A DNA stretch of 58,045 nucleotides, taken from NCBI RefSeq assembly GCF_018139625.1, contig NZ_JAGSOH010000036.1, positions 1 to 58,045 of the forward strand, read 5' to 3'. Shown in pieces: positions 1 through 58,045 of the stretch. The notes below the pieces were generated by a model. It was not told the origin of the DNA. It did no database searches and saw only the letters and a list, made by a program, of their open reading frames with translations. Made by a program: the position numbers and the translations under genes. Numbering within the stretch: position 1 is the stretch's first letter; each line of letters begins with the position of its first letter. The DNA is from Actinospica acidithermotolerans (GTDB lineage: Bacteria; Actinomycetota; Actinomycetes; Streptomycetales; Catenulisporaceae).

Positions 1-1
1 G

Positions 2-121
2 GAGATCGTCGTGCGGGTGGGTCCGGACGTGGAGATCGAGTTCGGCGGGCTGACGATTCTGGTCCCGGCGGACTGCCCGACCGGAGGTCCGCCGCAGCCG
101 TTCCCGCTCTCCTCGTCCTGA
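2..121 (+). CDS. C-terminal fragment of an unidentified protein cut by the window edge
   Basis: A frame open from base 2 ends at a TGA at 119-121 and gives the last 39 residues of a protein that starts outside the window. The visible part has a short beta-rich stretch (VRVGPDVEIEFGG) and then a Pro/Ser tail. I do not recognise a family. The G/C-rich third codon positions fit coding sequence. The next gene lies 28 bases away on the other strand, so the two converge. Confidence 0.5.
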   Translation, partial: EIVVRVGPDVEIEFGGLTILVPADCPTGGPPQPFPLSSS

Positions 122-149
122 GCGCGGCCCGCCGCCGCGGGCGGCTCGG

Positions 150-662
150 TCAGCGCAGCCCGGCGATGAACTCGAGGGCGTGCTTGATGTTCTCGGGCAG
201 CCCGGCGACGGAGTCGAGCACCAGCCGGCGATCGGTCCAGGGCTCGTACCCGGCGCGCACCCGTTCGACGTCGTCCCAGGTCGGGTCCTCGAAGCCCTCG
301 ATGCCGCGGTCGCGTTCCTCCAGCCGGCGCCGGTGCAGCTGGGGCGAGGAGCAGACGACCTCGATGAAGGCCAGGCGCACCCGGCGCCGGGCGGCGAGCG
401 CGCGCCACTGCCGGCGGGCCGGCTCGACCGCGTTGACCGCGTCGACGATCACGCTCTGGCCCACGGCGAGGATCCCGTCCGCCACCGCCTCGGCGACGAG
501 GTAGGCGGCGAGCCCGGTCGGCTGGTCGCGGCCGATCCCGGAGCGGCGCAGCGCCGCCTCGATCGGGTCCACCGAGACGAGGGCCGCGGACAGCGAGCCG
601 CCGAGGCCGGCGGCGATCGAGCTCTTGCCCGAGGCGGGCAGTCCGGCCATCGCAATCAGCAT
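150..662 (-). CDS. AAA-family P-loop kinase-like ATPase
   Basis: This 170-residue protein has a Walker A motif, GLPASGKS, at residues 7-14, typical of small nucleoside or metabolite kinases and zeta-toxin-like P-loop proteins. A strand ending VIVDAVNA near residue 75 fits the Walker B/acceptor region of that fold, and an Arg-rich lid (RRRLEERDRG) follows. The family phosphorylates small molecules, but nothing here identifies the substrate. The gene stands alone on the minus strand and no strong ribosome binding site precedes its ATG. A second protein of the same general type is encoded at 41252. The fold is clear; the function is not. Confidence 0.75.
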   Translation of the reverse strand: MLIAMAGLPASGKSSIAAGLGGSLSAALVSVDPIEAALRRSGIGRDQPTGLAAYLVAEAVADGILAVGQSVIVDAVNAVEPARRQWRALAARRRVRLAFIEVVCSSPQLHRRRLEERDRGIEGFEDPTWDDVERVRAGYEPWTDRRLVLDSVAGLPENIKHALEFIAGLR

Positions 663-728
663 GCCAGAACTCTGCCATAAGGCCTGGTTAAGGCGGAAGG
701 CCGGGCGGCCCCGTGCCCGCCGCGCGGA

Positions 729-1388
729 TCAGTCGATGCGCACCGGGCCGTTCTCGGTGCGGAAGTCCACCGCCACCAGCCCCGCCTCGTCGTAGGCGTT
801 GCGCAGGTCGGCGGGCTCGAGCCAGTTGACCTTCAGCTCCGGCAGCGGATCGTGCTCCGGGTCGCCGAGCCAGCCGAGCACCAGGTCCCGGTCCCCGGAG
901 ATCTCCAGCCGGTCGATCTCCGGCAGCGGCTCCGCGCCGTACGAGGGGTGCAGCTCGGGCGGGCAGTCCCAGCAGATCAGGTAGGGCAGCTGCGGGTCGT
1001 CGATCAGGTCGAGCACGCCGATCTGGTGCCACTCCAGCAGCTTGCCGTCCGGCCGCCTTCGCTGCCCCTGGGCCGCCTCGCGCCCGAGCCGCTTCTCGAA
1101 CGGCCCCAGGTCCTCGACCCCGACCACCCAGCCGAGCCAGCCGCCGCCGAGCTCGGCCCGCCGCTTGACCGCCCGCCCGAACGGCGCCGAATCGGTCGCC
1201 GGGTGCTCGAGCGGGGCGACGACCTCGACGTAGGCCCCGTCGGGCAGCGGCAGCACCGCGTTGCGGGTGCCGAAGCGCGGGTGCACGCCGCCGTCCCGGA
1301 ACGGGGCGCCGAGCAGCGAGCCGAGCCGGGAGACGGTCGAGGAGAACGCGTCGAGTTCGACGGCGTAGGAGATGTGGTCGAGACGCAT
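729..1388 (-). CDS. VOC/glyoxalase-like domain protein
   Basis: The start chosen is the ATG at 1388, which gives 219 residues beginning MRLDHISYAV. This is the usual first strand of the vicinal oxygen chelate (glyoxalase_3-like) fold. HPRFGTRNAVLPLPDGAYVEVV in two adjoining strands is the matching substrate and metal-side motif of this subfamily. An upstream extension to 1502 is possible but would run through the promoter. The hexamer TAGGGT lies 7 bases before the ATG on the minus strand, so the mRNA is probably leaderless. The gene is divergent from the F420-type oxidoreductase at 1561. The substrate is unknown. Confidence 0.8.
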   Translation of the reverse strand: MRLDHISYAVELDAFSSTVSRLGSLLGAPFRDGGVHPRFGTRNAVLPLPDGAYVEVVAPLEHPATDSAPFGRAVKRRAELGGGWLGWVVGVEDLGPFEKRLGREAAQGQRRRPDGKLLEWHQIGVLDLIDDPQLPYLICWDCPPELHPSYGAEPLPEIDRLEISGDRDLVLGWLGDPEHDPLPELKVNWLEPADLRNAYDEAGLVAVDFRTENGPVRID

Positions 1389-1395
1389 GTCTCTG

Positions 1396-1401
1396 ACCCT
1401 A
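1396..1401 (-). promoter_or_regulatory. -10 element for a leaderless VOC transcript
   Basis: On the minus strand TAGGGT ends 7 bases before the ATG at 1388, which puts the expected transcription start at or next to the start codon. No good -35 is seen. Confidence 0.45.
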
Positions 1402-1444
1402 CCCGGCCCGGGACAAATCGATACGCATCGACAGGTTCTGTCAC

Positions 1445-1479
1445 CGGAAGTCGTACGCTCGGCCCGCGGAAGTCGTACG
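1445..1479. repeat. Two 13-bp direct repeats in the divergent VOC/oxidoreductase promoter region
   Basis: CGGAAGTCGTACG occurs at 1445-1457 and again at 1467-1479, 22 bp apart, which is two helical turns and places both copies on one DNA face. The spacing suggests a regulator site, but no regulator gene is adjacent. Confidence 0.5.
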
Positions 1480-1560
1480 GTCGGGCCACCAGGGCGCCCC
1501 ACCCGGACAGCCCATAGAGTTGCCGTGACGGATCACGAACGGGATGTCAGGAGAACGGTG

Positions 1561-2562
1561 ATGAGCTCACCCCACATCGGCTACGCGGCGATGCTCGAGC
1601 AGTTCGGGCCCATCGAGGTCACCGGCTACAGCGCCGCGGCCGAGGCCGCCGGGTTCACCGGCGTGATGGCCGCCGACCACTTCCAGCCGTGGGTGCCGCA
1701 GCAGGGCAGCGCCCCGTTCGTCTGGAACGTGCTGACCGCGATCGGCGCGCGCACCCAGGGCGACCTCGGCCCCGGCGTGACCTGCCCGTCCTTCAAGATG
1801 CACCCGGCGATCGTGGCGCAGGCCTCGGCGACGCTGGCCGCGATGTACCCGGGCCGGCACTGGCTCGGCCTCGGCGCGGGCGAGGCGCTGAACGAGCACG
1901 TGGTCGGCGGCTACTGGCCGGAGGGCCCGGAGCGCTCGGCGCGCATGTGGGAGGCCCTGGAGATCATCAAGAAGCTGTTCGCCTCCGGCCGCACCGGCAA
2001 GGAGACCAAGCACGCGGGCAGGTACTTCCAGCTCGAGACCTGCCGGCTGTGGACCGTCCCGGAGCAGGACCCGGAGATCTACATCGCCACCGCGGGCCCG
2101 CTCAACGCCAAGCGCACCGGCAGGCTCGCCGACGGCATCATCACCCCGGGCGCGGCGCCGGCGAAGATCGAGATGGTGCTCGGCAAGTTCGCCGAGGGCG
2201 CCCGCGAGGCGGGCAAGGACCCGGAGACCATGCCGAAGATCCTGCAGCTGCACCTGTCCTGGGCCGAGACCGACGAGCAGGCGCTGGCCAACGCGATGAC
2301 CGAGTGGCCCAACGGCGGGATGAAGTTCGACAAGGGCGACATCCGCTCGCCGTACCACTTCGAGCAGATGGCCAAGCTGGTCCGCCCGGAGGACTTCGAC
2401 GGCCGGATGGTCATCAGCGCGGACCCGGACGTGCACCGCGCCGAGATCCAGCGCTACCTCGACCTGGGCTTCGACCGCATCTACCTGCACAACGTCGGGC
2501 GCAACCAGACCGAGTGGATCGAGGCGTTCGGCCGCGAGGTGCTCCCCAAGCTCAGCCGGTAG
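1561..2562 (+). CDS. LLM-class F420-dependent oxidoreductase (glucose-6-phosphate dehydrogenase-like)
   Basis: A 333-residue luciferase-like TIM-barrel protein of the F420-dependent dehydrogenase family. Typical segments are MAADHFQPW near residues 39-47, the HWLGLGAGEALNEH loop near 100-113 that contacts the cofactor, and IYIATAGPLNAK near 177-188. The substrate may not be glucose 6-phosphate, because many paralogues of this family act on other alcohols or aldehydes. The ATG at 1561 is chosen because AGGAGA sits 6 bases upstream and the conserved first strand starts right after it. It implies that the host makes coenzyme F420. A strong hairpin follows the stop codon. Confidence 0.88.
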   Translation: MSSPHIGYAAMLEQFGPIEVTGYSAAAEAAGFTGVMAADHFQPWVPQQGSAPFVWNVLTAIGARTQGDLGPGVTCPSFKMHPAIVAQASATLAAMYPGRHWLGLGAGEALNEHVVGGYWPEGPERSARMWEALEIIKKLFASGRTGKETKHAGRYFQLETCRLWTVPEQDPEIYIATAGPLNAKRTGRLADGIITPGAAPAKIEMVLGKFAEGAREAGKDPETMPKILQLHLSWAETDEQALANAMTEWPNGGMKFDKGDIRSPYHFEQMAKLVRPEDFDGRMVISADPDVHRAEIQRYLDLGFDRIYLHNVGRNQTEWIEAFGREVLPKLSR

Positions 2563-2588
2563 CCTCCGGCCGCGCAGACCGCGAACCT

Positions 2589-2635
2589 CCCCGCCCCCGT
2601 CCCGCGTGTCCGGGGCGGGGGCGGGGCCGCTTTTC
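2589..2635 (+). terminator. Rho-independent-type terminator after the F420 oxidoreductase
   Basis: Perfect 10-bp arms, CCCCGCCCCC at 2589-2598 and GGGGGCGGGG at 2617-2626, are followed by a short TTTT at 2631-2634. Confidence 0.7.
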
Positions 2636-2815
2636 GCGTCCGCCCTGGCGGGCGGTACCCCGCAAGGGTGGCGCAATTGCATATGCATTTTTGGGCAAAA
2701 CGGCCCCGTGAGGCCCGCCGATGCGCCAGACTCGTACCCGCGGGCGCGAACGGATTCGTACATTCGAACGGCGACCCGCTGAGCTGAACATACGAAAATC
2801 GGGAGCGAGGCGGGG

Positions 2816-3316
2816 ATGAGCCGCAGGCGGCGTCGCGAGCGCGAGCCGGGACGGGTCCGCAAGACCGTCGAGGTGCTGGTGTCCGGGCTGTTCGGGATGG
2901 CGGTCGTCGGCGTGGTCGTCGCCCTGCTGCAGAGCGGTGCGAGCCCCTCCCCCTCGCCGAGCCCGGCCGCCACGGTCTCCGACCGGTCCTTCCCCGGCGA
3001 CGGCGCGAACGGCGGCCCGGTCAGCGTCCGCAGCGCCGATCCCGGCACCGTCGAGACCACCGGCCAGGTCAACGCGGCGGCCACCGGCACGATCCCGAGC
3101 AGCCCGGCGCAGGGGGCCCAGGGCGCGCAGGCCACCGGGCAGACCGAGCCCGCCGATCCGACCACGTCCGCGACGCAGAGCTCTGGCACGGCGAAGTCGA
3201 GCGCCTCGGCCTCGTCATCGAGCACCGCGACGGCGAGCTCCACCGCCTCGTCGAGCGGCGGGGGCCTCGGCGGACTGGTCGGCGGCGTGGTGGGCGGGGT
3301 CCTCGGGCTGCTCTGA
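2816..3316 (+). CDS. Small membrane-anchored protein with a Ser/Thr/Ala-rich outer region
   Basis: 166 residues. A very basic N-terminus (MSRRRRRERE) precedes one membrane segment at about residues 20-41 (LVSGLFGMAVVGVVVALL). The basic residues suggest that the N-terminus stays in the cytoplasm. The rest is a low-complexity Ser/Thr/Ala/Pro region ending in a glycine-rich hydrophobic tail (LGGLVGGVVGGVLGLL), which could be a second membrane-inserting or self-associating segment. No family is recognised. GGGAG lies about 11 bases before the ATG. The region upstream is unusually AT-rich for this genome. It is probably a real exported protein, but its function is unknown. Confidence 0.6.
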   Translation: MSRRRRREREPGRVRKTVEVLVSGLFGMAVVGVVVALLQSGASPSPSPSPAATVSDRSFPGDGANGGPVSVRSADPGTVETTGQVNAAATGTIPSSPAQGAQGAQATGQTEPADPTTSATQSSGTAKSSASASSSSTATASSTASSSGGGLGGLVGGVVGGVLGLL

Positions 3317-3355
3317 GAGCGAATCAGATCCCTGTGTTCAATTCGATCATCCTGC

Positions 3356-3361
3356 TAGCGT
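3356..3361 (+). promoter_or_regulatory. -10 element for a leaderless methyltransferase transcript
   Basis: TAGCGT ends 6 bases before the ATG at 3368. The only purine-rich bases before the ATG (AGG) touch the start codon and are too close to act as a ribosome binding site. Confidence 0.4.
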
Positions 3362-3367
3362 ACGAGG

Positions 3368-4144
3368 ATGGGACGCACACAGGACGGCAGCGCGGGCGAC
3401 GCGGACTACGGCAGGATCGGCACCGGCTACGCGGGCTACCGGCGGCCCGAGCCGCGGATCGCGGCGGTCATCGAGCAGGCGCTGGCGGGCGCGAAGACGC
3501 TCGTGAACGTCGGGGCCGGCACCGGATCCTACGAGTCGCAGGCCTTTGAGGTAACTGCGGTCGAGCCGTCCGCCACGATGCGCGCGCAGCGACCGGCGCA
3601 CCTCTCCCCCGCGATCGACGCGGTCGCCGAGGCGCTCCCGTTCCCGGACGACGCCTTCGACGCCGCGATGACCACCTACAGCGTGCACCAGTGGAGCGAC
3701 CTTAAGGCGGGCCTGCGCGAGATGCGCCGCGTCGCCCGCGGCCCGGTGGTCGTCGTCGGCGGCGACCCGGACCGCGTCCGGGACTACTGGCTGGCCGAGT
3801 ACGCGCCGGAGATGATGGAGATCGAGGCGCGACGGTACCCCACGATCGGCGAGATCGCCGAGACGCTCGGCGGCATCGTCGAGGTGACGCAGATCCCCAT
3901 CCCCTTCGACTGCACCGACGGCTTCATCGAGGCCTACTACGGCCGCCCGGAAGCGCTCCTCGATCCCGAGGCGCGCAAGGCCTGCTCCGCCTGGAGCCTC
4001 GTCGACGAGCAGCGCGCCGCGCGGTACGTCGAGGCGCTGAGCGAGGCGATCGAGTCAGGGGCCTGGGACGCGCGGCACGGTCACCTGCGCACGCAGCCGT
4101 CCTTCGACGGGTCCCTCGTGCTGATCAAGGCGACCCCCGCGTAG
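3368..4144 (+). CDS. Class I SAM-dependent methyltransferase
   Basis: 258 residues with the Methyltransf_11-type fold. Motif I is LVNVGAGTGSYE at about 45-56, the acidic end of strand 2 is VTAVEPS near 62-68, and the LPFPDDAFDAAMTTYSVHQW stretch near 90-109 corresponds to motifs II-III. Proteins with this pattern (YARxRRPDP-like N-terminus, here YAGYRRPEP) are common in actinomycetes and methylate unknown small molecules. Start and promoter suggest a leaderless mRNA. The gene converges with the PH-domain gene, with only 6 bases between the two stop codons. Confidence 0.85.
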   Translation: MGRTQDGSAGDADYGRIGTGYAGYRRPEPRIAAVIEQALAGAKTLVNVGAGTGSYESQAFEVTAVEPSATMRAQRPAHLSPAIDAVAEALPFPDDAFDAAMTTYSVHQWSDLKAGLREMRRVARGPVVVVGGDPDRVRDYWLAEYAPEMMEIEARRYPTIGEIAETLGGIVEVTQIPIPFDCTDGFIEAYYGRPEALLDPEARKACSAWSLVDEQRAARYVEALSEAIESGAWDARHGHLRTQPSFDGSLVLIKATPA

Positions 4145-4150
4145 CGCGGC

Positions 4151-4693
4151 TCAGTTGTACGAGTAGTAGTCCACCAGCGCCCGCAGCTCGGCGACCGCCG
4201 AGCGCGCGGCGTTGAGCCCGTCGGCCGGCTGGATGCCCATCACCGAGAGCGTCGTGCCGTCGTCGAGGTCGAGCAGCACCCACGGGTCGCCCGAGCGCAG
4301 GTTCACGGTCACGATCTGCGCCCACTCGAGCCGGTGGGTACGCAGCATGTTGACGACGGTCAGCCCCTCGGCGTCGGCGACGGCCTTCGGCCGGGCGAGC
4401 ACCATCAGCACGACGGCGCCCGCGAAACCGATGCAGGCGAAGGCGATCCGGTCCGGCAGCGGCCACGGCTCGCCGCCGTCCGACGGCAGCGTGGCGGCGA
4501 TCGCCGTCATGCTGCCCGCCAGAACGGCGGCCACGGTGTAGATGATCGTCCGGGTGCGGTGCGGCCGCCAGGTCACCGGCAGCGCGGGCAGTTCGCCGCT
4601 CCGGCCGCCGCCCGGGCCGCCCAGCTCCCCACCGCCGAACTCGGCGCCGTCCCGCCCGCGGAACGGGTGTCCGTTCGGCGCCATCGAGTCCAT
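4151..4693 (-). CDS. PH-domain (bPH_6-type) membrane protein at the end of the rib-his operon
   Basis: 180 residues: a disordered Gly/Pro-rich N-terminal 35 residues, two membrane segments (about 49-67 and 82-99) and a C-terminal beta-rich domain with the pattern of the actinobacterial bacterial-PH family (WAQIVTVNL, WVLLDLDDGTTLSVMGIQ). In many actinomycetes a gene of this family follows hisG, and it does here too, 83 bases downstream. The biochemical role is unknown. GGAG about 10 bases upstream of the ATG supports the start. Confidence 0.8.
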   Translation of the reverse strand: MDSMAPNGHPFRGRDGAEFGGGELGGPGGGRSGELPALPVTWRPHRTRTIIYTVAAVLAGSMTAIAATLPSDGGEPWPLPDRIAFACIGFAGAVVLMVLARPKAVADAEGLTVVNMLRTHRLEWAQIVTVNLRSGDPWVLLDLDDGTTLSVMGIQPADGLNAARSAVAELRALVDYYSYN

Positions 4694-4776
4694 CCGCTTC
4701 TACTCCGGTGTAGCCGTGCAGGGTCCGAGCAACCGGCCGAGAACCCGCGAATTCCAGGCCACGTACGAGATCCGGC

Positions 4777-5619
4777 CTAGATGCGGCACGCCCTGATGTC
4801 GGTCACGAGGATAGCGCGTGCGCCGATCTCCCAGAGGTCGTCCATGATGCTCTGGGTCCGCTCCCGCGGCACCATCGCGCGCACCGCGACCCAGCCCTCC
4901 GAATGCAGCGGACTGACCGTGGGCGACTCGAGACCCGGCGTCAGGTCCACCGCCTCCTGCAGCCGCTCCGCGCGGATGTCGTAGTCCATCATCACGTACT
5001 TGCGCGCCACCAGGACGCCCTGCAGCCGGCGCAGGAACTGCTCCGTGCCCGGGGCGGGATCGGCGTCGCGCCGCTTGATCACCACGGCCTCGGACTCGAG
5101 GATCGGTGAGCCGATCAGCTCCAGGCCCGCCTGCCGCAGCGTCGTGCCGGTCGAGACCACGTCCGCGATCACGTCGGCCACGCCGAGCTGGATGGAGATC
5201 TCCACGGCGCCGTCCAGCTTGACCACCTCGGCCGGCACGCCGGCCCGGTCCAGGTGCGACTGCACGATGCCCGGGTACGAGGTGGCGATCCGGCGGCCCT
5301 TGAGGTCCTCGAGCGTGGACCCGGTGCCCGGCCGCCCGGCGAAGCGGAAGGTGGACTTGCCGAAGCCGAGCGGCAGGATCTCCTCGGCGTCGGCACGCGA
5401 GTCGAGCAGCAGATCGCGTCCGGTGATCCCGATGTCGAGCCGCCCGGAGCCCACGTACACCGCGATGTCGCGCGGCCGCAGGTAGAACAGCTCGACCCCG
5501 GCGTCCGGGTCGATCACCATCAGCTCGCGGTCCTTGCGCTGCCGGTAGCCGGCCTCATGGAGCATCTCGCCCGCCGCCTCGGAGAGGGATCCCTTGTTGG
5601 GCACGGCGATGCGAAGCAT
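4777..5619 (-). CDS. hisG: ATP phosphoribosyltransferase (long form)
   Basis: HisG catalyses the first and feedback-controlled step of histidine synthesis, joining ATP and PRPP. The 280-residue protein starts MLRIAVPNKGSL, the family's first strand. It carries DVVSTGTTLRQAGL near residues 154-167, the PRPP-binding loop, and has the extra C-terminal regulatory domain (about 205-280) of the long, HisZ-independent form. The start at 5619 is preferred over one at 5664 because GAGAAGGACGG precedes it and homology begins there. It follows hisE by 57 bases in the same operon, so it is probably under FMN riboswitch control as well as any internal promoter. Confidence 0.95.
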   Translation of the reverse strand: MLRIAVPNKGSLSEAAGEMLHEAGYRQRKDRELMVIDPDAGVELFYLRPRDIAVYVGSGRLDIGITGRDLLLDSRADAEEILPLGFGKSTFRFAGRPGTGSTLEDLKGRRIATSYPGIVQSHLDRAGVPAEVVKLDGAVEISIQLGVADVIADVVSTGTTLRQAGLELIGSPILESEAVVIKRRDADPAPGTEQFLRRLQGVLVARKYVMMDYDIRAERLQEAVDLTPGLESPTVSPLHSEGWVAVRAMVPRERTQSIMDDLWEIGARAILVTDIRACRI

Positions 5620-5676
5620 GGGGCTGTTTCCGTCCTTCTCGATGGTGATTTCCCGGTAATCCACTGGATACCGACG

Positions 5677-5958
5677 TTACAGAGTCCGGTAGACGTCGTC
5701 GAGCGAGATGCCGCGCGCGACCATCAGCACCTGCAGGTGGTACAGCAGCTGGCTGATCTCCTCGGCGGTGCGCTCGTCGCCCTCGTGCTCGGCGGCCATC
5801 CACACCTCGGCGGCCTCCTCGACGACCTTCTTGCCGATCGCGTGCACGCCGGCCTGGACCAGCTCCACGGTCCGCGAGCCCGGCGTGCCCGCCGCGGCCT
5901 TCGCCTTGAGCTCCTCGAACAGCGCCTCGAAGGTCTTCGGCGCGCGCTCCCCGCTCAC
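5677..5958 (-). CDS. hisE: Phosphoribosyl-ATP pyrophosphatase
   Basis: HisE removes pyrophosphate from phosphoribosyl-ATP, the second step of histidine synthesis. The 93-residue protein has the MazG-like helical motif [14 protein letters not shown] at 43-56 and a second helix, [14 protein letters not shown], at 66-79, which supply the acidic metal ligands. The start is a GTG that overlaps the ribH stop codon by four bases (GTGA), implying translational coupling. A longer in-frame extension to 6360 exists but lies inside ribH. It is a stand-alone HisE without HisI, as is normal for actinobacteria. Confidence 0.93.
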
Positions 5959-6449
5959 CGCTCCCCCAGGTTCTTCAGGGTCAGCGCGGTGGCGACGGCG
6001 CTGAGCGCGGCCTCGCGGCCCTTGTCCTCGGCGGAGCCGGGCAGGCCGGCGCGGTCGATCGCCTGCTGCTCGTCGTCCGTGGTGAGCACGCCGAAGCCGA
6101 CCGGGATGCCGGACTCGACGGCGACCTTGGTCAGGCCGTCGGTGGCCGCCTGGCAGACGTACTCGAAGTGCGGGGTGCCGCCGCGGATGACCACGCCCAG
6201 CGCGACGATCGCGTCGTAGCGGTTCTTGGCCAGCGCGTGCGCGGCGACCGGCAGCTCGAAGCAGCCGGGGACGCGCACGAGCGTGGGCTCGTCGATCCCG
6301 TGCTCGGCCAGCGCCTTGACGGCGTTGGTCACGAGGGCGTCCATCACCTCGGTGTGCCACTGGGCGGCCACGATCGCGACGCGCAGGTGCGCGCAGCGCT
6401 TGAGGTCCGCCGGGTTGATGCCGAGCTCGGGGGCTCCGCTGCCTGCCAC
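5955..6449 (-). CDS. ribH: 6,7-dimethyl-8-ribityllumazine synthase
   Basis: Lumazine synthase condenses the pyrimidine intermediate with 3,4-dihydroxy-2-butanone 4-phosphate, the penultimate riboflavin step. At 164 residues it has the full family length, with [16 protein letters not shown] near 24-39, VPGCFELP near 60-67, [17 protein letters not shown] with the catalytic His near 82-98, and the [12 protein letters not shown] loop. It lies 61 bases after ribB and overlaps hisE. It is part of the riboswitch-controlled operon. Confidence 0.96.
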
Positions 6450-6510
6450 TTCGGAGTGCTCCTTCGTACCGTGTCGAGCTGCTGGAAACAGACGTTATCG
6501 CTTCACCGGG

Positions 6511-7152
6511 TCAGACCCGGTGCGCCGTCCGGTATGCGATCAGGTCCGCGATCGAGATCAGCGCGAGACCATGCTCGCGCGCGAACGCGCGCAGTTCGGG
6601 GAGCCGCGCCATGGTGCCGTCGTCGTTGACGATCTCGACCAGGACGCCCACCGGGTTGAGCCCGGCCAGCCGGGCCAGGTCGACGGCCGCCTCGGTGTGC
6701 CCGGGGCGCTCGATCACGCCGCCGGGCCGGGCGCGCAGCGGGAAGACGTGTCCCGGCCGGGTCAGGTCGTCCGGCCCGGTGCCCCGGGCCGAGAGCAGCC
6801 GGATGGTGTGCGCCCGGTCGGCCGCGCTGATCCCGGTGGTCACGCCCTCGCGCGCGTCCACGGTGACGGTGAACGCGGTGCCCTTGCGGTCCTGGTTGAC
6901 CGCGGTCATCGGCGGCAGGTCCAGCGCGTCGGCCCGGTCGTCGTACATCGGGGCGCAGATCACGCCGCTGGAGTAGCGGACCGTGAAGGCCAGCAGCTCC
7001 GGGGTGGCGTGCTCGGCGGCGAAGATGATGTCGCCCTCGTTCTCCCGGTCCTCGTCGTCGACGACCACGACTGGCCGGCCGGCGGCGATCTCCAGCAGCG
7101 CGGTCTCGATCGTGTCGAGGCCGGTGTCGGCGGCCTGCAGCGTGGCGTTCAT
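6511..7152 (-). CDS. ribB: 3,4-dihydroxy-2-butanone-4-phosphate synthase, single domain
   Basis: RibB converts ribulose 5-phosphate to the four-carbon riboflavin precursor. The 213 residues hold all expected motifs: [10 protein letters not shown] near 32-41 (metal and substrate acid loop), [20 protein letters not shown] near 106-116, RPGHVFPL near 132-139 and [14 protein letters not shown] near 151-164. Most actinomycete homologues are RibBA fusions of about 400 residues, but this one stops where the GTP cyclohydrolase II domain would start. A separate ribA must exist elsewhere. The ATG overlaps the ribM stop codon (ATGA). Confidence 0.93.
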
Positions 7153-7823
7153 GCGTGGACTCCTTCGACGACGGGGGCGGACTCGATCGGGGCGGGCGCC
7201 GGGGCGGTGCGGGCGAGCCGGATCCACTGCCGCAGCCCCGCGATGACCAGCACGAAGTAGACCGCGTAGGTGAAGCCGGAGACCGGCAGCCCGCTGTGGA
7301 AGGCGAGCGGCACGCCGACCACGTCCACCGCGATCCAGACGAACCAGAACTCGACCCAGCCGCGCCCCTGGCACAGTGTCGCGGCGAGCGAGCCCACGAA
7401 GATGTACGCGTCGGGCAGCGGGGCCCAGGAGGAGTGGGTGGCCGAGAGCAGCCAGGCGAAGCCGAGGGTGCCGACGGCGAGGAAGCCGAGCAGCGCGAGC
7501 CGCTCGGCGCCGCGGGCCCAGCGGATCGTGACTCCCTGCGGGTGCTCCGCGCCGCGCTGCCGGTTCCAGCGCCACCAGCCGTAGGAGGCGGCGGCGACGA
7601 CCACGAGCTGCCGCGCGGCGTTGCCGCCGAGGTGCACCGACATCGAGGCGCCGAACAGCAGGATCGCGCCGGTGATCTGCACCGGCCAGGCCCACAGGGA
7701 CCGGCGTATCGCGAGGGCGACGGTCGCCAGGCCGAGCAGGTTGCCCAGCAGATCGGACCAGCGCACGGTTTCGCCGCCGAGCTGGAAGGCGACCGCGTTC
7801 GCCCAGCCGAACAGGCCGTTCAC
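7149..7823 (-). CDS. ribM: PnuC-family vitamin transporter, probably riboflavin transporter RibM
   Basis: A 224-residue membrane protein with about seven hydrophobic segments and PnuC-family motifs, such as the [10 protein letters not shown] segment near 78-87 and [19 protein letters not shown] near 153-171. PnuC proteins carry nicotinamide riboside. The related RibM of Corynebacterium and Streptomyces carries riboflavin and is encoded in riboswitch-controlled rib operons, exactly this setting, so RibM is the better assignment (inference from context). The GTG start overlaps the ribE stop codon by four bases, and its own stop overlaps the ribB start. Confidence 0.85.
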
Positions 7824-8452
7824 CGGGCGCTCCCGGCGGCGGCGCCGAGCAGCTTCTCGGTGTACTTGGCGATCACGTCGACCTCGAGGTTGACCCGGGC
7901 GCCCGGCTGCTTGACCCCGAGGGTGGTCTGCGCGAGGGTCGCCGGGATCAGCGAGACGGTGAAGTCCGGCTGCTCGCCGTCGGTGATGTCGCTGACGGTG
8001 AGGCTGATGCCGTCGACCGTGATCGAGCCCTTCTCCACGACGTAGCGGGCCAGGCCGGCGGGCAGCGAGACGCGCACCAGCTCCCAGTGCTCGCCGGGGG
8101 TGCGCTCCAGAACGGTGCCGGTGCCGTCGACGTGGCCCTGCACGATGTGCCCGCCGAAGCGGCCGTTCGCCACCATCGGGCGCTCGAGGTTGACCGGGTC
8201 GCCGGGCTTGAGGTCGCCGAGGCTGGAGCGGCTGAGCGACTCGGCCATCACGTCGGCGGTGAACTCGCCGCCCTTGAGGCTGGCCGCGCCGGTCTCGTCG
8301 ACGACGGTCAGGCAGACGCCGTTGACGGCGATGGACGCGCCGTGGACGGCGTCCGAGGTGACGACGGGGCCGCGCACCGTGTAGCGCGCGGCGTCGGGCA
8401 GGTTCTCGATGGCGACGATCTCGCCGAGTTCCTCGATGATTCCGGTGAACAC
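7820..8452 (-). CDS. ribE: Riboflavin synthase alpha chain
   Basis: The enzyme dismutates two lumazines to riboflavin. The 210 residues form two similar beta-barrel halves: [10 protein letters not shown] at the N-terminus (GTG start), NGVCLTV in the first half and DGISLTVSD in the second, plus [12 protein letters not shown] in the linker region. The GTG at 8452 is chosen because homology starts there and GGGAG lies about 9 bases upstream. It is the first gene of the rib-his operon, 164 bases downstream of the riboswitch. Confidence 0.96.
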
Positions 8453-8616
8453 CGCAGTTGCTCCCTCATCCACACCTGGTCTGGTGCTCCGAGGGATCGC
8501 GGGAGGCGGAAGGACGGGGCGTGCGGCGGCACGGCACCTGCGAGCCGAACGCGGAATGCTGCCCCCGACTGCCGTGTCGGGGCACGTTCGACCGGGCGCG
8601 GCCGGGCCGACGTCCC

Positions 8617-8795
8617 GCGTGCCGCCTCCCATCCGGACTTTCGGCCGCCGCCCGCCGCGCTTCGCGCTGCGAGTCGACCGCCGATCACCGTCGGTCCCGG
8701 AGTTTCACCGGGTCAACCTTCGGCTCTGTCGCCAGAGCCAGCCGGGTCGCGGACTGTAACCGCCGGTTCGGAGTTTCACCGACCCCGGGGCACGC
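8617..8795 (-). promoter_or_regulatory. FMN riboswitch (RFN element)
   Basis: Read on the minus strand, the closing stem pairs GCGTGCC (8795-8789) with GGCACGC (8623-8617). Between them are the conserved blocks GGTGAAACTCCGAACCGGCGG, split here as GGTGAAACTCC plus ACCGGCGGT, then AGTCCGCGAC, GGTGAAACTCC plus GACCGACGGT, and AGTCCGGATGGGAG. This is the full RFN consensus. FMN binding would switch off the ribE operon. The 164 bases to ribE contain the expression platform, but a terminator or sequestering helix was not assigned by eye. Bases 8796-8920 upstream hold the promoter; no clear hexamers were identified. Confidence 0.96.
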
Positions 8796-8920
8796 TGTCG
8801 TCTCTACGCAACAGTGTGCCATGCGATCTCATTCCCGTGTCCAGCGGATTGCCGGGTGGTTCCTGTCACATCCGGCCGCGGCGACGCGTCGGTGCGGCAG
8901 GGGATCCGGCCGCGCCGGTC

Positions 8921-10117
8921 TCAGGAGGTGGCGGCGAGCGCCAGCGTGGCCCCGCCGACGGCGAGCACCGCGAGCACGGACCCTGAGATAAGCACCGCGC
9001 GCTTGGGCACGGCGAGTCCCGCGGCGTTGCAGCGTTCGAACCACAGCAGCATGGCCAGCGAGCCCCACGGCGTGATCAGCGGACCGGCGTTGGTGCCGAT
9101 CAGCAGCGCGAGCAGCTGAGTGTGGTTTCCCAGCGGGATGACGGCCTCGCCGGCGATGTAGGCGGGAAGGTTGTTGACGGCGTTCGCCAGCCCCAGCCCC
9201 GTACCCGCGGCCCGCAACTGCCCGACGAATCCGCCGTCCGTGCCGATGAGATGCCCCACGAGCGTGTCCAGCCCGTGCACGCTCAGCGTCTCGACGATCA
9301 GGAACATCCCGACCACGTTCGCGATCAGCCGCCACGGCAGCAGCGACCAGCGCAGCTGCTCGCGCCGCCGGAAGAAGAACGCGACGACGGTGACTCCCGC
9401 CGCGGCCGCCGACGCGAGCGCCAGCGGCGCCCCCGCGACGATCGCGATGACGAACAGCGCGCACGCGACCCCGGCGAACGTGCACAGCACCGGATCGGCG
9501 GGCCGGAACGGCGCCGGCGGGGTGAACCTCGCGGCCCCGCCCCGCCGCCCGCGCCGCCAGAAGAAGACCCACAGCACGATCATCGTCGCCGCCACGCTGA
9601 CGGCCTCCGGCGCCGCCATCCGCGCCGCGAACTCGGCGGTCGGCAGCGCGACCCGGTCGGCCGCGAGCAGGTTCGTCAGATTGCCGACCGGCAGCAGCAG
9701 GCTCGCCGTGTTCGCCAGGAACGCCGTCGTCACCGCGAGCGGCAGCGGCGCCACCCCCGCCCGATCCGCGAGCGCCAGCATGATCGGCGTGAGCAGCACC
9801 GCCGTCGTGTCGAGGTTCAACCCCACGGTGACCAGCACCGCCAGCAGCACGCACAGCAGGAACAGCACCGCGAACCGCCCCCGCGAAATGATCGCGAGCC
9901 GCGTCGCCAGCACATCGAACGTCTGCGCCTGACTCGTCAGCTCCGCCAGGATCACGACGCTGAACAGAAACGCCAGGATCGGCCGGATCCGATCGATGAT
10001 CGCACCGGCGTCCGCGGCAGGCAGCGCCCCCGTGGCCCAGCACAGGATCCCGACCCCCAGCAACCCGAGCGCGAGCAGATCCAGCGGATGCGGGCGGAGG
10101 CGTGTCACCCGGCGCAT
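8921..10117 (-). CDS. ArsB/SLC13-type membrane permease
   Basis: 398 residues with about 10-11 hydrophobic segments. Signature loops of the ion-transporter superfamily are LLPVGNLTNLLAAD near 142-155, NAVNNLPAYIAG near 304-315 and TNAGPLITPWGSLAMLLW near 333-350. The last matches the GPLxTPxGSLA motif of ArsB arsenite permeases. No arsR or arsC is nearby, so the transported anion is uncertain. The start at 10117 (MRRVTRL) is chosen over an upstream extension because a basic N-terminus directly before the first membrane segment is typical. Confidence 0.8.
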   Translation of the reverse strand: MRRVTRLRPHPLDLLALGLLGVGILCWATGALPAADAGAIIDRIRPILAFLFSVVILAELTSQAQTFDVLATRLAIISRGRFAVLFLLCVLLAVLVTVGLNLDTTAVLLTPIMLALADRAGVAPLPLAVTTAFLANTASLLLPVGNLTNLLAADRVALPTAEFAARMAAPEAVSVAATMIVLWVFFWRRGRRGGAARFTPPAPFRPADPVLCTFAGVACALFVIAIVAGAPLALASAAAAGVTVVAFFFRRREQLRWSLLPWRLIANVVGMFLIVETLSVHGLDTLVGHLIGTDGGFVGQLRAAGTGLGLANAVNNLPAYIAGEAVIPLGNHTQLLALLIGTNAGPLITPWGSLAMLLWFERCNAAGLAVPKRAVLISGSVLAVLAVGGATLALAATS

Positions 10118-10329
10118 TCTTCCGCCCAAGATCCGGGAAAGTCCACCGGGGTCCAGGTCTGCAGGCGAGAGCGGGCACCATTGCACAACCTATGTCCGAA
10201 ATGCCCGGAGTTACGTGCCGCTTGCGCCCGTCACGTCATCCGGCGCTTCGCCGCGGGTGCGCGGTGGGTTCGCCGTGCCAAGCGTCCGCCCCTTCGCCGG
10301 GATTCGCCGCCGCACCTCACCTCGGCCCC

Positions 10330-10551
10330 TTCGCTACGGCCCCCGCGCCTCACCTCCCGATGCTTCGCTGAGATTTTTCCCCGCCTTTCGCCGCTGCCCT
10401 TGCGCCGCGGTCTCGCCGCCCCTCAGCTCCGCCCCTTCGCCGAGGTCTCACCGCCCCTTGCGTCCGCCCCTTCGCCGCGGTCTCACCCCGCCGCGGTCTC
10501 GCCGCCCTCACCTGGGCCCCTTCGCCGAGGTCTCACCGCCCCTTGCGTCCG
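10330..10551. repeat. Degenerate GC-rich direct repeats in a 464-base gene-free stretch
   Basis: The stretch 10118-10581 holds no convincing gene. In its second half a 36-bp unit occurs twice without mismatch (10431-10466 and 10516-10551, 85 bp apart), beginning GCCCCTTCGCCGAGGTCTCA. Partial copies lie at about 10464-10487 and between 10330 and 10430. The unit length is not consistent with a coding repeat. It lies between two minus-strand genes, downstream of the ACT-domain gene. Confidence 0.7.
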
Positions 10552-10581
10552 CTCCGCTCGGGTTGGGCCTGTTATCTGTGG

Positions 10582-11214
10582 TCAGGCGCGCGCCCTGGGC
10601 ATCAGTCGCGCCCCCGCCACCGCCGAGGTGACCTCGGCCAGCCTGGTGAGCCGCAGCACCTCGAAGCGGTGGAAGTTCGGGTCGCCGAGCCGGCAGACCA
10701 GCACGCGCACGCCGCTGGCGCCGACCGGCGCCGACGCGTAGTGCGCCGAGCCGAAGGTCACGGCGCTCGCGCGCGGCGGCAGGTCGGGCAGCACGGGCTC
10801 GGCCGGCGCATCCCAGCTGCGCGCCACGACCGCGCCGCCCGGCTCCTGCGAGAGCACGAGGGCCCAGTCGGCGCCGAGGATGCGCGGCAGCGCGTCGGCC
10901 AGCAGGTTCAGCGCGGCGCGCGGGTCGGCGGCGATCCGGCCGAGCAGGTCGAGGTCGGGGAACGCGCCGGGCACCTCGCCGGAGGGCCGCATCCCCTCGA
11001 GCGTGACGCCGCCGAGGCCGCGCAGCGCAGCCTCCAGCGCGGGGCGCCGGTGCTCCTCCGGCATGAACACGGTGATCTCGTCGAGCGCCCGCCCCTGCTC
11101 CCGGCTGAGCACGTTGACCTGCACGATGTCCGCGCCGCACGCGCCGAGTTCCCGGGTGACCTGACCGAGCGCCCCCGGTCGGTCCGCCACCCACAGTCGC
11201 AGCCTGAGCAGCAT
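10582..11214 (-). CDS. ACT-domain protein
   Basis: A 210-residue protein beginning with an ACT domain (MLLRLRLWVADRPGALGQV, residues 1-19, and ADIVQVNVL near 28-36), a small-ligand sensing fold usually binding amino acids. The C-terminal 120 residues resemble the GAF-like second half of actinomycete ACT regulators that are not fused to an enzyme. Two ATG codons are possible, 11214 and 11220. GGAGAGG gives better spacing to 11214 and the ACT strand begins there. The ligand and partner are unknown. Confidence 0.75.
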   Translation of the reverse strand: MLLRLRLWVADRPGALGQVTRELGACGADIVQVNVLSREQGRALDEITVFMPEEHRRPALEAALRGLGGVTLEGMRPSGEVPGAFPDLDLLGRIAADPRAALNLLADALPRILGADWALVLSQEPGGAVVARSWDAPAEPVLPDLPPRASAVTFGSAHYASAPVGASGVRVLVCRLGDPNFHRFEVLRLTRLAEVTSAVAGARLMPRARA

Positions 11215-11374
11215 ACTCATGTCCTCTCCGTCCGGCGCGCCGCCGAGCGGTCCGTGCCCGGGCACGATCCAGTCAAACCGCCCGCCGTTTCCACACCGTT
11301 GCGTCCGGGTCACAACCGGGGTGCGCGAGCCACGTCACACTGCGCCACCCGGCTGAATCCGCCGCCGCACGGCG

Positions 11375-11830
11375 TCACCTGCGGCCGCGCCGCCGCCCAG
11401 CGAGTACGAGCCCTGCGAAGCCGGCCGCGAACAGCGCCCCCGCGACGAGCTCGTGGCTGCGGAACCGGTCCGGCGCCTCGTCCTGTATCCGCCCGTGGAA
11501 CTCGTCGAACCGGCGTGGGAAGAACGAGTGCCCGAAGAAGATCTTCGACGGCTTGTTGAGGTCGGGGAACGCCGCGCCGGCCATTCCCGCGAACACCGCG
11601 ACCCGGTCGGCCGGCCGCGCCGCCGCCGTCGCCGCGCCCATGACGGCCAGGCCGGTCAGCCCGTCCGCCACCGCCACCCGCATGAAGTGCTCGTGGCTCT
11701 CGAACCGCCCCCAGTGCGGAATCGCGTCGAGCACCAGGTGCGAGGCGAACCCCGTGGCGAACGCGGCCCACGGGCCGCGCGCCGTCGCCCCGATGATCGC
11801 GCCGGACAGAACGTGGTTCGTGACGAGCAT
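11375..11830 (-). CDS. Small membrane protein of the YdjM/metal-dependent hydrolase-like family
   Basis: 151 residues beginning MLVTNHVLSGAIIGATARG. The N-terminal His, and ASHLVLDAIPHWG near 31-43 with its His and Asp, are the hallmarks of the YdjM-type family (PF04307-like). Two or three hydrophobic segments place it in the membrane. FPDLNKPSKIFFGHSFFP near 89-106 repeats the Asp/His pattern. Family members have no established reaction. The ATG at 11848 is an alternative, but the conserved His-containing helix starts at 11830. Confidence 0.65.
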   Translation of the reverse strand: MLVTNHVLSGAIIGATARGPWAAFATGFASHLVLDAIPHWGRFESHEHFMRVAVADGLTGLAVMGAATAAARPADRVAVFAGMAGAAFPDLNKPSKIFFGHSFFPRRFDEFHGRIQDEAPDRFRSHELVAGALFAAGFAGLVLAGRRRGRR

Positions 11831-12019
11831 GAGATCAGTCTCCCCCATTCACCCGTACTGCGTATCCCTTCGCTGTCAGGCACCTGTCAGGCGCCGGATT
11901 TTAGCCCGTTAGGGTGATCTTTCCGAAATACCCGCCTTGGCAGCCGACGGGCCGTCAGGCTGGTCCGGACGGCCCCGAACGGGGCCGCGTAATTCCCGGC
12001 ATTGGAGGGAGGTGGGAGT

Positions 12020-12622
12020 ATGTCTGTCATGACGCGAGAGCTTCCGATGTGCGAGCAGGATGAGGTCGCCCCCCATCCGACGCGGAACTACGCGACTGTG
12101 CTGCGTGCGGTGTATGCGGAGATCGACCCGCCGGAGGGCTACCGGGTCGAGATCGTGGAGGGGCAGATCACCGTGTCACCGACGCCGGCGCCGGCGCCGG
12201 CGCACGCATATATCACCGGCTTGATCAGAAGCGCGGTGGATGCCGGCCTGCCCAATGAGTTCGGCGCCTACGAGAACCTGTCGTGCGAAGAACCCGAGAT
12301 CGACTGCTACATCCCGGACCTCGCGGTCTGGCCCCGTGAACTGCTGCGCAATGAGACCCACTGGGCCCTGCCGGGTGGCGAATGCCTCCTCGCGGTCGAG
12401 GTGACCTCACCGAAACAGGCCAGGCGCGACTATGCGAAGGCCGCCGGATACGCGCGTTCCGGAATTCCGATGTACCTCCTCGTCGACAGGCAGCGCCAGA
12501 CGTGCGTGCTCTTCACGGTGCCGGAGGGGGATGAATACCGGGAGCGGCATGAGATTCCGTTCGGCAAGCCGGTGACGCTGCCACTCGACCCGCCCGTGAC
12601 GATCGACACCGCAGAGTTCTGA
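12020..12622 (+). CDS. Uma2-family (DUF820) putative restriction-endonuclease-fold protein
   Basis: 200 residues of the Uma2 family, PD-(D/E)XK nuclease-like proteins of unknown biological role that are common in Streptomyces and cyanobacteria. The visible core is YRVEIVEGQITVSPTPAPAH-like sequence near 36-58, CYIPDLAVW near 94-102 with the catalytic Asp, and LAVEVTSPKQARRDYAKA near 123-140 with the E-x-(T/S)-x-x lysine-side motif. The start at 12020 is chosen because GGAGGTGGGAG precedes it. Codon use is slightly less GC-biased than in the neighbours. It is not linked to an obvious partner. Confidence 0.8.
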   Translation: MSVMTRELPMCEQDEVAPHPTRNYATVLRAVYAEIDPPEGYRVEIVEGQITVSPTPAPAPAHAYITGLIRSAVDAGLPNEFGAYENLSCEEPEIDCYIPDLAVWPRELLRNETHWALPGGECLLAVEVTSPKQARRDYAKAAGYARSGIPMYLLVDRQRQTCVLFTVPEGDEYRERHEIPFGKPVTLPLDPPVTIDTAEF

Positions 12623-12666
12623 CCGACTGCCGTGCGGCCAGGCGCCGCACGGCGGATTCGGCGGGC

Positions 12667-15213
12667 TCAGCCGTCGAAGCGGTCGAACTCCAGGACGCGG
12701 AGGATGGCGCGGCCGGCGGCGTCGGAGGCGGCGAGGTCGACCTCGGCGCGCAGGTGCCAGTCGTGGTTGTGGGCCGGGTCGTCGAGGATCTGGCGGGCCT
12801 TCCAGACGGTCGGGCCCTCCTCGATCTCGAAGAGCTTGGGGCCGCGGGCGTCGGGGCCGGTGCCGAGTTCCTCGTGCTCGTCGAAGTAGTCGCCGAGCGC
12901 CTCGTCCCAGTCGTCGAACTCCCAGGGGCCGGTCCACTCCTCGGTGTGCTCGAGGCCTTCGGCGTCCTCGGCGTCGAGGGCGACGAGGGCTTCGACCTCG
13001 TCGCGGGCGGCGAGTTCGACGCGGCGGAACAGGGCGTTGCGGACGAGCACCCGGAAGGCGCGGCGGTTGCCGGTGACCGGGGGCGGCGCGTCGTCGAGGG
13101 CGGCCTGGGCCGCGGCGTGCGCCTCGGGGTTGCGCAGGGCCTCCCACTCGTCGACGAGGCTGGAGTCGATCTGCCGGACCGTCTCGCCGAGCCATTCGAT
13201 CAGGTCGACGAGGTCGTCGCGCTTGATCGACTCCGGGATGGTGTGGCTGAGCGTGCGGTAGGCGTCGGCCAGGTAGCGCAGCACGATGCCCTCGACGCGG
13301 GCCAGGTCGTAGGCGGCGATGAAGTCGGCGAAGGTCATCGCCTGCTCGTACATCTCGCGGACCACGGACTTCGGGCTGACCGGGTGGTCGCCGATCCACG
13401 GGTGGGCGCGGCGGTAGGTGGCGTAGGCGTGCTCGAGCATCTCCTCGAGCGGCTTCGGGTACGCGATGTCGGCGACGCGCTCCATCCGCTCCTCGTACTC
13501 GACGCCGTCGGCCTTCATCGCGGCGATGGCCTCGCCGCGCGCCTTCTTCTCCTGCGCGATCAGGATCTGGCGCGGGTCGTCGAGGATCGACTCGATGATG
13601 GAGAGCAGGTCGAGCGCGTAGGACGCGGACTCGGGGTCGAGTAGGTCGAACGCGGCCAGCGCGAAGGTGGACAGTGCCTGGTTCAGGGCGAAGTCCTGCT
13701 GGAGGTCGACGGTGAGGCGGACGGTGCGTCCGGTCTCGTCGGGGGTCTCCAGGCGCTCGACGACGCCCGCGTCCAGCAGCGAGCGGTAGATGGCGATCGC
13801 GCGGTGGATGTGCTTGCGCTGGGCGGCGCGCGGCTCGTGATTGTCCGTCAGCAGCTTGCGCATCGCCTCGAAGGCGTTGCCGGGCCGGGCGATGATGGCC
13901 AGCAGCATCGCGTGGGTGACCTGGAAGCGGGAGACGAGCGGCTCGGGCTCGGCGTCGATGAGCTTCTCGAAGGTCTGGTCGCTCCAGTTGACGAAGCCCT
14001 CCGGCGGCTTCTTCCGGGTGTAGCCGCGCCGCCGCTTCGGGTCGTCGCCGATCTTGGCGAGCGCGCGCTCGTTCTCGATGACGTGGTCGGGGGCCTGCGC
14101 GGCGACGTAGCCGATGGTGTCGAAGCCGGCCCGGCCGGCCCGTCCGGCGATCTGGTGGAACTCGCGGGCGCGCAGCAGGCGGGAGCGGCGGCCGTCGTAT
14201 TTGGACAGGGCGGTGAACAGCACGGTCCGGATCGGCACGTTGACGCCGACGCCGAGGGTGTCGGTGCCGCAGATGACCTTGAGCAGGCCGGCCTGGGCCA
14301 GGCGCTCGACGAGGCGGCGGTACTTGGGCAGCATGCCCGCGTGGTGCACGCCGATGCCGTGCCGGATGAAGCGCGAGAGCGTGCGGCCGAAGCGGGTGGT
14401 GAACCGGAAGCCGCCGAGCAGCTCGGCGATCGCGTCCTTCTCCGCGCGCGAGCACACGTTCAGGCTCATCAGCGACTGGGCGCGCTCGATCGCCGCGGCC
14501 TGGGTGAAGTGCACGATGTAGACCGGCGCCTGGCCGCCTTCCAGCAGCTCCTGGACGGTCTCGTGCAGCGGAGTCATCCGGTACGAGTACGACAGCGGGA
14601 CCGGGCGTTCGGCGGAGCGGACGGTGACCGTGTCCTTGCCGGTGCGCCGCTTGAGGTCCAGCTCGAAGCGCTCGACCTCGCCGAGGGTGGCGGACATCAG
14701 CAGGAACTGGCTCTGCGGCAGCTCCAGCAGCGGGATCTGCCAGGCCCAGCCGCGGTCCGGGTCCGCGTAGAAGTGGAACTCGTCCATGACCACGAGCCCG
14801 GCCTCGGCCTGGGCGCCGTCGCGCAGCGCGATGTTGGCCAGCACCTCGGCGGTGCAGCAGATGATGGGCGCGCCCGGGTTGACCGACGCGTCGCCGGTCA
14901 TCATGCCGACCTGCGCGGACCCGAAGGCGTCGCAGAGGTCGAAGAACTTCTCCGAGACCAGCGCCTTGATCGGCGCGGTGTAGAAGGACCGCTCCCCGCG
15001 GGCGAAGGCCGCGAACACCGCGCCCGCCGCGACCAGGGACTTGCCGGAGCCGGTCGGGGTGGCCAGGATGACGTTCCCGCCGCTGGTCAGCTCGATCAGC
15101 GCCTCCTGCTGCGCCGGGTAGAGGCCGATGCCGCGGCCGGCGACCCAGGCCTCGAACGCGGAGTACAGGGAGTCCGGGTCGGTCGTGTCCGGCAGGTGGT
15201 CGAAGAGGTTCAC
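12667..15213 (-). CDS. DEAD/DEAH-box helicase with C-terminal DUF3516
   Basis: 848 residues of a Ski2-like actinobacterial superfamily 2 helicase. Walker A ATPTGSGKS lies at 51-59, motif II is DEFH at 144-147, motif III is SAT at 174-176, and motif VI is QIAGRAGRAG near residue 365. The region after about 400 matches the DUF3516 extension (RRRGYTRKKPPEGFVNWSDQ) found only with these helicases, which are usually called RNA helicases. The start is a GTG with no strong ribosome binding site. The downstream neighbour is the Uma2 gene, converging at 44 bases. Conserved and complete. Confidence 0.9.
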   Translation of the reverse strand: MNLFDHLPDTTDPDSLYSAFEAWVAGRGIGLYPAQQEALIELTSGGNVILATPTGSGKSLVAAGAVFAAFARGERSFYTAPIKALVSEKFFDLCDAFGSAQVGMMTGDASVNPGAPIICCTAEVLANIALRDGAQAEAGLVVMDEFHFYADPDRGWAWQIPLLELPQSQFLLMSATLGEVERFELDLKRRTGKDTVTVRSAERPVPLSYSYRMTPLHETVQELLEGGQAPVYIVHFTQAAAIERAQSLMSLNVCSRAEKDAIAELLGGFRFTTRFGRTLSRFIRHGIGVHHAGMLPKYRRLVERLAQAGLLKVICGTDTLGVGVNVPIRTVLFTALSKYDGRRSRLLRAREFHQIAGRAGRAGFDTIGYVAAQAPDHVIENERALAKIGDDPKRRRGYTRKKPPEGFVNWSDQTFEKLIDAEPEPLVSRFQVTHAMLLAIIARPGNAFEAMRKLLTDNHEPRAAQRKHIHRAIAIYRSLLDAGVVERLETPDETGRTVRLTVDLQQDFALNQALSTFALAAFDLLDPESASYALDLLSIIESILDDPRQILIAQEKKARGEAIAAMKADGVEYEERMERVADIAYPKPLEEMLEHAYATYRRAHPWIGDHPVSPKSVVREMYEQAMTFADFIAAYDLARVEGIVLRYLADAYRTLSHTIPESIKRDDLVDLIEWLGETVRQIDSSLVDEWEALRNPEAHAAAQAALDDAPPPVTGNRRAFRVLVRNALFRRVELAARDEVEALVALDAEDAEGLEHTEEWTGPWEFDDWDEALGDYFDEHEELGTGPDARGPKLFEIEEGPTVWKARQILDDPAHNHDWHLRAEVDLAASDAAGRAILRVLEFDRFDG

Positions 15214-15283
15214 CGGGACATCATCTCAGGACGGCGGACCTGCTCGGAGTCATCGGGGACAGGATGGAGCACGGCGCGGGCGA

Positions 15284-15515
15284 CGGCGCGGACCACCCCG
15301 CGGCCGACCGGTTAGCTGCGCGCGGAAAATCTCATCGGAGGCGGACCGCATCGCGGGCGACGGCGCGGACCACCCCGCGGCCGACCCGTCGGCGCGCGGG
15401 GAAAATCTCATCGGAGGCGGACCGCAACGCGGACTACGGCGCGGACCACCCCGCGGCCGACCGGTCAGTTGCGCGCGGAAAATCTCATCGGGGGCGGAGC
15501 GCATCGCGGGCGACG
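15284..15515. repeat. Three tandem imperfect repeats of about 77 bp
   Basis: In the 388-base gap before the hypothetical gene at 15602, units beginning CGGCGCGGACCACCCCGCGG start at 15284, 15361 and 15437, giving periods of 77 and 76 bp. Each contains GGAAAATCTCATCGG, an AT-richer core. The period is not a multiple of three and there are frame-shifting indels, so coding is unlikely. Apart from this array and a -10 element at its 3' end, the gap shows nothing else. Confidence 0.85.
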
Positions 15516-15587
15516 TCCGTTCCCACCTGCCCCGGAGTTCTCATGATGATCGCAGCCGACGTCTTCCATACATTAAGGCTCGACCGG

Positions 15588-15593
15588 TAATCT
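15588..15593 (+). promoter_or_regulatory. -10 element for a leaderless transcript of the gene at 15602
   Basis: TAATCT ends 8 bases before the ATG at 15602, and no ribosome binding site lies between them. Confidence 0.4.
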
Positions 15594-15601
15594 TTGCGGC
15601 C

Positions 15602-16381
15602 ATGGTGCTGAGAAGGCTGCTGCCCGGACGCAAGACCGACTCCGCGCGCGAGGGCGCGCCGGTGAGCGGCGAGGAGATCGCCGATCTGCTGGAGTCGCTG
15701 ACCGCCGCGTCGACGTCGGCGACGTGGAAGTGCCGGCACGCCGCCGGCTCGGTGATGGTCGAGGGCACGGTGGACTTCGCGGCGCGCGAGTCCCGGGCGA
15801 CGGTGATCCGCGGCAAGGCGACCTACGAGTACGTCCGGCGCGGCTCGACCGCGTTCCGGTCGCCGGTGCTGCAGGACGCGCCCGAGGACGCCGAGCAGAG
15901 CTGGGAGTACACCTCGGAGACCGACGCCTGCGGGATCCACGCGTACGCGATCCCCGGCGTGCTCGCGGCCGCCGTGCGCGCGGCCTCCGGAAACCTCGGC
16001 GTGGGCAAGCCGGAGGAGGTCGGCGAGCGGAAGCTGACCCCGGTCACCGTGACGCTCAAGCCGAAGACCACCGATCCGGACGGCCGGGTGGCCAGGCTCG
16101 CCCGCCAGCTGCGCGACCACGGCGCGATGGTGCTGCTGGTGAGCGCGCTGGTCGAGCCCTCTGGCTGGGACGACGAGACCGACGAGCCGACCGGGCCGAT
16201 GATCGCCCGGCTGCGGCTGGAGCTGCCGCACTGGACCCCGGCGGACAACCCGATGGACGATCACGCCGTCACGGTGGACCTGTTCGATCTGAACGAGCCG
16301 GTGGACATCGCGGTGCCGGAGGAGTCGGCGGCGGAGCGCCGCCGCACCAACCGCACCTGCGCGGACCTGGCGCTGTTCTGA
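15602..16381 (+). CDS. Conserved-looking hypothetical protein
   Basis: 259 residues, soluble, with no signal peptide or membrane segment. It has alternating beta strands and charged loops: ATWKCRHAAGSVMVEGTVDF near 40-59 and LRLELPHWTPADNPMDDHAVTVDLFDL near 210-236 look like beta-sandwich segments. I do not recognise the family. Good codon bias and the promoter just upstream support a real gene. It precedes murT by 127 bases on the same strand, but an apparent separate promoter lies between them. It ends RTNRTCADLALF. Confidence 0.65.
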   Translation: MVLRRLLPGRKTDSAREGAPVSGEEIADLLESLTAASTSATWKCRHAAGSVMVEGTVDFAARESRATVIRGKATYEYVRRGSTAFRSPVLQDAPEDAEQSWEYTSETDACGIHAYAIPGVLAAAVRAASGNLGVGKPEEVGERKLTPVTVTLKPKTTDPDGRVARLARQLRDHGAMVLLVSALVEPSGWDDETDEPTGPMIARLRLELPHWTPADNPMDDHAVTVDLFDLNEPVDIAVPEESAAERRRTNRTCADLALF

Positions 16382-16455
16382 TACACCGGTGGATGTGCGG
16401 GACGCGTTGCACAGTGGAAACCACGTCGTCGCGCGGGAGTGTCGGCGATCTTCGG

Positions 16456-16461
16456 TAGGGT
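16456..16461 (+). promoter_or_regulatory. -10 element upstream of the murT leader
   Basis: TAGGGT ends 6 bases before the GTG at 16468. Transcription would start on or beside that GTG. No convincing -35 is seen. Confidence 0.45.
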
Positions 16462-16467
16462 GACCGC

Positions 16468-16512
16468 GTGCACGTGGACCCCTGGACGGCGAACGGTGTG
16501 GTGGACGAGTGA
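16468..16512 (+). CDS. Possible 14-codon leader peptide coupled to murT
   Basis: GTG at 16468 opens a 14-codon frame (VHVDPWTANGVVDE) ending at TGA 16510-16512. This overlaps a murT GTG start at 16509 as GTGA, the same overlap that couples genes in the rib operon. The start codon is 6 bases after a -10 hexamer, so the frame would be read from a leaderless 5' end. Its role could be to deliver ribosomes to murT, which lacks a good ribosome binding site. This is inferred from layout only. Confidence 0.35.
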   Translation: MHVDPWTANGVVDE

Positions 16513-17786
16513 CGATGACTGAACCTTCGGGCCCCGCCCTGGCCGGGGCGCCGCTGCCCGCGCGGGCGAAGGTGGCGGTGGCCGCGGGGAAGCTGACCGG
16601 CGCGGTCTCCCGGGCGGCGGGCCGCGGCTCCGGGGCCGTGGTGGGCGGCCGGATCGCGCTGAAGCTGGATCCCGAGCTGCTGCGGCGGCTCACGGCCGGG
16701 CGCGCGTGCGTGCTGATCTCGGCGACGAACGGCAAGACCACCACGACGCGGCTGGTCGCGGAGGCGCTGCGGGCCAAGGGACCGGTGGCGTCGAACGCGC
16801 TGGGGGCCAACATGCCCGCCGGGATCACGGCGGCGATGGCCAACGACCGGGACGCCGAGTTCGCGGTCATCGAGGTCGACGAGAAGTACCTGCCGGGTGT
16901 CGCCGAGCAGACGAAGCCGCGGGCGATCGCTCTGCTGAACCTCTCGCGCGACCAGCTGGACCGGGCCGCCGAGACGCGGATGATGGCCCAGAAGTGGCGC
17001 GACGGGCTGGCCGACACCCCGGCGACGGTGATCGCGAACGCCGACGACCCGCTGGTGGTGTGGGCGGCCGGCCGGGCGCGCGACGTCGTGTGGGTGGCCG
17101 TCGGGCAGAGCTGGAAGGACGACGCCTGGTCCTGTCCGCAGTGCGGCGGTGTGCTGCACCTGGACTCGGACGACTGGAGCTGCGGCTCGTGCGACATGCG
17201 CCGTCCGCGGCCGCAGTGGGCGCTGGACGGCGACGAGCTGGTCGCCCCGGACGGCGCCCGGGTCGGGCTGACCGGCCTGAAGCTGCCGGGCCGTGCCAAT
17301 CGGGCGAACGCGGTGAGCGCGGCGGCGACCGCCGCGGTGTTCGGCGTCGAGGCGCATGTGGCGATACAGCGCATGGAGCACGTCACGGCCGTGGCCGGCC
17401 GGTATGACACGGTGACATACCGCGGCAGGACGCTGCGGCTGCTGCTGGCGAAGAACCCGGCCGGCTGGCTGGAGACCTTCGACCTGGTCTCGCCGCGCGG
17501 CGCGGCGCCGAGCGGCCCGGTGCTGCTGTCGGTGAACGCGCTGTCCGCGGACGGCACGGACACCTCGTGGCTGTGGGACGTGGACTACACCCGCCTCGTC
17601 GGGCACCGGGTGCTGGTGATCGGCCAGCGGCGGCTCGACCTGGCGGTGCGCCTGCAGGTCGCGGGCGTGGACTTCCAGGTGTTCGACGACGTGGAGGCGG
17701 CGGTGGACGCGGCTCCGGCCGGGGCGATCGACGTCATCGCGAACTACACCGCGTTCCAGCAACTGCGACAGAAAGTCGGGGCCTGA
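16509..17786 (+). CDS. murT: Lipid II isoglutaminyl synthase, ATP-dependent subunit
   Basis: MurT with GatD amidates D-glutamate of lipid II at the cytoplasmic membrane face. The 425-residue protein has the Mur-ligase P-loop SATNGKTTTTRL near 74-85, the HisxNxS-type middle domain (NLSRDQLDRAAE near 142-153) and a four-cysteine zinc ribbon (C209, C212, C225, C228) unique to MurT within the Mur family. The C-terminal DUF1727 domain spans about 310-425. Start is GTG 16509 or ATG 16515. The stop is 5 bases from gatD, so the two subunits are made from one mRNA. Confidence 0.95.
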   Translation: MTMTEPSGPALAGAPLPARAKVAVAAGKLTGAVSRAAGRGSGAVVGGRIALKLDPELLRRLTAGRACVLISATNGKTTTTRLVAEALRAKGPVASNALGANMPAGITAAMANDRDAEFAVIEVDEKYLPGVAEQTKPRAIALLNLSRDQLDRAAETRMMAQKWRDGLADTPATVIANADDPLVVWAAGRARDVVWVAVGQSWKDDAWSCPQCGGVLHLDSDDWSCGSCDMRRPRPQWALDGDELVAPDGARVGLTGLKLPGRANRANAVSAAATAAVFGVEAHVAIQRMEHVTAVAGRYDTVTYRGRTLRLLLAKNPAGWLETFDLVSPRGAAPSGPVLLSVNALSADGTDTSWLWDVDYTRLVGHRVLVIGQRRLDLAVRLQVAGVDFQVFDDVEAAVDAAPAGAIDVIANYTAFQQLRQKVGA

Positions 17787-17791
17787 AGACC

Positions 17792-18529
17792 ATGGCCGGA
17801 CAGAGCGCGCTGCGCATCGTCTGGATCTACCCGGACCTGCTCTCCACGTACGGCGATCAGGGCAACGCCCTGATCATGTCGTATCGGGCGCGGCTGCGCG
17901 GGCACGAGGTCGAGCAGCTGAACGTGCGCAGCGACCAGCCACTGCCGGTGCAGGGCGACATCTACCTGATCGGCGGCGGCGAGGACCGGCCGCAGCGGCT
18001 CGCGGCCGAGCGGCTGCGCAAGGACGACGGGCTGCAGCGCGCGGTGGAGGGCGGCGCCGCGGTGCTGTCCGTGTGCGCGGGCTTCCAGCTGCTGGGGCAC
18101 TCGTTCCACGACGACGAGCAGGGCACGCTTCCTGGCCTCGGCCTGCTGGACGTCACCTCGAGCCGCGGCACGGTGCGCTGCGTCGGCGAGGTCGTCTCGC
18201 AGCCTGACCCGGCGCTGACCGTGGGCGGCAGGCCGCTGCCCCGGCTGACCGGCTTCGAGAACCACATGGGCACGACGGCGGTCGGCGCGGATGCCAAGCC
18301 CCTCGCCACCGTGCGCTCCGGGAACGGAAACGGCGCCGGGGCGGGCGTGGACGGCGCGCACGCCGGCCGGATCGTCGGCACGTACCTGCACGGCCCGGTC
18401 CTCGCCCGCAACCCGGCGCTCGCCGACCTGCTGCTCGGCTGGGTCGACGGCGACCCGGCCCCCACGAAGGCCGACGACGTCTGGCACGAGAAGCTGCGCG
18501 CCGAACGGCTGGCCGCCGTAGGGGCCTGA
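17792..18529 (+). CDS. gatD: Lipid II isoglutaminyl synthase, glutamine amidotransferase subunit
   Basis: GatD hydrolyses glutamine and passes ammonia to MurT. The 245 residues form a class I amidotransferase fold of the CobB/CobQ type. The nucleophile is Cys95 in SVCAGFQLLG, the catalytic His is His200 in TYLHGP, and GGGEDRPQ near 56-63 forms the oxyanion side. Length and motifs match known GatD proteins. Its last codons and stop lie in a 90-bp segment that is duplicated just downstream. Confidence 0.95.
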   Translation: MAGQSALRIVWIYPDLLSTYGDQGNALIMSYRARLRGHEVEQLNVRSDQPLPVQGDIYLIGGGEDRPQRLAAERLRKDDGLQRAVEGGAAVLSVCAGFQLLGHSFHDDEQGTLPGLGLLDVTSSRGTVRCVGEVVSQPDPALTVGGRPLPRLTGFENHMGTTAVGADAKPLATVRSGNGNGAGAGVDGAHAGRIVGTYLHGPVLARNPALADLLLGWVDGDPAPTKADDVWHEKLRAERLAAVGA

Positions 18530-18675
18530 TCTAAGGCCGCCAGGGCGGTGGCTGCCGCCGCCGACGGCTGAGGGCACGTCAGGATGCGCGCCGAACGGCT
18601 GGCCGCGGTAGGGACCTGATCTCGGGCCGCCGCTGGCGGTGACTGCCGCCACCGACGGCTGAGGGCACGTCAGGG
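18496..18675. repeat. 90-bp tandem duplication covering the gatD 3' end
   Basis: Bases 18496-18585 are repeated at 18586-18675 with a handful of mismatches. Copy 1 holds the last 11 gatD codons and the stop. Copy 2 keeps the same frame (MRAERLAAVGT then TGA) as a fossil and reaches a few bases into the 3' end of the convergent oxidoreductase gene. Both copies end in GACGGCTGAGGGCACGTCAG. Confidence 0.9.
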
Positions 18676-19605
18676 CAGCAGTACGAGCTTGCCCCTGGCG
18701 TGCCCGCTTTCGCTGATCTCCAGCGCGGTGCGCCAATCCGCGAGCGGGAAGGTGCGCGCGATCGGGATGGTGAACTTCCCGGCGGCCGCGAGCTGCGCGT
18801 ACTCGCCGAGGACCTCGTAGCCCGGCGCCTTCGGCTGGTCCGCGTCGAAGGCGCTGCGCACGCCGAGCGGGCCGGCGGAGGCGAAGTCGGTGAGGGTGAA
18901 GACGCGGCGCGCCTCCCCCGCGGCGATCCGGACGAGATCGGGCAGCACGCCGCTCGGCGGAGCGGTGTCGAGGATCCGGTCGACCGGTCCGCCGGCCGCC
19001 TCGAGCACCCGCTCGACCATTCCGTCGCCGTACGACGTCACAGTCGCGCCGAGCGCGCGCAGGCGCTCGGCGTATGTCTCACCCGCGGTCGCGAACACCG
19101 TCGCGCCGTGGAGCAGGCCGATCTGGACCGCGCCGAATCCGATCATCGTTCCGGCGCCGTGCACCAGGAGCGTCTGTCCGGCTTCGACGCCGAGCCCCGC
19201 AAGGCCACGCGTTGCGGTCTCGACCGCCATCGGCAGCGCCGCGGCCTGGATCGGGTCGAGATCGGCGGGCATGGGGGCCCAGTGGTTCAGCATCGCGTAG
19301 TCGGCCGCGCCGGCGCTGTGGCCTGCGGCGTAGTCGGCGGCGCCGAGCACGGGGTCTCCCACGGCAACGTCGGTCACGCCCTCTCCGACGGCGTCGACCG
19401 TGCCGGAGACCTCCAGCCCGACGCCGCGCGGCAGCGAGCCCGGGAACAGCCCGCGGCACAGGGCCCAGTCGGCCGGGTTCAGCCCGCAGGCGTGCACCTT
19501 CACCCGGATCCGGCGGGGAGCGGGTTCGAGGATCTCGACCTGCTCCATCCGCAGCACGTCGGCCGGCGCCCCGTAGTCGTGGAAACGGATCGCGTTCATG
19601 GCCAT
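18670..19605 (-). CDS. NADP-dependent MDR-family oxidoreductase (quinone reductase-like)
   Basis: 311 residues with the medium-chain dehydrogenase layout: a GroES-like N-terminal domain (VHACGLNPADWALCRG near 37-52) and a Rossmann domain with LLVHGAGTMIGFGAVQIG near 145-162. The structural-zinc cysteines are absent, so it belongs to the zinc-free quinone reductase group that uses NADPH. AAGGAGG, 5 bases before the ATG at 19605, fixes the start. It is divergent from a TetR gene across three operator copies, so repression by TetR and release by an electrophile or quinone-like inducer is likely. The true substrate is unknown. Confidence 0.88.
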   Translation of the reverse strand: MAMNAIRFHDYGAPADVLRMEQVEILEPAPRRIRVKVHACGLNPADWALCRGLFPGSLPRGVGLEVSGTVDAVGEGVTDVAVGDPVLGAADYAAGHSAGAADYAMLNHWAPMPADLDPIQAAALPMAVETATRGLAGLGVEAGQTLLVHGAGTMIGFGAVQIGLLHGATVFATAGETYAERLRALGATVTSYGDGMVERVLEAAGGPVDRILDTAPPSGVLPDLVRIAAGEARRVFTLTDFASAGPLGVRSAFDADQPKAPGYEVLGEYAQLAAAGKFTIPIARTFPLADWRTALEISESGHARGKLVLLP

Positions 19606-19651
19606 GGCGGCCTCCTTGAATTCCTGAAGGGATGACGGGTAGGGGCAGAGT

Positions 19652-19746
19652 TAGCGACAGTGACTGTCGCTACGGCAGCCAGGCTAGCACGTAGCGTCAG
19701 AGACTGTCGCTACGGCGTCGCTTTATGGCGTCAGATACTGTCGCTA
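19652..19746. promoter_or_regulatory. Three copies of a 21-bp palindromic operator between the oxidoreductase and its TetR
   Basis: Site 1 (19652-19672) is a perfect palindrome, with arms TAGCGACAGT and ACTGTCGCTA around one base. Sites 2 (19692-19712) and 3 (19726-19746) keep the right arm exactly and vary in the left arm. Centres are 40 and 34 bp apart. Site 3 lies directly upstream of the tetR -10 hexamer, so the regulator should control itself as well as the divergent oxidoreductase. Confidence 0.88.
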
Positions 19747-19752
19747 CGCGTC

Positions 19753-19758
19753 TATACT
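19753..19758 (+). promoter_or_regulatory. -10 element for a leaderless tetR transcript
   Basis: TATACT ends 6 bases before the tetR ATG at 19765. No Shine-Dalgarno sequence fits between them. A -35 would fall within operator 3. Confidence 0.6.
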
Positions 19759-19764
19759 GGTCAG

Positions 19765-20346
19765 ATGCCCCGCGATGGAGGACCGGCGCGCCTGCGCCTC
19801 CAGCAAGCAGCCCTCGAGCTGTACGAGCAGCACGGCTTCGACCAGGTGACCACCGCCGAGATCGCGGCCCGCGCGGGCGTCACCGAGCGCACCTTCTACC
19901 GGCACTTCGCCGACAAGCGGGAGGTCCTCTTCGATGGCGAAAGCGTTTTACGCGACAAGCTGACGGCGGGTGTGGCGGACTCTCCGCGGGACCTCGCGCC
20001 GCTGCCCGCGCTGCTCTGGGCGTTCCGGTCCACGCTGCCGTTCATCGCCGGCAACCGGCATCTTTCCGAGCCGCTGCGCCGCATCATCGCCGCCAACCCG
20101 CAGCTGCGCGAGCGTCAGCAGGCGAAGACCGTGCTCCTCACCGAGGCACTGGCCGCGGCCCTCCGCGAACGGGGTACGCCCGCGCCCACCGCCTCGCTGA
20201 CCGCGCGGATCGGCATGGCCGTCTACTCGCACGCCGCAGCGCTCTGGTTCGCCGACCCGGACCAGGACATCGACGAGCTGCTGAGCGCCGCGGCCGCGGA
20301 TCTCTGCGAACTCACCACTCCCCTGGCTCGCGCCGACGCTCGATGA
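19765..20346 (+). CDS. TetR-family transcriptional regulator
   Basis: 193 residues. The N-terminal helix-turn-helix (VTTAEIAARAGVTERTFYRHFADKREVLF, about 29-57, here read as two adjoining parts) is classic TetR. The C-terminal helical ligand domain is generic (TetR_C-type with a PLRRIIAANPQLRER helix). The ATG at 19765 is chosen over upstream frame extensions because it directly precedes the recognisable domain and the promoter overlaps the alternative. It is divergent from the MDR oxidoreductase it probably represses. Its 3' end overlaps the convergent DUF4436 gene by 35 bases. Confidence 0.92.
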   Translation: MPRDGGPARLRLQQAALELYEQHGFDQVTTAEIAARAGVTERTFYRHFADKREVLFDGESVLRDKLTAGVADSPRDLAPLPALLWAFRSTLPFIAGNRHLSEPLRRIIAANPQLRERQQAKTVLLTEALAAALRERGTPAPTASLTARIGMAVYSHAAALWFADPDQDIDELLSAAAADLCELTTPLARADAR

Positions 20347-21220
20347 CCGCGCCCAGCGCGCAGGCCATCACCACGGCGACCGCGGTCAGCAACTCGGCCC
20401 AGAAGAACGCCGCATAGTCGAGGATGCAGCCGATCGGCGGGGTGCCGGGGGCGGTGTTGCGCATCCCGGCCAGGGCGAAGAGCGTCGCGGCCATCCAGCC
20501 GAGGGCGGTCCAGTCGAGGCCGCGGCGCCGCGTCACGAGGATCCAGGCCCCGGCGAGGACGGACAGCGCCAGCGCCCACATCACCACCATCAGGAAGCCG
20601 GCGAACAGCTGCGTGCCCTGCGAGCGGGAGACGTGCACGGTCAGATCGGCGGCCGAGTTCTCGTACTTGCTGTCGACGACGGCGATGTGGAAGACGGGAT
20701 CGATCTCGCCGAAGGTCATCTCGATCGGCACGCTCTGGCCGTCCATCGTCGCGGCGAACGCGACCTGCGCGTCGTATCCGTCGAACGGGTAGTCAGAGAC
20801 GGTGCCGTCGTACATGCTGACGTCGAGGTCCTGGGCGGAAGCGGGGTGCCCGGCCGGGAAGTCGATCTGGGCCTTCGTCGCCGAACTGGTGAACAGCGAC
20901 AGGTACTTCGCGGGGGCATCGAGGCCGGCGGCGGCGAGCGTGCCGTGCGGGATGATCTCGACGCGCAGCAGAAGCCGCTGCTGGGCTGCGTCGACCCCCT
21001 GCGCGGTCACGTACAGCTCGATACGGTTGGGCTGGGACGGCTCGCCGACGACCGCGCCGACGCTCTTCGCGTTGCGCTCGGAGAGGTACATCAGGATTCC
21101 ACCGCCGCACAGCACCGGCACGAGCAGCGCGGCGGCGATCCCGAGCACGAGGCGGCGACGCCGGTAGAGCCGGTCGCCGACGGCCCGGACGCCCCTCAGT
21201 TCGCCTGAGCCGCTCCGCAT
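20312..21220 (-). CDS. DUF4436-family membrane protein
   Basis: 302 residues: a basic N-terminus, one membrane segment near 24-45, an extracytoplasmic beta-rich domain with the family pattern DYPFDGYDAQVAF near 141-153, then three to four membrane segments from about 204 to the C-terminus. This layout and motif match DUF4436, known from mycobacteria and other actinomycetes, with unknown function. No ribosome binding site is clear before the ATG at 21220. Its last 35 bases overlap tetR in convergent orientation. Confidence 0.8.
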   Translation of the reverse strand: MRSGSGELRGVRAVGDRLYRRRRLVLGIAAALLVPVLCGGGILMYLSERNAKSVGAVVGEPSQPNRIELYVTAQGVDAAQQRLLLRVEIIPHGTLAAAGLDAPAKYLSLFTSSATKAQIDFPAGHPASAQDLDVSMYDGTVSDYPFDGYDAQVAFAATMDGQSVPIEMTFGEIDPVFHIAVVDSKYENSAADLTVHVSRSQGTQLFAGFLMVVMWALALSVLAGAWILVTRRRGLDWTALGWMAATLFALAGMRNTAPGTPPIGCILDYAAFFWAELLTAVAVVMACALGAVIERRREPGEW

Positions 21221-21300
21221 GGATCAACTCTGGCCGCGCAGGCTCGTTCCCGCACCCGCTGAGCGTCGAACGGACGAGCCGACGGCGCGCGTCGACCAGC

Positions 21301-21347
21301 CGAACGGAGCGTCAGCTGAACGGGCCGTCGATCGAACGGAGCGTCAG
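21301..21347. repeat. 15-bp direct repeat at the 3' end of the TrmH-family gene
   Basis: CGAACGGAGCGTCAG occurs at 21301-21315 and 21333-21347. The second copy includes the stop codon of the methyltransferase gene. A shorter related block (GAGCGTCGAACGGA) lies near 21261. Confidence 0.7.
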
Positions 21348-22147
21348 TCGGCGAGCGCGTAGCAGGCGACGGCGGCCGCGGCGGCGACGTTGAGGGAGTC
21401 GACTCCGGCGGCCATCGGGATGCGGACCTTCAGGTCGCAGGCCGCGAAGGCGCGAGGACTGAGGCCCTCGCCCTCGGAGCCGAGGAAGAGCGCCGCCTTC
21501 TCGGTCTTCGCGAGACGCAGCTCGCGCAGGTCCACGGCGTCGGGTGCGGGGGTGAGGGCGATGCGGCGGTAGCCGTGCTCGGCGAGCAGGTCGAGCGCCT
21601 GGGGCCAGGGCTCGAGCTTCGTCCACGGGATCGCGAACACCGTGCCCATCGAGACGCGCACGGACCGGCGGTAGAGCGGGTCCGCGCAGTCGGGGGCCAG
21701 CAGCACGCCGTCCATGCCGAGGGCCGCGGCGCCGCGGAAGATCGCGCCGACGTTGGTGTGGTTGTTGACCCCTTCGAGCACGACGATGCGCCGCGCGCCG
21801 TCGAGCACGGCGGCCGGTTCCGGCAGCGGCTTGCGCTGCATCGCGGCCAGCGCGCCGCGGTGCACGTGGAAGCCGGTCACCTCCTCCAGCAGTCGGGGCG
21901 AGCCGACGTACGCCGTAGCGCCGGTCTCCTCGAGGACCGGGGTCATCAGCGGGAGCCACTTGTCCGAGAGCAGCATCGATCGCATCGGGTGCCCGGCGGC
22001 CACCGCGCGCTGGATCACCTTCTCCCCCTCGGCGATGAACAGGCCCGACTCGGGCTCGGTCCGCTTGCGCAGCTCCATGTCGGTCAGTCCGACGTAGTCG
22101 GCCAGGCGCGGGTCGGCGGGGTCGGTGATGCGGATCAGCTCGGGCAC
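21344..22147 (-). CDS. TrmH/SpoU-family RNA 2'-O-ribose methyltransferase
   Basis: 267 residues with the knotted SPOUT fold. Motif 1 is NNHTNVGAIFRGAAALG near 137-153, motif 2 is LLLGSEGEGLS-like (FLGSEGEGLSPRA near 217-229) and motif 3 is IPMAAGVDSLNVAAAAAV near 240-257, which together bind SAM and form the deep knot. The N-terminal part (DPRLADYVGLTDMELRKR) is the substrate-binding extension of 23S rRNA or tRNA methyltransferases. The target nucleotide cannot be told. The GTG start lies 6 bases after TACCCT on the minus strand, suggesting a leaderless mRNA. Confidence 0.9.
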   Translation of the reverse strand: MPELIRITDPADPRLADYVGLTDMELRKRTEPESGLFIAEGEKVIQRAVAAGHPMRSMLLSDKWLPLMTPVLEETGATAYVGSPRLLEEVTGFHVHRGALAAMQRKPLPEPAAVLDGARRIVVLEGVNNHTNVGAIFRGAAALGMDGVLLAPDCADPLYRRSVRVSMGTVFAIPWTKLEPWPQALDLLAEHGYRRIALTPAPDAVDLRELRLAKTEKAALFLGSEGEGLSPRAFAACDLKVRIPMAAGVDSLNVAAAAAVACYALAD

Positions 22148-22153
22148 CCCACG

Positions 22154-22159
22154 AGGGTA
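22154..22159 (-). promoter_or_regulatory. -10 element for a leaderless TrmH-family transcript
   Basis: On the minus strand TACCCT ends 6 bases before the GTG start at 22147. Confidence 0.4.
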
Positions 22160-22217
22160 TCCGCTCCGCTCACCTGCCCGGCCGCCCCGCCGAGACGCAA
22201 GACATCCGATGAATTTC

Positions 22218-22247
22218 TTGCACGGTGCGCCGCCGCCCCCCTAGGCT
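22218..22247 (+). promoter_or_regulatory. Promoter of the fumarylacetoacetase-family gene, leaderless type
   Basis: TTGCAC (22218-22223) and TAGGCT (22242-22247) are separated by 18 bp. The ATG at 22254 follows 6 bases later, without room for a ribosome binding site. Confidence 0.55.
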
Positions 22248-22253
22248 CGCGGC

Positions 22254-23108
22254 ATGAAACTGCTGCGAGTGGGTGCGCCGGGCCGGGAGATTCCCGCGGT
22301 CCGCGCTGACGACGGCCGGATCCTGGACATCTCCGAGCTGACCGCGGACGTGGACGGGGCCTTCCTGGCCGGGGACGGCGTCGACCGGGTCCGCGCCGCC
22401 CTCGAAGCCGGGACGCTGCCGGAGATCCCGAACGCCGGGGAGCTGCGGATCGGGGCGCCGGTGACCCGGCCGGGGAAGGTCGTGTGCATCGGCCTGAACT
22501 ACCGCGACCATGCCGAGGAGACCGGGGCGAAGATCCCGGAGCGGCCGGTCGTGTTCCTGAAGGCGTCGTACACCGTCGTGGGGCCGAACGACGCGGTGCT
22601 GATCCCGCGCGGGTCGACGAAGACGGACTACGAGGTCGAGCTCGCGATCGTGATCGGCCGCGAGGCGCGCTACCTGGAGAGCCCGCAGGCCGTGCTCGGG
22701 CACGTGGCCGGGTACGCGATCAGCAACGACGTCTCCGAGCGCGAGTTCCAGACCGAGTACTCGAACCAGTGGGACCTCGGCAAGAGCTGCGAGACCTTCA
22801 ACCCGCTCGGGCCCTGGCTGGTCACCCCGGACGAGGCAGGCGACCCGGGCGGGCTGGGCCTGCGGCTGTCCGTCAACGGCGAGCGGCGCCAGGACGGCAA
22901 CACCGCGAACCTGATCTTCGACGTCGGGTACGTGGTCTGGTATCTGAGCCAGTACATGCTGCTGGAGCCGGGCGACGTGATCAACACCGGCACCCCGGCG
23001 GGCGTCGCGCTGGGCCGGCCGGACAAGCCGTACCTGCGCGCCGGCGACGTGGTCGAGCTGGAGATCGACGGGCTCGGCGCGGCCCGCCAGGAGTTCACGG
23101 CCGCCTAG
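22254..23108 (+). CDS. Fumarylacetoacetate hydrolase-family protein
   Basis: 284 residues. The C-terminal catalytic domain holds PGKVVCIGLNYRDHAEE near 75-91, the metal-binding pattern TDYEVELAIVIGR near 124-136 (E-x-E) and GDVINTGTPAGVALGR near 241-256. Members hydrolyse or decarboxylate 2-oxo acids from catabolism of aromatic compounds or sugars; the substrate here is unknown. The short N-terminal domain is typical of the bacterial form. The gene stands alone, read from its own promoter, and is closed by a large bidirectional hairpin. Confidence 0.9.
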   Translation: MKLLRVGAPGREIPAVRADDGRILDISELTADVDGAFLAGDGVDRVRAALEAGTLPEIPNAGELRIGAPVTRPGKVVCIGLNYRDHAEETGAKIPERPVVFLKASYTVVGPNDAVLIPRGSTKTDYEVELAIVIGREARYLESPQAVLGHVAGYAISNDVSEREFQTEYSNQWDLGKSCETFNPLGPWLVTPDEAGDPGGLGLRLSVNGERRQDGNTANLIFDVGYVVWYLSQYMLLEPGDVINTGTPAGVALGRPDKPYLRAGDVVELEIDGLGAARQEFTAA

Positions 23109-23119
23109 GCGGGTCACGT

Positions 23120-23171
23120 CAGGACACGTCAGAGGGGCCCGCGGCGTCGCGGGCCCCTCTGACGTGTCCTG
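23120..23171. terminator. Perfect 24-bp hairpin between convergent genes
   Basis: Arms at 23120-23143 and 23148-23171 pair without mismatch around a GCGT loop. The 3' side runs into three head-to-tail copies of TGACGTGTCC/T (23160-23189). It can serve both the fumarylacetoacetase-family gene and the penicillin-binding protein gene. Confidence 0.88.
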
Positions 23172-23197
23172 ACGTGTCCTGACGTGTCGTGGAGCGC

Positions 23198-25891
23198 TTA
23201 GGCGTAGCCGAGCTTCTTGAACACCGTCAGGCACTCCGGCGCGGCCGTCGAGGCGCCGTAGCCGCCCTTGATGCTCAGCGCGCACATCGCGATGTCGTGC
23301 TGGTCGTCGAACACGACGAACCAGCTGTTGTTGTACAGGTTGGCGCCGCTGCCGACTTCGGCGGTTCCGGTCTTGCCGAAGAAGTGGCCGTTGTTCGGGA
23401 AGCCGACGCCCGCCGCCGTCCCGTAGCTCTCCGAGATGACCTCGGACATCATCGTCCTGAGCGCGGACTGCGTGTGCGAGGGCAGCGCCGTGGCGGTGAT
23501 CTGCGTCTGCTTCGGCACGACGATCGGCTGCTTGAACGTGCCGGTCATCACCGTCGCGGCCACCGAGCACATCGCCAGCGGGCAGGCGACCACGTCCGCC
23601 TGGCCGACCAGCGACTCCGCGAGCCCCGCGCCGCTCAGGTTGGTCGGCACGTTCATGTACTGCGCGGACTCGCCGACGCCGATGTCCCACTTCTGATTCA
23701 GGCCGAAGTAGTTCTTGGCCGTGTCGGACAGAAGGTTCTGCGTCACCTTGGAGTCGCTGTAGAAGTTCGAGAACGCGTTGTTGCAGGACCGTGCGAAGTC
23801 CTCGGCGTACGTGTAGTCGCCGCCCTCGCCCTCGGAGTTGTGCAGCACGACGCTCTCGATGGTCAGCGTGGTCGGGCACGGCGCGTCCGTGCTCGTGGTG
23901 ACCACGCCCGCGTTCAGCAGCGCCGTCGAGGTGATGATCTTGAACGTCGATCCGGGCGCGACCCGCGCCAGCAGCGCGTTGTCGTAGTACTGGCTGGTCG
24001 TGTTGTTCGCGATCGCCAGGATGTGTCCGGTGGACGGCTGGATGACCACCATCGCGCTGCTGGCCTTGAAGGTGACCGCGGACTCGGCGGCCGACTGCAC
24101 CTTCATGTCGAGCGTGCTGGCGACGGTGCCGTTGTTGATCGGGTCGGTCAGCGTGGCGACCGTCGCGACCTGCTCGCCCTTGGCGTTGACCATGATGATC
24201 TGCTGGCCGTCGGTCGCGCCGGTCACCGTCGCCTTGCTGATCAGGACGTTGACCAGGCTGGCGAGGCTCGGGTGCGCCGTGGTGTCGATCAGCGTGCCGT
24301 TGCGGTCCGCCACGCCCTTGACCGAGGCCGGGGTCTTCTTGATCTTCAGCTGGTAGCCGGACTTGAGCGAGGCGTAGAGGATCTCCGGCGTCCACTGCAC
24401 GAACCAGCGGGTGTAGCCGTCGATCTGCTTCGAATAGGTCGCGAAGCCGCTCTGGTACTGCCACTGGCCCATCGGCGAACCGGCCTGGGTGGTGATCGCG
24501 AAGGTCATCCAGCCGACGCTGTTGGCCGCGTTCGGGTTGAGCACCAGGCCGACGACGCCGAGGTTCTCCTTGTACCACTTGAGCGCGGCCAGCGACTCGG
24601 TCGGATTGTCGGTGATGTTCGCGGCCGTCTCCAGCTCGCCGTTCTGCCACGCCGTCAGGAACGCGGTGCCGGTCTGCGTCGCGGAGGAGGCGCCGGAGTC
24701 GGTGGCCGGGGCGAAGCCGACGGTCGGCACCTTCGGCGTCGTGCCGGGCAGCTTGATAACGCCCGCGGCGGTCATCCCGGCGACCGCGGCGACCGCGATG
24801 CCGCCGCCCGCGATCAGGGCGCGGCGCCCCAGCCTCCGGTGGGAGACCTCGCCGTCCTGCTCGAGCTCGCGCCGGTCCAGCTTGAAGTTCTGCGGCGGCG
24901 GCAGCTGGGAGCGGCCGGGGTCCACCTTGTGGAACTCCGGCGGCCGGTATCCGCGCGCGGTGCCGGTCTGCGGGGCCACGCCCAGCACGGACGGCTGGAC
25001 CCGCGTCTCCTGCGCGTCGGCGCCGGACACGGCGGGCTGCACCCGCGTCTGCTGGGCGTCGGCCTGGCCGGGCACGGTCGGATCGGCCGGCGCCTGCTCC
25101 GGGCTGCTCCAGGACGCGCTCGCCGAGCGGCCGCCGCCGTAGCCCGCGGGGGCGGAGGTGTACGGACGGTGCCGCATGCCCGGGGTCGGGGCCGAGACCG
25201 GCGGCAGGACGGTCGTCTCGCCCGCGCGCGGCTCGGTGACCTTCGGTATCAGCGTCGTCTCTTCGACCTCGGTGGCCGGCGGCGCGGGCGGCACCGGGCC
25301 GTCCTCGCCGTCCTCGTCCAGGGAGCCGGCCCGGGCCTCGGCGGCGGAGTCCTCGGACCCGTCCGGCCCGCCGTCCCCGTCCTCGCCGTCTCCGTCCTCG
25401 CCGTCGACGGGGACCGAGACGACCTGGGTGCGCAGGCTGTCCTCCTCGTCCTCGGGATCGTCGTCGGGCTCCGGCGCGTCGGATTCGGCGGCCGGCCGCT
25501 CGCCGTCGTCATCCCCGTCCCCGTCCCCGTCTTCGTCCTCGGGCTCGACCTCGGGGGCCTCGGAGACCGGGATCGGCACGGGCTTGGCCTTGGGCGCGAA
25601 CGCGTCGAAGGATCCCCTGACCGACTCCGTCGCCGGGGGCTGCACCTCCTCCGCGTCGTCCGCCGGCTCCTCGGCGTCCTCGCCCCGCGCCCCCTCGGGC
25701 CCGCCCTCCGGCTCCCGCCGCGCGGTCGCGGGCTCGGACGCGGCCGCGGCCGCGTCCGTCTTCCGCTCGGCCTGCTCCTCGGCCGCGGCCTCCGGCTGCT
25801 CCCCGGTCCCGGGGTCCCGGCCGTCGACCGGTGCGTCCGCCATCTCTCCCGTACCGCCTCGTCCGTCTCGCGATTGATCCGAGTACCTCAT
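23198..25891 (-). CDS. MecA-like class B penicillin-binding protein with a long acidic N-terminal tail
   Basis: A 897-residue transpeptidase that would cross-link peptidoglycan outside the membrane. Residues 1-340 are disordered and rich in Asp, Glu, Pro and Ala. A membrane anchor follows at about 358-380 (RRALIAGGGIAVAAVAGM), then an NTF2-like MecA_N domain (about 400-510) and the transpeptidase domain with SxxK (Ser648, STFK), SxN (SCN, about 702-704) and KTG (about 840-842). The acidic tail should be cytoplasmic. Start is ATG 25891 or 25843; neither has a well-spaced ribosome binding site. It is divergent from the TPR gene at 26036. Confidence 0.88.
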   Translation of the reverse strand: MRYSDQSRDGRGGTGEMADAPVDGRDPGTGEQPEAAAEEQAERKTDAAAAASEPATARREPEGGPEGARGEDAEEPADDAEEVQPPATESVRGSFDAFAPKAKPVPIPVSEAPEVEPEDEDGDGDGDDDGERPAAESDAPEPDDDPEDEEDSLRTQVVSVPVDGEDGDGEDGDGGPDGSEDSAAEARAGSLDEDGEDGPVPPAPPATEVEETTLIPKVTEPRAGETTVLPPVSAPTPGMRHRPYTSAPAGYGGGRSASASWSSPEQAPADPTVPGQADAQQTRVQPAVSGADAQETRVQPSVLGVAPQTGTARGYRPPEFHKVDPGRSQLPPPQNFKLDRRELEQDGEVSHRRLGRRALIAGGGIAVAAVAGMTAAGVIKLPGTTPKVPTVGFAPATDSGASSATQTGTAFLTAWQNGELETAANITDNPTESLAALKWYKENLGVVGLVLNPNAANSVGWMTFAITTQAGSPMGQWQYQSGFATYSKQIDGYTRWFVQWTPEILYASLKSGYQLKIKKTPASVKGVADRNGTLIDTTAHPSLASLVNVLISKATVTGATDGQQIIMVNAKGEQVATVATLTDPINNGTVASTLDMKVQSAAESAVTFKASSAMVVIQPSTGHILAIANNTTSQYYDNALLARVAPGSTFKIITSTALLNAGVVTTSTDAPCPTTLTIESVVLHNSEGEGGDYTYAEDFARSCNNAFSNFYSDSKVTQNLLSDTAKNYFGLNQKWDIGVGESAQYMNVPTNLSGAGLAESLVGQADVVACPLAMCSVAATVMTGTFKQPIVVPKQTQITATALPSHTQSALRTMMSEVISESYGTAAGVGFPNNGHFFGKTGTAEVGSGANLYNNSWFVVFDDQHDIAMCALSIKGGYGASTAAPECLTVFKKLGYA

Positions 25892-26035
25892 CCGACTCTA
25901 TTGGACGCTCGGGGGATCGTGTCCAGTTGCCCGCTGGACGGGAAAACGATCTGTGGGCCGGCGTGCGGTAGTTTGGTCCGCCGTGGCTCCGGTGCGGCCT
26001 ACCGGAGGGGTGGAAGAGGCGGGAGGGACAGGCGC

Positions 26036-28015
26036 GTGTTCGAGAGCTGGCTCGGCGCCCAGATGGGCCGGGACCCGGGCTGCACGGCGTGCGCCCGGCA
26101 CGCCGAGGGCGCGGAGGCGGCGGCGCAGCGGCACGACGAGCAGGCGCTGGAGCTCTGGGAGCCGGTCCTCGCCGGGGACCTGGTCTGCGACCACCAGCCG
26201 CACGGCGTCTACGGTTCCGCGCTGATGGTGCTCGTGCGCCAGGACCGGCTCGACGACGCGATCCACTACCACCGCCACGGCTACCGCATCGCGCGCCGCA
26301 AGCCCAGGTTCCGCGCCGCGATCGGCGAGCACCTGGAGTTCTGCGCGCTGGCCGGCCCCGAGCACCGCGGCCTCGAACTGCTCGCCGAGCACGCCGACTG
26401 GCTCACCGAGCCCGCGCCGGGCCACGCCGCGCAGGCCGAGTTCCTGACCGGCGCGAGCGTGCTGCTGGCCCGGCTCGTCGCGCTCGGGCACGCGGAGCTG
26501 CCGGTGCCGATGCCGCCCTCGCCGGGCGCGCACATGCCGACCGGCGAGGAGCTGACCGTGGGCGTGCTGCGCGGCTTCGTGGACGCCGAGCTGGATTCGC
26601 TGGCCGCGCGCATCGGGCGCGCCGAGCTGGAGGCCGGGCGCGAGCCGCACTACGCTGCGCGGCTGCGGATGCGCCGGCTGCGGCAGCACTCGCTGGCCCC
26701 GTTCGACCTGGCGACGCGCAGCACCATCCGCGAGCCGTCGCACGAGCCGCCTCCGTACGCCGAGCCGGCCGCCGCGCACCTCGAGGTCCCCGGCATGGAG
26801 GACCTGTACGCGCTGACCGACATGCTCTACCAGGCCGGCGAGATGGAGGAGGTCGGCCCGGCGCTGCGCCAGGTGATCGACCGCTCGGTGGCGGCCAAGG
26901 CGCCGTGGTACGCGGCGCGCGCGGAGATGAACCTCTCCCGGCTGGTCGGCGCCGAGGGCGACAAGGCCGCGGCGGTGCGGTACGCGCGGGCCGCGGTGAT
27001 GGACTGCGTGGACACCCGGCTGCGCGGCGCGGCGGCGCTGACCTTGGCGAACGCGCTGTGGGAGCTGGACGGCCGGGAGGCGGAGGCGATCCTGCCCGCC
27101 CTCGAGTCGGCGAGCATGTACGCGGCGGAGGACCGGAACGCCGAGGCGGCGATGGCCCGCCTGCAGGGCGCCGACGCGCTGGCGTACGTCGGGCGGCGCA
27201 GCGGCGCGGTCGCCCTCTACCAGCGCTCGTTCGCAGAGCTCGATGACGACGAGTACTGGCATCCGCACAGCCAGGGCCGCGAGCTGGCCAACCACTCGCT
27301 CCAGTACGCGCGTGCGCTGCTGCAGTCCGGCGAGGAGGCGGAGGGCCTCGCCGTGCTCGACCGGCTCGGCCGCCGGATCGCGGCGTGGGAGGACGGCGAA
27401 GGCCGCTTCGAGGTCACCGTCAACACCGCCTACACGCTGCGGGACTGCGATCAGGAGCAGCCGGCGTACGAGGCGTTCCTGCGGGCCGCCGACCTGGCCG
27501 AGGGTGATCCGGACCGGCTGCGCACCCGGGTGCGCTGCCTGCGCTCGGCGGCCTGGCTGATCGAGGGCGGCGACCGGCGGCGGGCGGTCGAGCTGATGGA
27601 CCTGGCCGGCTCGGCGCTGGTCCTGCGGCTGAACGACGAGCCTGAGCCGAACCGCGGCGAGCTGCGGATCGAGCTGGCCGAGACGCACCTGCAGCGCGCC
27701 GAGCTCACCCGCGACCGGCAGCGGCACGCGTTGCAGGACGCGGCCGCCGCGTACGCCGGGCTGCGCCAGGGCATGGAGCTCCGGTTCGCTCAGGACGGCT
27801 CGCGGCCGTTCGGGCTCCACCGGCGGCTGGCCGACGCGGCGCTGCTGCTCGGCGAGCTGGAGGCGGCCCGCTCGGGCTCGCCGCGCTCGGCCGTCGAGCG
27901 GCTGCGGGCGCTGGCGCGGGAGCTGGAGGCGGCGGGCGGCGAGGGCTTCGCCGAGATCGTCAAGGATCTGACGGTCCGGATCGACGGGTTCGAACCGGGC
28001 GACGGGAGGGCGTGA
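26036..28015 (+). CDS. Large TPR-repeat protein, first of a paralogous pair
   Basis: 659 residues of almost entirely alpha-helical repeats of the TPR/SEL1 kind, for example LWEPVLAGDLVC, YHRHGYRIARRKPRFRAAIG and AALTLANALWELDGREAEA. The N-terminus carries a possible metal site, C-x2-C-x2-H (residues about 20-26), followed by CDHQPH near 49. No enzyme domain, signal peptide or membrane segment is seen, so a cytoplasmic scaffold or regulator is likely. The start is GTG at 26036 with GGGAGG 9 bases upstream. It is followed by the larger paralogue after a 4-base gap, so they form an operon. Family unknown. Confidence 0.8.
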   Translation: MFESWLGAQMGRDPGCTACARHAEGAEAAAQRHDEQALELWEPVLAGDLVCDHQPHGVYGSALMVLVRQDRLDDAIHYHRHGYRIARRKPRFRAAIGEHLEFCALAGPEHRGLELLAEHADWLTEPAPGHAAQAEFLTGASVLLARLVALGHAELPVPMPPSPGAHMPTGEELTVGVLRGFVDAELDSLAARIGRAELEAGREPHYAARLRMRRLRQHSLAPFDLATRSTIREPSHEPPPYAEPAAAHLEVPGMEDLYALTDMLYQAGEMEEVGPALRQVIDRSVAAKAPWYAARAEMNLSRLVGAEGDKAAAVRYARAAVMDCVDTRLRGAAALTLANALWELDGREAEAILPALESASMYAAEDRNAEAAMARLQGADALAYVGRRSGAVALYQRSFAELDDDEYWHPHSQGRELANHSLQYARALLQSGEEAEGLAVLDRLGRRIAAWEDGEGRFEVTVNTAYTLRDCDQEQPAYEAFLRAADLAEGDPDRLRTRVRCLRSAAWLIEGGDRRRAVELMDLAGSALVLRLNDEPEPNRGELRIELAETHLQRAELTRDRQRHALQDAAAAYAGLRQGMELRFAQDGSRPFGLHRRLADAALLLGELEAARSGSPRSAVERLRALARELEAAGGEGFAEIVKDLTVRIDGFEPGDGRA

Positions 28016-28019
28016 GGTG

Positions 28020-31000
28020 ATGTCGACGACGCGGCTCGAGGTGCTCAAGGAGCGCTTCGACGAGCTCGACGAGCTGCCCTACGGGCCCGAGCGGATCGCC
28101 GGCCACCACGCCCTGCTCGCGGCCGCGGAGACCGCCGGCGACCCGTCGTTCCACGTCAAGGTGCTGGTCTGGATCTCCGACGACTACATGGAGACCGGCG
28201 ACCAGCCCCGCATGATCGAGTTCTTCGACAAGGCGTGGGAGCGGTTCCTCGCGGACGAGGACGACATCGACCCGTACGTGCGCTTCAACCTGCGCACGAC
28301 CTTCGGCCCGACGCTCAGCGCACTGGCCGCGGACCCGGACGTGCCGGACCGCGAGGTGCTGGTCCGGTTCAACGTGATGGAGGCGTTCTACCGGAAGTAC
28401 GGCTACAGCCTGCGCGCCGTCTACCGGTCCCGCTTCTTCTACCACCGGCGGCGCGGCGAGAACGACCTGGCGACCGAGCAGGTCGAGCTGCTGGTCGAGG
28501 AGCCCGGCGACTACGGCGCCCGCTGCGACGCGAACGGGCCGATGATCGCGGCCCAGTGGTACCAGACCGGCGGCCAGGACCTCGAACGCGCGGCCGAGCT
28601 GTGGCGCTCGGTCCTGGACCTGGCCGACCAGCGCTGCGCCGAGGACCACCGGGCCGAGGCGCACGCGGAGCTGACGCACCTGGCCACGCGGCTCGGCCGG
28701 TACGCGCAAGCGCGGCTCAACCACCGCCTCGGCTACCCGCTCGTCCGCCGCGACACGAAGCAGTGGCGCTGCCTGGACCTGCACATGATCTACGCGGAGA
28801 AGGCGCGGGACGTCGTGGCGATGCTGCGCATCATCCACGACCACGTCGAGGTGCTCGACGCGCCGATGGACGACGACGTGTTCTGGTATCAGGGCCGTGT
28901 CCTGCAGTTCCTGCACCTGCTCGTGGCGCGCGGGCACGGCCTGCTGCCGGTCACGCTGGCCGACCGCGGCGAGACCACCGTCGCCCGGCTGCGCGACCGG
29001 CTGGACGCCGGGCTCGGCGCGTACGTCGCCGCGGCCGCGAGCCCGGAGGCGCGCAAGGAGCTGGAGGAGCAGCTCGAGCCGTTCCGGGAGAGCATCCTGG
29101 ACAAGATCGACCTGCCGGAAGAGGAGGAGAACGACCCGTTCTGGGACTCCGTGCTGCCTCCGGTGCCCGCGCCGTGGGCCGCGCCGCCGAACCTCGAGGA
29201 CCTGCCCAAGGGCTGGTCGGCGCAGGACGCGCTGCTCGCCGAGGCGCGGGTGCTCGACTTCCTGGACCACCCGCACTCGGAGGGTGCGTGGGCCAGCGTC
29301 GCCGCGCTCGGCACGCCGCGCTCGCCGGCCGACCAGGCCCGGCTGGCCGGATACCGCGCGAACGTGCTGGTCAGGGACGGGGATTACGCGTCAGCCCGGA
29401 CGATGTGGCTGCGCGCCGCCGAGCTGTGGGAGCAGGCCGGGCGGCCGGCCCAGGGCATGTACAGCCGCGTGCTGGCGTCCATGTGCGCGTTCCTGACCGG
29501 GGACCGGGCGGCCGCGTTCGCCGAGCGGGACGCCGTGGTCGCGCACGCCCGGGCGGAGCACGCGGCGGGCCGGATGGAGGACGGCGAGCTGCTGCGGATC
29601 CTCGTCGAGGACTTCCGGCTGAACTCGACGACCGAGATCATGGCGTTCGGCGCGGACCCGAACCAGATCATGGACAACACCGAGACGAACGCGAAGTTCA
29701 GCGCGGCCAACGAGCTCTACCTCGACAAGTGCGTGGCGCACGCGCCGTGGGCGACGCTGCTCGACGCGTGGGGCTTCTACCGGCAGCAGATGAGCCGCCT
29801 GTACGCGCGCTACGGCCTGGAGCACGAGTTCGTGCGCTCGGCGACGCAGAAGGTCGACTTCTGGTACGCCAAGTCCCGGGACGCGTACCGCGACGCGCTG
29901 ATGTTCTTCGAGCAGGCCGAGCGCGAGGCGCGGCGCGGCGAGAACCTGCTGGACGCGGACCTGTTCGAGGACGCCGAACTCGCCGCGGTCGAGGCGATCC
30001 GGCTGAACGCGGGCCTCAACGCCAAGAACGTCGGCAGGTTCCGGCTGCTCCAGGCGCAGGCGATCCGCGAGCAGTTGGGCGCCGACACCGATCGCGACGA
30101 GGAGCTGCTCGCCGCGGCCCGAGAGGCCGCCGGGATGCTGGCCGCCGACGACGATGAGGGCGCCGCCGCCGCGCGTGCGCTGATCGGCGACGTGCACGTG
30201 CGCGCCGGGCGCTACGACGTGGCCCTGGCCGTCTACGAACCCGTGATCCGCGAGCTCGCCGGCGACGGGCCGGGCGGGGCCGGAGAGGCCGGCGGCGCGG
30301 CGACCGGCGTGGACGGCTGGTCCAGCCGCGACGCGCGCCGGGTGCTGCGCCGGGCCGTGGCGGGCAAGTTCGTCTGCCTGCGCCTGCTCGAGCGCTGCGA
30401 CGAGGCCGACGCGCTCATCGGGGACCTGCTCGCGAAGCTGCCGGAGTGGAACCGCGTCACGGTGGCGTGGATCTGGCACGACATCGGCCGCGCCTTCCAG
30501 TTCCTCGGCGACAGCCAGCAGGCCTTCGACGATTACAGCCAGGCGATCTACCTCGCGGACACGCTCGGCGCCTGGGAGCCGCACTTCGCCTCGCTGCTGC
30601 ACTCGGCCGAGTCGCTGGCCCCCACGACGCCGAAGTCCGCCATGACGATGCTCAACGAAGCCGTCGGCGTCATCGGTGCGGCCATCGAGAAGGAGCTCGC
30701 CCTCCTGGCCGAGCGGGAGGAGCGCTCCGCGCAGCACGCCGTCGCGCGCGGCGAGCCCGTCCCCGAGCGGGCGGCGCCGGTCGCCGACCCCGCGATGGTC
30801 GCCCGGCAGGCCCGCGCCAAGATCTTGCGCGTCGAGCTGCTGTTCGACCCGGAGCCCGCCGACGAGCAGATCCTCACCGAACTGCTTCCCGAGGCGTTCC
30901 GCGTGGCCGCGGAGGGGGCCGACACCCTCGCCCGGCTGATCCACGCCGCCGATCCGGCCGACCCCCGCCGCCGCCCGCTGCTCGCCGACCTGGAGGCCGC

Positions 31001-31226
31001 CACCGGGTGGCTCGTCGCCGTCCAGCGCGGCTCCGGCGACACCGCGGGTGCGGCCGCCCGCTGGGCCGCCCTCGCCGACCTGGCGACGGCGGCCGGGTTC
31101 GAGGACGTGGCCCGGCGGGCGACGGGGAAGGCGCAGGCGCTCACCGGCGGCATGAGCGCGGGCGCGGGTGCTCAGACCCCTGATCCGGTCCACGAGCTGG
31201 AGGCGGCGGTCGCCGCAGAGGCGTAG
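28020..31226 (+). CDS. Very large TPR-repeat protein, second of a paralogous pair
   Basis: 1068 residues, predicted wholly helical, with TPR-like units throughout. It shares the N-terminal module of the preceding protein: NHRLGYPLVRRDTKQWRCLD here matches HRHGYRIARRKPRFRAA there, and LVARGHGLLPVTL matches LVALGHAELPVPM. It then has extra repeats and a Glu-rich linker (LPEEEENDPFW near 365). Near the C-terminus an ordinary TPR is clear (WIWHDIGRAFQFLGDSQQAFDDYSQAIYL, in adjoining parts, about 820-848). ATG 28020 is chosen; GTG 28017 is possible. GGGAGGG lies upstream. No catalytic domain is seen. Function unknown. Confidence 0.8.
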   Translation: MSTTRLEVLKERFDELDELPYGPERIAGHHALLAAAETAGDPSFHVKVLVWISDDYMETGDQPRMIEFFDKAWERFLADEDDIDPYVRFNLRTTFGPTLSALAADPDVPDREVLVRFNVMEAFYRKYGYSLRAVYRSRFFYHRRRGENDLATEQVELLVEEPGDYGARCDANGPMIAAQWYQTGGQDLERAAELWRSVLDLADQRCAEDHRAEAHAELTHLATRLGRYAQARLNHRLGYPLVRRDTKQWRCLDLHMIYAEKARDVVAMLRIIHDHVEVLDAPMDDDVFWYQGRVLQFLHLLVARGHGLLPVTLADRGETTVARLRDRLDAGLGAYVAAAASPEARKELEEQLEPFRESILDKIDLPEEEENDPFWDSVLPPVPAPWAAPPNLEDLPKGWSAQDALLAEARVLDFLDHPHSEGAWASVAALGTPRSPADQARLAGYRANVLVRDGDYASARTMWLRAAELWEQAGRPAQGMYSRVLASMCAFLTGDRAAAFAERDAVVAHARAEHAAGRMEDGELLRILVEDFRLNSTTEIMAFGADPNQIMDNTETNAKFSAANELYLDKCVAHAPWATLLDAWGFYRQQMSRLYARYGLEHEFVRSATQKVDFWYAKSRDAYRDALMFFEQAEREARRGENLLDADLFEDAELAAVEAIRLNAGLNAKNVGRFRLLQAQAIREQLGADTDRDEELLAAAREAAGMLAADDDEGAAAARALIGDVHVRAGRYDVALAVYEPVIRELAGDGPGGAGEAGGAATGVDGWSSRDARRVLRRAVAGKFVCLRLLERCDEADALIGDLLAKLPEWNRVTVAWIWHDIGRAFQFLGDSQQAFDDYSQAIYLADTLGAWEPHFASLLHSAESLAPTTPKSAMTMLNEAVGVIGAAIEKELALLAEREERSAQHAVARGEPVPERAAPVADPAMVARQARAKILRVELLFDPEPADEQILTELLPEAFRVAAEGADTLARLIHAADPADPRRRPLLADLEAATGWLVAVQRGSGDTAGAAARWAALADLATAAGFEDVARRATGKAQALTGGMSAGAGAQTPDPVHELEAAVAAEA

Positions 31227-31257
31227 GCGGCCCTGGGTTCGTGGCCGGTCCGGCGGA

Positions 31258-31824
31258 TTAGCGATTCCTTCGGTATTTGAGCTCGACGATTCCGCCGTTC
31301 GAGGGCGTGCATGAAATGAGTTCGAGCTGATATGACCTTGGAATGCCGTCGAACAGGCGGGTGCCCTCGCCCGCGACGTACGGGAACAGGCTCACATGGA
31401 GTTCGTCGATCAGGTCGGACTGCAGGAAGGAGCGAAAGATGCTGACGCCTCCCCACACGATCACGTAGCCGTCGCCGCCCTGCCTGATCTTCTCGACCTC
31501 TTCCGCCGTGTCACCAGCGGCGATGGTGGTGTTGGCCCAGTCGGCGCGCTTCAGCGTCCGGGAGAAGACGACCTTCTGCCCGGCGGTCAGGATGTCCGCG
31601 AACGGGTGGTCGGGTGAGATCGTCGTCATGGCCTCGCTGATGGCTTCGTAGGAAGCGCGGCCCATGACGTGCACATCGGCGTTCCGGACGAATTCGAGTT
31701 GCGACGGGGCGTCCGGCTGATTGTTCTCAGGCAGGCTGAAACAGAAATTCCAGAATTCGGTGTTCTCGTCGGCGAGCAGTCCGTCGATCGAGTAATTGAA
31801 AACCGTCGCAATCAGCTTCCGCAT
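31258..31824 (-). CDS. Dihydrofolate reductase-family (RibD C-terminal-like) protein
   Basis: 188 residues of the RibD_C/DHFR-like fold: MRKLIATVFNYSIDGLLADE at the N-terminus, VMGRASYEAIS near 53-63, the GGDGYVIVWGGVSIFRSFL segment near 115-133 with the NADPH-binding Gly-Gly, and DELHVSLFPYVAGEGTRLF near 139-157. Proteins of this group are widespread in actinomycetes as stand-alone NADPH reductases of unknown substrate. GGAGG, 7 bases before the ATG, sets the start. It sits convergent to the TPR operon and divergent from the SpoIIE phosphatase. Codon use is less GC-rich than the neighbours, which may mean later arrival. Confidence 0.85.
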   Translation of the reverse strand: MRKLIATVFNYSIDGLLADENTEFWNFCFSLPENNQPDAPSQLEFVRNADVHVMGRASYEAISEAMTTISPDHPFADILTAGQKVVFSRTLKRADWANTTIAAGDTAEEVEKIRQGGDGYVIVWGGVSIFRSFLQSDLIDELHVSLFPYVAGEGTRLFDGIPRSYQLELISCTPSNGGIVELKYRRNR

Positions 31825-31956
31825 GATCTGACCTCCGTGCCCTTGTCGGTAGCGCGTCGCGCCGACCCTACCGCCGGGTTACTCGCTCCGGGGGATTTCC
31901 GGCGCCGGCCCGCGTGCCGGGGGCCGCGGGGATCGCGGGAAGCGATCTTCCATTCA

Positions 31957-31962
31957 TATACT
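31957..31962 (+). promoter_or_regulatory. -10 element for a leaderless phosphatase transcript
   Basis: TATACT ends 4 bases before a GTG and 7 bases before the ATG at 31970. Start codon and transcription start should coincide at 31967-31970. Confidence 0.5.
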
Positions 31963-31969
31963 TAGCGTG

Positions 31970-33226
31970 ATGCCACGGATGCCGAGAGTTACCACTCGCC
32001 TGGTCGCGCGGTGGTCGGCGAGCCGGCTCGGCCGGTTCACCGACCGGCTGCTCGACGGGGACGCGCGGGCCGGACGGCCCGTGCTGGGCCTGCTCGTGCT
32101 GATAGTGGCCGCGCTGACCTGGGGATCGATCGCCGCGCCGCGGTGGGATCCGCCCTCGTCGCTGGTGTTCCCGGTGCTGATCGGCGGCGTTCTGCTGAGC
32201 CGGAGCCGGCAGCTGACGCTCTTCGCGACGGTGCTCGCCGCGCTCGGCGTGGACGCGGCGGTGCGCAAGCCCGGCGGCGTCACCGTGGGAACGGCGATCG
32301 TGGTCGTGCTGCTGGCGCTGACCGTGCTGTTCACGTCGCGGATGAGGATCCGGCTCGGGCTGCGCGGGCATCGGGCGGAGACGCTGCTGCTGGAGTTGCG
32401 GGACCGGCTTCAGCCGGAGGCGGCGCCGGCCGAGGGGCTGCCCGGGTGGAGCTCGACGCACGCGCTGGTCCCGGCGGGCGGGGCGCGCTTCTCCGGCGAC
32501 TTCCTGATCTCGTGCGCGCCGCAGTTCCCGGGCGTGCACGTGGCGCTGGTCGACGTCTCTGGCAAGGGCAGCCGGGCGGCGGGACGTGCGCTGCAGCTGT
32601 CGGGCGCGCTGTGCGCGCTGCTCGACGCCGTGCCGTCCGACGGGTTCCTGGAGGCCGCGAACGACTACGTGATGATGCGCGGCTGGGAGGAGAACTTCGC
32701 CACCGCGATCCACGCGAGCCTGGACCCGGAGACGGGCCGGTTCGAGGTGTACAACGCCGGCCACCACCCGGCCGCGCGCTGGCGGCAGGGGGAGCGGCGG
32801 TGGGAGATGCTGAGCGCGGGCAGCGGCCCGGCGCTCGGGCTGCTGGCGGGCGAGCAGTACCTGCCGACGGAGGGCGAACTGGCGGCGGGCGACGCGCTGC
32901 TGCTGTTCACGGACGGCCTGATCGAGCGGCCCGGGCAGAGCCTGGAGGACGGCACGCACCGGCTGCTCACCGCGGCCCAGCGGCTGCTGGAGGAGGAGTG
33001 GGTGCTCTCGGCGACGGCCGGCAAGCGCCTCGTGAAGTCGGTGGCGCCCGAGGGCGGCGACGATCGCGCGGTGCTGCTGCTGCGCCGCGATCCGGGCCGG
33101 GCGATCCTGCACGCCCCGTCCGCGCGGCGCGAGGCCGCCGCCCTGCCGCTGCCCGGCCGCGTCCCCGCGCTCCCCGCGGCGGCGCGCACGTCGGGGGCGA
33201 ACCGGCCTGCGCCCGACCCGCTCTGA
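31970..33226 (+). CDS. Membrane-bound PP2C-type (SpoIIE-domain) phosphatase
   Basis: 418 residues: three to four membrane segments between about 38 and 115, then a SpoIIE-type PP2C domain. Metal-ligand motifs are visible as ARFSGDFLI near 172-180, VALVDVSGKG near 192-201 with the core Asp, NAGHHPAA near 261-268, LLLFTDGLIE near 308-317 and GGDDRAVLLLRR near 363-374. Such phosphatases usually act on anti-sigma-factor antagonists in stress or development pathways. No STAS or anti-sigma gene is next to it, so the partner is elsewhere. A proline/alanine tail ends the protein. Confidence 0.88.
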   Translation: MPRMPRVTTRLVARWSASRLGRFTDRLLDGDARAGRPVLGLLVLIVAALTWGSIAAPRWDPPSSLVFPVLIGGVLLSRSRQLTLFATVLAALGVDAAVRKPGGVTVGTAIVVVLLALTVLFTSRMRIRLGLRGHRAETLLLELRDRLQPEAAPAEGLPGWSSTHALVPAGGARFSGDFLISCAPQFPGVHVALVDVSGKGSRAAGRALQLSGALCALLDAVPSDGFLEAANDYVMMRGWEENFATAIHASLDPETGRFEVYNAGHHPAARWRQGERRWEMLSAGSGPALGLLAGEQYLPTEGELAAGDALLLFTDGLIERPGQSLEDGTHRLLTAAQRLLEEEWVLSATAGKRLVKSVAPEGGDDRAVLLLRRDPGRAILHAPSARREAAALPLPGRVPALPAAARTSGANRPAPDPL

Positions 33227-33239
33227 CACGTACCGTGTC
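33225..33239. promoter_or_regulatory. Palindrome in the lacI-type gene promoter region
   Basis: GACACG-TAC-CGTGTC is a perfect 6-bp inverted repeat with 3-base centre. It overlaps the phosphatase stop codon and precedes a weak promoter (TTGCCA 33247-33252, CACATT 33270-33275). It could be an autoregulatory operator. Confidence 0.4.
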
Positions 33240-33332
33240 CGGACTCTTGCCAGGGTGTGACCGGTGTGCCACATTCCTGTTACGAGCCGGACCCACCCGG
33301 CGAGGGGGAAGCAGGGAACCAAGGAGGCCATA

Positions 33333-34358
33333 GTGCCCGCTGCCCACCCGCCTGCCCGCGCGCGGCTCGAGGACGTCGCCATGCTCGCCGGGGTCTCCCC
33401 CGCCACCGCCTCCCGGGTGCTGACCGGGTCCGCCCAGGTCAAGCCGGAAACCCGGCGCCAGGTGGAGCGCGCTATCAGTGAACTGGGATACGTCAGGAAC
33501 CGGGCGGCGCGCACCGGGGGACGCAAGGCCGGGTCGATCGCGCTGGTCGTTTTCGAGGACAGCCTGCGGATGTTCACCGACCCCTTCTTCGCCCGGCTGA
33601 TGCGCGGGGTCGGCGGCGCGCTGGCCACGACGGACGTGCAGCTCGTGCTGCTCAGCGTGCACTCGCCCGGCGAGTGCCGGCGGTGCGCGCGCTACCTGCG
33701 CGAGGGCCACGTGGACGGCGCCGTCTTCGTCAGCCTGCACGGCCAGATGCCGGTGGACGTGCGCGGGCTCGGCGTGCCGGTCGTGTACGTCGGCAGGCCC
33801 GTGCGCGACGCGGACGCCGCCTCGTACGTGGACGCGGACAACATCGGCGGCGCGGAGGCGGCGGTCCGGCACGCGCTCTCGGCCGGACGCCGGACGGTGG
33901 CGACGATCGCGGGGCCGCCGGACATGGCCGTCGGTCTCGACCGGCTGCGCGGGTATCGCAAGGCCCTGGCGGACGACGGCCCGGACCGGGGCGACCTGGT
34001 GGCGTACGGCGACTTCTCCGCCGCGTCCGCCGAGCACGCCGTCTACCGGCTGCTCGACCGCCGCCCGGACGTCGACGCCGTGTTCGCGACCTCGGATCTG
34101 ATGGCCACCGGCGTGCTGCGGGCGTTGCGGCGCACCGGCCGGCGGGTGCCCGGCGACGTGGCCGTCATCGGCTTCGACGACGCGCCGCTCGCGCGGCACA
34201 CCAGCCCGCCGCTGACCACGGTCCGCCAGCCGGTCGAGGAGATCGGCGCACGCGCGGTGGACGAACTGCTCGACCTGATCGGCGAGGAGCGGGCGAAGGA
34301 GCAGGAGCCCCGGCACGCGGTGTTCGCGACCGAGCTGATCGTCCGCGCATCCGGCTGA
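33333..34358 (+). CDS. LacI-family transcriptional regulator
   Basis: 341 residues. The N-terminal DNA-binding domain holds LEDVAMLAGVSPATASRVL near 10-28 and the hinge helix region near 50-60 (ELGYVRNRAAR). The rest is a periplasmic-binding-protein-like sugar sensor ending VIGFDDAPLARHTSPPLTTV near 280-299, the classic motif of the family. The GTG at 33333 is chosen because AAGGAGG lies 5 bases upstream. The inducer is unknown. Two cellulase genes begin about 0.6 kb downstream, so a role in cellulose or oligosaccharide response is possible, but no shared operator was found. Confidence 0.92.
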   Translation: MPAAHPPARARLEDVAMLAGVSPATASRVLTGSAQVKPETRRQVERAISELGYVRNRAARTGGRKAGSIALVVFEDSLRMFTDPFFARLMRGVGGALATTDVQLVLLSVHSPGECRRCARYLREGHVDGAVFVSLHGQMPVDVRGLGVPVVYVGRPVRDADAASYVDADNIGGAEAAVRHALSAGRRTVATIAGPPDMAVGLDRLRGYRKALADDGPDRGDLVAYGDFSAASAEHAVYRLLDRRPDVDAVFATSDLMATGVLRALRRTGRRVPGDVAVIGFDDAPLARHTSPPLTTVRQPVEEIGARAVDELLDLIGEERAKEQEPRHAVFATELIVRASG

Positions 34359-34374
34359 CGGCGCAGGCGAAGGC

Positions 34375-34580
34375 GAACCCGCCGGACCCGTGGACCGCGA
34401 AGCAGAGGGGAAACCCGCCGGACCGGGCGGACGGCCCAAGCCGAGGGGAACCGCCGGACCGGGCGGATGGCCCAAGCCGACAGGGCCGGGAACCCGCCGG
34501 ATCCGTAAACGGCGAGGCCGAGAGGAAACCCGCCGGACCGATGGACCGCGCAGCCGACAGGAAACCCGCCGGACCCGTGG
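34375..34580. repeat. Six spaced copies of a GGAAACCCGCCGGACC block
   Basis: Close variants of GAAACCCGCCGGACC start near 34375, 34410, 34447, 34489, 34524 and 34560, about 35-42 bp apart. The spacers are also similar (CGGACGGCCCAAGCCGA type) rather than unique. The array fills the gap after the lacI-type gene. Confidence 0.82.
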
Positions 34581-34586
34581 ACGGGT

Positions 34587-34624
34587 CGGGCCCGGAAGCG
34601 CTCGGGTGAGTGCTTCCGGGCCCG
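34587..34624. terminator. Bidirectional hairpin after the LacI-type regulator
   Basis: 13-bp arms CGGGCCCGGAAGC (34587-34599) and GCTTCCGGGCCCG (34612-34624) pair perfectly, with an inner CTC/GAG extension. It lies between convergent genes. Confidence 0.8.
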
Positions 34625-34630
34625 ATCGGC

Positions 34631-34888
34631 CTAGCGGGTGGGCGGGGGCTGCCTGCGGTCCGGGTCGGGGGCCCGCCCGGATTCGAGGAACTCCTCCTCG
34701 GCCGCCGCGCCCTCGAGCTCCCAGGAGGCCTCCAGGTCGGAGCCGGGGTCGCGCACGCAGTCGGGATCGACGTCCTGCCGCATGTGGTGCCAGTGCTCCT
34801 CCCCAAGCAGTTCGGCCGGGGTGTCCGGCACGTCCGGGGCGTCGAGCGTCCCGCCGTGCGCCTGGTGATGCCTGAACGGATTCTTCAT
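34631..34888 (-). CDS. Small acidic hypothetical protein
   Basis: 85 residues, acidic and hydrophilic, with many Asp, Glu, His and Pro (MKNPFRHHQAHGG at the start; ELEGAAAEEEFLES near 58-71). There is no signal peptide or membrane segment. It begins 50 bases downstream of the GH5 cellulase stop codon on the same strand, and may share its transcript. The upstream GGGATTG is only a weak ribosome binding site. Codon bias favours a real gene. Function unknown. Confidence 0.5.
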   Translation of the reverse strand: MKNPFRHHQAHGGTLDAPDVPDTPAELLGEEHWHHMRQDVDPDCVRDPGSDLEASWELEGAAAEEEFLESGRAPDPDRRQPPPTR

Positions 34889-34938
34889 CTTTGAATCAAT
34901 CCCTGGTGATAAACCTGCATCATCCCCCGGCCTTCAGA

Positions 34939-36510
34939 CTAGCCCAGCGCCCCCAAGATCGCCTTGTACGCGGCGCCGTAGTTCGTCGGGGTGCCGGTGT
35001 AGTCGGTGATCAGGGTCGGGCCGCTGGAGCAGCCGCCGGACCAGTCGTCCCAGGTCCAGGCGAGGAACCCGGTGTTCTCGCTCTCCAGCCAGCTGGTCAG
35101 CGAGTCGACGTACGAGCCGGCGCAGTCGTTCTCGCCGATCTCGCCCGGGACGACCGGCACCTTCGCGATCACCGGAGCGACCTGGGAGGTCCAGCAGGAC
35201 GAGTTGCTGCAGGTGTTGAAGTTGTACGAGTGCCACGAGGCCGCGAGGTTGCCGTCGGGGTCGGTGGGCTCGTACGCCAGCCAGTCGGTCAGGTCGTTCG
35301 AGTACTCCTCGCCGCCGAGCATCAGCACGTTGCTCGCGCCGGTGGAGCGGACGGCGTTGACCATCGACTGCATGCCCGCGACCTGGTAGCCGATGCCGTT
35401 GCAGGTCCCGCCGTTGAGCCAGCAGCTCCAGCCGGTGGTGGTGTCGCCGGTGGCACGCGAGGCGTAGGGCTCGTTGAAGAGGTCGAAGATCACCGCGTCG
35501 TTGCCCTTGAACGTCTGCGCGACCGACGTCCAGAACGGGATGGCCCCGGCCGCGTCGGGCATCGGCTTCTGGCAGGTCGCCTCGGCGGACGAGCAGCCCG
35601 AGGAGTTGCCGGTGTACGTGCCGTCGGTCCAGTGCAGGTCGAGGATCGCGACGATCCCGTTGGCGTTCAGCAGGTTGACGTAGTTCACGATCGCCTGCTG
35701 GTAGGTCGCGCCGGAGTAGGCCGAGTTCACGTACGACTCGCCGTTCCAGCAGGCCTCGTTCAGCGGCACGCGCACGGCGTTGACCGGGCCCCAGCTCTTC
35801 ATGGCCGTGATCGACGCCTGGTCGCTCGGGCCGTCGAAGATGCCGTAGCCCTGTACGCACTCGTACTCGGTGCCGGAGCGGTCCACGCCGTGCGGGATGA
35901 ACGTGTTGCCGCTCGCGTCCACCAGCTTGTTGCCCGAGACGTGCAATTGCGGCGCGACGGAGGAGGTGGTGCCGGTGCCGGTCGCCGTGGCGGTGGGTGA
36001 GGCGCTGGTGGTGGTCGCCGTCGCGGAGGCCGAGGCGGTGGCCGTCGCGGTGGCGGTCGGTGAGGCGCTGGCGCTGCCGGACGAGCTCGCGCCGCAGGCG
36101 ACGCCGTTGACGGCGAAGCCGGTGGGGATCGCGTCGCTGGTGGTCCAGGTGCCCTGGAAGCCGAAGTTCGTGCTCGATCCGGCCGCGATGTCGGCGTTGT
36201 AGGACGCCGCGACGGCGGTGACGTTCTCGCCGGACTGGGTCACCGTCGCGCTCCAGGCGTTGGTGACCTTCTGGTCGCCCGGGAACGTGAACGTGAGCGT
36301 CCAGCCGTTGATCGCCGAGCTGCCCGTGTTGCTGATCACCAGGTTCGCGACGAAACCGCCGGACCACTGGCTCTGCGTCGAGTACGCGACCGAGCAGCCC
36401 AGCGACGCGGCCGAGGCGGAGCTCAGCGTCATCGCCGGGACGAGCGTCGCGGCCGACGCGAGCGCGAGCGCTCCGGCGACCGCGAGCACGCGGGGTGGTG
36501 GGGAGATCAA
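34939..36510 (-). CDS. Secreted CBM2-GH5 endoglucanase
   Basis: 523 residues: signal peptide (about 1-35, cut near ASA-ASL), a cellulose-binding CBM2 (36-140, with Cys at both ends: LGCSVAYS and NGVACG), an Ala/Thr/Ser linker (140-180) and a GH5 catalytic domain. The acid/base is Glu347 in FDLFNEPY and the nucleophile is Glu457 in PGEIGEND. It would cut internal cellulose bonds outside the cell. The CBM2-coding DNA is identical over 279 bp to that of the divergent GH6 gene. Family and domains are clear; endo-action is inferred from GH5. Confidence 0.93.
   Translation of the reverse strand: MISPPPRVLAVAGALALASAATLVPAMTLSSASAASLGCSVAYSTQSQWSGGFVANLVISNTGSSAINGWTLTFTFPGDQKVTNAWSATVTQSGENVTAVAASYNADIAAGSSTNFGFQGTWTTSDAIPTGFAVNGVACGASSSGSASASPTATATATASASATATTTSASPTATATGTGTTSSVAPQLHVSGNKLVDASGNTFIPHGVDRSGTEYECVQGYGIFDGPSDQASITAMKSWGPVNAVRVPLNEACWNGESYVNSAYSGATYQQAIVNYVNLLNANGIVAILDLHWTDGTYTGNSSGCSSAEATCQKPMPDAAGAIPFWTSVAQTFKGNDAVIFDLFNEPYASRATGDTTTGWSCWLNGGTCNGIGYQVAGMQSMVNAVRSTGASNVLMLGGEEYSNDLTDWLAYEPTDPDGNLAASWHSYNFNTCSNSSCWTSQVAPVIAKVPVVPGEIGENDCAGSYVDSLTSWLESENTGFLAWTWDDWSGGCSSGPTLITDYTGTPTNYGAAYKAILGALG
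36090..36368 (-). repeat. Left arm of a perfect 279-bp inverted repeat (CBM2 of the GH5 gene)
   Basis: The reverse complement of this segment equals 36986-37264 at every base when compared line by line. It encodes most of the CBM2 module from the SGGF strand to the NGVACG end. The sequence diverges at both outer ends. Confidence 0.93.
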
Positions 36511-36810
36511 GGGAATCCTCCTGAGGTGTGCGGGTGCGGGTCAACCTAGGCGGGGCTCCCCGTGAGGAGAAGGAAACGGGGGCGGAGCAACCCTCTGATG
36601 CAGGCAGACGTGTCCGCCCGCCACTTACTTTCATTTCATGAGAGGCGGCCGCAGGGCTTTGACCTGCCCCCGAGCGCAGGAGTCGGTGGGCACCGGACGT
36701 TACCCGCTGGACACACACCCACCGGATTTCCTACCTACTGAGTTGCGTGCAGCAATGCGCGGCGACGCACCACCCACACTTCCTACCGCCTAAGGAAGAA
36801 GGCTGTTTCC
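36511..36810. promoter_or_regulatory. Divergent promoter region of the two cellulase genes
   Basis: This 300-base gap serves both genes. A ribosome binding site AGGAGG for the GH5 gene is visible at its left end (read on the minus strand), and GGAAG lies before the GH6 start. CTTTCAT-TTC-ATGAGAG near 36629-36645 is a near-palindrome that could bind a regulator. The Streptomyces CebR-type box TGGGAGCGCTCCCA is absent. No clear -10/-35 pair was assigned. Confidence 0.45.
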
Positions 36811-38697
36811 ATGCAACCCACCCCTACGTCCGCTCCCCCGCCCCGAACGCGGGCGCGGCGGCGGATCTGGCTCGCGATCTCCGCGTCCGTGAGCCTGGCC
36901 GCAGCGACGACGCTCACGCCGGCGCTGCTGAACTCGGCCTCGGCCGCGTCCCTCGGCTGCTCGGTGAGCTACACCAACCAGAGCGAGTGGTCCGGCGGTT
37001 TCGTCGCGAACCTGGTGATCAGCAACACGGGCAGCTCGGCGATCAACGGCTGGACGCTCACGTTCACGTTCCCGGGCGACCAGAAGGTCACCAACGCCTG
37101 GAGCGCGACGGTGACCCAGTCCGGCGAGAACGTCACCGCCGTCGCGGCGTCCTACAACGCCGACATCGCGGCCGGATCGAGCACGAACTTCGGCTTCCAG
37201 GGCACCTGGACCACCAGCGACGCGATCCCCACCGGCTTCGCCGTCAACGGCGTCGCCTGCGGCGGGTCGAGTTCGACGGGCAGCGCGAGCGCGTCGCCCA
37301 CCACCGCCTCGGCCTCCGCTACGGCCACCGCCTCGGCCTCGGCCACGGCGACCACCACCAGCGCCTCGCCGACGGCCACCGCGACCGGCACCGGCACCGG
37401 CACCGGCGGCACGGGCGGCTACCCGGCGCACGTCGCCGACCCGTTCACCGGCGCCACGCGGTATCTGAACCCTGACTACGTCGCCGAGGTGAACGCGCAG
37501 GCCGCCGCGGACGGCAACAACGCCGCCGAGGCCTCCGTCGCGCAGTACCAGACCGCGATCTGGCTGGACCAGATCAGCCGGATCGCCGGCGACAGCACGC
37601 ACACCAGCCTGACGACGGAGCTGAACGACGCCGCCGCCACCGCGACGGCCGCCAACCCGAAGGTCGTCGAACTGGTCATCTACGACCTGCCAGGCCGCGA
37701 CTGCGCCGCCCTCGCCTCCAACGGCGAGATCCCGGCGACGGCAGCCGGACTGACCGAGTACGAGTCGCAGTACATCGACCCGATCGCCTCGATCCTGAAC
37801 AACACCGCGTACGAGAACCTGCGGATCGTCGCGATCATCGAGCCGGACTCGCTCCCGAACGCGGTCACCAACCAGAGCAAGACCGCCTGCGCCACGGCCA
37901 CCCCGTACTACGAGTCGGGTATCACGTACGCGCTGAACAAGCTGCACGCGATCCCGAACGTGTACAACTACCTGGACATCGCGCACTCGGCGTGGCTCGG
38001 CTGGCCGAGCAACATGAGCGCCACCCCGGCCGTGTACCAGAAGGTCGTGCTCGGCACGACCGCCGGCTACGCGAGCATCGACGGCTTCATCAGCGACACG
38101 GCGAACTACACGCCGGTCCAGGAGCCGTTCCTGACCAACCCGACCCTCTCGGTCGGCGGCCAGCCGGTCGACTCGGCGACGTTCTACCAGTACAACCCGA
38201 CCTTCGACGAGCTGACGTACGACACGGACATGTACAACACGCTCGTCGCGGCCGGGTTCCCGGCGAGCGACAAGTTCCTGATCGACACCTCGCGCGACGG
38301 CTGGGGCGGCCCGGGCCGGCCGACCGCGCTCAACAGCTCGCCGACCACCGCGGACACGTACGTGGCCGCGAACAAGATCGACGAGCGTCCGTTCCGCGGC
38401 GACTGGTGCAACCAGAACAACGCGGGCATCGGCGCGCGCCCGACGGACGAGCCCTTCGGCACCAGCAGCCCGATCGAGGCATATGTGTGGATCAAGCCGC
38501 CCGGCGAGTCGGACGGCGACTACCCCACCAGCACGCACACCCACGGCGATCCGCACTGCGACCCGAGCGGCACCAACACCGACGGCAACGGCGGCACGTA
38601 CTCGACGGGTTCGATCCCGGGATACGACGTCCCGGCGGGCCAGTGGTACGCGTACGAGTTCCAGATGCTCGTCTCGAACGCCTACCCGGCGCTGTAA
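36811..38697 (+). CDS. Secreted CBM2-GH6 cellulase (cellobiohydrolase/endoglucanase)
   Basis: 628 residues: a Tat- or Sec-like signal peptide with Arg-rich n-region (RTRARRRIW, cut near residue 46), CBM2 (about 47-150), an Ala/Thr/Ser linker (150-205) and a GH6 domain. Key acids are Asp297 in YDLPGRDC (proton donor) and Asp346 in IIEPDSLP. The long loops before the C-terminus (GDYPTSTHTHGDPHC) suggest a tunnel-type exoenzyme. It converges on the 2OG oxygenase through a strong terminator. The Arg pair near the n-region may be a Tat signal, but no clear SRRxFLK motif is present. Confidence 0.93.
   Translation: MQPTPTSAPPPRTRARRRIWLAISASVSLAAATTLTPALLNSASAASLGCSVSYTNQSEWSGGFVANLVISNTGSSAINGWTLTFTFPGDQKVTNAWSATVTQSGENVTAVAASYNADIAAGSSTNFGFQGTWTTSDAIPTGFAVNGVACGGSSSTGSASASPTTASASATATASASATATTTSASPTATATGTGTGTGGTGGYPAHVADPFTGATRYLNPDYVAEVNAQAAADGNNAAEASVAQYQTAIWLDQISRIAGDSTHTSLTTELNDAAATATAANPKVVELVIYDLPGRDCAALASNGEIPATAAGLTEYESQYIDPIASILNNTAYENLRIVAIIEPDSLPNAVTNQSKTACATATPYYESGITYALNKLHAIPNVYNYLDIAHSAWLGWPSNMSATPAVYQKVVLGTTAGYASIDGFISDTANYTPVQEPFLTNPTLSVGGQPVDSATFYQYNPTFDELTYDTDMYNTLVAAGFPASDKFLIDTSRDGWGGPGRPTALNSSPTTADTYVAANKIDERPFRGDWCNQNNAGIGARPTDEPFGTSSPIEAYVWIKPPGESDGDYPTSTHTHGDPHCDPSGTNTDGNGGTYSTGSIPGYDVPAGQWYAYEFQMLVSNAYPAL
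36986..37264 (+). repeat. Right arm of a perfect 279-bp inverted repeat (CBM2 of the GH6 gene)
   Basis: Matches 36090-36368 in inverted orientation. The 617-bp core between the arms (36369-36985) holds both start codons, both signal peptides and the whole intergenic promoter region. Confidence 0.93.
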
Positions 38698-38763
38698 GAA
38701 TCTGCCGGTCGGCCGGCGCTCTGAGTACCGGCCGGCGCGACAAGGACCAACTGACCGACGCGT

Positions 38764-38800
38764 GCGGTGCGGCCCTCCTGATTCCCGAGGGCCGCACCGC
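38764..38800. terminator. Bidirectional terminator after the GH6 gene
   Basis: Arms GCGGTGCGGCCCTC (38764-38777) and GAGGGCCGCACCGC (38787-38800) pair perfectly over 14 bp between the convergent GH6 and 2OG-oxygenase genes. Confidence 0.85.
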
Positions 38801-38820
38801 CTCCGCGGTCGCCGACCGGG

Positions 38821-39774
38821 TCAGCCCACCGTCGCGGCGTTGGAGCGCTCGAGGAAGAAGTCCGCGGCGAGGACCGGCGGGAAGTCCCGGCGGCGGCTGA
38901 TCGGCTCGGGCAGCGGGGTGATCTCGAGGTCGAAGTCCGCCTCCATGAACATGATCAGCGAGATCAGCTCCTCGGCCGGGGACTCGCTCGGCGGCGGGAG
39001 AACGCGGTGCCGCGTGGAGCGCCAGCGGTGGCCGGTCCACCGCTCCAGCAGGTCGCCGATGTTGATGGTGAACGCGTCCTGCACGTAGGGAGCGTCGATC
39101 CACTCGCCGTAGCGCGCCAGGATCTGCAGCCCGCCGTAGCCGACCTGCCGGTCGAGGATCGTGAGCATCCCCCAGTCCGTGTGCGGACCGACCCGGAACT
39201 GCCCCTCGCGCGGCTCACCGGTCTCGGCCAGCGGCGGGTACCGGTTGATGTTGAACGTGTGCGGCGAGTTCCGGCTCCGCTCGACGAACCAGTCCTCCTC
39301 CAGTCCGAGCGAGACCGCGCTGATCCGCAGCAGCTCCTCGTTGAGCGCGCGGACGGCGTCCGCGTACTCGGCGCACAGCGTGGCCAGCTCGGGCACCTCG
39401 GCGGGCCAGACGTTCGGTGTGAACCAGGCCTCGTCCAGCGCCGCGTTCCCGGTGCGGTGGTCGCGGCCGAGCGTGTAGCTCTCCTTGAGGTCGGGCCGCG
39501 ACGCGTCGGCCTCGACGCCGTAGAAGGCGTTCGCCTCCTTGCCGATCGGGATCCACCCGCGCCCGCTCACCGGCGCCGCGTACGGCGCCTTCTCCTGCTC
39601 GGGCAGCGCGAAGAACCGCTTCGCCGCCGCCCGCACCGCCTCGCGCAGCCCGGCACCCACGCCGTGCCCGGAGACCAGCAGGAAGCCGGACTCCTGGAGC
39701 GCCGCGTCCCACTCGGCGGCCACGCCCGCCCGGTCGCCGTCGCGCCACCGGTTCAGATCAATGAGCGGAATCAT
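38821..39774 (-). CDS. 2-oxoglutarate/Fe(II)-dependent oxygenase (isopenicillin N synthase-like)
   Basis: 317 residues with the DIOX_N domain (LDLNRWRDGD and SGFLLVSGHGV near 28-38) and the 2OG-FeII_Oxy core. The Fe ligands are His and Asp in VGPHTDWGMLT near 195-205 and His in RSTRHRVLPP near 252-261. The Arg in this last motif, with the RVLPPP context, fits 2-oxoglutarate binding. No biosynthetic gene cluster surrounds it, so its substrate may be a small primary metabolite. The ATG at 39774 (MIPLIDL) is chosen because the family's conserved N-terminal strand starts there. Confidence 0.88.
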   Translation of the reverse strand: MIPLIDLNRWRDGDRAGVAAEWDAALQESGFLLVSGHGVGAGLREAVRAAAKRFFALPEQEKAPYAAPVSGRGWIPIGKEANAFYGVEADASRPDLKESYTLGRDHRTGNAALDEAWFTPNVWPAEVPELATLCAEYADAVRALNEELLRISAVSLGLEEDWFVERSRNSPHTFNINRYPPLAETGEPREGQFRVGPHTDWGMLTILDRQVGYGGLQILARYGEWIDAPYVQDAFTINIGDLLERWTGHRWRSTRHRVLPPPSESPAEELISLIMFMEADFDLEITPLPEPISRRRDFPPVLAADFFLERSNAATVG

Positions 39775-39823
39775 CCCGTCATGGTAGGGCAACGGGATGA
39801 CATCCAGAACAAGGAGTTTTCGA

Positions 39824-40339
39824 TCACGACCGACGGTCGAGGACGCCGCGGACGAACTGGGCCTGGCCCACGTGCATCATCGTGTCGTTCACGACGCTGA
39901 CCAGGCGCACGGCCAGGGTCACCGCCGGATCCCAGGAGCGGTCCACGATCCGGTCGAAGTCCGTGTCCGTCAGGCCCTTGACGTAGTTCACGGTCTGCCG
40001 GTGCACCGCGTCGTAGTAGTCGAGCAGCAGCTGCGGGTCCTCGACGCGGACGGCGGCGACCTCGTCGCTGGTGTGGCCGTAGCCGATCGCGCGCTGGTCG
40101 AGCGGGAGCGAGAACCGCTCGGCGAAGCCGTCGCGCAGGTAGACCTGATCGACATCGGCGACCTCGGCGATGTGGTCGTCCTGAACGCGGGTCAGATGCC
40201 AGACCAGCCAGGCGATCGAGTTCGCGTCCGCGTCGAGGCGCGCGTTGAGCGCCTCGACCGTCAGGCCGGACACCGCCGCGTGAACGGCCTCCTGGACACG
40301 GCCGAACGCGTCCACGAGAAGGTCGGCTCCAGTGGTCAT
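39824..40339 (-). CDS. DinB-family (DUF664) protein
   Basis: 171 residues of the DinB four-helix bundle. The three histidines that bind a divalent metal lie in WLVWHLTRVQDDH near 43-55 and in NDTMMHVGQAQFVRG near 151-165. Actinobacterial relatives are often mycothiol-dependent transferases, so that class of role is possible but not shown. GGGAGTGTGCTG before the ATG at 40339 supports the start. The start lies 111 bases downstream of the WXG100-like pair on the same strand, with a repeat-rich gap between. Confidence 0.8.
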   Translation of the reverse strand: MTTGADLLVDAFGRVQEAVHAAVSGLTVEALNARLDADANSIAWLVWHLTRVQDDHIAEVADVDQVYLRDGFAERFSLPLDQRAIGYGHTSDEVAAVRVEDPQLLLDYYDAVHRQTVNYVKGLTDTDFDRIVDRSWDPAVTLAVRLVSVVNDTMMHVGQAQFVRGVLDRRS

Positions 40340-40434
40340 CAGCACACTCCCTTGCTGTAGTCCGTCAGGTCCCCACGCTATCGAAGCCGACCCACAAAGC
40401 CGCTCTACGCCGCACTCGGCACTGAGCACTAAGT

Positions 40435-40455
40435 ACTCAGCACTCAGCACTCAGC
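40435..40455. repeat. Heptamer tandem repeat and imperfect hairpin downstream of the WXG100-like pair
   Basis: ACTCAGC occurs three times head to tail at 40435-40455, reaching into the stop codon of the small WXG-like gene. The adjacent TGAGCACTAAGTACTCA (40423-40439) is a near-palindrome. Together they may act as a weak terminator. Confidence 0.65.
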
Positions 40456-40720
40456 ACGCGGGCGTGCCCAGGCGTACGGCGTACTTCTCGCAGGTCTCCG
40501 CCAGCTTCACGCACCGGTCGACGAGCAGCGGCAGCGAGCGCGGCGAAGCCGTCGACGACACCTCGCGCCAACGCTCCTCGAACGCATCGATCGCCGCACC
40601 GCTGTTGTTCGCGATGAGGGAGTCCGCGGTGGACGCCGTGCCGGCCCATGCGTCCTTCGCGGCCTCCGCCAATGCCCGCCACGCGTCGGCCGAGGCGTAC
40701 GCGCGTTCCGCGGCGCTCAT
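40451..40720 (-). CDS. WXG100-like small helical protein
   Basis: 89 residues, predicted to be a two-helix hairpin with a tryptophan at the turn (AKDAWAGTAST near 21-31), no signal peptide, and an Ala-rich helical remainder. Length and layout fit the WXG100/ESX superfamily of type VII secretion substrates or their partners, although the central W-x-G triplet is only loosely kept (WAG). The ATG overlaps the stop codon of the upstream gene (ATGA), so both are co-translated. No ESX machinery is nearby. Confidence 0.6.
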   Translation of the reverse strand: MSAAERAYASADAWRALAEAAKDAWAGTASTADSLIANNSGAAIDAFEERWREVSSTASPRSLPLLVDRCVKLAETCEKYAVRLGTPAC

Positions 40721-41067
40721 CGGCGCACACCGTTCGGGTCGAGGATCGCGGCAAGGCGGTCGTGCAGTGTGCCGAAGCTCTGCGCGCTCGCATCGTCGGC
40801 CTGGACGTACAAGACCGATGTGTTCGCGAGCTGGTCGCTCACCGCGCGCAGCCCCTTCTCACACGCCGTCGCGAGGTCGACCGCCGCACTCCAGTCCGCG
40901 CGGTATTCGTGCTCGAACTCCTCATCCTGTCCCCAGAACGAGCCGTGGCCCTCGAGTACGTCCACCGTCCGAACGACGGCGGCGGACAGGTCGTCGGCCG
41001 CGTGCTCGAAGCGGGGCGCGGCCGCCGCGAAGTCGGCCGGCGCGACTTGGAATCCGCTGTGTGTCAT
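40717..41067 (-). CDS. EspC/WXG100-like type VII secretion-associated protein
   Basis: 116 residues with the pattern of EspC-type proteins: GFQVAPADFAAAAPRFEHAA near 5-24, a W-G turn (HGSFWGQDEEF near 42-52), a long second helix, and YVQADDASAQSF near 87-98, the Y-x3-D-like export signal region. No signal peptide. GGAGGAGAG before the ATG fixes the start. It forms a coupled pair with the next gene. The usual third gene of such units, a polymorphic toxin, is missing downstream, where a DinB gene follows. Confidence 0.7.
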   Translation of the reverse strand: MTHSGFQVAPADFAAAAPRFEHAADDLSAAVVRTVDVLEGHGSFWGQDEEFEHEYRADWSAAVDLATACEKGLRAVSDQLANTSVLYVQADDASAQSFGTLHDRLAAILDPNGVRR

Positions 41068-41251
41068 GGTTCTCTCTCCTCCCGGTCGGGTAGCGCAGTG
41101 ACGCTATGCGACCGGGAGGGTGATCACGCGGCGAAGTCACCGGCCCCGGGCGTGTCGGCGCAGATCGGATCAGTGACGACGCCAGTGGTCGCCTCAGTAG
41201 GCGCGCCGCCTATGCCGGTGCCCGTGGAGGTCCCCTGTTACGTTGCAGATC

Positions 41252-41878
41252 ATGGAGACCCCAAGACCGACCCTGATCGTGGTGAGCGGGCCGCCCGGCT
41301 CCGGCAAGACCACCCTCGCGCACCATCTGGCCCGGCACATCGGCTGCCCGGCGATCTGCCGCGACGAGATCAAGGAAGGCATGGTCCTGACATCTACCGC
41401 AGTTGCTCCTGCCACTGCTCCGACCACTGCTCCGACCGCAAGTGCGAGTGCGCCTGCTACTGCGACTGAGACTGCGACCGGGGCCGACGGCAATGCGGGC
41501 GACGATCTGAATCTGCGCACGCTGCCGACCTTCTTCGGCGTAGTGCGCCTGCTGCTGGACGCGGGCGTGACGACCGTCGCCGAGGCCGCGTTTCAGGACC
41601 ATGTCTGGCGACCAGGCCTAGCGCCGCTGATGGAGTTCACCGACGTGCGCATCGTGCAGTGCGTCGTCGACGAGGCGGTGGCCCGCGACCGAATCAGGCG
41701 CCGCGCAGCAAGCGAGCCGACGCGCCGTGCGCACGACGAGCACCAGGCGTACCGCCTGCTCGGACCCGGCTTCACACGCCTTGCGCTGGATGTGCCCGTG
41801 ATCGCGGTAGACACCACAAACGGCTACGTACCCGGGATCGAGGCGATCGCCGCCTTCGCGACTGTCAGGACTTCTTGA
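41252..41878 (+). CDS. P-loop kinase with an Ala/Thr/Pro-rich insertion
   Basis: 208 residues. Walker A is GPPGSGKTT near 13-21, followed by an acceptor motif, CRDEIKEGM near 36-44. An insertion of about 34 residues of Ala, Thr, Pro and Ser (nucleotides 41396-41490) then splits the domain before the LNLRTLPTFFGVVRLLLDAG helix. The insertion's codons end in T or A more often than anywhere else nearby. The second half (VVDEAVARDRIRRRAASEP) holds the lid arginines. Kinase activity on a small molecule is likely, the substrate unknown. ATG 41252 is preferred over a TTG at 41243. Confidence 0.75.
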   Translation: METPRPTLIVVSGPPGSGKTTLAHHLARHIGCPAICRDEIKEGMVLTSTAVAPATAPTTAPTASASAPATATETATGADGNAGDDLNLRTLPTFFGVVRLLLDAGVTTVAEAAFQDHVWRPGLAPLMEFTDVRIVQCVVDEAVARDRIRRRAASEPTRRAHDEHQAYRLLGPGFTRLALDVPVIAVDTTNGYVPGIEAIAAFATVRTS

Positions 41879-41903
41879 CGATCTCCTACCGTCAGGTTAC
41901 CTT
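41875..41903 (+). promoter_or_regulatory. Promoter and probable operator of the HTH/Clp-N gene pair
   Basis: TTGACG (41875-41880), a 17-bp spacer, and TACCTT (41898-41903) place the transcription start on or beside the ATG at 41910, so the mRNA is leaderless. CGTCAGGTTACCTTGACG (41890-41907) is a near-palindrome with CGTCA/TGACG ends covering the -10, a likely autoregulatory site. The -35 overlaps the stop codon of the kinase gene. Confidence 0.6.
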
Positions 41904-41909
41904 GACGCC

Positions 41910-42155
41910 ATGAACGCTGCGGAGACGCCTGCGGCCGCGCTGGCGGCACAGGTGACCGACAAGGACCCTGCGGTCGGGCTGCGAGCGGTGCTGGAGTTGC
42001 GTCGCCTGCTGGAGGAGCTGGAGCGGCTGCACGTGGACAACGCCCGCGCGCAGGGCTGGTCCTGGCAGAACATCGCGACCGCGCTGCAGGTCAGCCGCCA
42101 GTCCGTGCACGAGAAGCACGCTGCCCGCCGCAAGGCCACAGGCTTGGAGAACTGA
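41910..42155 (+). CDS. Small helix-turn-helix protein
   Basis: 81 residues. The C-terminal half is a sigma-70 region-4-like helix-turn-helix: WSWQNIATALQVSRQSVHEKH near 50-70, read as two helices joined by the turn ALQVS. The N-terminal half is a coiled-coil-like helix (LELRRLLEELERLH). It probably binds DNA as a dimer and may control its own operon through the palindrome at its promoter. It is followed by the Clp-N gene after one base; this pair is common in actinobacteria. Confidence 0.8.
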   Translation: MNAAETPAAALAAQVTDKDPAVGLRAVLELRRLLEELERLHVDNARAQGWSWQNIATALQVSRQSVHEKHAARRKATGLEN

Positions 42156-42156
42156 C

Positions 42157-42678
42157 ATGACCACCGAGGTGACGACCGTCTACGACCGCTTCACCGAGCT
42201 CGCCAAGCGAGCGATCGTCGCGTCCAGGGACGCGGCCGCCTCGCTCGGCCACGACAGCATCGGCACCGAGCACCTCCTGCTCGGCCTCGCCCAAACGGCA
42301 GGCGCCGCGAGCGAGGCGCTTCGCGCCCAGGGCCTCGAACTCACCCGGCTGCGCGCGGAGGTGGCGAGCCACTCCCAGGCGACCACCGCCCGCGACGCGA
42401 GGGACGCGCTGTCCTCACTCGGCATCGACCTCGACGAGATCCGGCGCCGCGCCGACGCCTCCTTCGGACCGGGCGCGTTCAACTACCCGCGCCCGCCCTT
42501 CTCGCTTGCCGCCAAGCAGGCGGTGAAGGCGTCGCTGGAGGAGGCAAGGGCGGCGGGCCGAGAGCACATCGATACGGAGCATCTGCTGCTGGGAGTGCTC
42601 GACGGGGACGAGACGGGCGTCAGCGTACTGACCGCCTCGGGTGTGGATGTGGTGCGGCTGCGGGAGTCCGTGCGCTGA
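42157..42678 (+). CDS. Clp amino-terminal-domain protein without ATPase domain
   Basis: 173 residues holding the two Clp repeats: FTELAKRAIVASRDAAASLGHDSIGTEHLLLGL near 11-43 and LAAKQAVKASLEEARAAGREHIDTEHLLLGVL near 117-148 (each given here only by its span and ends). This is the substrate- or adaptor-binding domain of ClpC without AAA+ modules. It may modulate Clp proteolysis or serve with the HTH protein as a stress sensor, but that is inference. It is coupled to the HTH gene by a one-base gap and is ended by a strong terminator. Confidence 0.88.
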   Translation: MTTEVTTVYDRFTELAKRAIVASRDAAASLGHDSIGTEHLLLGLAQTAGAASEALRAQGLELTRLRAEVASHSQATTARDARDALSSLGIDLDEIRRRADASFGPGAFNYPRPPFSLAAKQAVKASLEEARAAGREHIDTEHLLLGVLDGDETGVSVLTASGVDVVRLRESVR

Positions 42679-42697
42679 TCGTGGGCTGAATGAAGAG

Positions 42698-42734
42698 CGT
42701 GTGTGGGACGGTGGAGTTCACCGTCCCACACACG
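42698..42734. terminator. Terminator between the Clp-N gene and tex
   Basis: A 16-bp perfect stem (42698-42713 with 42719-42734, arms beginning CGTGTGTGGGACGG) encloses a 5-base loop. It serves the convergent genes on both strands. Confidence 0.9.
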
Positions 42735-42754
42735 TCTTGTCGTACCGCGTACCG

Positions 42755-45187
42755 CTACTTCACCAGGCCGGCGCGGCGCAGGGCGTCGGCCAGGGCCGTG
42801 TCGCCGCCGCCGGAGCCGCCGCCGTCGCGGCCGCGGTTGCGGTCACCGCCGCCGCCGCCGTTGCCGCCGCCGTTGCCGCCGCGCTGCTGGCGCGGGGGCC
42901 GCTGGCCGCCGTCGCGGCTGCCGCCGGCGTTGCGGTTGCCGCCGTCGCGGGCGCCGCGGGCGGCGCCCGCCTCGTCGTCGAGGCGGAGGGTGAGCGCGAT
43001 GCGCTTGCGGGGGACGTCGACGTCGAGGACCTTGACGCGGACGACGTCGCCGGGCTTGACGACCTCGCGCGGGTCGCTGACGAAGTTGCGGGACAGGGCC
43101 GAGACGTGGACCAGGCCGTCCTGGTGGACGCCGACGTCGACGAAGGCGCCGAAGGCGGCCACGTTGGTGACGACGCCCTCCAGGATCATGCCGGGCTCGA
43201 GGTGCTTGAGCTCGTGCACGCCCTCCTTGAAGGTGGCCGTCTTGAACTCGGGGCGCGGGTCGCGGCCGGGCTTCTCGAGCTCCTTCAGGATGTCGGTGAC
43301 GGTCGGCAGGCCGAAGGTGTCGTCGACGAACTCCTGCGGCTTCAGGGCGCGCAGCGCCTTCGCGTTGCCGATCAGGTCCCTGATGTCAGTGCCCGCCGAC
43401 GTGACGATGCGGCGGACGACGGGGTAGGCCTCCGGGTGCACCGAGGAGCTGTCCAGCGGGTCGTCGCCGCCGGGGATGCGCAGGAAGCCCGCGCACTGCT
43501 CGAAGGCCTTCGGGCCCAGGCGCGGGACCTGCTTGAGCGACTCGCGGGTGCGGAAGGGGCCGTTGCCGTCGCGGTGGGCGACGATCGCCTTGGCGAGGGA
43601 CTCGCCGATGCCGGACACGCGGGTGAGCAGCGGCACGCTGGCCGTGTTCACGTCCACCCCGACGCCGTTCACACAGTCCTCGACCACCGCGTCGAGCGAG
43701 CGGGAGAGCTTGCCCTCGGCGAGGTCGTGCTGGTACTGGCCGACGCCGATGGACTTCGGGTCGATCTTCACGAGCTCGGCGAGCGGGTCCTGCAGGCGGC
43801 GGGCGATGGAGACGGCGCCGCGGATCGAGACGTCGAGGTCCGGCAGTTCCGCCGCGGCGTACGCGGAGGCGGAGTAGACCGAGGCACCGGCCTCGCTGAC
43901 CATCACCTTGGTGAGCTTCAGCTCGGGGTGCTTGGCGATCAGCTCGGCGGCGAGCTTGTCGGTCTCGCGGGAGGCGGTGCCGTTGCCGATGGCGACGAGG
44001 TCGACGCTGTGCTGCTGCGCGAGCTTGGCGAGGATCGCGATCGACTCGTCCCAGCGGCGCGCGGGCGCGTGCGGGTAGATCGTGTGCGTGGCCACGACCT
44101 TGCCGGTGGCGTCCACGACGGCGACCTTCACGCCGGTGCGCAGCCCCGGGTCGAGGCCGAGGGTCGCGCGGGTGCCGGCCGGGGCGGCGAGCAGCAGGTC
44201 GCGCAGGTTGGCGGCGAACACGCGGACCGCCTCGTCCTCGGCGTTCTGCCACAGCCGCATCCGCAGGTCCACCCCGAGCCGGATCAGGATCCTGGTACGC
44301 CAGGCCCAGCGGGCGGTGTCCAGCAGCCAGCGGTCGGCCGGGCGGCCGAGGTCCTCGAGGCCGAAGCGCTGGGCGATGCGCACCTCGTAGCCGGACCTCA
44401 CGGCCGGGGCGCCGGGCTCGGCGTCCTCCGGCTCCGGGTCGAAGACGAGGTCGAGCACCTCCTCCTTCTCGCCGCGGAACATCGCCAGGGCGCGGTGCGA
44501 GGGGATCTTGGTGAGCGGCTCGGCGAAGTCGAAGTAGTCGGCGAACTTCGCGCCCGCCTCCTGCTTGCCCTCGCGCACCTTCGAGACCATCCGGCCGCGC
44601 TCCCACATGCGCTCGCGCAGCTCGCCGACGAGGTCGGCGTCCTCGCCGAAGCGCTCGACCAGGATCGCCCGGACGCCCTCGAGCGCGGCGGCGGCGTCCG
44701 CGACGCCCTTGTCGGCGTCGACGTACCCGGCGGCCTCCCGCTGCGGGTCCAGGTTCGGGTCGGCGAGCAGCGCGTCGGCCAGCGGCTCGAGGCCCGCCTC
44801 GCGCGCGATCTGCGCCTTGGTGCGCCGCTTCGGCTTGTACGGCAGGTAGATGTCCTCGAGCCGCGCCTTCGCGTCGGCGGCGAGGATCTGCCCCTTCAGC
44901 TCGTCGGTCAGCTTGCCCTGCGACTCGATCGACTCCAGGATCGCGGCCCGCCGCTCCTCGAGCTCGCGCAGGTAGCGCAGCCGCTCCTCCAGCGTGCGCA
45001 GCTGCGTGTCGTCCAGACCTCCGGTGACCTCCTTGCGGTACCGGGCGATGAACGGCACCGTCGCGCCGTCGTCGAGCAGGTCGACCGCGGCGCGCACCTG
45101 GCCGGGGGCCGCCTGAAGCTCCTCCGCGATCCGCAGGTTGATGGCCGTGGCGGTGCTGACCTGGGTCGCGCTCTGGGGTGCCGACAT
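42755..45187 (-). CDS. tex: Tex-family RNA-binding protein with a Gly/Arg-rich tail
   Basis: 810 residues. Order: the Tex N-terminal helical domain ([17 protein letters not shown] near 43-59), the YqgF/RNase H-like domain ([17 protein letters not shown] near 335-351), helix-hairpin-helix domains ([11 protein letters not shown] near 525), and an S1 RNA-binding domain ([21 protein letters not shown], about 660-680, by its ends). The last 75 residues after S1 are rich in Gly, Arg, Asn and Asp ([22 protein letters not shown]), an RGG-like RNA-binding extension longer than in most bacteria. Tex affects transcription and translation. ATG 45187 is chosen because homology begins there and GAGGAGAG precedes it. 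Confidence 0.95.
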
Positions 45188-45292
45188 CTCTCCTCGTTCC
45201 AACGTCTCTCCTGCTGCGGCCGCCGTCCCGGGGGCCGGTTCGAAGCCTATCGGCTCGCGGCGAGAACGACGGCTCAGAACGGGCGGGCTGCG

Positions 45293-45298
45293 TAATGT
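45293..45298 (+). promoter_or_regulatory. -10 element for a leaderless transcript of the first tricorn gene
   Basis: TAATGT ends 7 bases before the GTG at 45306, and no ribosome binding site lies between. No -35 is evident. Confidence 0.5.
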
Positions 45299-45305
45299 CA
45301 CGACC

Positions 45306-48300
45306 GTGGCTGATTCTTCATACCTACGTTTCCCGCATCTGGCCCACAACCTCCTGACGTTCGTCGCCGAGAACGACGTCTGGCTCGCGCGGATCGACGA
45401 AGCCGTGCGCGAGGGCGCGCGCGCCTGGCGGCTCACCACCGACCGGGTGCAGGTCAGCAATCCGCGGCTGAATCCGTCCGGCACGCACGTCGCGTGGAAC
45501 TCGCAGCGCGGCGGCGCGCCCGAGGCGTACGCGGTCGCCGTCGACGGCGGTCCGATCAGCAGACTGACCTACTGGGGTAAGACGGGCACGGTGCCCGGCG
45601 GCGACGGAGTGCGCGGGTGGCTCTCCGACACCGAGGCGCTGGTGACGGGGTGGCCCGAGCACTGGACCGCGAAGCGGGTCTGGGCGTACGCGGTGCCGCT
45701 GGACGGACCGGCCCGGCGGCTGCCCTACGGGCCGGCCGCGGACCTGTCGATCGGGCCGGACGGAGCGGTGCTGCTCGGTCCGATCGCGAACCGCGAGCCC
45801 GCGTACTGGAAGCGCTACCGGGGCGGACGCGGCGGGCAGATCTGGTACTCGGCGGACGGTGCCGAGTTCGAGCGGATCCTGCGCGACGTCGGCAATCACC
45901 TCGCGGGCCCCATGTGGGTGTCCGGGCGTGTCGTCTTCCTGTCGGACCACGAGGGCACGGGCGCGATCTACTCCGCGCTGCCGGACGGCTCGGACCTGCG
46001 CCGGCACACCGACCTCGGCACCTACTACCCGCGCCACGCCACCACCGACGGCGAACGGATCGTGTACGAGCGCGCGGGCGAGCTGTGGCTGCTCGATTCG
46101 CTCGACGCCGACCCTGTGCGGCTCGACGTGCGACTCGGCGGGGTACGGTCCGGCCGCTCCCCGTTCCCGGTCTCCGCGGCATCAGGGCTCGGACACTATG
46201 CGCTGAGCACGACGGGCCGGGTGATCGCGGCCGAGGTGCGCGGTACGGCGCACTGGCTTCCGGTCGAGCACGGTCCGGCGCGCGCGGTGCTCGCCGAGCC
46301 CGGTGTCCGTGCTCGAATACCTATCGTGCTCCCGGGGACCGACACCGTCGTGTGCGTGTCCGACTCCGACGGCGAGGACGGCATCGACCTCGTCCCGGCG
46401 GACGGCGGGCCCGCGCGCCGGATCCTGAGCGGCGGGCTCGGCCGGGTGCTGGAGCTCGCGGCGTCGCCGGACGGCAGGACCCTGGCCGTGTCCAGCGACG
46501 ACTGCCGGCTGACGGTCATCGACGTCGAGACCGGCATCGCGACGGAGCTCGACCGGAACGACGAGCACTTCGAGCCGGCCGATCTGGTCTTCTCCCCGGA
46601 CTCGGCCTATCTGGCGTGGGCGGCGCCCTGGACGTGGGCCGGCGACGACCGTTCGCGCATCCGGCTCGCGCGGCTGGCCGACCGGGAGATCGTGGACGTG
46701 ACGCCGCGGCGGTTCCACGACTTCTCCCCCGCGTTCACGCAGGACGGCAAGTACCTGGCCTTACTCTCCAACCGCGTCCACGACCCGGCGTACGACGCGC
46801 ACGGCTTCGACCTCGGCTTCCTGCCCGGCGTCCGGCCGTACCTGATCGGGCTGGCCGCGGGCACGCCGTCGCCGTTCGCCGCGGAGCTGGACGGGCGACC
46901 GGCGAAGGCCGGGGAGACGAAGGGCGGCGACGACGTCGCGCCGGTCGTGATCGATTTCGCGGGCATCGAGGAGCGGATCGAGCCGTTCCCGGTGAACGCG
47001 GGCTCGTTCCGGAAGCTGCGTGCGGTCGAGGGCGGCATGTCGTGGCTGGATGAGCCGCACACCGGCGTCTTGGGCGAGCACCACGCACTGCCCGAGGACG
47101 GCGAGAAGCCGAAGCCCGACCTCGTACGCTTCGAGTTCCGCAAGCGCACGCTGTCCACGCTCGTCGAATCGGTCGACTCGTACGCGGTATCGGCGGACGG
47201 CAAGCGGATCGCCGTGCGGAAGAAGGGCGAACTTACGGTCCGTCCGGTGAAAGGCGAGGACGAGCCGATCACCGTCGATCTGGACCGGATCCGGGTGACC
47301 GTGGAGCCCGTCGCCGAATGGCACCAGATGTACGACGAGAACTGGCGTCTGATGCGCGACAACTTCTGGCGCGCGGACATGGGCGGCGTGGACTGGGCCG
47401 CGATCGGCGCGCGCTACCGTCCGCTCGTCGGGCGCCTCGGTTCGGCCAGCGATCTCCGCGACCTGCTGTGGGAGGTCGGCGGGGAGCTCGGCACCTCGCA
47501 CGCGTACGTCAACCCGCCCGCCGGGAAGGTCGATCCGGCTCTCGCGCTGGGCTGGCTGGGCGCCGATCTGGAGCGCGACGAGGAGGGCCTCTGGCGGATC
47601 ACCCGCATCCTGCCCGGGGAGAACTCCGTCGCCGAAGGGCGCTCGCCGCTGACGGCGATGGGCGTCGCCGCGCGGCCGGGGGACGCGATCGTCGCCGTCG
47701 ACGGGCGCGCCGTGGACCCGGTGCGCGGCCCGGGCACGCTGCTGGTCGGCAAGGCCGGCAAGCCGGTCGAGCTGACGCTGCGCCGGGACGGCGAGCCCGA
47801 CCGGCGGGTGGCGGTCACCGCGGCCCACCATGAAAGAACCCTGCGATACCAGACCGAGGTGCGGGCCAGGCGGGCGCGGGTGCACGGGCTGTCCGGCGGA
47901 CGGCTCGGCTACGTGCACGTGCCCGACATGATGTCGCCCGGCTGGGCCGAGTACCACCGCGACCTGCCCGTCGAGCTGGCCCGGGAAGGCCTCGTCTTCG
48001 ACCTGCGGGCCAACAGCGGCGGCCACACCTCGCAGCTCGTCGTCGAGAAGCTCACCCGGAAGATCATCGGCTGGGACGCGGGCCGCCGCGGCAGGCCGCT
48101 CAGCTACCCGGCCGAGGCGCCGCGCGGCGCGATCGTCGCGCTCGCCGACGAGCTCGCGGGCTCCGACGGCGACATCGCGACCCACGCCTTCAAGCGCTAC
48201 GGGCTCGGGCCGGTCGTCGGCACCCGCACCTGGGGCGGCGTGGTCGGCATCGACGGCAGGTACGTGCTCGTCGACGGGACCAGGACGACCCAGCCGAAGT

Positions 48301-48530
48301 ACGCGTTCTGGTCCGACGACGAGGGCTGGGCGCTGGAGAACCGCGGCGTCGAGCCCGACGTCGAGGTGCCGATCGCCCCGCAGGACTGGGCCGCGGGCCG
48401 CGATCCGCAGCTCGAGACCGCGGTCCGGCTGGCGCTCGACGCGCTGGCGCGCACCCCGGCCGCAACTCCTCCGCCGCCGCCCCCGCTCCGGCCGGAAACC
48501 TTCTCGACGCAAATCACCGAACATGAATAG
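45306..48530 (+). CDS. Tricorn-type protease (S41 family), first tandem copy
   Basis: 1074 residues. Two N-terminal beta-propellers (about 1-300 and 300-665; WD-like strands such as [12 protein letters not shown] and [12 protein letters not shown]), the C1 helical domain, a PDZ domain (about 755-840) and the C2 S41 catalytic domain. The tricorn residues are conserved: Ser-His at 731-732 (GTSHAYV), the nucleophile Ser953 with Asp954 (GSDGD), and Glu1010 (ENRGVEP). Tricorn trims peptides released by the proteasome in the cytoplasm. The GTG at 45306 follows a -10 by 7 bases. The close paralogue follows 10 bases after the stop. Confidence 0.92.
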
Positions 48531-48533
48531 AGT
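48528..48533 (+). promoter_or_regulatory. -10 element for a leaderless transcript of the second tricorn gene
   Basis: TAGAGT overlaps the stop codon of the first tricorn gene and ends 7 bases before the GTG at 48541. It suggests that copy 2 has its own promoter despite the short gap. Confidence 0.5.
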
Positions 48534-48540
48534 CGGCACC

Positions 48541-51500
48541 GTGGCAGACAACCCTTATCTTCGATTCCCACACCTGTCCGGCAACCTCCTGACATTCGTC
48601 GCCGAAGACGACGTCTGGCTCGCCCCGCTGGAGGCGGCGCGGGCGGACGGCGCCCGGGCCTGGCGGCTGACCGCCGACCGGACCCCGCCGGTCAGCCCCC
48701 GGCTCAACCCGTCGGGCACCCACGTGGCCTGGAGCGCGGCGCGGGAGGGCGCGCGCGAGGCCTACGCGGTCGAGGTGGACGGCGGCTCCGTCAAGCGGCT
48801 GACGCACTGGGGCAGCGACGGCTTCGAGACCTCCGGCGTGCGCGGCTGGCTCTCCGACACCGAGGTGCTCGTCACCGGCTGGCACCAGCACCACGCGGGC
48901 ATGCACACGTGGCCCTTCGCGGTTCCGCTGGACGGTCCCGCGCGCGAACTGCCGTACGGCTCCGCCGCCGACGTCTCGATCTCGCCCGAGGGCGCGGTGC
49001 TGGTCGGCACCTCGACCTACCGCGAGCCGGCCAAGTGGAAGCGGTACGGCGGCGGCACCGGCGGCAAGATCTGGTACTCGCCGGACGGCACGACGTACGA
49101 GCGCATCCTGACCGAGGTCGGCAACCACCTGGTGAACCCGATGTGGGTTTCCGGGCGCGTCACCTTCATGTCGGACCACGAAGGCGCGGCGGCGGTCTAC
49201 TCCGCACTGCCGGACGGCACCGACGTGCGCCGTCACACGGACCACGGCGCGTACTACGCCCGGCACGCGACGACCGACGGGACGCGCGTGGTCTACCAGT
49301 GCGCGGGCGACCTGTGGCTGCTCGAATCGCTCGACGCGGAACCGGTCAAGCTGAACGTGCAGCTCGGCGGCGTGCGGTCGGGGCGAGCGCCGTTCCCGGT
49401 GTCGGCGAAGTCCGCCCTGGGCGATTTCGCGCTCTGCAAGACGGGCCGCATCGTCACGGCCGAGGTGCGCGGCACGGCGCACTGGCTGCCGGTCGAGCAG
49501 GGGCCGGCCCGCGCGGTGCTCGACCAGCCGGGCGTGCGCGCGCGGATCCCGCTGATCCTGCCGGGGACCTCGACGGTCGTCTGCGTCTCCGACTCGGACG
49601 GCGAGGACGGCCTCGACATCATCCCGGCGAACGGCGGCGAACCGCGGCGCATCCTCAGCGGCGAGCTGGGCCGGGTGCTGGAGCTCGCGGCGTCGCCGGA
49701 CGCCAAGACCCTGGCCGTGGCCGGCGACGACGGCCGGGTCCTCACGGTCGACGTCGAGTCCGGTGCCGCGAGCGAGCTCTCCCGGAGCACGGTCGCCGAG
49801 GTCACCGGCCTGAGCTTCTCCCCCGACTCCGCGCTGCTGGCCTGGACCGAGGGCTGGGCGGCGGCCGAGGAGTTCCGGCACATCCGGCTCGCCCGGCTGG
49901 CCGACCGCGAGATCGTGGACGTCACGCCGAAGCGTTTCGACGACCACTCCCCCGTGTTCACCAAGGACGGCAAGTACCTCGCCTTCCTGTCCAACCGCAC
50001 CTTCGACCCGGTGTACGACGCGCAGCTGTTCGACCTCGGATTCCTGCCCGGCGTCCGGCCGTACCTGGTCACGCTCGCCGCCGACACCCCCTCGCCGTTC
50101 GCCCCCGAGCTCAACGGCCGCCCGGCCAAACCCGAGGGCAGGGACGGCAAGAAGGGCGGCGAGGAGGGCGAGGACGCGGCCGGGGACGCCGTCGAGCCGG
50201 TGCGGCTGGACCTCGAGGGGCTGGCGGCGCGCGTCGTGCCGTTCCCGGTGCAGGCGGGCAACTACCGCGCCCTCGCGGCGGCCGAGGACTCGGTGCTCTG
50301 GCTGGACGTGCCGCGCACCGGCGTGCTCGGCGAGAGCCTGGTCGGCGCGGAGGAGGAGCACCCCAAACCCGCGCTGCGGTCCTACAGCCTGGCCAAGCGG
50401 AAGCTGACCACGATCGTCGAGGCTCTGGACGGCTACGCGGTCTCCGGCAACGGAACCCGGATCGCCTACCGCAAGGACGGCGAGCTGACCGTCAAGGCCC
50501 ACGACGCCAAGGACGACGAGGACGCGATCACCGTCGATCTGGACCGCATCCGCGTGGTCGTGGAGCCGGTCGCCGAGTGGCGGCAGATGTACAGCGAGAA
50601 CTGGCGGCTGCTGCGCGACAACTTCTGGCGCGCGGACATGGGCGGCGTCGACTGGGACGCGGTCCACGCCCGCTACCTGCCGCTCGCGCTACGCGCCGGC
50701 TCGGCCGACGACCTGCGCGACGTGCTGTGGGAGGTCGGCGCCGAACTCAACACCTCGCACGCCTACGTCCGCGGCCCGGAAGGCGACCACTCCCCGGCCC
50801 ACAGGCAGGGGTACCTGGGTGCGGATCTGGCCCGGGGCGAGGACGGCGTCTGGCGGATCGCCCGGATCCTGCCGAGCGAGACCTCCGTCTCCCTCGGCCG
50901 GTCCCCGCTCGAGGCGCCCGGCGTCTCGGCGAAGGCGGGGGACGCGGTCGTCGCCGTCGACGGCCGGGCGGTCGATCCGGCGACCGGTCCGGCGGCGCTG
51001 CTCGTCGGCAAGGCCGACCAGCCGGTCGAGCTGACCCTTCGTCGGGAGGGCGAGGCGGACCGGAGGGTCGTGGTCGTGCCGTTGTCCACCGAGTACGGGC
51101 TGCGCTACTACGACCTGATCCGGTCCCGCCGCGCGAAGGTGCACGAGCTGTCCGGCGGACGGCTCGGCTACATCCAGGTGCCGGACATGATGTCGCAGGG
51201 CTGGGCCGAGTACCACCGCGACCTGCACGTCGAGCTGAGCCGCGAGGGCCTCGTCTTCGACCTGCGGGAGAACGGCGGCGGGCACACCTCGCAGCTGGTC
51301 ATCGAGAAGCTGACCCGCAAGGTGATCGGCTGGGACGTCTCCCGCCGCAGCGAGCCGACCTCGTACCCGACCGACGCCCCGCGCGGCCCGATGGTGGCGA
51401 TCACCGACGAGTTCGCCGGCTCCGACGGCGATATCGGCACGAACGCCTTCAAGCGCTACGGCCTCGGCCCGGTCGTCGGCCAGCGCACCTGGGGCGGCGT

Positions 51501-51750
51501 GGTCGGCATCGACGGCAAGTACTCGCTCGTCGACGGCACCGGCGTCACCCAGCCGAAGTACGCGTTCTGGTTCGACAACGCCGGATGGGCAGTCGAGAAC
51601 CACGGCGTGGACCCGGACGTCGAGGTCGCCTACGCCCCGCACGACTACGCCGCGGGCCACGATCCGCAGCTGGCCGAGGCGGTGCGCCTGGCGCTCGAGG
51701 CCCTGGAGCAGCACCCTGCGGTAACCCCGCCGCAGATCCCGGAGGTCTGA
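48541..51750 (+). CDS. Tricorn-type protease (S41 family), second tandem copy
   Basis: 1069 residues with the same domain order as the upstream gene: two beta-propellers, C1, PDZ and the S41 catalytic domain. All catalytic residues are kept: Ser-His at 739-740 (NTSHAYV), Ser961-Asp962 (GSDGD) and Glu1019 (VENHG). The two proteins align along their whole length ([19 protein letters not shown] against [19 protein letters not shown]), so this is a gene duplication, not a fusion. A charged insertion (KKGGEEGEDAAGDA near 540) is specific to this copy. It converges on fabI through a terminator. Confidence 0.92.
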   Translation: MADNPYLRFPHLSGNLLTFVAEDDVWLAPLEAARADGARAWRLTADRTPPVSPRLNPSGTHVAWSAAREGAREAYAVEVDGGSVKRLTHWGSDGFETSGVRGWLSDTEVLVTGWHQHHAGMHTWPFAVPLDGPARELPYGSAADVSISPEGAVLVGTSTYREPAKWKRYGGGTGGKIWYSPDGTTYERILTEVGNHLVNPMWVSGRVTFMSDHEGAAAVYSALPDGTDVRRHTDHGAYYARHATTDGTRVVYQCAGDLWLLESLDAEPVKLNVQLGGVRSGRAPFPVSAKSALGDFALCKTGRIVTAEVRGTAHWLPVEQGPARAVLDQPGVRARIPLILPGTSTVVCVSDSDGEDGLDIIPANGGEPRRILSGELGRVLELAASPDAKTLAVAGDDGRVLTVDVESGAASELSRSTVAEVTGLSFSPDSALLAWTEGWAAAEEFRHIRLARLADREIVDVTPKRFDDHSPVFTKDGKYLAFLSNRTFDPVYDAQLFDLGFLPGVRPYLVTLAADTPSPFAPELNGRPAKPEGRDGKKGGEEGEDAAGDAVEPVRLDLEGLAARVVPFPVQAGNYRALAAAEDSVLWLDVPRTGVLGESLVGAEEEHPKPALRSYSLAKRKLTTIVEALDGYAVSGNGTRIAYRKDGELTVKAHDAKDDEDAITVDLDRIRVVVEPVAEWRQMYSENWRLLRDNFWRADMGGVDWDAVHARYLPLALRAGSADDLRDVLWEVGAELNTSHAYVRGPEGDHSPAHRQGYLGADLARGEDGVWRIARILPSETSVSLGRSPLEAPGVSAKAGDAVVAVDGRAVDPATGPAALLVGKADQPVELTLRREGEADRRVVVVPLSTEYGLRYYDLIRSRRAKVHELSGGRLGYIQVPDMMSQGWAEYHRDLHVELSREGLVFDLRENGGGHTSQLVIEKLTRKVIGWDVSRRSEPTSYPTDAPRGPMVAITDEFAGSDGDIGTNAFKRYGLGPVVGQRTWGGVVGIDGKYSLVDGTGVTQPKYAFWFDNAGWAVENHGVDPDVEVAYAPHDYAAGHDPQLAEAVRLALEALEQHPAVTPPQIPEV

Positions 51751-51781
51751 TCGGCTGGCCGGTCTGATCCGGCGAAGCGGA

Positions 51782-51813
51782 CGCCCCCGCCACGCTGCTG
51801 CGTGGCGGGGGCG
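51782..51813. terminator. Bidirectional terminator between the tricorn pair and fabI
   Basis: A 13-bp perfect stem (51782-51794 with 51801-51813, arms CGCCCCCGCCACG and its complement) encloses a CTGCTG loop. Confidence 0.85.
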
Positions 51814-51835
51814 CTCGGCGCTCGGGTTCGGCGCG

Positions 51836-52603
51836 TCAGACGGCGATGGCGTGCAGGCCGCCGTCGACGTGGATGACCTCGCCGGTCGTCTTCGGGAACC
51901 AGTCGGACAGCAGCGCGATCACGCCGCGGGCCGCCGGCTCCGCGTCGGTCAGGTCCCAGCCGAGCGGCGCGCGGCCGTCCCAGACGCCCTCGAACCGGTC
52001 GAAGCCCGGGATCGAGTTCGCGGCCATGGTCTTGACCGGGCCGGCCGAGATCAGGTTGCTGCGGATGCCCTTGGCGCCGAGGTCGCGGGCCACGTAGCGG
52101 TTGGTCGCCTCCAGGGCGGCCTTGGCGACGCCCATCCAGTCGTAGCCGGGCCACGCCACCTGCGCGTCGAAGTCCATGCCGACGATCGAGCCGCCGCGCT
52201 CGCCGAACAGCGGCAGCGCCGCCATCGCGAGGGACTTGTAGGAGAAGGCCGAGACCTCGAACGCGGTCTTGGCGGACTCGGCCGGGGTGTTGAGGAAGTT
52301 GCCGCCGAGCGCGTCCTGCGGGCCGAAGGCGATCGAGTGCACGACGCCGTCGATACCGTCCACGTGCTCGCGGACGTTCGCCTCGAGGGCGGCCAGGTGC
52401 TCCGGGTTCGTGACGTCGAGCTCGATGACCGGGGCCGGCTTGGGCAGCTTGGCCGCGATCCGGTTGACCAGGCTGAGCCGGCCGAAGCCGGTGAGCACGA
52501 CCTCCGCGCCCTCCTCCTGGGCGAGCCGCGCGACCGAGAAGGCGATGGACGCGTCGGTGATCACGCCGGTGATCAGGATGCGCTTGCCGTCGAGAATACC
52601 CAT
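51836..52603 (-). CDS. fabI: NADH-dependent enoyl-ACP reductase
   Basis: FabI/InhA reduces trans-2-enoyl-ACP in type II fatty acid synthesis, in the cytoplasm. The 255 residues hold a Rossmann fold with the NADH motif ITGVITDASIAFSVA near 11-25, the catalytic Tyr154 and Lys161 (YDWMGVAKAAL, as in InhA), and MDFDAQVAWPG upstream of it. Length and motifs match InhA. It lies 6 bases after fabG, the order mabA-inhA of mycobacteria. It is the likely target class of isoniazid- and triclosan-like inhibitors. Confidence 0.95.
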   Translation of the reverse strand: MGILDGKRILITGVITDASIAFSVARLAQEEGAEVVLTGFGRLSLVNRIAAKLPKPAPVIELDVTNPEHLAALEANVREHVDGIDGVVHSIAFGPQDALGGNFLNTPAESAKTAFEVSAFSYKSLAMAALPLFGERGGSIVGMDFDAQVAWPGYDWMGVAKAALEATNRYVARDLGAKGIRSNLISAGPVKTMAANSIPGFDRFEGVWDGRAPLGWDLTDAEPAARGVIALLSDWFPKTTGEVIHVDGGLHAIAV

Positions 52604-52609
52604 GCTGAT

Positions 52610-53335
52610 TCAGTGCCCCATTCCGAGACCGCCGTCGACCGGGACGACGGCACCAGTGATGTACGCGGCCTCGGCGGAGGCCAGGAACTTGACGACGCCG
52701 GCGATCTCCTCCGGCTGCGCGTAGCGGCGCAGCGGCACGGCGTCGAGGATCTGCTTCTTGCGGTCCTCGCCGAGCTCGGCGGTCATCGCGGTGTCCACGA
52801 AGCCGGGCGCGACGACGTTCGCGGTGATCGAGCGGGAGCCGAGCTCGTGCGCGAGCGAGCGGGCCATGCCGACCAGGCCGGCCTTGGACGCGGCGTAGTT
52901 CACCTGCCCCGGCGAGCCGGACAGGCCGACCACCGAGGAGATGAAGATCAGCCGGCCGCGCTTGAGCCGCAGCATGCCCTTGGCGGCGCGCTTGGCGACC
53001 CGGAAGGAGCCGGTCAGGTTGGTGTCGAGGACGTCGGTGAAGTCCTGCTCGCTCATCCGCAGCACGAGGGTGTCGCGGGTGATCCCGGCGTTCGCCACCA
53101 GGATCTCGACCGGGCCGTGCGCGGCCTCGATCTCGGCGAACGCCCGCTCGACGTCCTCGGCGGAGGTGATGTCGCACTTCACGGCGAGCACGGAGCCCTC
53201 GCCCGCGGCCTTCAGCTCGGGCGGCTCGCCGGACCGGTAGGTCAGCGCGACCTTGTCCCCCTGCTCGGCGAACGCGGCGGCGATGGCGAGGCCGATGCCC
53301 CGGTTCCCGCCGGTGACGAGTACTGACCTGCTCAA
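52610..53335 (-). CDS. fabG: 3-oxoacyl-ACP reductase (MabA-type)
   Basis: FabG reduces beta-ketoacyl-ACP with NADPH in fatty acid elongation. The 241 residues include the short-chain dehydrogenase coenzyme motif VTGGNRGIGLAIA near 7-19, the NAG motif (NAGIT near 82-86), the catalytic Ser134, Tyr147 and Lys151 (SPGQVNYAASKAG), and VAPGFVDTAMT. The start is a TTG at 53335, chosen because homology begins there and GAGAGG lies about 8 bases upstream; no in-frame ATG or GTG is closer. It is co-transcribed with fabI. Confidence 0.95.
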   Translation of the reverse strand: MSRSVLVTGGNRGIGLAIAAAFAEQGDKVALTYRSGEPPELKAAGEGSVLAVKCDITSAEDVERAFAEIEAAHGPVEILVANAGITRDTLVLRMSEQDFTDVLDTNLTGSFRVAKRAAKGMLRLKRGRLIFISSVVGLSGSPGQVNYAASKAGLVGMARSLAHELGSRSITANVVAPGFVDTAMTAELGEDRKKQILDAVPLRRYAQPEEIAGVVKFLASAEAAYITGAVVPVDGGLGMGH

Positions 53336-53474
53336 GGTGGGGCCCTCTCTGACGTCGGTCCTGATCCCCTGCTGTCGTTTCCAGGGCTTACCGTACCGGC
53401 TCGGCGCGGCGACCTGCCCTAGCGGACCGTACAAAGAAACGCGGCGGTCGTTGATCCCCTCCGCCGCCCCGGTC

Positions 53475-53503
53475 TTAACGGGATCTTCGCGCGGATCTAG
53501 GCT
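53475..53503 (+). promoter_or_regulatory. Promoter of the DUF3099 gene, leaderless type
   Basis: TTAACG (53475-53480), a 17-bp spacer and TAGGCT (53498-53503) put the expected transcription start at the GTG of 53510. Confidence 0.55.
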
Positions 53504-53509
53504 GGGGGT

Positions 53510-53947
53510 GTGAGGCTCTCCATCTCGCGCCACCGACGCCACCAGCCCGCCTACGGGATCACCACGGCGGACGGCAGCCACCTCGACGAGGTCGCCCGCC
53601 GGCAGAAGCAGTACGCCGCCACGATGGGCTTCCGCGTGGTGGCGATCCTGGTCGTGGTCTTCGTGCCCGGACTCACCATCATGGAGCGGGTGATCCTGGG
53701 CCTGGTGGCCACGATCATCCCGTACGTCGCGGTGATCCGCGCCAACGGGGCGCCCACCCAGGATCCGGCGCCGACCAACCTGATGATCGGCGGGCCGCGG
53801 CAGGGCGAACTGCCCGGGCCGGAGCGCGGCATCGCCGGATCCGAGGGCGCGCGGGGAGGGGCGGATGATCAAGAACCGTCCGCCGAATGGGCCGCGGACG
53901 AGGACCCGGACGATGACTTGACGGAGCGTCAGCAGCACCGAGAGTGA
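53510..53947 (+). CDS. DUF3099-domain membrane protein
   Basis: 145 residues: an N-terminal cytoplasmic stretch, two membrane segments (about 40-56 and 62-77; VVAILVVVFVPGLTIMERVILGLVATIIPY in adjoining parts) and a hydrophilic C-terminal tail rich in Asp, Glu, Gln and Pro. The pattern TTADGSHLDEVARRQKQYAATMGFR near 18-42 (by its ends) is the DUF3099 signature of actinobacteria. The gene is typically next to fabG-fabI, as here, divergently at 174 bases. Function unknown. Confidence 0.8.
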   Translation: MRLSISRHRRHQPAYGITTADGSHLDEVARRQKQYAATMGFRVVAILVVVFVPGLTIMERVILGLVATIIPYVAVIRANGAPTQDPAPTNLMIGGPRQGELPGPERGIAGSEGARGGADDQEPSAEWAADEDPDDDLTERQQHRE

Positions 53948-54061
53948 TCGAAAAACCCGTTCTGGCCTGCGGAAACGCTACCGGCGCCGACGCGAGTGAG
54001 TTCACCGCAAGTCATATTGGTCTGGAGTTCACACCTACCGCCGGAGTGTGCCATACTTCTT

Positions 54062-54171
54062 ACGCACGCCTCGTTCCCCCGTCGAGGCGCTGCCCCGCAG
54101 GCGCCGCCGTCGACAGCCGCGCCTGCCGCGAACGGTCGGCATCCCCCCCGTGTGCCGACCGTTCGCCTTTT
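54062..54171 (+). ncRNA. Probable 6C RNA (actinobacterial small RNA)
   Basis: Two hairpins with cytosine-run loops, the definition of the 6C family, lie in the 315-base gap before moaA. Hairpin 1 pairs CGCCTCG (54067-54073) with CGAGGCG (54083-54089) around a loop with five C. Hairpin 2 pairs GCGAACGGTCGGCA (54128-54141) with TGCCGACCGTTCGC (54153-54166) around a loop with seven C and is followed by CTTTT, a natural terminator. A promoter lies upstream (TTCACA 54028-54033, CATACT 54052-54057). The first loop has five rather than six C. Targets are not known. Confidence 0.75.
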
Positions 54172-54262
54172 CCCCGATTGTGCGCGCTCTCAATGCGATC
54201 CGCCGTGCCCTCACCGCGATCCGCGCCGTTCCGCGCGCCCGGAGGCGGCCTTTCCGGCGTGC

Positions 54263-55270
54263 TCAGCCGCCGATCGCGGACATCGGCCGGACCGGCTGGA
54301 CGAAGTCCGGCTCGCCGATCCCGGCGCCGGCCTTCTTGCCCTGGAAGGCGACCCGCCACCGCTCGGCGATCTCCGAGTCCGCGGCGCCCCCGCGCAGCGC
54401 CGTGCGCAGATCGGACTCGTCGCGGGCGAACAGGCAGGTGCGCATCTGGCCGTCGGCGGTCAGCCGGACCCGGTCGCAGTCCCCGCAGAACGGCCGGGTG
54501 ACCGAGGCGATCACGCCCACCCGCGCGGGCCGCCCGTCGGGCGTCCGGTATCCGGCGACCAGCCAGGTCTCGGCCGGAGCGGTCCCGCGCGCCTCGGCGC
54601 CCTCGGGTACGAGGTCGAACTCGGCGGAGAGCTGCTCGAGGATCTCGTCGGCGGTGACCATCTTCTCCCGGTCCCAGCCGTGCTGCGCGTCCAGCGGCAT
54701 CTGCTCGATGAAGCGCAGCTCGCAGCCGCGTTCCAGGCTCCAGCGCAGCAGATCCGCGGCCTCGTGGTCGTTGACCCCGCGCATCAGCACCGTGTTGATC
54801 TTCACCGGGCCGACGCCGGCGGAAAGCGCGGCGTCGATCCCGGCGATCACCCGGTCGTGCCGGTCCCGGCGGGTCAGGGTGCGGAACAGCTGCGGGTCGA
54901 GGGTGTCCAGCGAGACGTTGACCCGGTCAAGGCCCGCCGCCTTCAGCGGCTCGGCGAGCCGGGCGAGGGAGACGCCGTTGGTGGTCAGCGACAGGCGCGG
55001 CCGCGGCGCGAGCTCGGCCAGCCGGCCGATCAGGCCGGGCAGGCCCGGCCGGATCAGCGGCTCGCCGCCGGTCAGCCGCACCTCGCGGATGCCGAGGCGC
55101 TCGACGCCGATGCGCACCAGGCGGACGATCTCGTCGTCGGTGAGCACCTCTTCGCGCGGCAGCCAGGGCAGCCCCTCCGCCGGCATGCAGTACGTGCAGC
55201 GCAGATCGCATTTGTCCGTCACCGAGACGCGCAGGTCGGTGGCGGTGCGTCCGAAGCGATCTACCAGCAT
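54263..55270 (-). CDS. moaA: GTP 3',8-cyclase, molybdenum cofactor synthesis
   Basis: MoaA is a radical SAM enzyme that converts GTP to the first molybdopterin intermediate. The 335 residues carry both Fe-S sites: the N-terminal C21-x3-C25-x2-C28 (CDLRCTYC) and the C-terminal C262, C265, C279. GTGGEPL-type SAM contacts appear as LTGGEPLIR near 66-74. The extreme C-terminus ends SAIGG, the double-glycine tail required for activity. The ATG at 55270 has no clear ribosome binding site. It implies at least one molybdenum enzyme in the host. Confidence 0.96.
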
Positions 55271-55336
55271 GGCTCCAGCCTAGTCCCTGCCGGCAGCCGC
55301 ATCACGTGCCCGGCGTCCAACGCCGGTCTTCGGCGT

Positions 55337-56569
55337 TCAGCGCTTGTATACGGCCACGAAGTCTCGGCTGCTCGGCTGGTAGTAGCGGTCCGCCGGCTGC
55401 GTGAAATCCCACAGCTTGGTCGGCGTCGGGTCGCCGGCGCTGGTACCCGTGACGGTGTAATACATGTACGACGTCCAGTCGGCGTTGATGTCCAGCTCCA
55501 TCGCGTTGACCGCGCCGGCCTGCTTGAGCAGCTTGGCGAGCGTGTCCACGGACAGGTCCTGGCCGCCGACGTAGACGATGTCGCCCTTCGCGGTGATCCC
55601 GACGCCCGAGCGCGGCACGAAGAACGCGTTGTTCACGGTCACGCCCCACTTCGTGCCGGAGCCGGAGTTGCCCGCCGCCTGGACCTGGCCGTTGTCCACC
55701 AGCAGGCTCAGATTCTGCCGCACGCTCACGACCTGCGGCGTCATCGTCAGATCCCGGCCCCACTCGCCGATCTTGAGCGAGCCGTCCTTGTAGAACACCT
55801 CGGAGGCCTTGCCGTCCACCAGGGCGCGGACCGTCTTCCCGTCCTGGTAGTAGCCGCTCAGCGAGTCGTTCGGGTTGACCTTGAAGCCGCCGTTCCAGGT
55901 CGCGATGAGGTTCGTGCGGGAGCCGGCCGGGATGTCGTCCGGCGTGGAGAAGGTGCCGCCCGGCTGCTGCGAGCCCGGGTGCAGCTGGAAGGTCATGGCC
56001 TTCTGGTTCATCCACGCGACGTAGGCGAGCTCGGAGGTGTGCTCGGCGTCGGGGCGCAGGCCCGCCCACTCGAGGATCGGCACGCCCGCGGAGTCGCTCA
56101 CCGCGGGGTGCCAGACGCCCTCGTCCTGGACGGTGCCCGAGGCCAGCGGCGGGATGTTGGCCGGCAGTTCGTCGCGGGCCGCCTGGGCGGGTGAGATCGT
56201 GGCCCCCTGCAGCGTCTTGACCTGCTGGTTGCTCAGCTTTCCGCCGGTCGGCGGCGCCTTGTAGGTCTCGTTCTCCAGCCAGGTCACGGCCCAGCTGAGG
56301 TGGTGGTCGCGGCCCCACTCGGCGACGCGTGCCGCGACGGTGTCGGAGCCGGCGTACGTCAGGTACGGCTCGATGGTGTAGCCGACGTACCCGAGCACCA
56401 GCACGAGGACGAGCGCGACTGCTCTGAATATTCGGCGGCGGATCTTCCGGCCGCGGGTCATCGGCTTGTGCGCCTTGCGCGGGCTCTTGCCCTTGCGCCG
56501 GTTCACGCGCGGGGCCGGAACCGTCAGGTCCCGGTCCGCGCTGCGGGTCACGCCCTTCCCATCCGCCAT
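55337..56569 (-). CDS. Phosphodiester glycosidase (NAGPA)-domain exported protein
   Basis: 410 residues: a very basic cytoplasmic N-terminus (about 1-47), a membrane anchor or signal segment near 48-68 (RAVALVLVLVLGYVGYTI), then an extracytoplasmic NAGPA-type domain. Signature segments are ATWNGGFKVNPND near 222-234, GVTVNNAFFVPRSGVG near 309-324 and AVNAMELDINADWTSYMYY near 352-370. Bacterial members occur on the cell surface and may process phosphodiester-linked sugars of cell-wall polymers. ATG 56569 is preferred to a start at 56620 because GGGAGA precedes it. Confidence 0.82.
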   Translation of the reverse strand: MADGKGVTRSADRDLTVPAPRVNRRKGKSPRKAHKPMTRGRKIRRRIFRAVALVLVLVLGYVGYTIEPYLTYAGSDTVAARVAEWGRDHHLSWAVTWLENETYKAPPTGGKLSNQQVKTLQGATISPAQAARDELPANIPPLASGTVQDEGVWHPAVSDSAGVPILEWAGLRPDAEHTSELAYVAWMNQKAMTFQLHPGSQQPGGTFSTPDDIPAGSRTNLIATWNGGFKVNPNDSLSGYYQDGKTVRALVDGKASEVFYKDGSLKIGEWGRDLTMTPQVVSVRQNLSLLVDNGQVQAAGNSGSGTKWGVTVNNAFFVPRSGVGITAKGDIVYVGGQDLSVDTLAKLLKQAGAVNAMELDINADWTSYMYYTVTGTSAGDPTPTKLWDFTQPADRYYQPSSRDFVAVYKR

Positions 56570-56712
56570 GCGGCTGAATCTCCCGGCTCGACGACTGCTC
56601 GCTCCGCGGGAAGACGGCACGGGCCGCCCCGCGCGGCTTGTCCTATGCGGACAGACGTGCGGAGCGGCCCACCGGTTCCTGAAATCGTCTTAAGCTGTTG
56701 CAAAGGCGCTTT

Positions 56713-58045
56713 TCACGCAGGTGGCGGCTGCTGTCCCCCGGCCGGCGGCCGGTAGCCGGGCAGCGGGGTGAATCCGGACTGGCCCCAGCCCGCGGCCGGG
56801 TTCCAGGTCGGCGCGGCCGGGTAGGCCCCGGTGCCGCCGGCCGGGCCCCAGGTGCCCGAGACGCCGGGCGCGGGCGGCGGCGGGGCGCCCTGGCCCCAGC
56901 CCGGCGCGCCCATCGGCTGCTGCATCGGCATCGCGTACGCGCCGGCCGGATAGCCGTGCCCGGTCAGCCGTGCATGCGCCTCGTCGGCCTCGGTGAGCTG
57001 CTGCTCGATCACGCCGCCCGCCTGGACGTACGCCATGAAGAGCAGCACGCTGACGACGATCTCGACGATCCAGAACCAGTGCCCGGCCACGTCGTCGTTG
57101 ATGCCGTGCAGCACCGAGGTCAGGCCCAGGCCGACGAACGCCAGCCAGAAGTAGCGCCGGTGCTGGAAGGCGAGGCCGACGAAGTAGCCGGAGATGCCGG
57201 CCCACACCGCGTGGCTCATCGGGTCGGTGACGAAGCGCCAGGATCCGCTCTGGATCGAGGTCATCGCGATGTACTGGCCGATCGAGCTGGGGTCGGCCCC
57301 TTGGCCGGCCGCGGCGGTGGCGATCTCGCCGGAGTTCGCCGGGATGTAGACGTTGATGTACTGCACCGCCTCGGCCGCGCCGAACGCCAGGCCGCTGACC
57401 GCGCCGAGGAACAGGTAGTCCTTCGGGGTGAGCGGCCCCCAGACGTTCTTGAGGATCAGCCCGAGCACGACGATCGGCAGGATCTTCACGAACTCCTCGG
57501 GCAGCCCGACGGTGAAGATGTAGGCGAACAGCCCCTGGTTCTGCGTCTCGAGCTTCTTCTCCAGCCAGATCGCCAGCGGCGCCTCGAAGATCAGGCCGAT
57601 CAGGCCGACCTCCAGCAGCATCATCGGCCGGATCAGCGGCGGCCGGATCGCGATCCAGAGCACCAGCAGCCAGGCGCACGCGAAGTAGATCGCGAAGGCC
57701 CAGGTGGACTTGGATATCTTCGTGACGTCGTCGCCGACGTACACGAGCGCGATCGAGGGCACCACGACCAGCGTGACGAACAGGATCGTGATCCAGTTGC
57801 GCAGCGAACGGTCGCGGATCCAGTGGTGGATCGGCAGCAGCATGACCGGGTTGAAGTGCACCGTCTGCCGCGGGAGTTGCGGGAAGTAGGGCTGCTGCTG
57901 GCCGTAGCCGCCCTGCCCGTAGGGCGGCGGGGGCGGCTGCTGGCCCCAGCCCTGCTGCTGCACGGGCTGGTACTGCGGCTGGGGCTGCGGGTACTGCTGC
58001 TGGCCCTGGCTCTGCCCCCACGACGGCGGCGGGGGCTGCTGGGGC
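56713..58045 (-). CDS. PrsW-family membrane protein with Gln/Pro-rich tails, N-terminus outside the window
   Basis: The frame runs without a break from the window's right edge to the stop at 56713, so the gene's start is not in view and at least 443 residues are. About eight membrane segments follow a Gln/Pro/Gly-rich cytoplasmic tail (QQPPPPPYGQGGYGQQQ), and a second Pro-rich tail closes the protein. PrsW intramembrane metalloprotease motifs are present: EE-x3-K (PEEFVKILP), FGAAEAVQY, and two later His motifs (SHAVWAG and LHGINDD). In Bacillus PrsW cleaves an anti-sigma factor. No sigma or anti-sigma gene is in view. Confidence 0.85.
   Translation of the reverse strand, partial: PQQPPPPSWGQSQGQQQYPQPQPQYQPVQQQGWGQQPPPPPYGQGGYGQQQPYFPQLPRQTVHFNPVMLLPIHHWIRDRSLRNWITILFVTLVVVPSIALVYVGDDVTKISKSTWAFAIYFACAWLLVLWIAIRPPLIRPMMLLEVGLIGLIFEAPLAIWLEKKLETQNQGLFAYIFTVGLPEEFVKILPIVVLGLILKNVWGPLTPKDYLFLGAVSGLAFGAAEAVQYINVYIPANSGEIATAAAGQGADPSSIGQYIAMTSIQSGSWRFVTDPMSHAVWAGISGYFVGLAFQHRRYFWLAFVGLGLTSVLHGINDDVAGHWFWIVEIVVSVLLFMAYVQAGGVIEQQLTEADEAHARLTGHGYPAGAYAMPMQQPMGAPGWGQGAPPPPAPGVSGTWGPAGGTGAYPAAPTWNPAAGWGQSGFTPLPGYRPPAGGQQPPPA

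Follow-up and report, generated by a model that had tools for sequence, protein, structure and literature searches.

In eukaryotes, Hsp90 is served by TPR co-chaperones such as Hop/Stip1, FKBP51/52 and PP5, which bind the EEVD tail of the chaperone. The bacterial family considered here resembles these proteins in that a TPR protein is linked to an Hsp90, but no sequence relationship between them is claimed and EEVD was absent from the last 12 residues of all 79 Hsp90s at the named loci. According to one paper, bacteria have no Hop orthologue (PMC7688965). Chaperone-based systems are described in an eLife 2020 paper on conflict systems (PMC7159879), whose main text contains neither the term Hsp90 nor GHKL. 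Against this background, we compared the bacterial family with two adjacent genes in the window, the 58,045-nucleotide stretch of Actinospica acidithermotolerans DNA analysed here.

The usual family member is encoded immediately behind an Hsp90 paralogue (NCBIfam PRK14083, ‘HSP90 family protein’), as is the ‘hypothetical protein’ WP_114059341.1 behind WP_114059342.1, annotated as such an ‘HSP90 family protein’, in Streptomyces globosus. An Hsp90 was found directly upstream at 79 of the 80 named loci, the spacing between the two matches being −12 to +42 bp. Across 14 genomes of the taxonomic family, all 24 Hsp90 places that scored above the cut-off of PRK14083 adjoined a homologue and, besides the window pair, 24 of 25 homologue places adjoined an Hsp90, the remaining one starting at a contig edge. 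Hsp90 places with no family member found beside them include G162 and G000:C9, the latter encoding a divergent 860-aa Hsp90-like protein with only a 120-aa ORF behind its gene. In a sample of 394 genomes from the class, at least 46 carried Hsp90, at least 48 the TPR family and at least 45 both (Fisher p = 2e-54, not corrected for relatedness); these are lower bounds, as scoring was confined to the 3 or 5 top first-look candidates of each genome, and the two counts are taken to refer to one set of 394 genomes because the genome labels and numbers agree, the genomes without a match being given as numbers (328 and 326 in the two class scans) rather than listed. Together with the Bacillota records described below, these figures suggest that the family is a partner dedicated to the PRK14083 Hsp90. 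Of 79 of these Hsp90s, 72 have Leu and 7 have Phe at the position that we take to be the counterpart of yeast Asn92. No link to geldanamycin is claimed, as the published HtpG of S. hygroscopicus was not matched to the PRK14083 paralogue.

In the Bacillota records examined, the family is represented by a stand-alone module, with the Hsp90 followed by one 353-aa homologue in Paenibacillus and by two homologues of 324 and 320 aa in Listeria. In the profile of the family, these proteins (P0005–P0007) match the N-terminal third alone, and since nothing else of the family follows the Hsp90 in these Bacillota records, the N-terminal module would be the Hsp90-facing part. The family as a whole may act as a client-binding, co-chaperone-like adaptor for the PRK14083 Hsp90, although genes that lie side by side need not encode proteins that form a complex.

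The window pair comprises P0001, a 659-aa TPR protein that starts with GTG (26036..28015, + strand), and P0002, a 1068-aa TPR protein that starts with ATG (28020..31226, +). The GTG start of P0001 corresponds to a methionine in both orthologues and is followed by a conserved stretch. A sequence-only reading of this DNA had described two paralogous TPR proteins of these lengths, four bases apart in an operon, and the open reading frames agree in both length and spacing, a single transcription unit being likely. Paralogy is borne out by a direct BLASTP match (29% identity over 207 aa, E 2e-5) and by a family profile (A2) that matches both proteins. Both N-terminal motifs named in that reading occur in P0001 and in P0002, each being a variant of a broader pattern of the family. 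The A2 profile was built from 20 sequences with P0001 and P0002 left out, yet it matches P0001 at E 8.8e-77 (profile positions 149–384 and 573–941) and P0002 at E 7.8e-54 (positions 6–867), so the relationship is not due to chance. On this profile evidence, the two proteins are diverged members of the unnamed, PRK14083-linked helical TPR family, P0001 as an N-terminally shortened homologue that has lost about 150 residues relative to the family and P0002 as a long, strongly diverged one. The N-terminal module of P0002 (approximately residues 1–356; 28020..29087, +) is the counterpart of the stand-alone proteins that follow Hsp90 in Paenibacillus and Listeria. Like the window pair, Listeria has two tandem copies of the homologous module, but the Bacillota proteins are only 320–353 aa long, are accompanied by an Hsp90 and keep the FDxRN motif.

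Annotation libraries added little. Pfam TPR_12 matched P0002 (E 1.9e-10), while P0001 had no Pfam match at E up to 1, neither protein matched NCBIfam, and PADLOC models of anti-phage defence returned no family for either protein at E up to 1, so a known defence system was dropped as a candidate. The libraries scanned thus hold no specific model for the family and no enzymatic domain was found in either protein, in keeping with the earlier description of proteins with neither an enzymatic domain nor a recognisable function. That the pair might belong to a characterised family had been named as the result that would overturn this view: a family does exist and is tightly linked to Hsp90, but no name or characterisation of it was found in the open-access literature searched.

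Adjacent orthologues of both genes with intact frames were found in all three genus genomes searched. Within the samples searched, the pair is confined to one genus. An initial search of genome contigs with P0002 as the sole query found no relative. Placement of P0001 and P0002 in the tree was weak, with long branches, and dating of their split was dropped for want of support. No Hsp90 gene or remnant was detected in the whole window or at L037 and L038 (six frames, segments of at least 30 aa). As there is no Hsp90 directly upstream, the pair is treated as a relative of the family by descent and is not filed as an Hsp90 partner. It resembles partners of the WP_114059341.1 type in being homologous over most of its length and in its C-terminal TPR part, but differs in comprising two genes rather than one, with no adjacent Hsp90.

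Structure prediction, as the sequence-only reading had proposed, gave TPR superhelices in both AlphaFold2 models (mean pLDDT 87.4 for P0001 and 80.1 for P0002). The C-terminal parts, a superhelix at approximately residues 250–657 of P0001 (26783..28006, +) and a TPR-like solenoid at approximately residues 391–1044 of P0002 (29190..31151, +), are predicted to be most like that of the peptide-binding protein LGN/Pins (GPSM2), whose TPR domain was the closest solved superhelix to both among the chains compared. VIA-align gave Z 27.5 (3.9 Å over 327 residues) for P0001 against LGN 3sf4_C and Z 20.9 (2.4 Å over 312 residues) for P0002 against LGN 4wng_A, with rows mainly spanning residues 247–657 and 391–1044, respectively. 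The likeness is one of fold only, at 10–14% identity and with different biology. Foldseek matches for both models were large TPR/solenoid scaffolds (Ski3, Ctr9, IFT-A and LGN).

Two sequence features of the family bear on how far the pair has diverged. Three cysteines are conserved across 115 aligned sequences (the first in 115, the second in 112 and the third in 115), and P0001 retains all of them, as C16-x2-C19 (26081..26092, +) and C51 (26186..26188, +). The second is missing only from P0002 and its two orthologues; in P0002, residue 172 is Asn at this position. P0002 nevertheless retains the first and third cysteines, C169 (28524..28526, +) and C206 (28635..28637, +), so the earlier statement that only the smaller protein carries the cysteine cluster does not hold. 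A histidine at column 249 occurs in 114 of the 115 sequences, but on inspection of the alignment by eye, the Paenibacillus module and the second Listeria module lack it; a CCCH metal site was therefore rejected and only the three cysteines are claimed. Towards the end of the N-terminal module lies the FDxRN motif, whose D and R do not vary among the 20 reference sequences. It is a putative Hsp90 contact, and P0001, P0002 and all four of their orthologues lack it. However, of seven Hsp90-less members examined outside the genus, five keep FDxRN (L152, L193, L194, L195 and L203) and the other two have FDxRA (L191 and L192), so its absence does not simply mark the absence of an Hsp90, which slightly lowers confidence in the main reading below. 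Loss of FDxRN is thus particular to the window pair and not a simple consequence of losing Hsp90.

Taken together, we slightly favour the view that the two proteins are diverged members of a putative Hsp90-adaptor family that would now form an Hsp90-less, two-subunit client- or peptide-binding scaffold. They could instead serve an Hsp90 in trans, binding one of two Hsp90-type proteins encoded elsewhere in the same genome (G000) and feeding it separate clients. That genome retains one canonical Hsp90–TPR operon (PRK14083-type Hsp90 at G000:C367) as well as the divergent gene at G000:C9, and P0001 keeps the three-cysteine core, but FDxRN has been lost from both proteins and no C9 counterpart was seen in the other two genus genomes, which have the pair; we regard this reading as unlikely. 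Recurrence of Hsp90-less family members and the fast divergence of P0002 would also suit relics stranded after Hsp90 loss and drifting with no fixed function. Two long frames that remain intact and adjacent in three species, and dN/dS of 0.26 and 0.35 between the two closer species, make this very improbable. Values against the window species were 0.57–0.81, obtained with a simple counting method that is unreliable at this GC; constraint may therefore be relaxed, above all in P0002.

Peptide- or ligand-sensing regulators resembling Rap, NprR or the TPR part of AfsR are suggested by structural matches to Rap proteins and NprR (Z 15.6–19.1) and by AfsR among the sequence matches of the family’s TPR part, although many TPR superhelices give such matches and no DNA-binding domain was found with Pfam, NCBIfam or PADLOC, so that this role seems improbable. 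The sequence-only reading had envisaged an envelope role shared with the penicillin-binding protein, which is indeed the divergent neighbour in all three genus genomes (with one extra 171-aa gene in between in G002). However, an FAH-type hydrolase, a SpoIIE-type phosphatase, a LacI regulator and cellulases flank the pair just as consistently, and the association was not seen outside the genus: in G001, which has the nearest homologue of the penicillin-binding protein there (49% identity), this homologue and the TPR homologue lie on separate contigs. Nor was a membrane-like stretch found in P0001 or P0002 (best 19-residue hydropathy 1.36 and 1.18). The envelope link was accordingly rejected as unsupported beyond synteny within the genus, and we consider it extremely improbable.

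The best reading is a client- or peptide-binding scaffold derived from Hsp90 adaptors, which either works without any Hsp90 or makes use, in trans, of a shared one. Such a pair may have arisen from adaptors by duplication or recruitment and lost its own Hsp90, and would now act in the cytoplasm as a putative two-subunit scaffold. More broadly, and only tentatively, given that we hold it somewhat less probable than its negation, the family could be a bacterial Hsp90-adaptor family extending from Bacillota (module) to Actinomycetota (module plus TPR superhelix), of which the genus-specific pair is an Hsp90-freed, two-protein client scaffold. If one and the same Hsp90 paralogue is linked to an adaptor-like protein in two phyla, that protein would provide a partner for pull-down and a route to the clients of the chaperone. 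The window pair is a natural variant in which FDxRN and the second cysteine, retained by almost every relative examined, have changed. What these features do can be tested by setting the pair against canonical partners and against those members that have no Hsp90 but still carry FDxRN.

The two TPR paralogues of the window, P0001 (26036-28015, forward strand, GTG start, 659 aa) and P0002 (28020-31226, forward strand, ATG start, 1068 aa), were recovered on re-reading of the frames with the coordinates, sizes and four-base spacing given by the sequence-only reading, and direct protein comparison confirmed their paralogy (29% identity over 207 aa, E 2e-5). P0002 matched the Pfam model TPR_12 (E 1.9e-10), P0001 matched nothing in Pfam up to E 1, and neither was matched in NCBIfam or in PADLOC, a scan that covered this pair only. 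Adjacent orthologues of both were retained, with intact frames, in all three genomes of the genus. A profile built from the P0002 N-terminal half in these three genomes scored 1135.8-1200.5 bits in them and at most 118.6 bits in the remaining 242 of the 245 genomes of the order; the P0001 orthologues scored 887 and 864 bits, the next match in the taxonomic family (14 genomes) reached 114, and the top match apart from the window itself in 394 genomes of the class was 137.5 bits. The pair is real and, in the samples searched, restricted to the genus, and a search of the window's genome (7.89 Mb, 422 contigs) with P0001 revealed no additional copy of the pair. Between the two closer species dN/dS, estimated by simple counting, was 0.26 for P0001 and 0.35 for P0002; comparisons with the window species gave 0.57-0.81, the method being unreliable at this base composition.

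The genes around the pair (penicillin-binding protein, phosphatase, LacI regulator and cellulases) are common to the genus with small differences: an extra 171-aa gene separates the penicillin-binding protein from the first TPR gene in genome G002, and a RibD_C-type gene downstream of P0002 (31258-31824) is seen in the window alone of the three. The envelope system once conceived for the pair and the divergent penicillin-binding protein was not supported. A second copy of that protein is encoded on another contig of the genome (G000:C59:9390-10895; 87% identity to the window copy over 502 aa), and the divergent GH5 and GH6 cellulases, each with a CBM2 domain, lie next to the LacI-type regulator (34939-38697).

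Weaker matches were TPR proteins of 652-1015 aa (gene calls), carried by every one of the 14 taxonomic-family genomes, and in the fetched regions their genes lay directly downstream of a gene for an Hsp90-like ATPase of the NCBIfam model NF010683 (PRK14083 'HSP90 family protein'; E 6e-235 to 9e-260 in three examples, on which the HtpG model fell below its own cut-off). In the 14 genomes, each of the 24 Hsp90 places that passed the cut-off adjoined a family homologue; conversely, 24 of 25 homologue places adjoined Hsp90 and one began at a contig edge, a count that leaves out the window pair, its orthologues and a second piece of the gene in genome G001. The two genes stood together in 16 of 18 further regions picked by Hsp90 or TPR matches, the exceptions being L091 and L077, a region with a divergent Hsp90 of the window's genome. 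In the 394 class genomes, where counts are lower bounds, 46 had Hsp90 (E up to 1e-80) and 48 had the TPR family (E up to 1e-6); 45 had both, one Hsp90 alone and three the TPR family alone (Fisher p 2e-54, uncorrected for relatedness). By place, a TPR match lay within 1.5 kb of 51 of 54 Hsp90 matches, and at one of the other three, in genome G367, a more diverged homologue lay downstream of Hsp90. Named genomes were also scanned with the family alignment, starting from a single pattern that covers the FDxRNG motif. The best 80 loci of at least 519 confirmed relatives were kept, 78 of them titled Streptomyces; in 79 the distance from the end of the Hsp90 match to the TPR match was -12 to +42 bases, the exception being a Streptomyces seoulensis TPR gene (L152:9977-13144) with no Hsp90 match in the surrounding 22.5 kb. 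Large Streptomyces replicons recorded as plasmids carry the two-gene unit too (L199:5824-10794 and L201:5881-10808). The S. globosus member is annotated as hypothetical, and the canonical TPR partners scanned matched no specific Pfam or NCBIfam model. The earlier view of the pair as undescribed holds in part: Pfam and NCBIfam give generic TPR at most, and the two are relatives of an unnamed Hsp90-linked family.

The window pair departs from this family in several features. We aligned 115 sequences: the 80 loci from the scan, the 20 of the family alignment, a further 8, and 7 more that include all six proteins of the window-pair type. Of the C-x2-C...C pattern, every sequence had the first and third Cys and 112 had the second, which was missing only from P0002 and its two orthologues. 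FDxRN, near the end of the N-terminal module, was replaced in all six window-pair-type proteins. Conservation of FDxRN is biased in the 80 scanned loci because the scan itself used the motif; in the 20-sequence alignment, whose members were chosen for adjacency to Hsp90 or likeness to P0001 (19 lie beside Hsp90, and L046 lies at a contig edge), the D and R of the motif did not vary and the N and following G were at least 90% conserved. P0001 matched profile positions 149-384 and 573-941, with some 150 residues missing at the N-terminus and a further stretch missing in the middle, and P0002 covered positions 6-867. In a tree of the shared module the two proteins, which may have arisen by tandem duplication, fell on long branches with weak support.

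Homologues without an adjacent Hsp90 also occur elsewhere, at five class-sample places with no Hsp90 in the 17-20 kb fetched (genomes G102, G384, G398, G108 and contig G209:C4), in S. seoulensis and in Actinomyces oris (L203). The family can thus persist without an adjacent Hsp90. Five of these seven members keep FDxRN (G102 and G384 have FDxRA), so that FDxRN loss is particular to the window pair and not general. At the other Hsp90-less places read, no two family genes were neighbours. A YbjN-type gene stands upstream of some such members (L193:8532-10609, L194:8969-11019, L203:2319-7036), directly so in L193 (PF10722, E 2.5e-26) and, by likeness, in L194, and two genes upstream in A. oris according to its annotation; it may take the place of Hsp90 at these loci.

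In the Bacillota examined, the N-terminal module stands alone. The PRK14083 Hsp90 gene of Paenibacillus cellulosilyticus is followed by one module (L200:5785-8666), a 353-aa protein matching the family profile in its N-terminal third only (positions 15-346, E 7.6e-71), and that of Listeria monocytogenes by two in tandem (L202:3791-7576) of 324 aa (E 2.4e-55) and 320 aa (E 5e-58). All three carry D-C-x2-C-E, the third Cys and F-D-x-R-N, and match generic TPR models but no specific Pfam or NCBIfam model; in a plain protein search the Paenibacillus module, not listed in the annotation, matched Listeria (E 6e-30) and Streptomyces (E 7e-19). The Listeria modules, annotated as hypothetical, have the locus names lmo0941 and lmo0940 in strain EGD-e. 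One published study (PMC6901971) describes lmo0941 as hypothetical and its function as unknown. Since the module stands alone in these three proteins, its distribution suggests that it is the conserved core of the Hsp90 link, with the TPR superhelix added in Actinomycetota. A diverged module on a Priestia megaterium plasmid (L204:3665-4843; E 4.8e-20 to the module profile) lacks the Cys pair and FDxR, with no Hsp90 match in 8.5 kb.

AlphaFold2 models from 29-sequence alignments (mean pLDDT 87.4 for P0001 and 80.1 for P0002) were almost wholly helical, and both predicted C-terminal parts best fitted the LGN/Pins TPR superhelix (P0001, Z 27.5, 3.9 Å, 327 residues; P0002, Z 20.9, 2.4 Å, 312 residues), in keeping with the TPR character proposed for both. 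Among the 60 matches listed, out of 213 in a solved-structure profile search, the repeat part alone was matched. The LGN superhelix binds extended peptides, and several of the matched entries are peptide complexes. Family members are probably adaptors, the N-terminal module meeting Hsp90 and the superhelix probably holding a client or peptide, a model built on the observed operon link and motif conservation and on the predicted fold. Because none of the 79 partner Hsp90s has an EEVD tail, the family would not use the EEVD rule of eukaryotic Hsp90. At the position we take to be equivalent to yeast Asn92, these Hsp90s (L095-L174) carry Leu in 72 of 79 and Phe in 7. Yeast Asn92 is linked to geldanamycin binding (PMC3603443).

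The window pair would be the same scaffold without FDxRN and without an adjacent Hsp90, no Hsp90 match being found in six frames of the window. It could form an independent two-subunit scaffold, or use Hsp90s encoded elsewhere in the genome, on contigs G000:C367 and G000:C9. The G000:C9 gene (L077:10209-13156) encodes a divergent Hsp90-like protein of 860 aa with an extra C-terminal part; a 120-aa ORF after it resembles a TPR fragment by eye and has no Pfam match. The finding is real, and the most fitting view of the pair is as a lineage-specific variant within a broad Hsp90-linked family that has no name. That family is the more interesting discovery, and the pair serves as a natural variant for its study.
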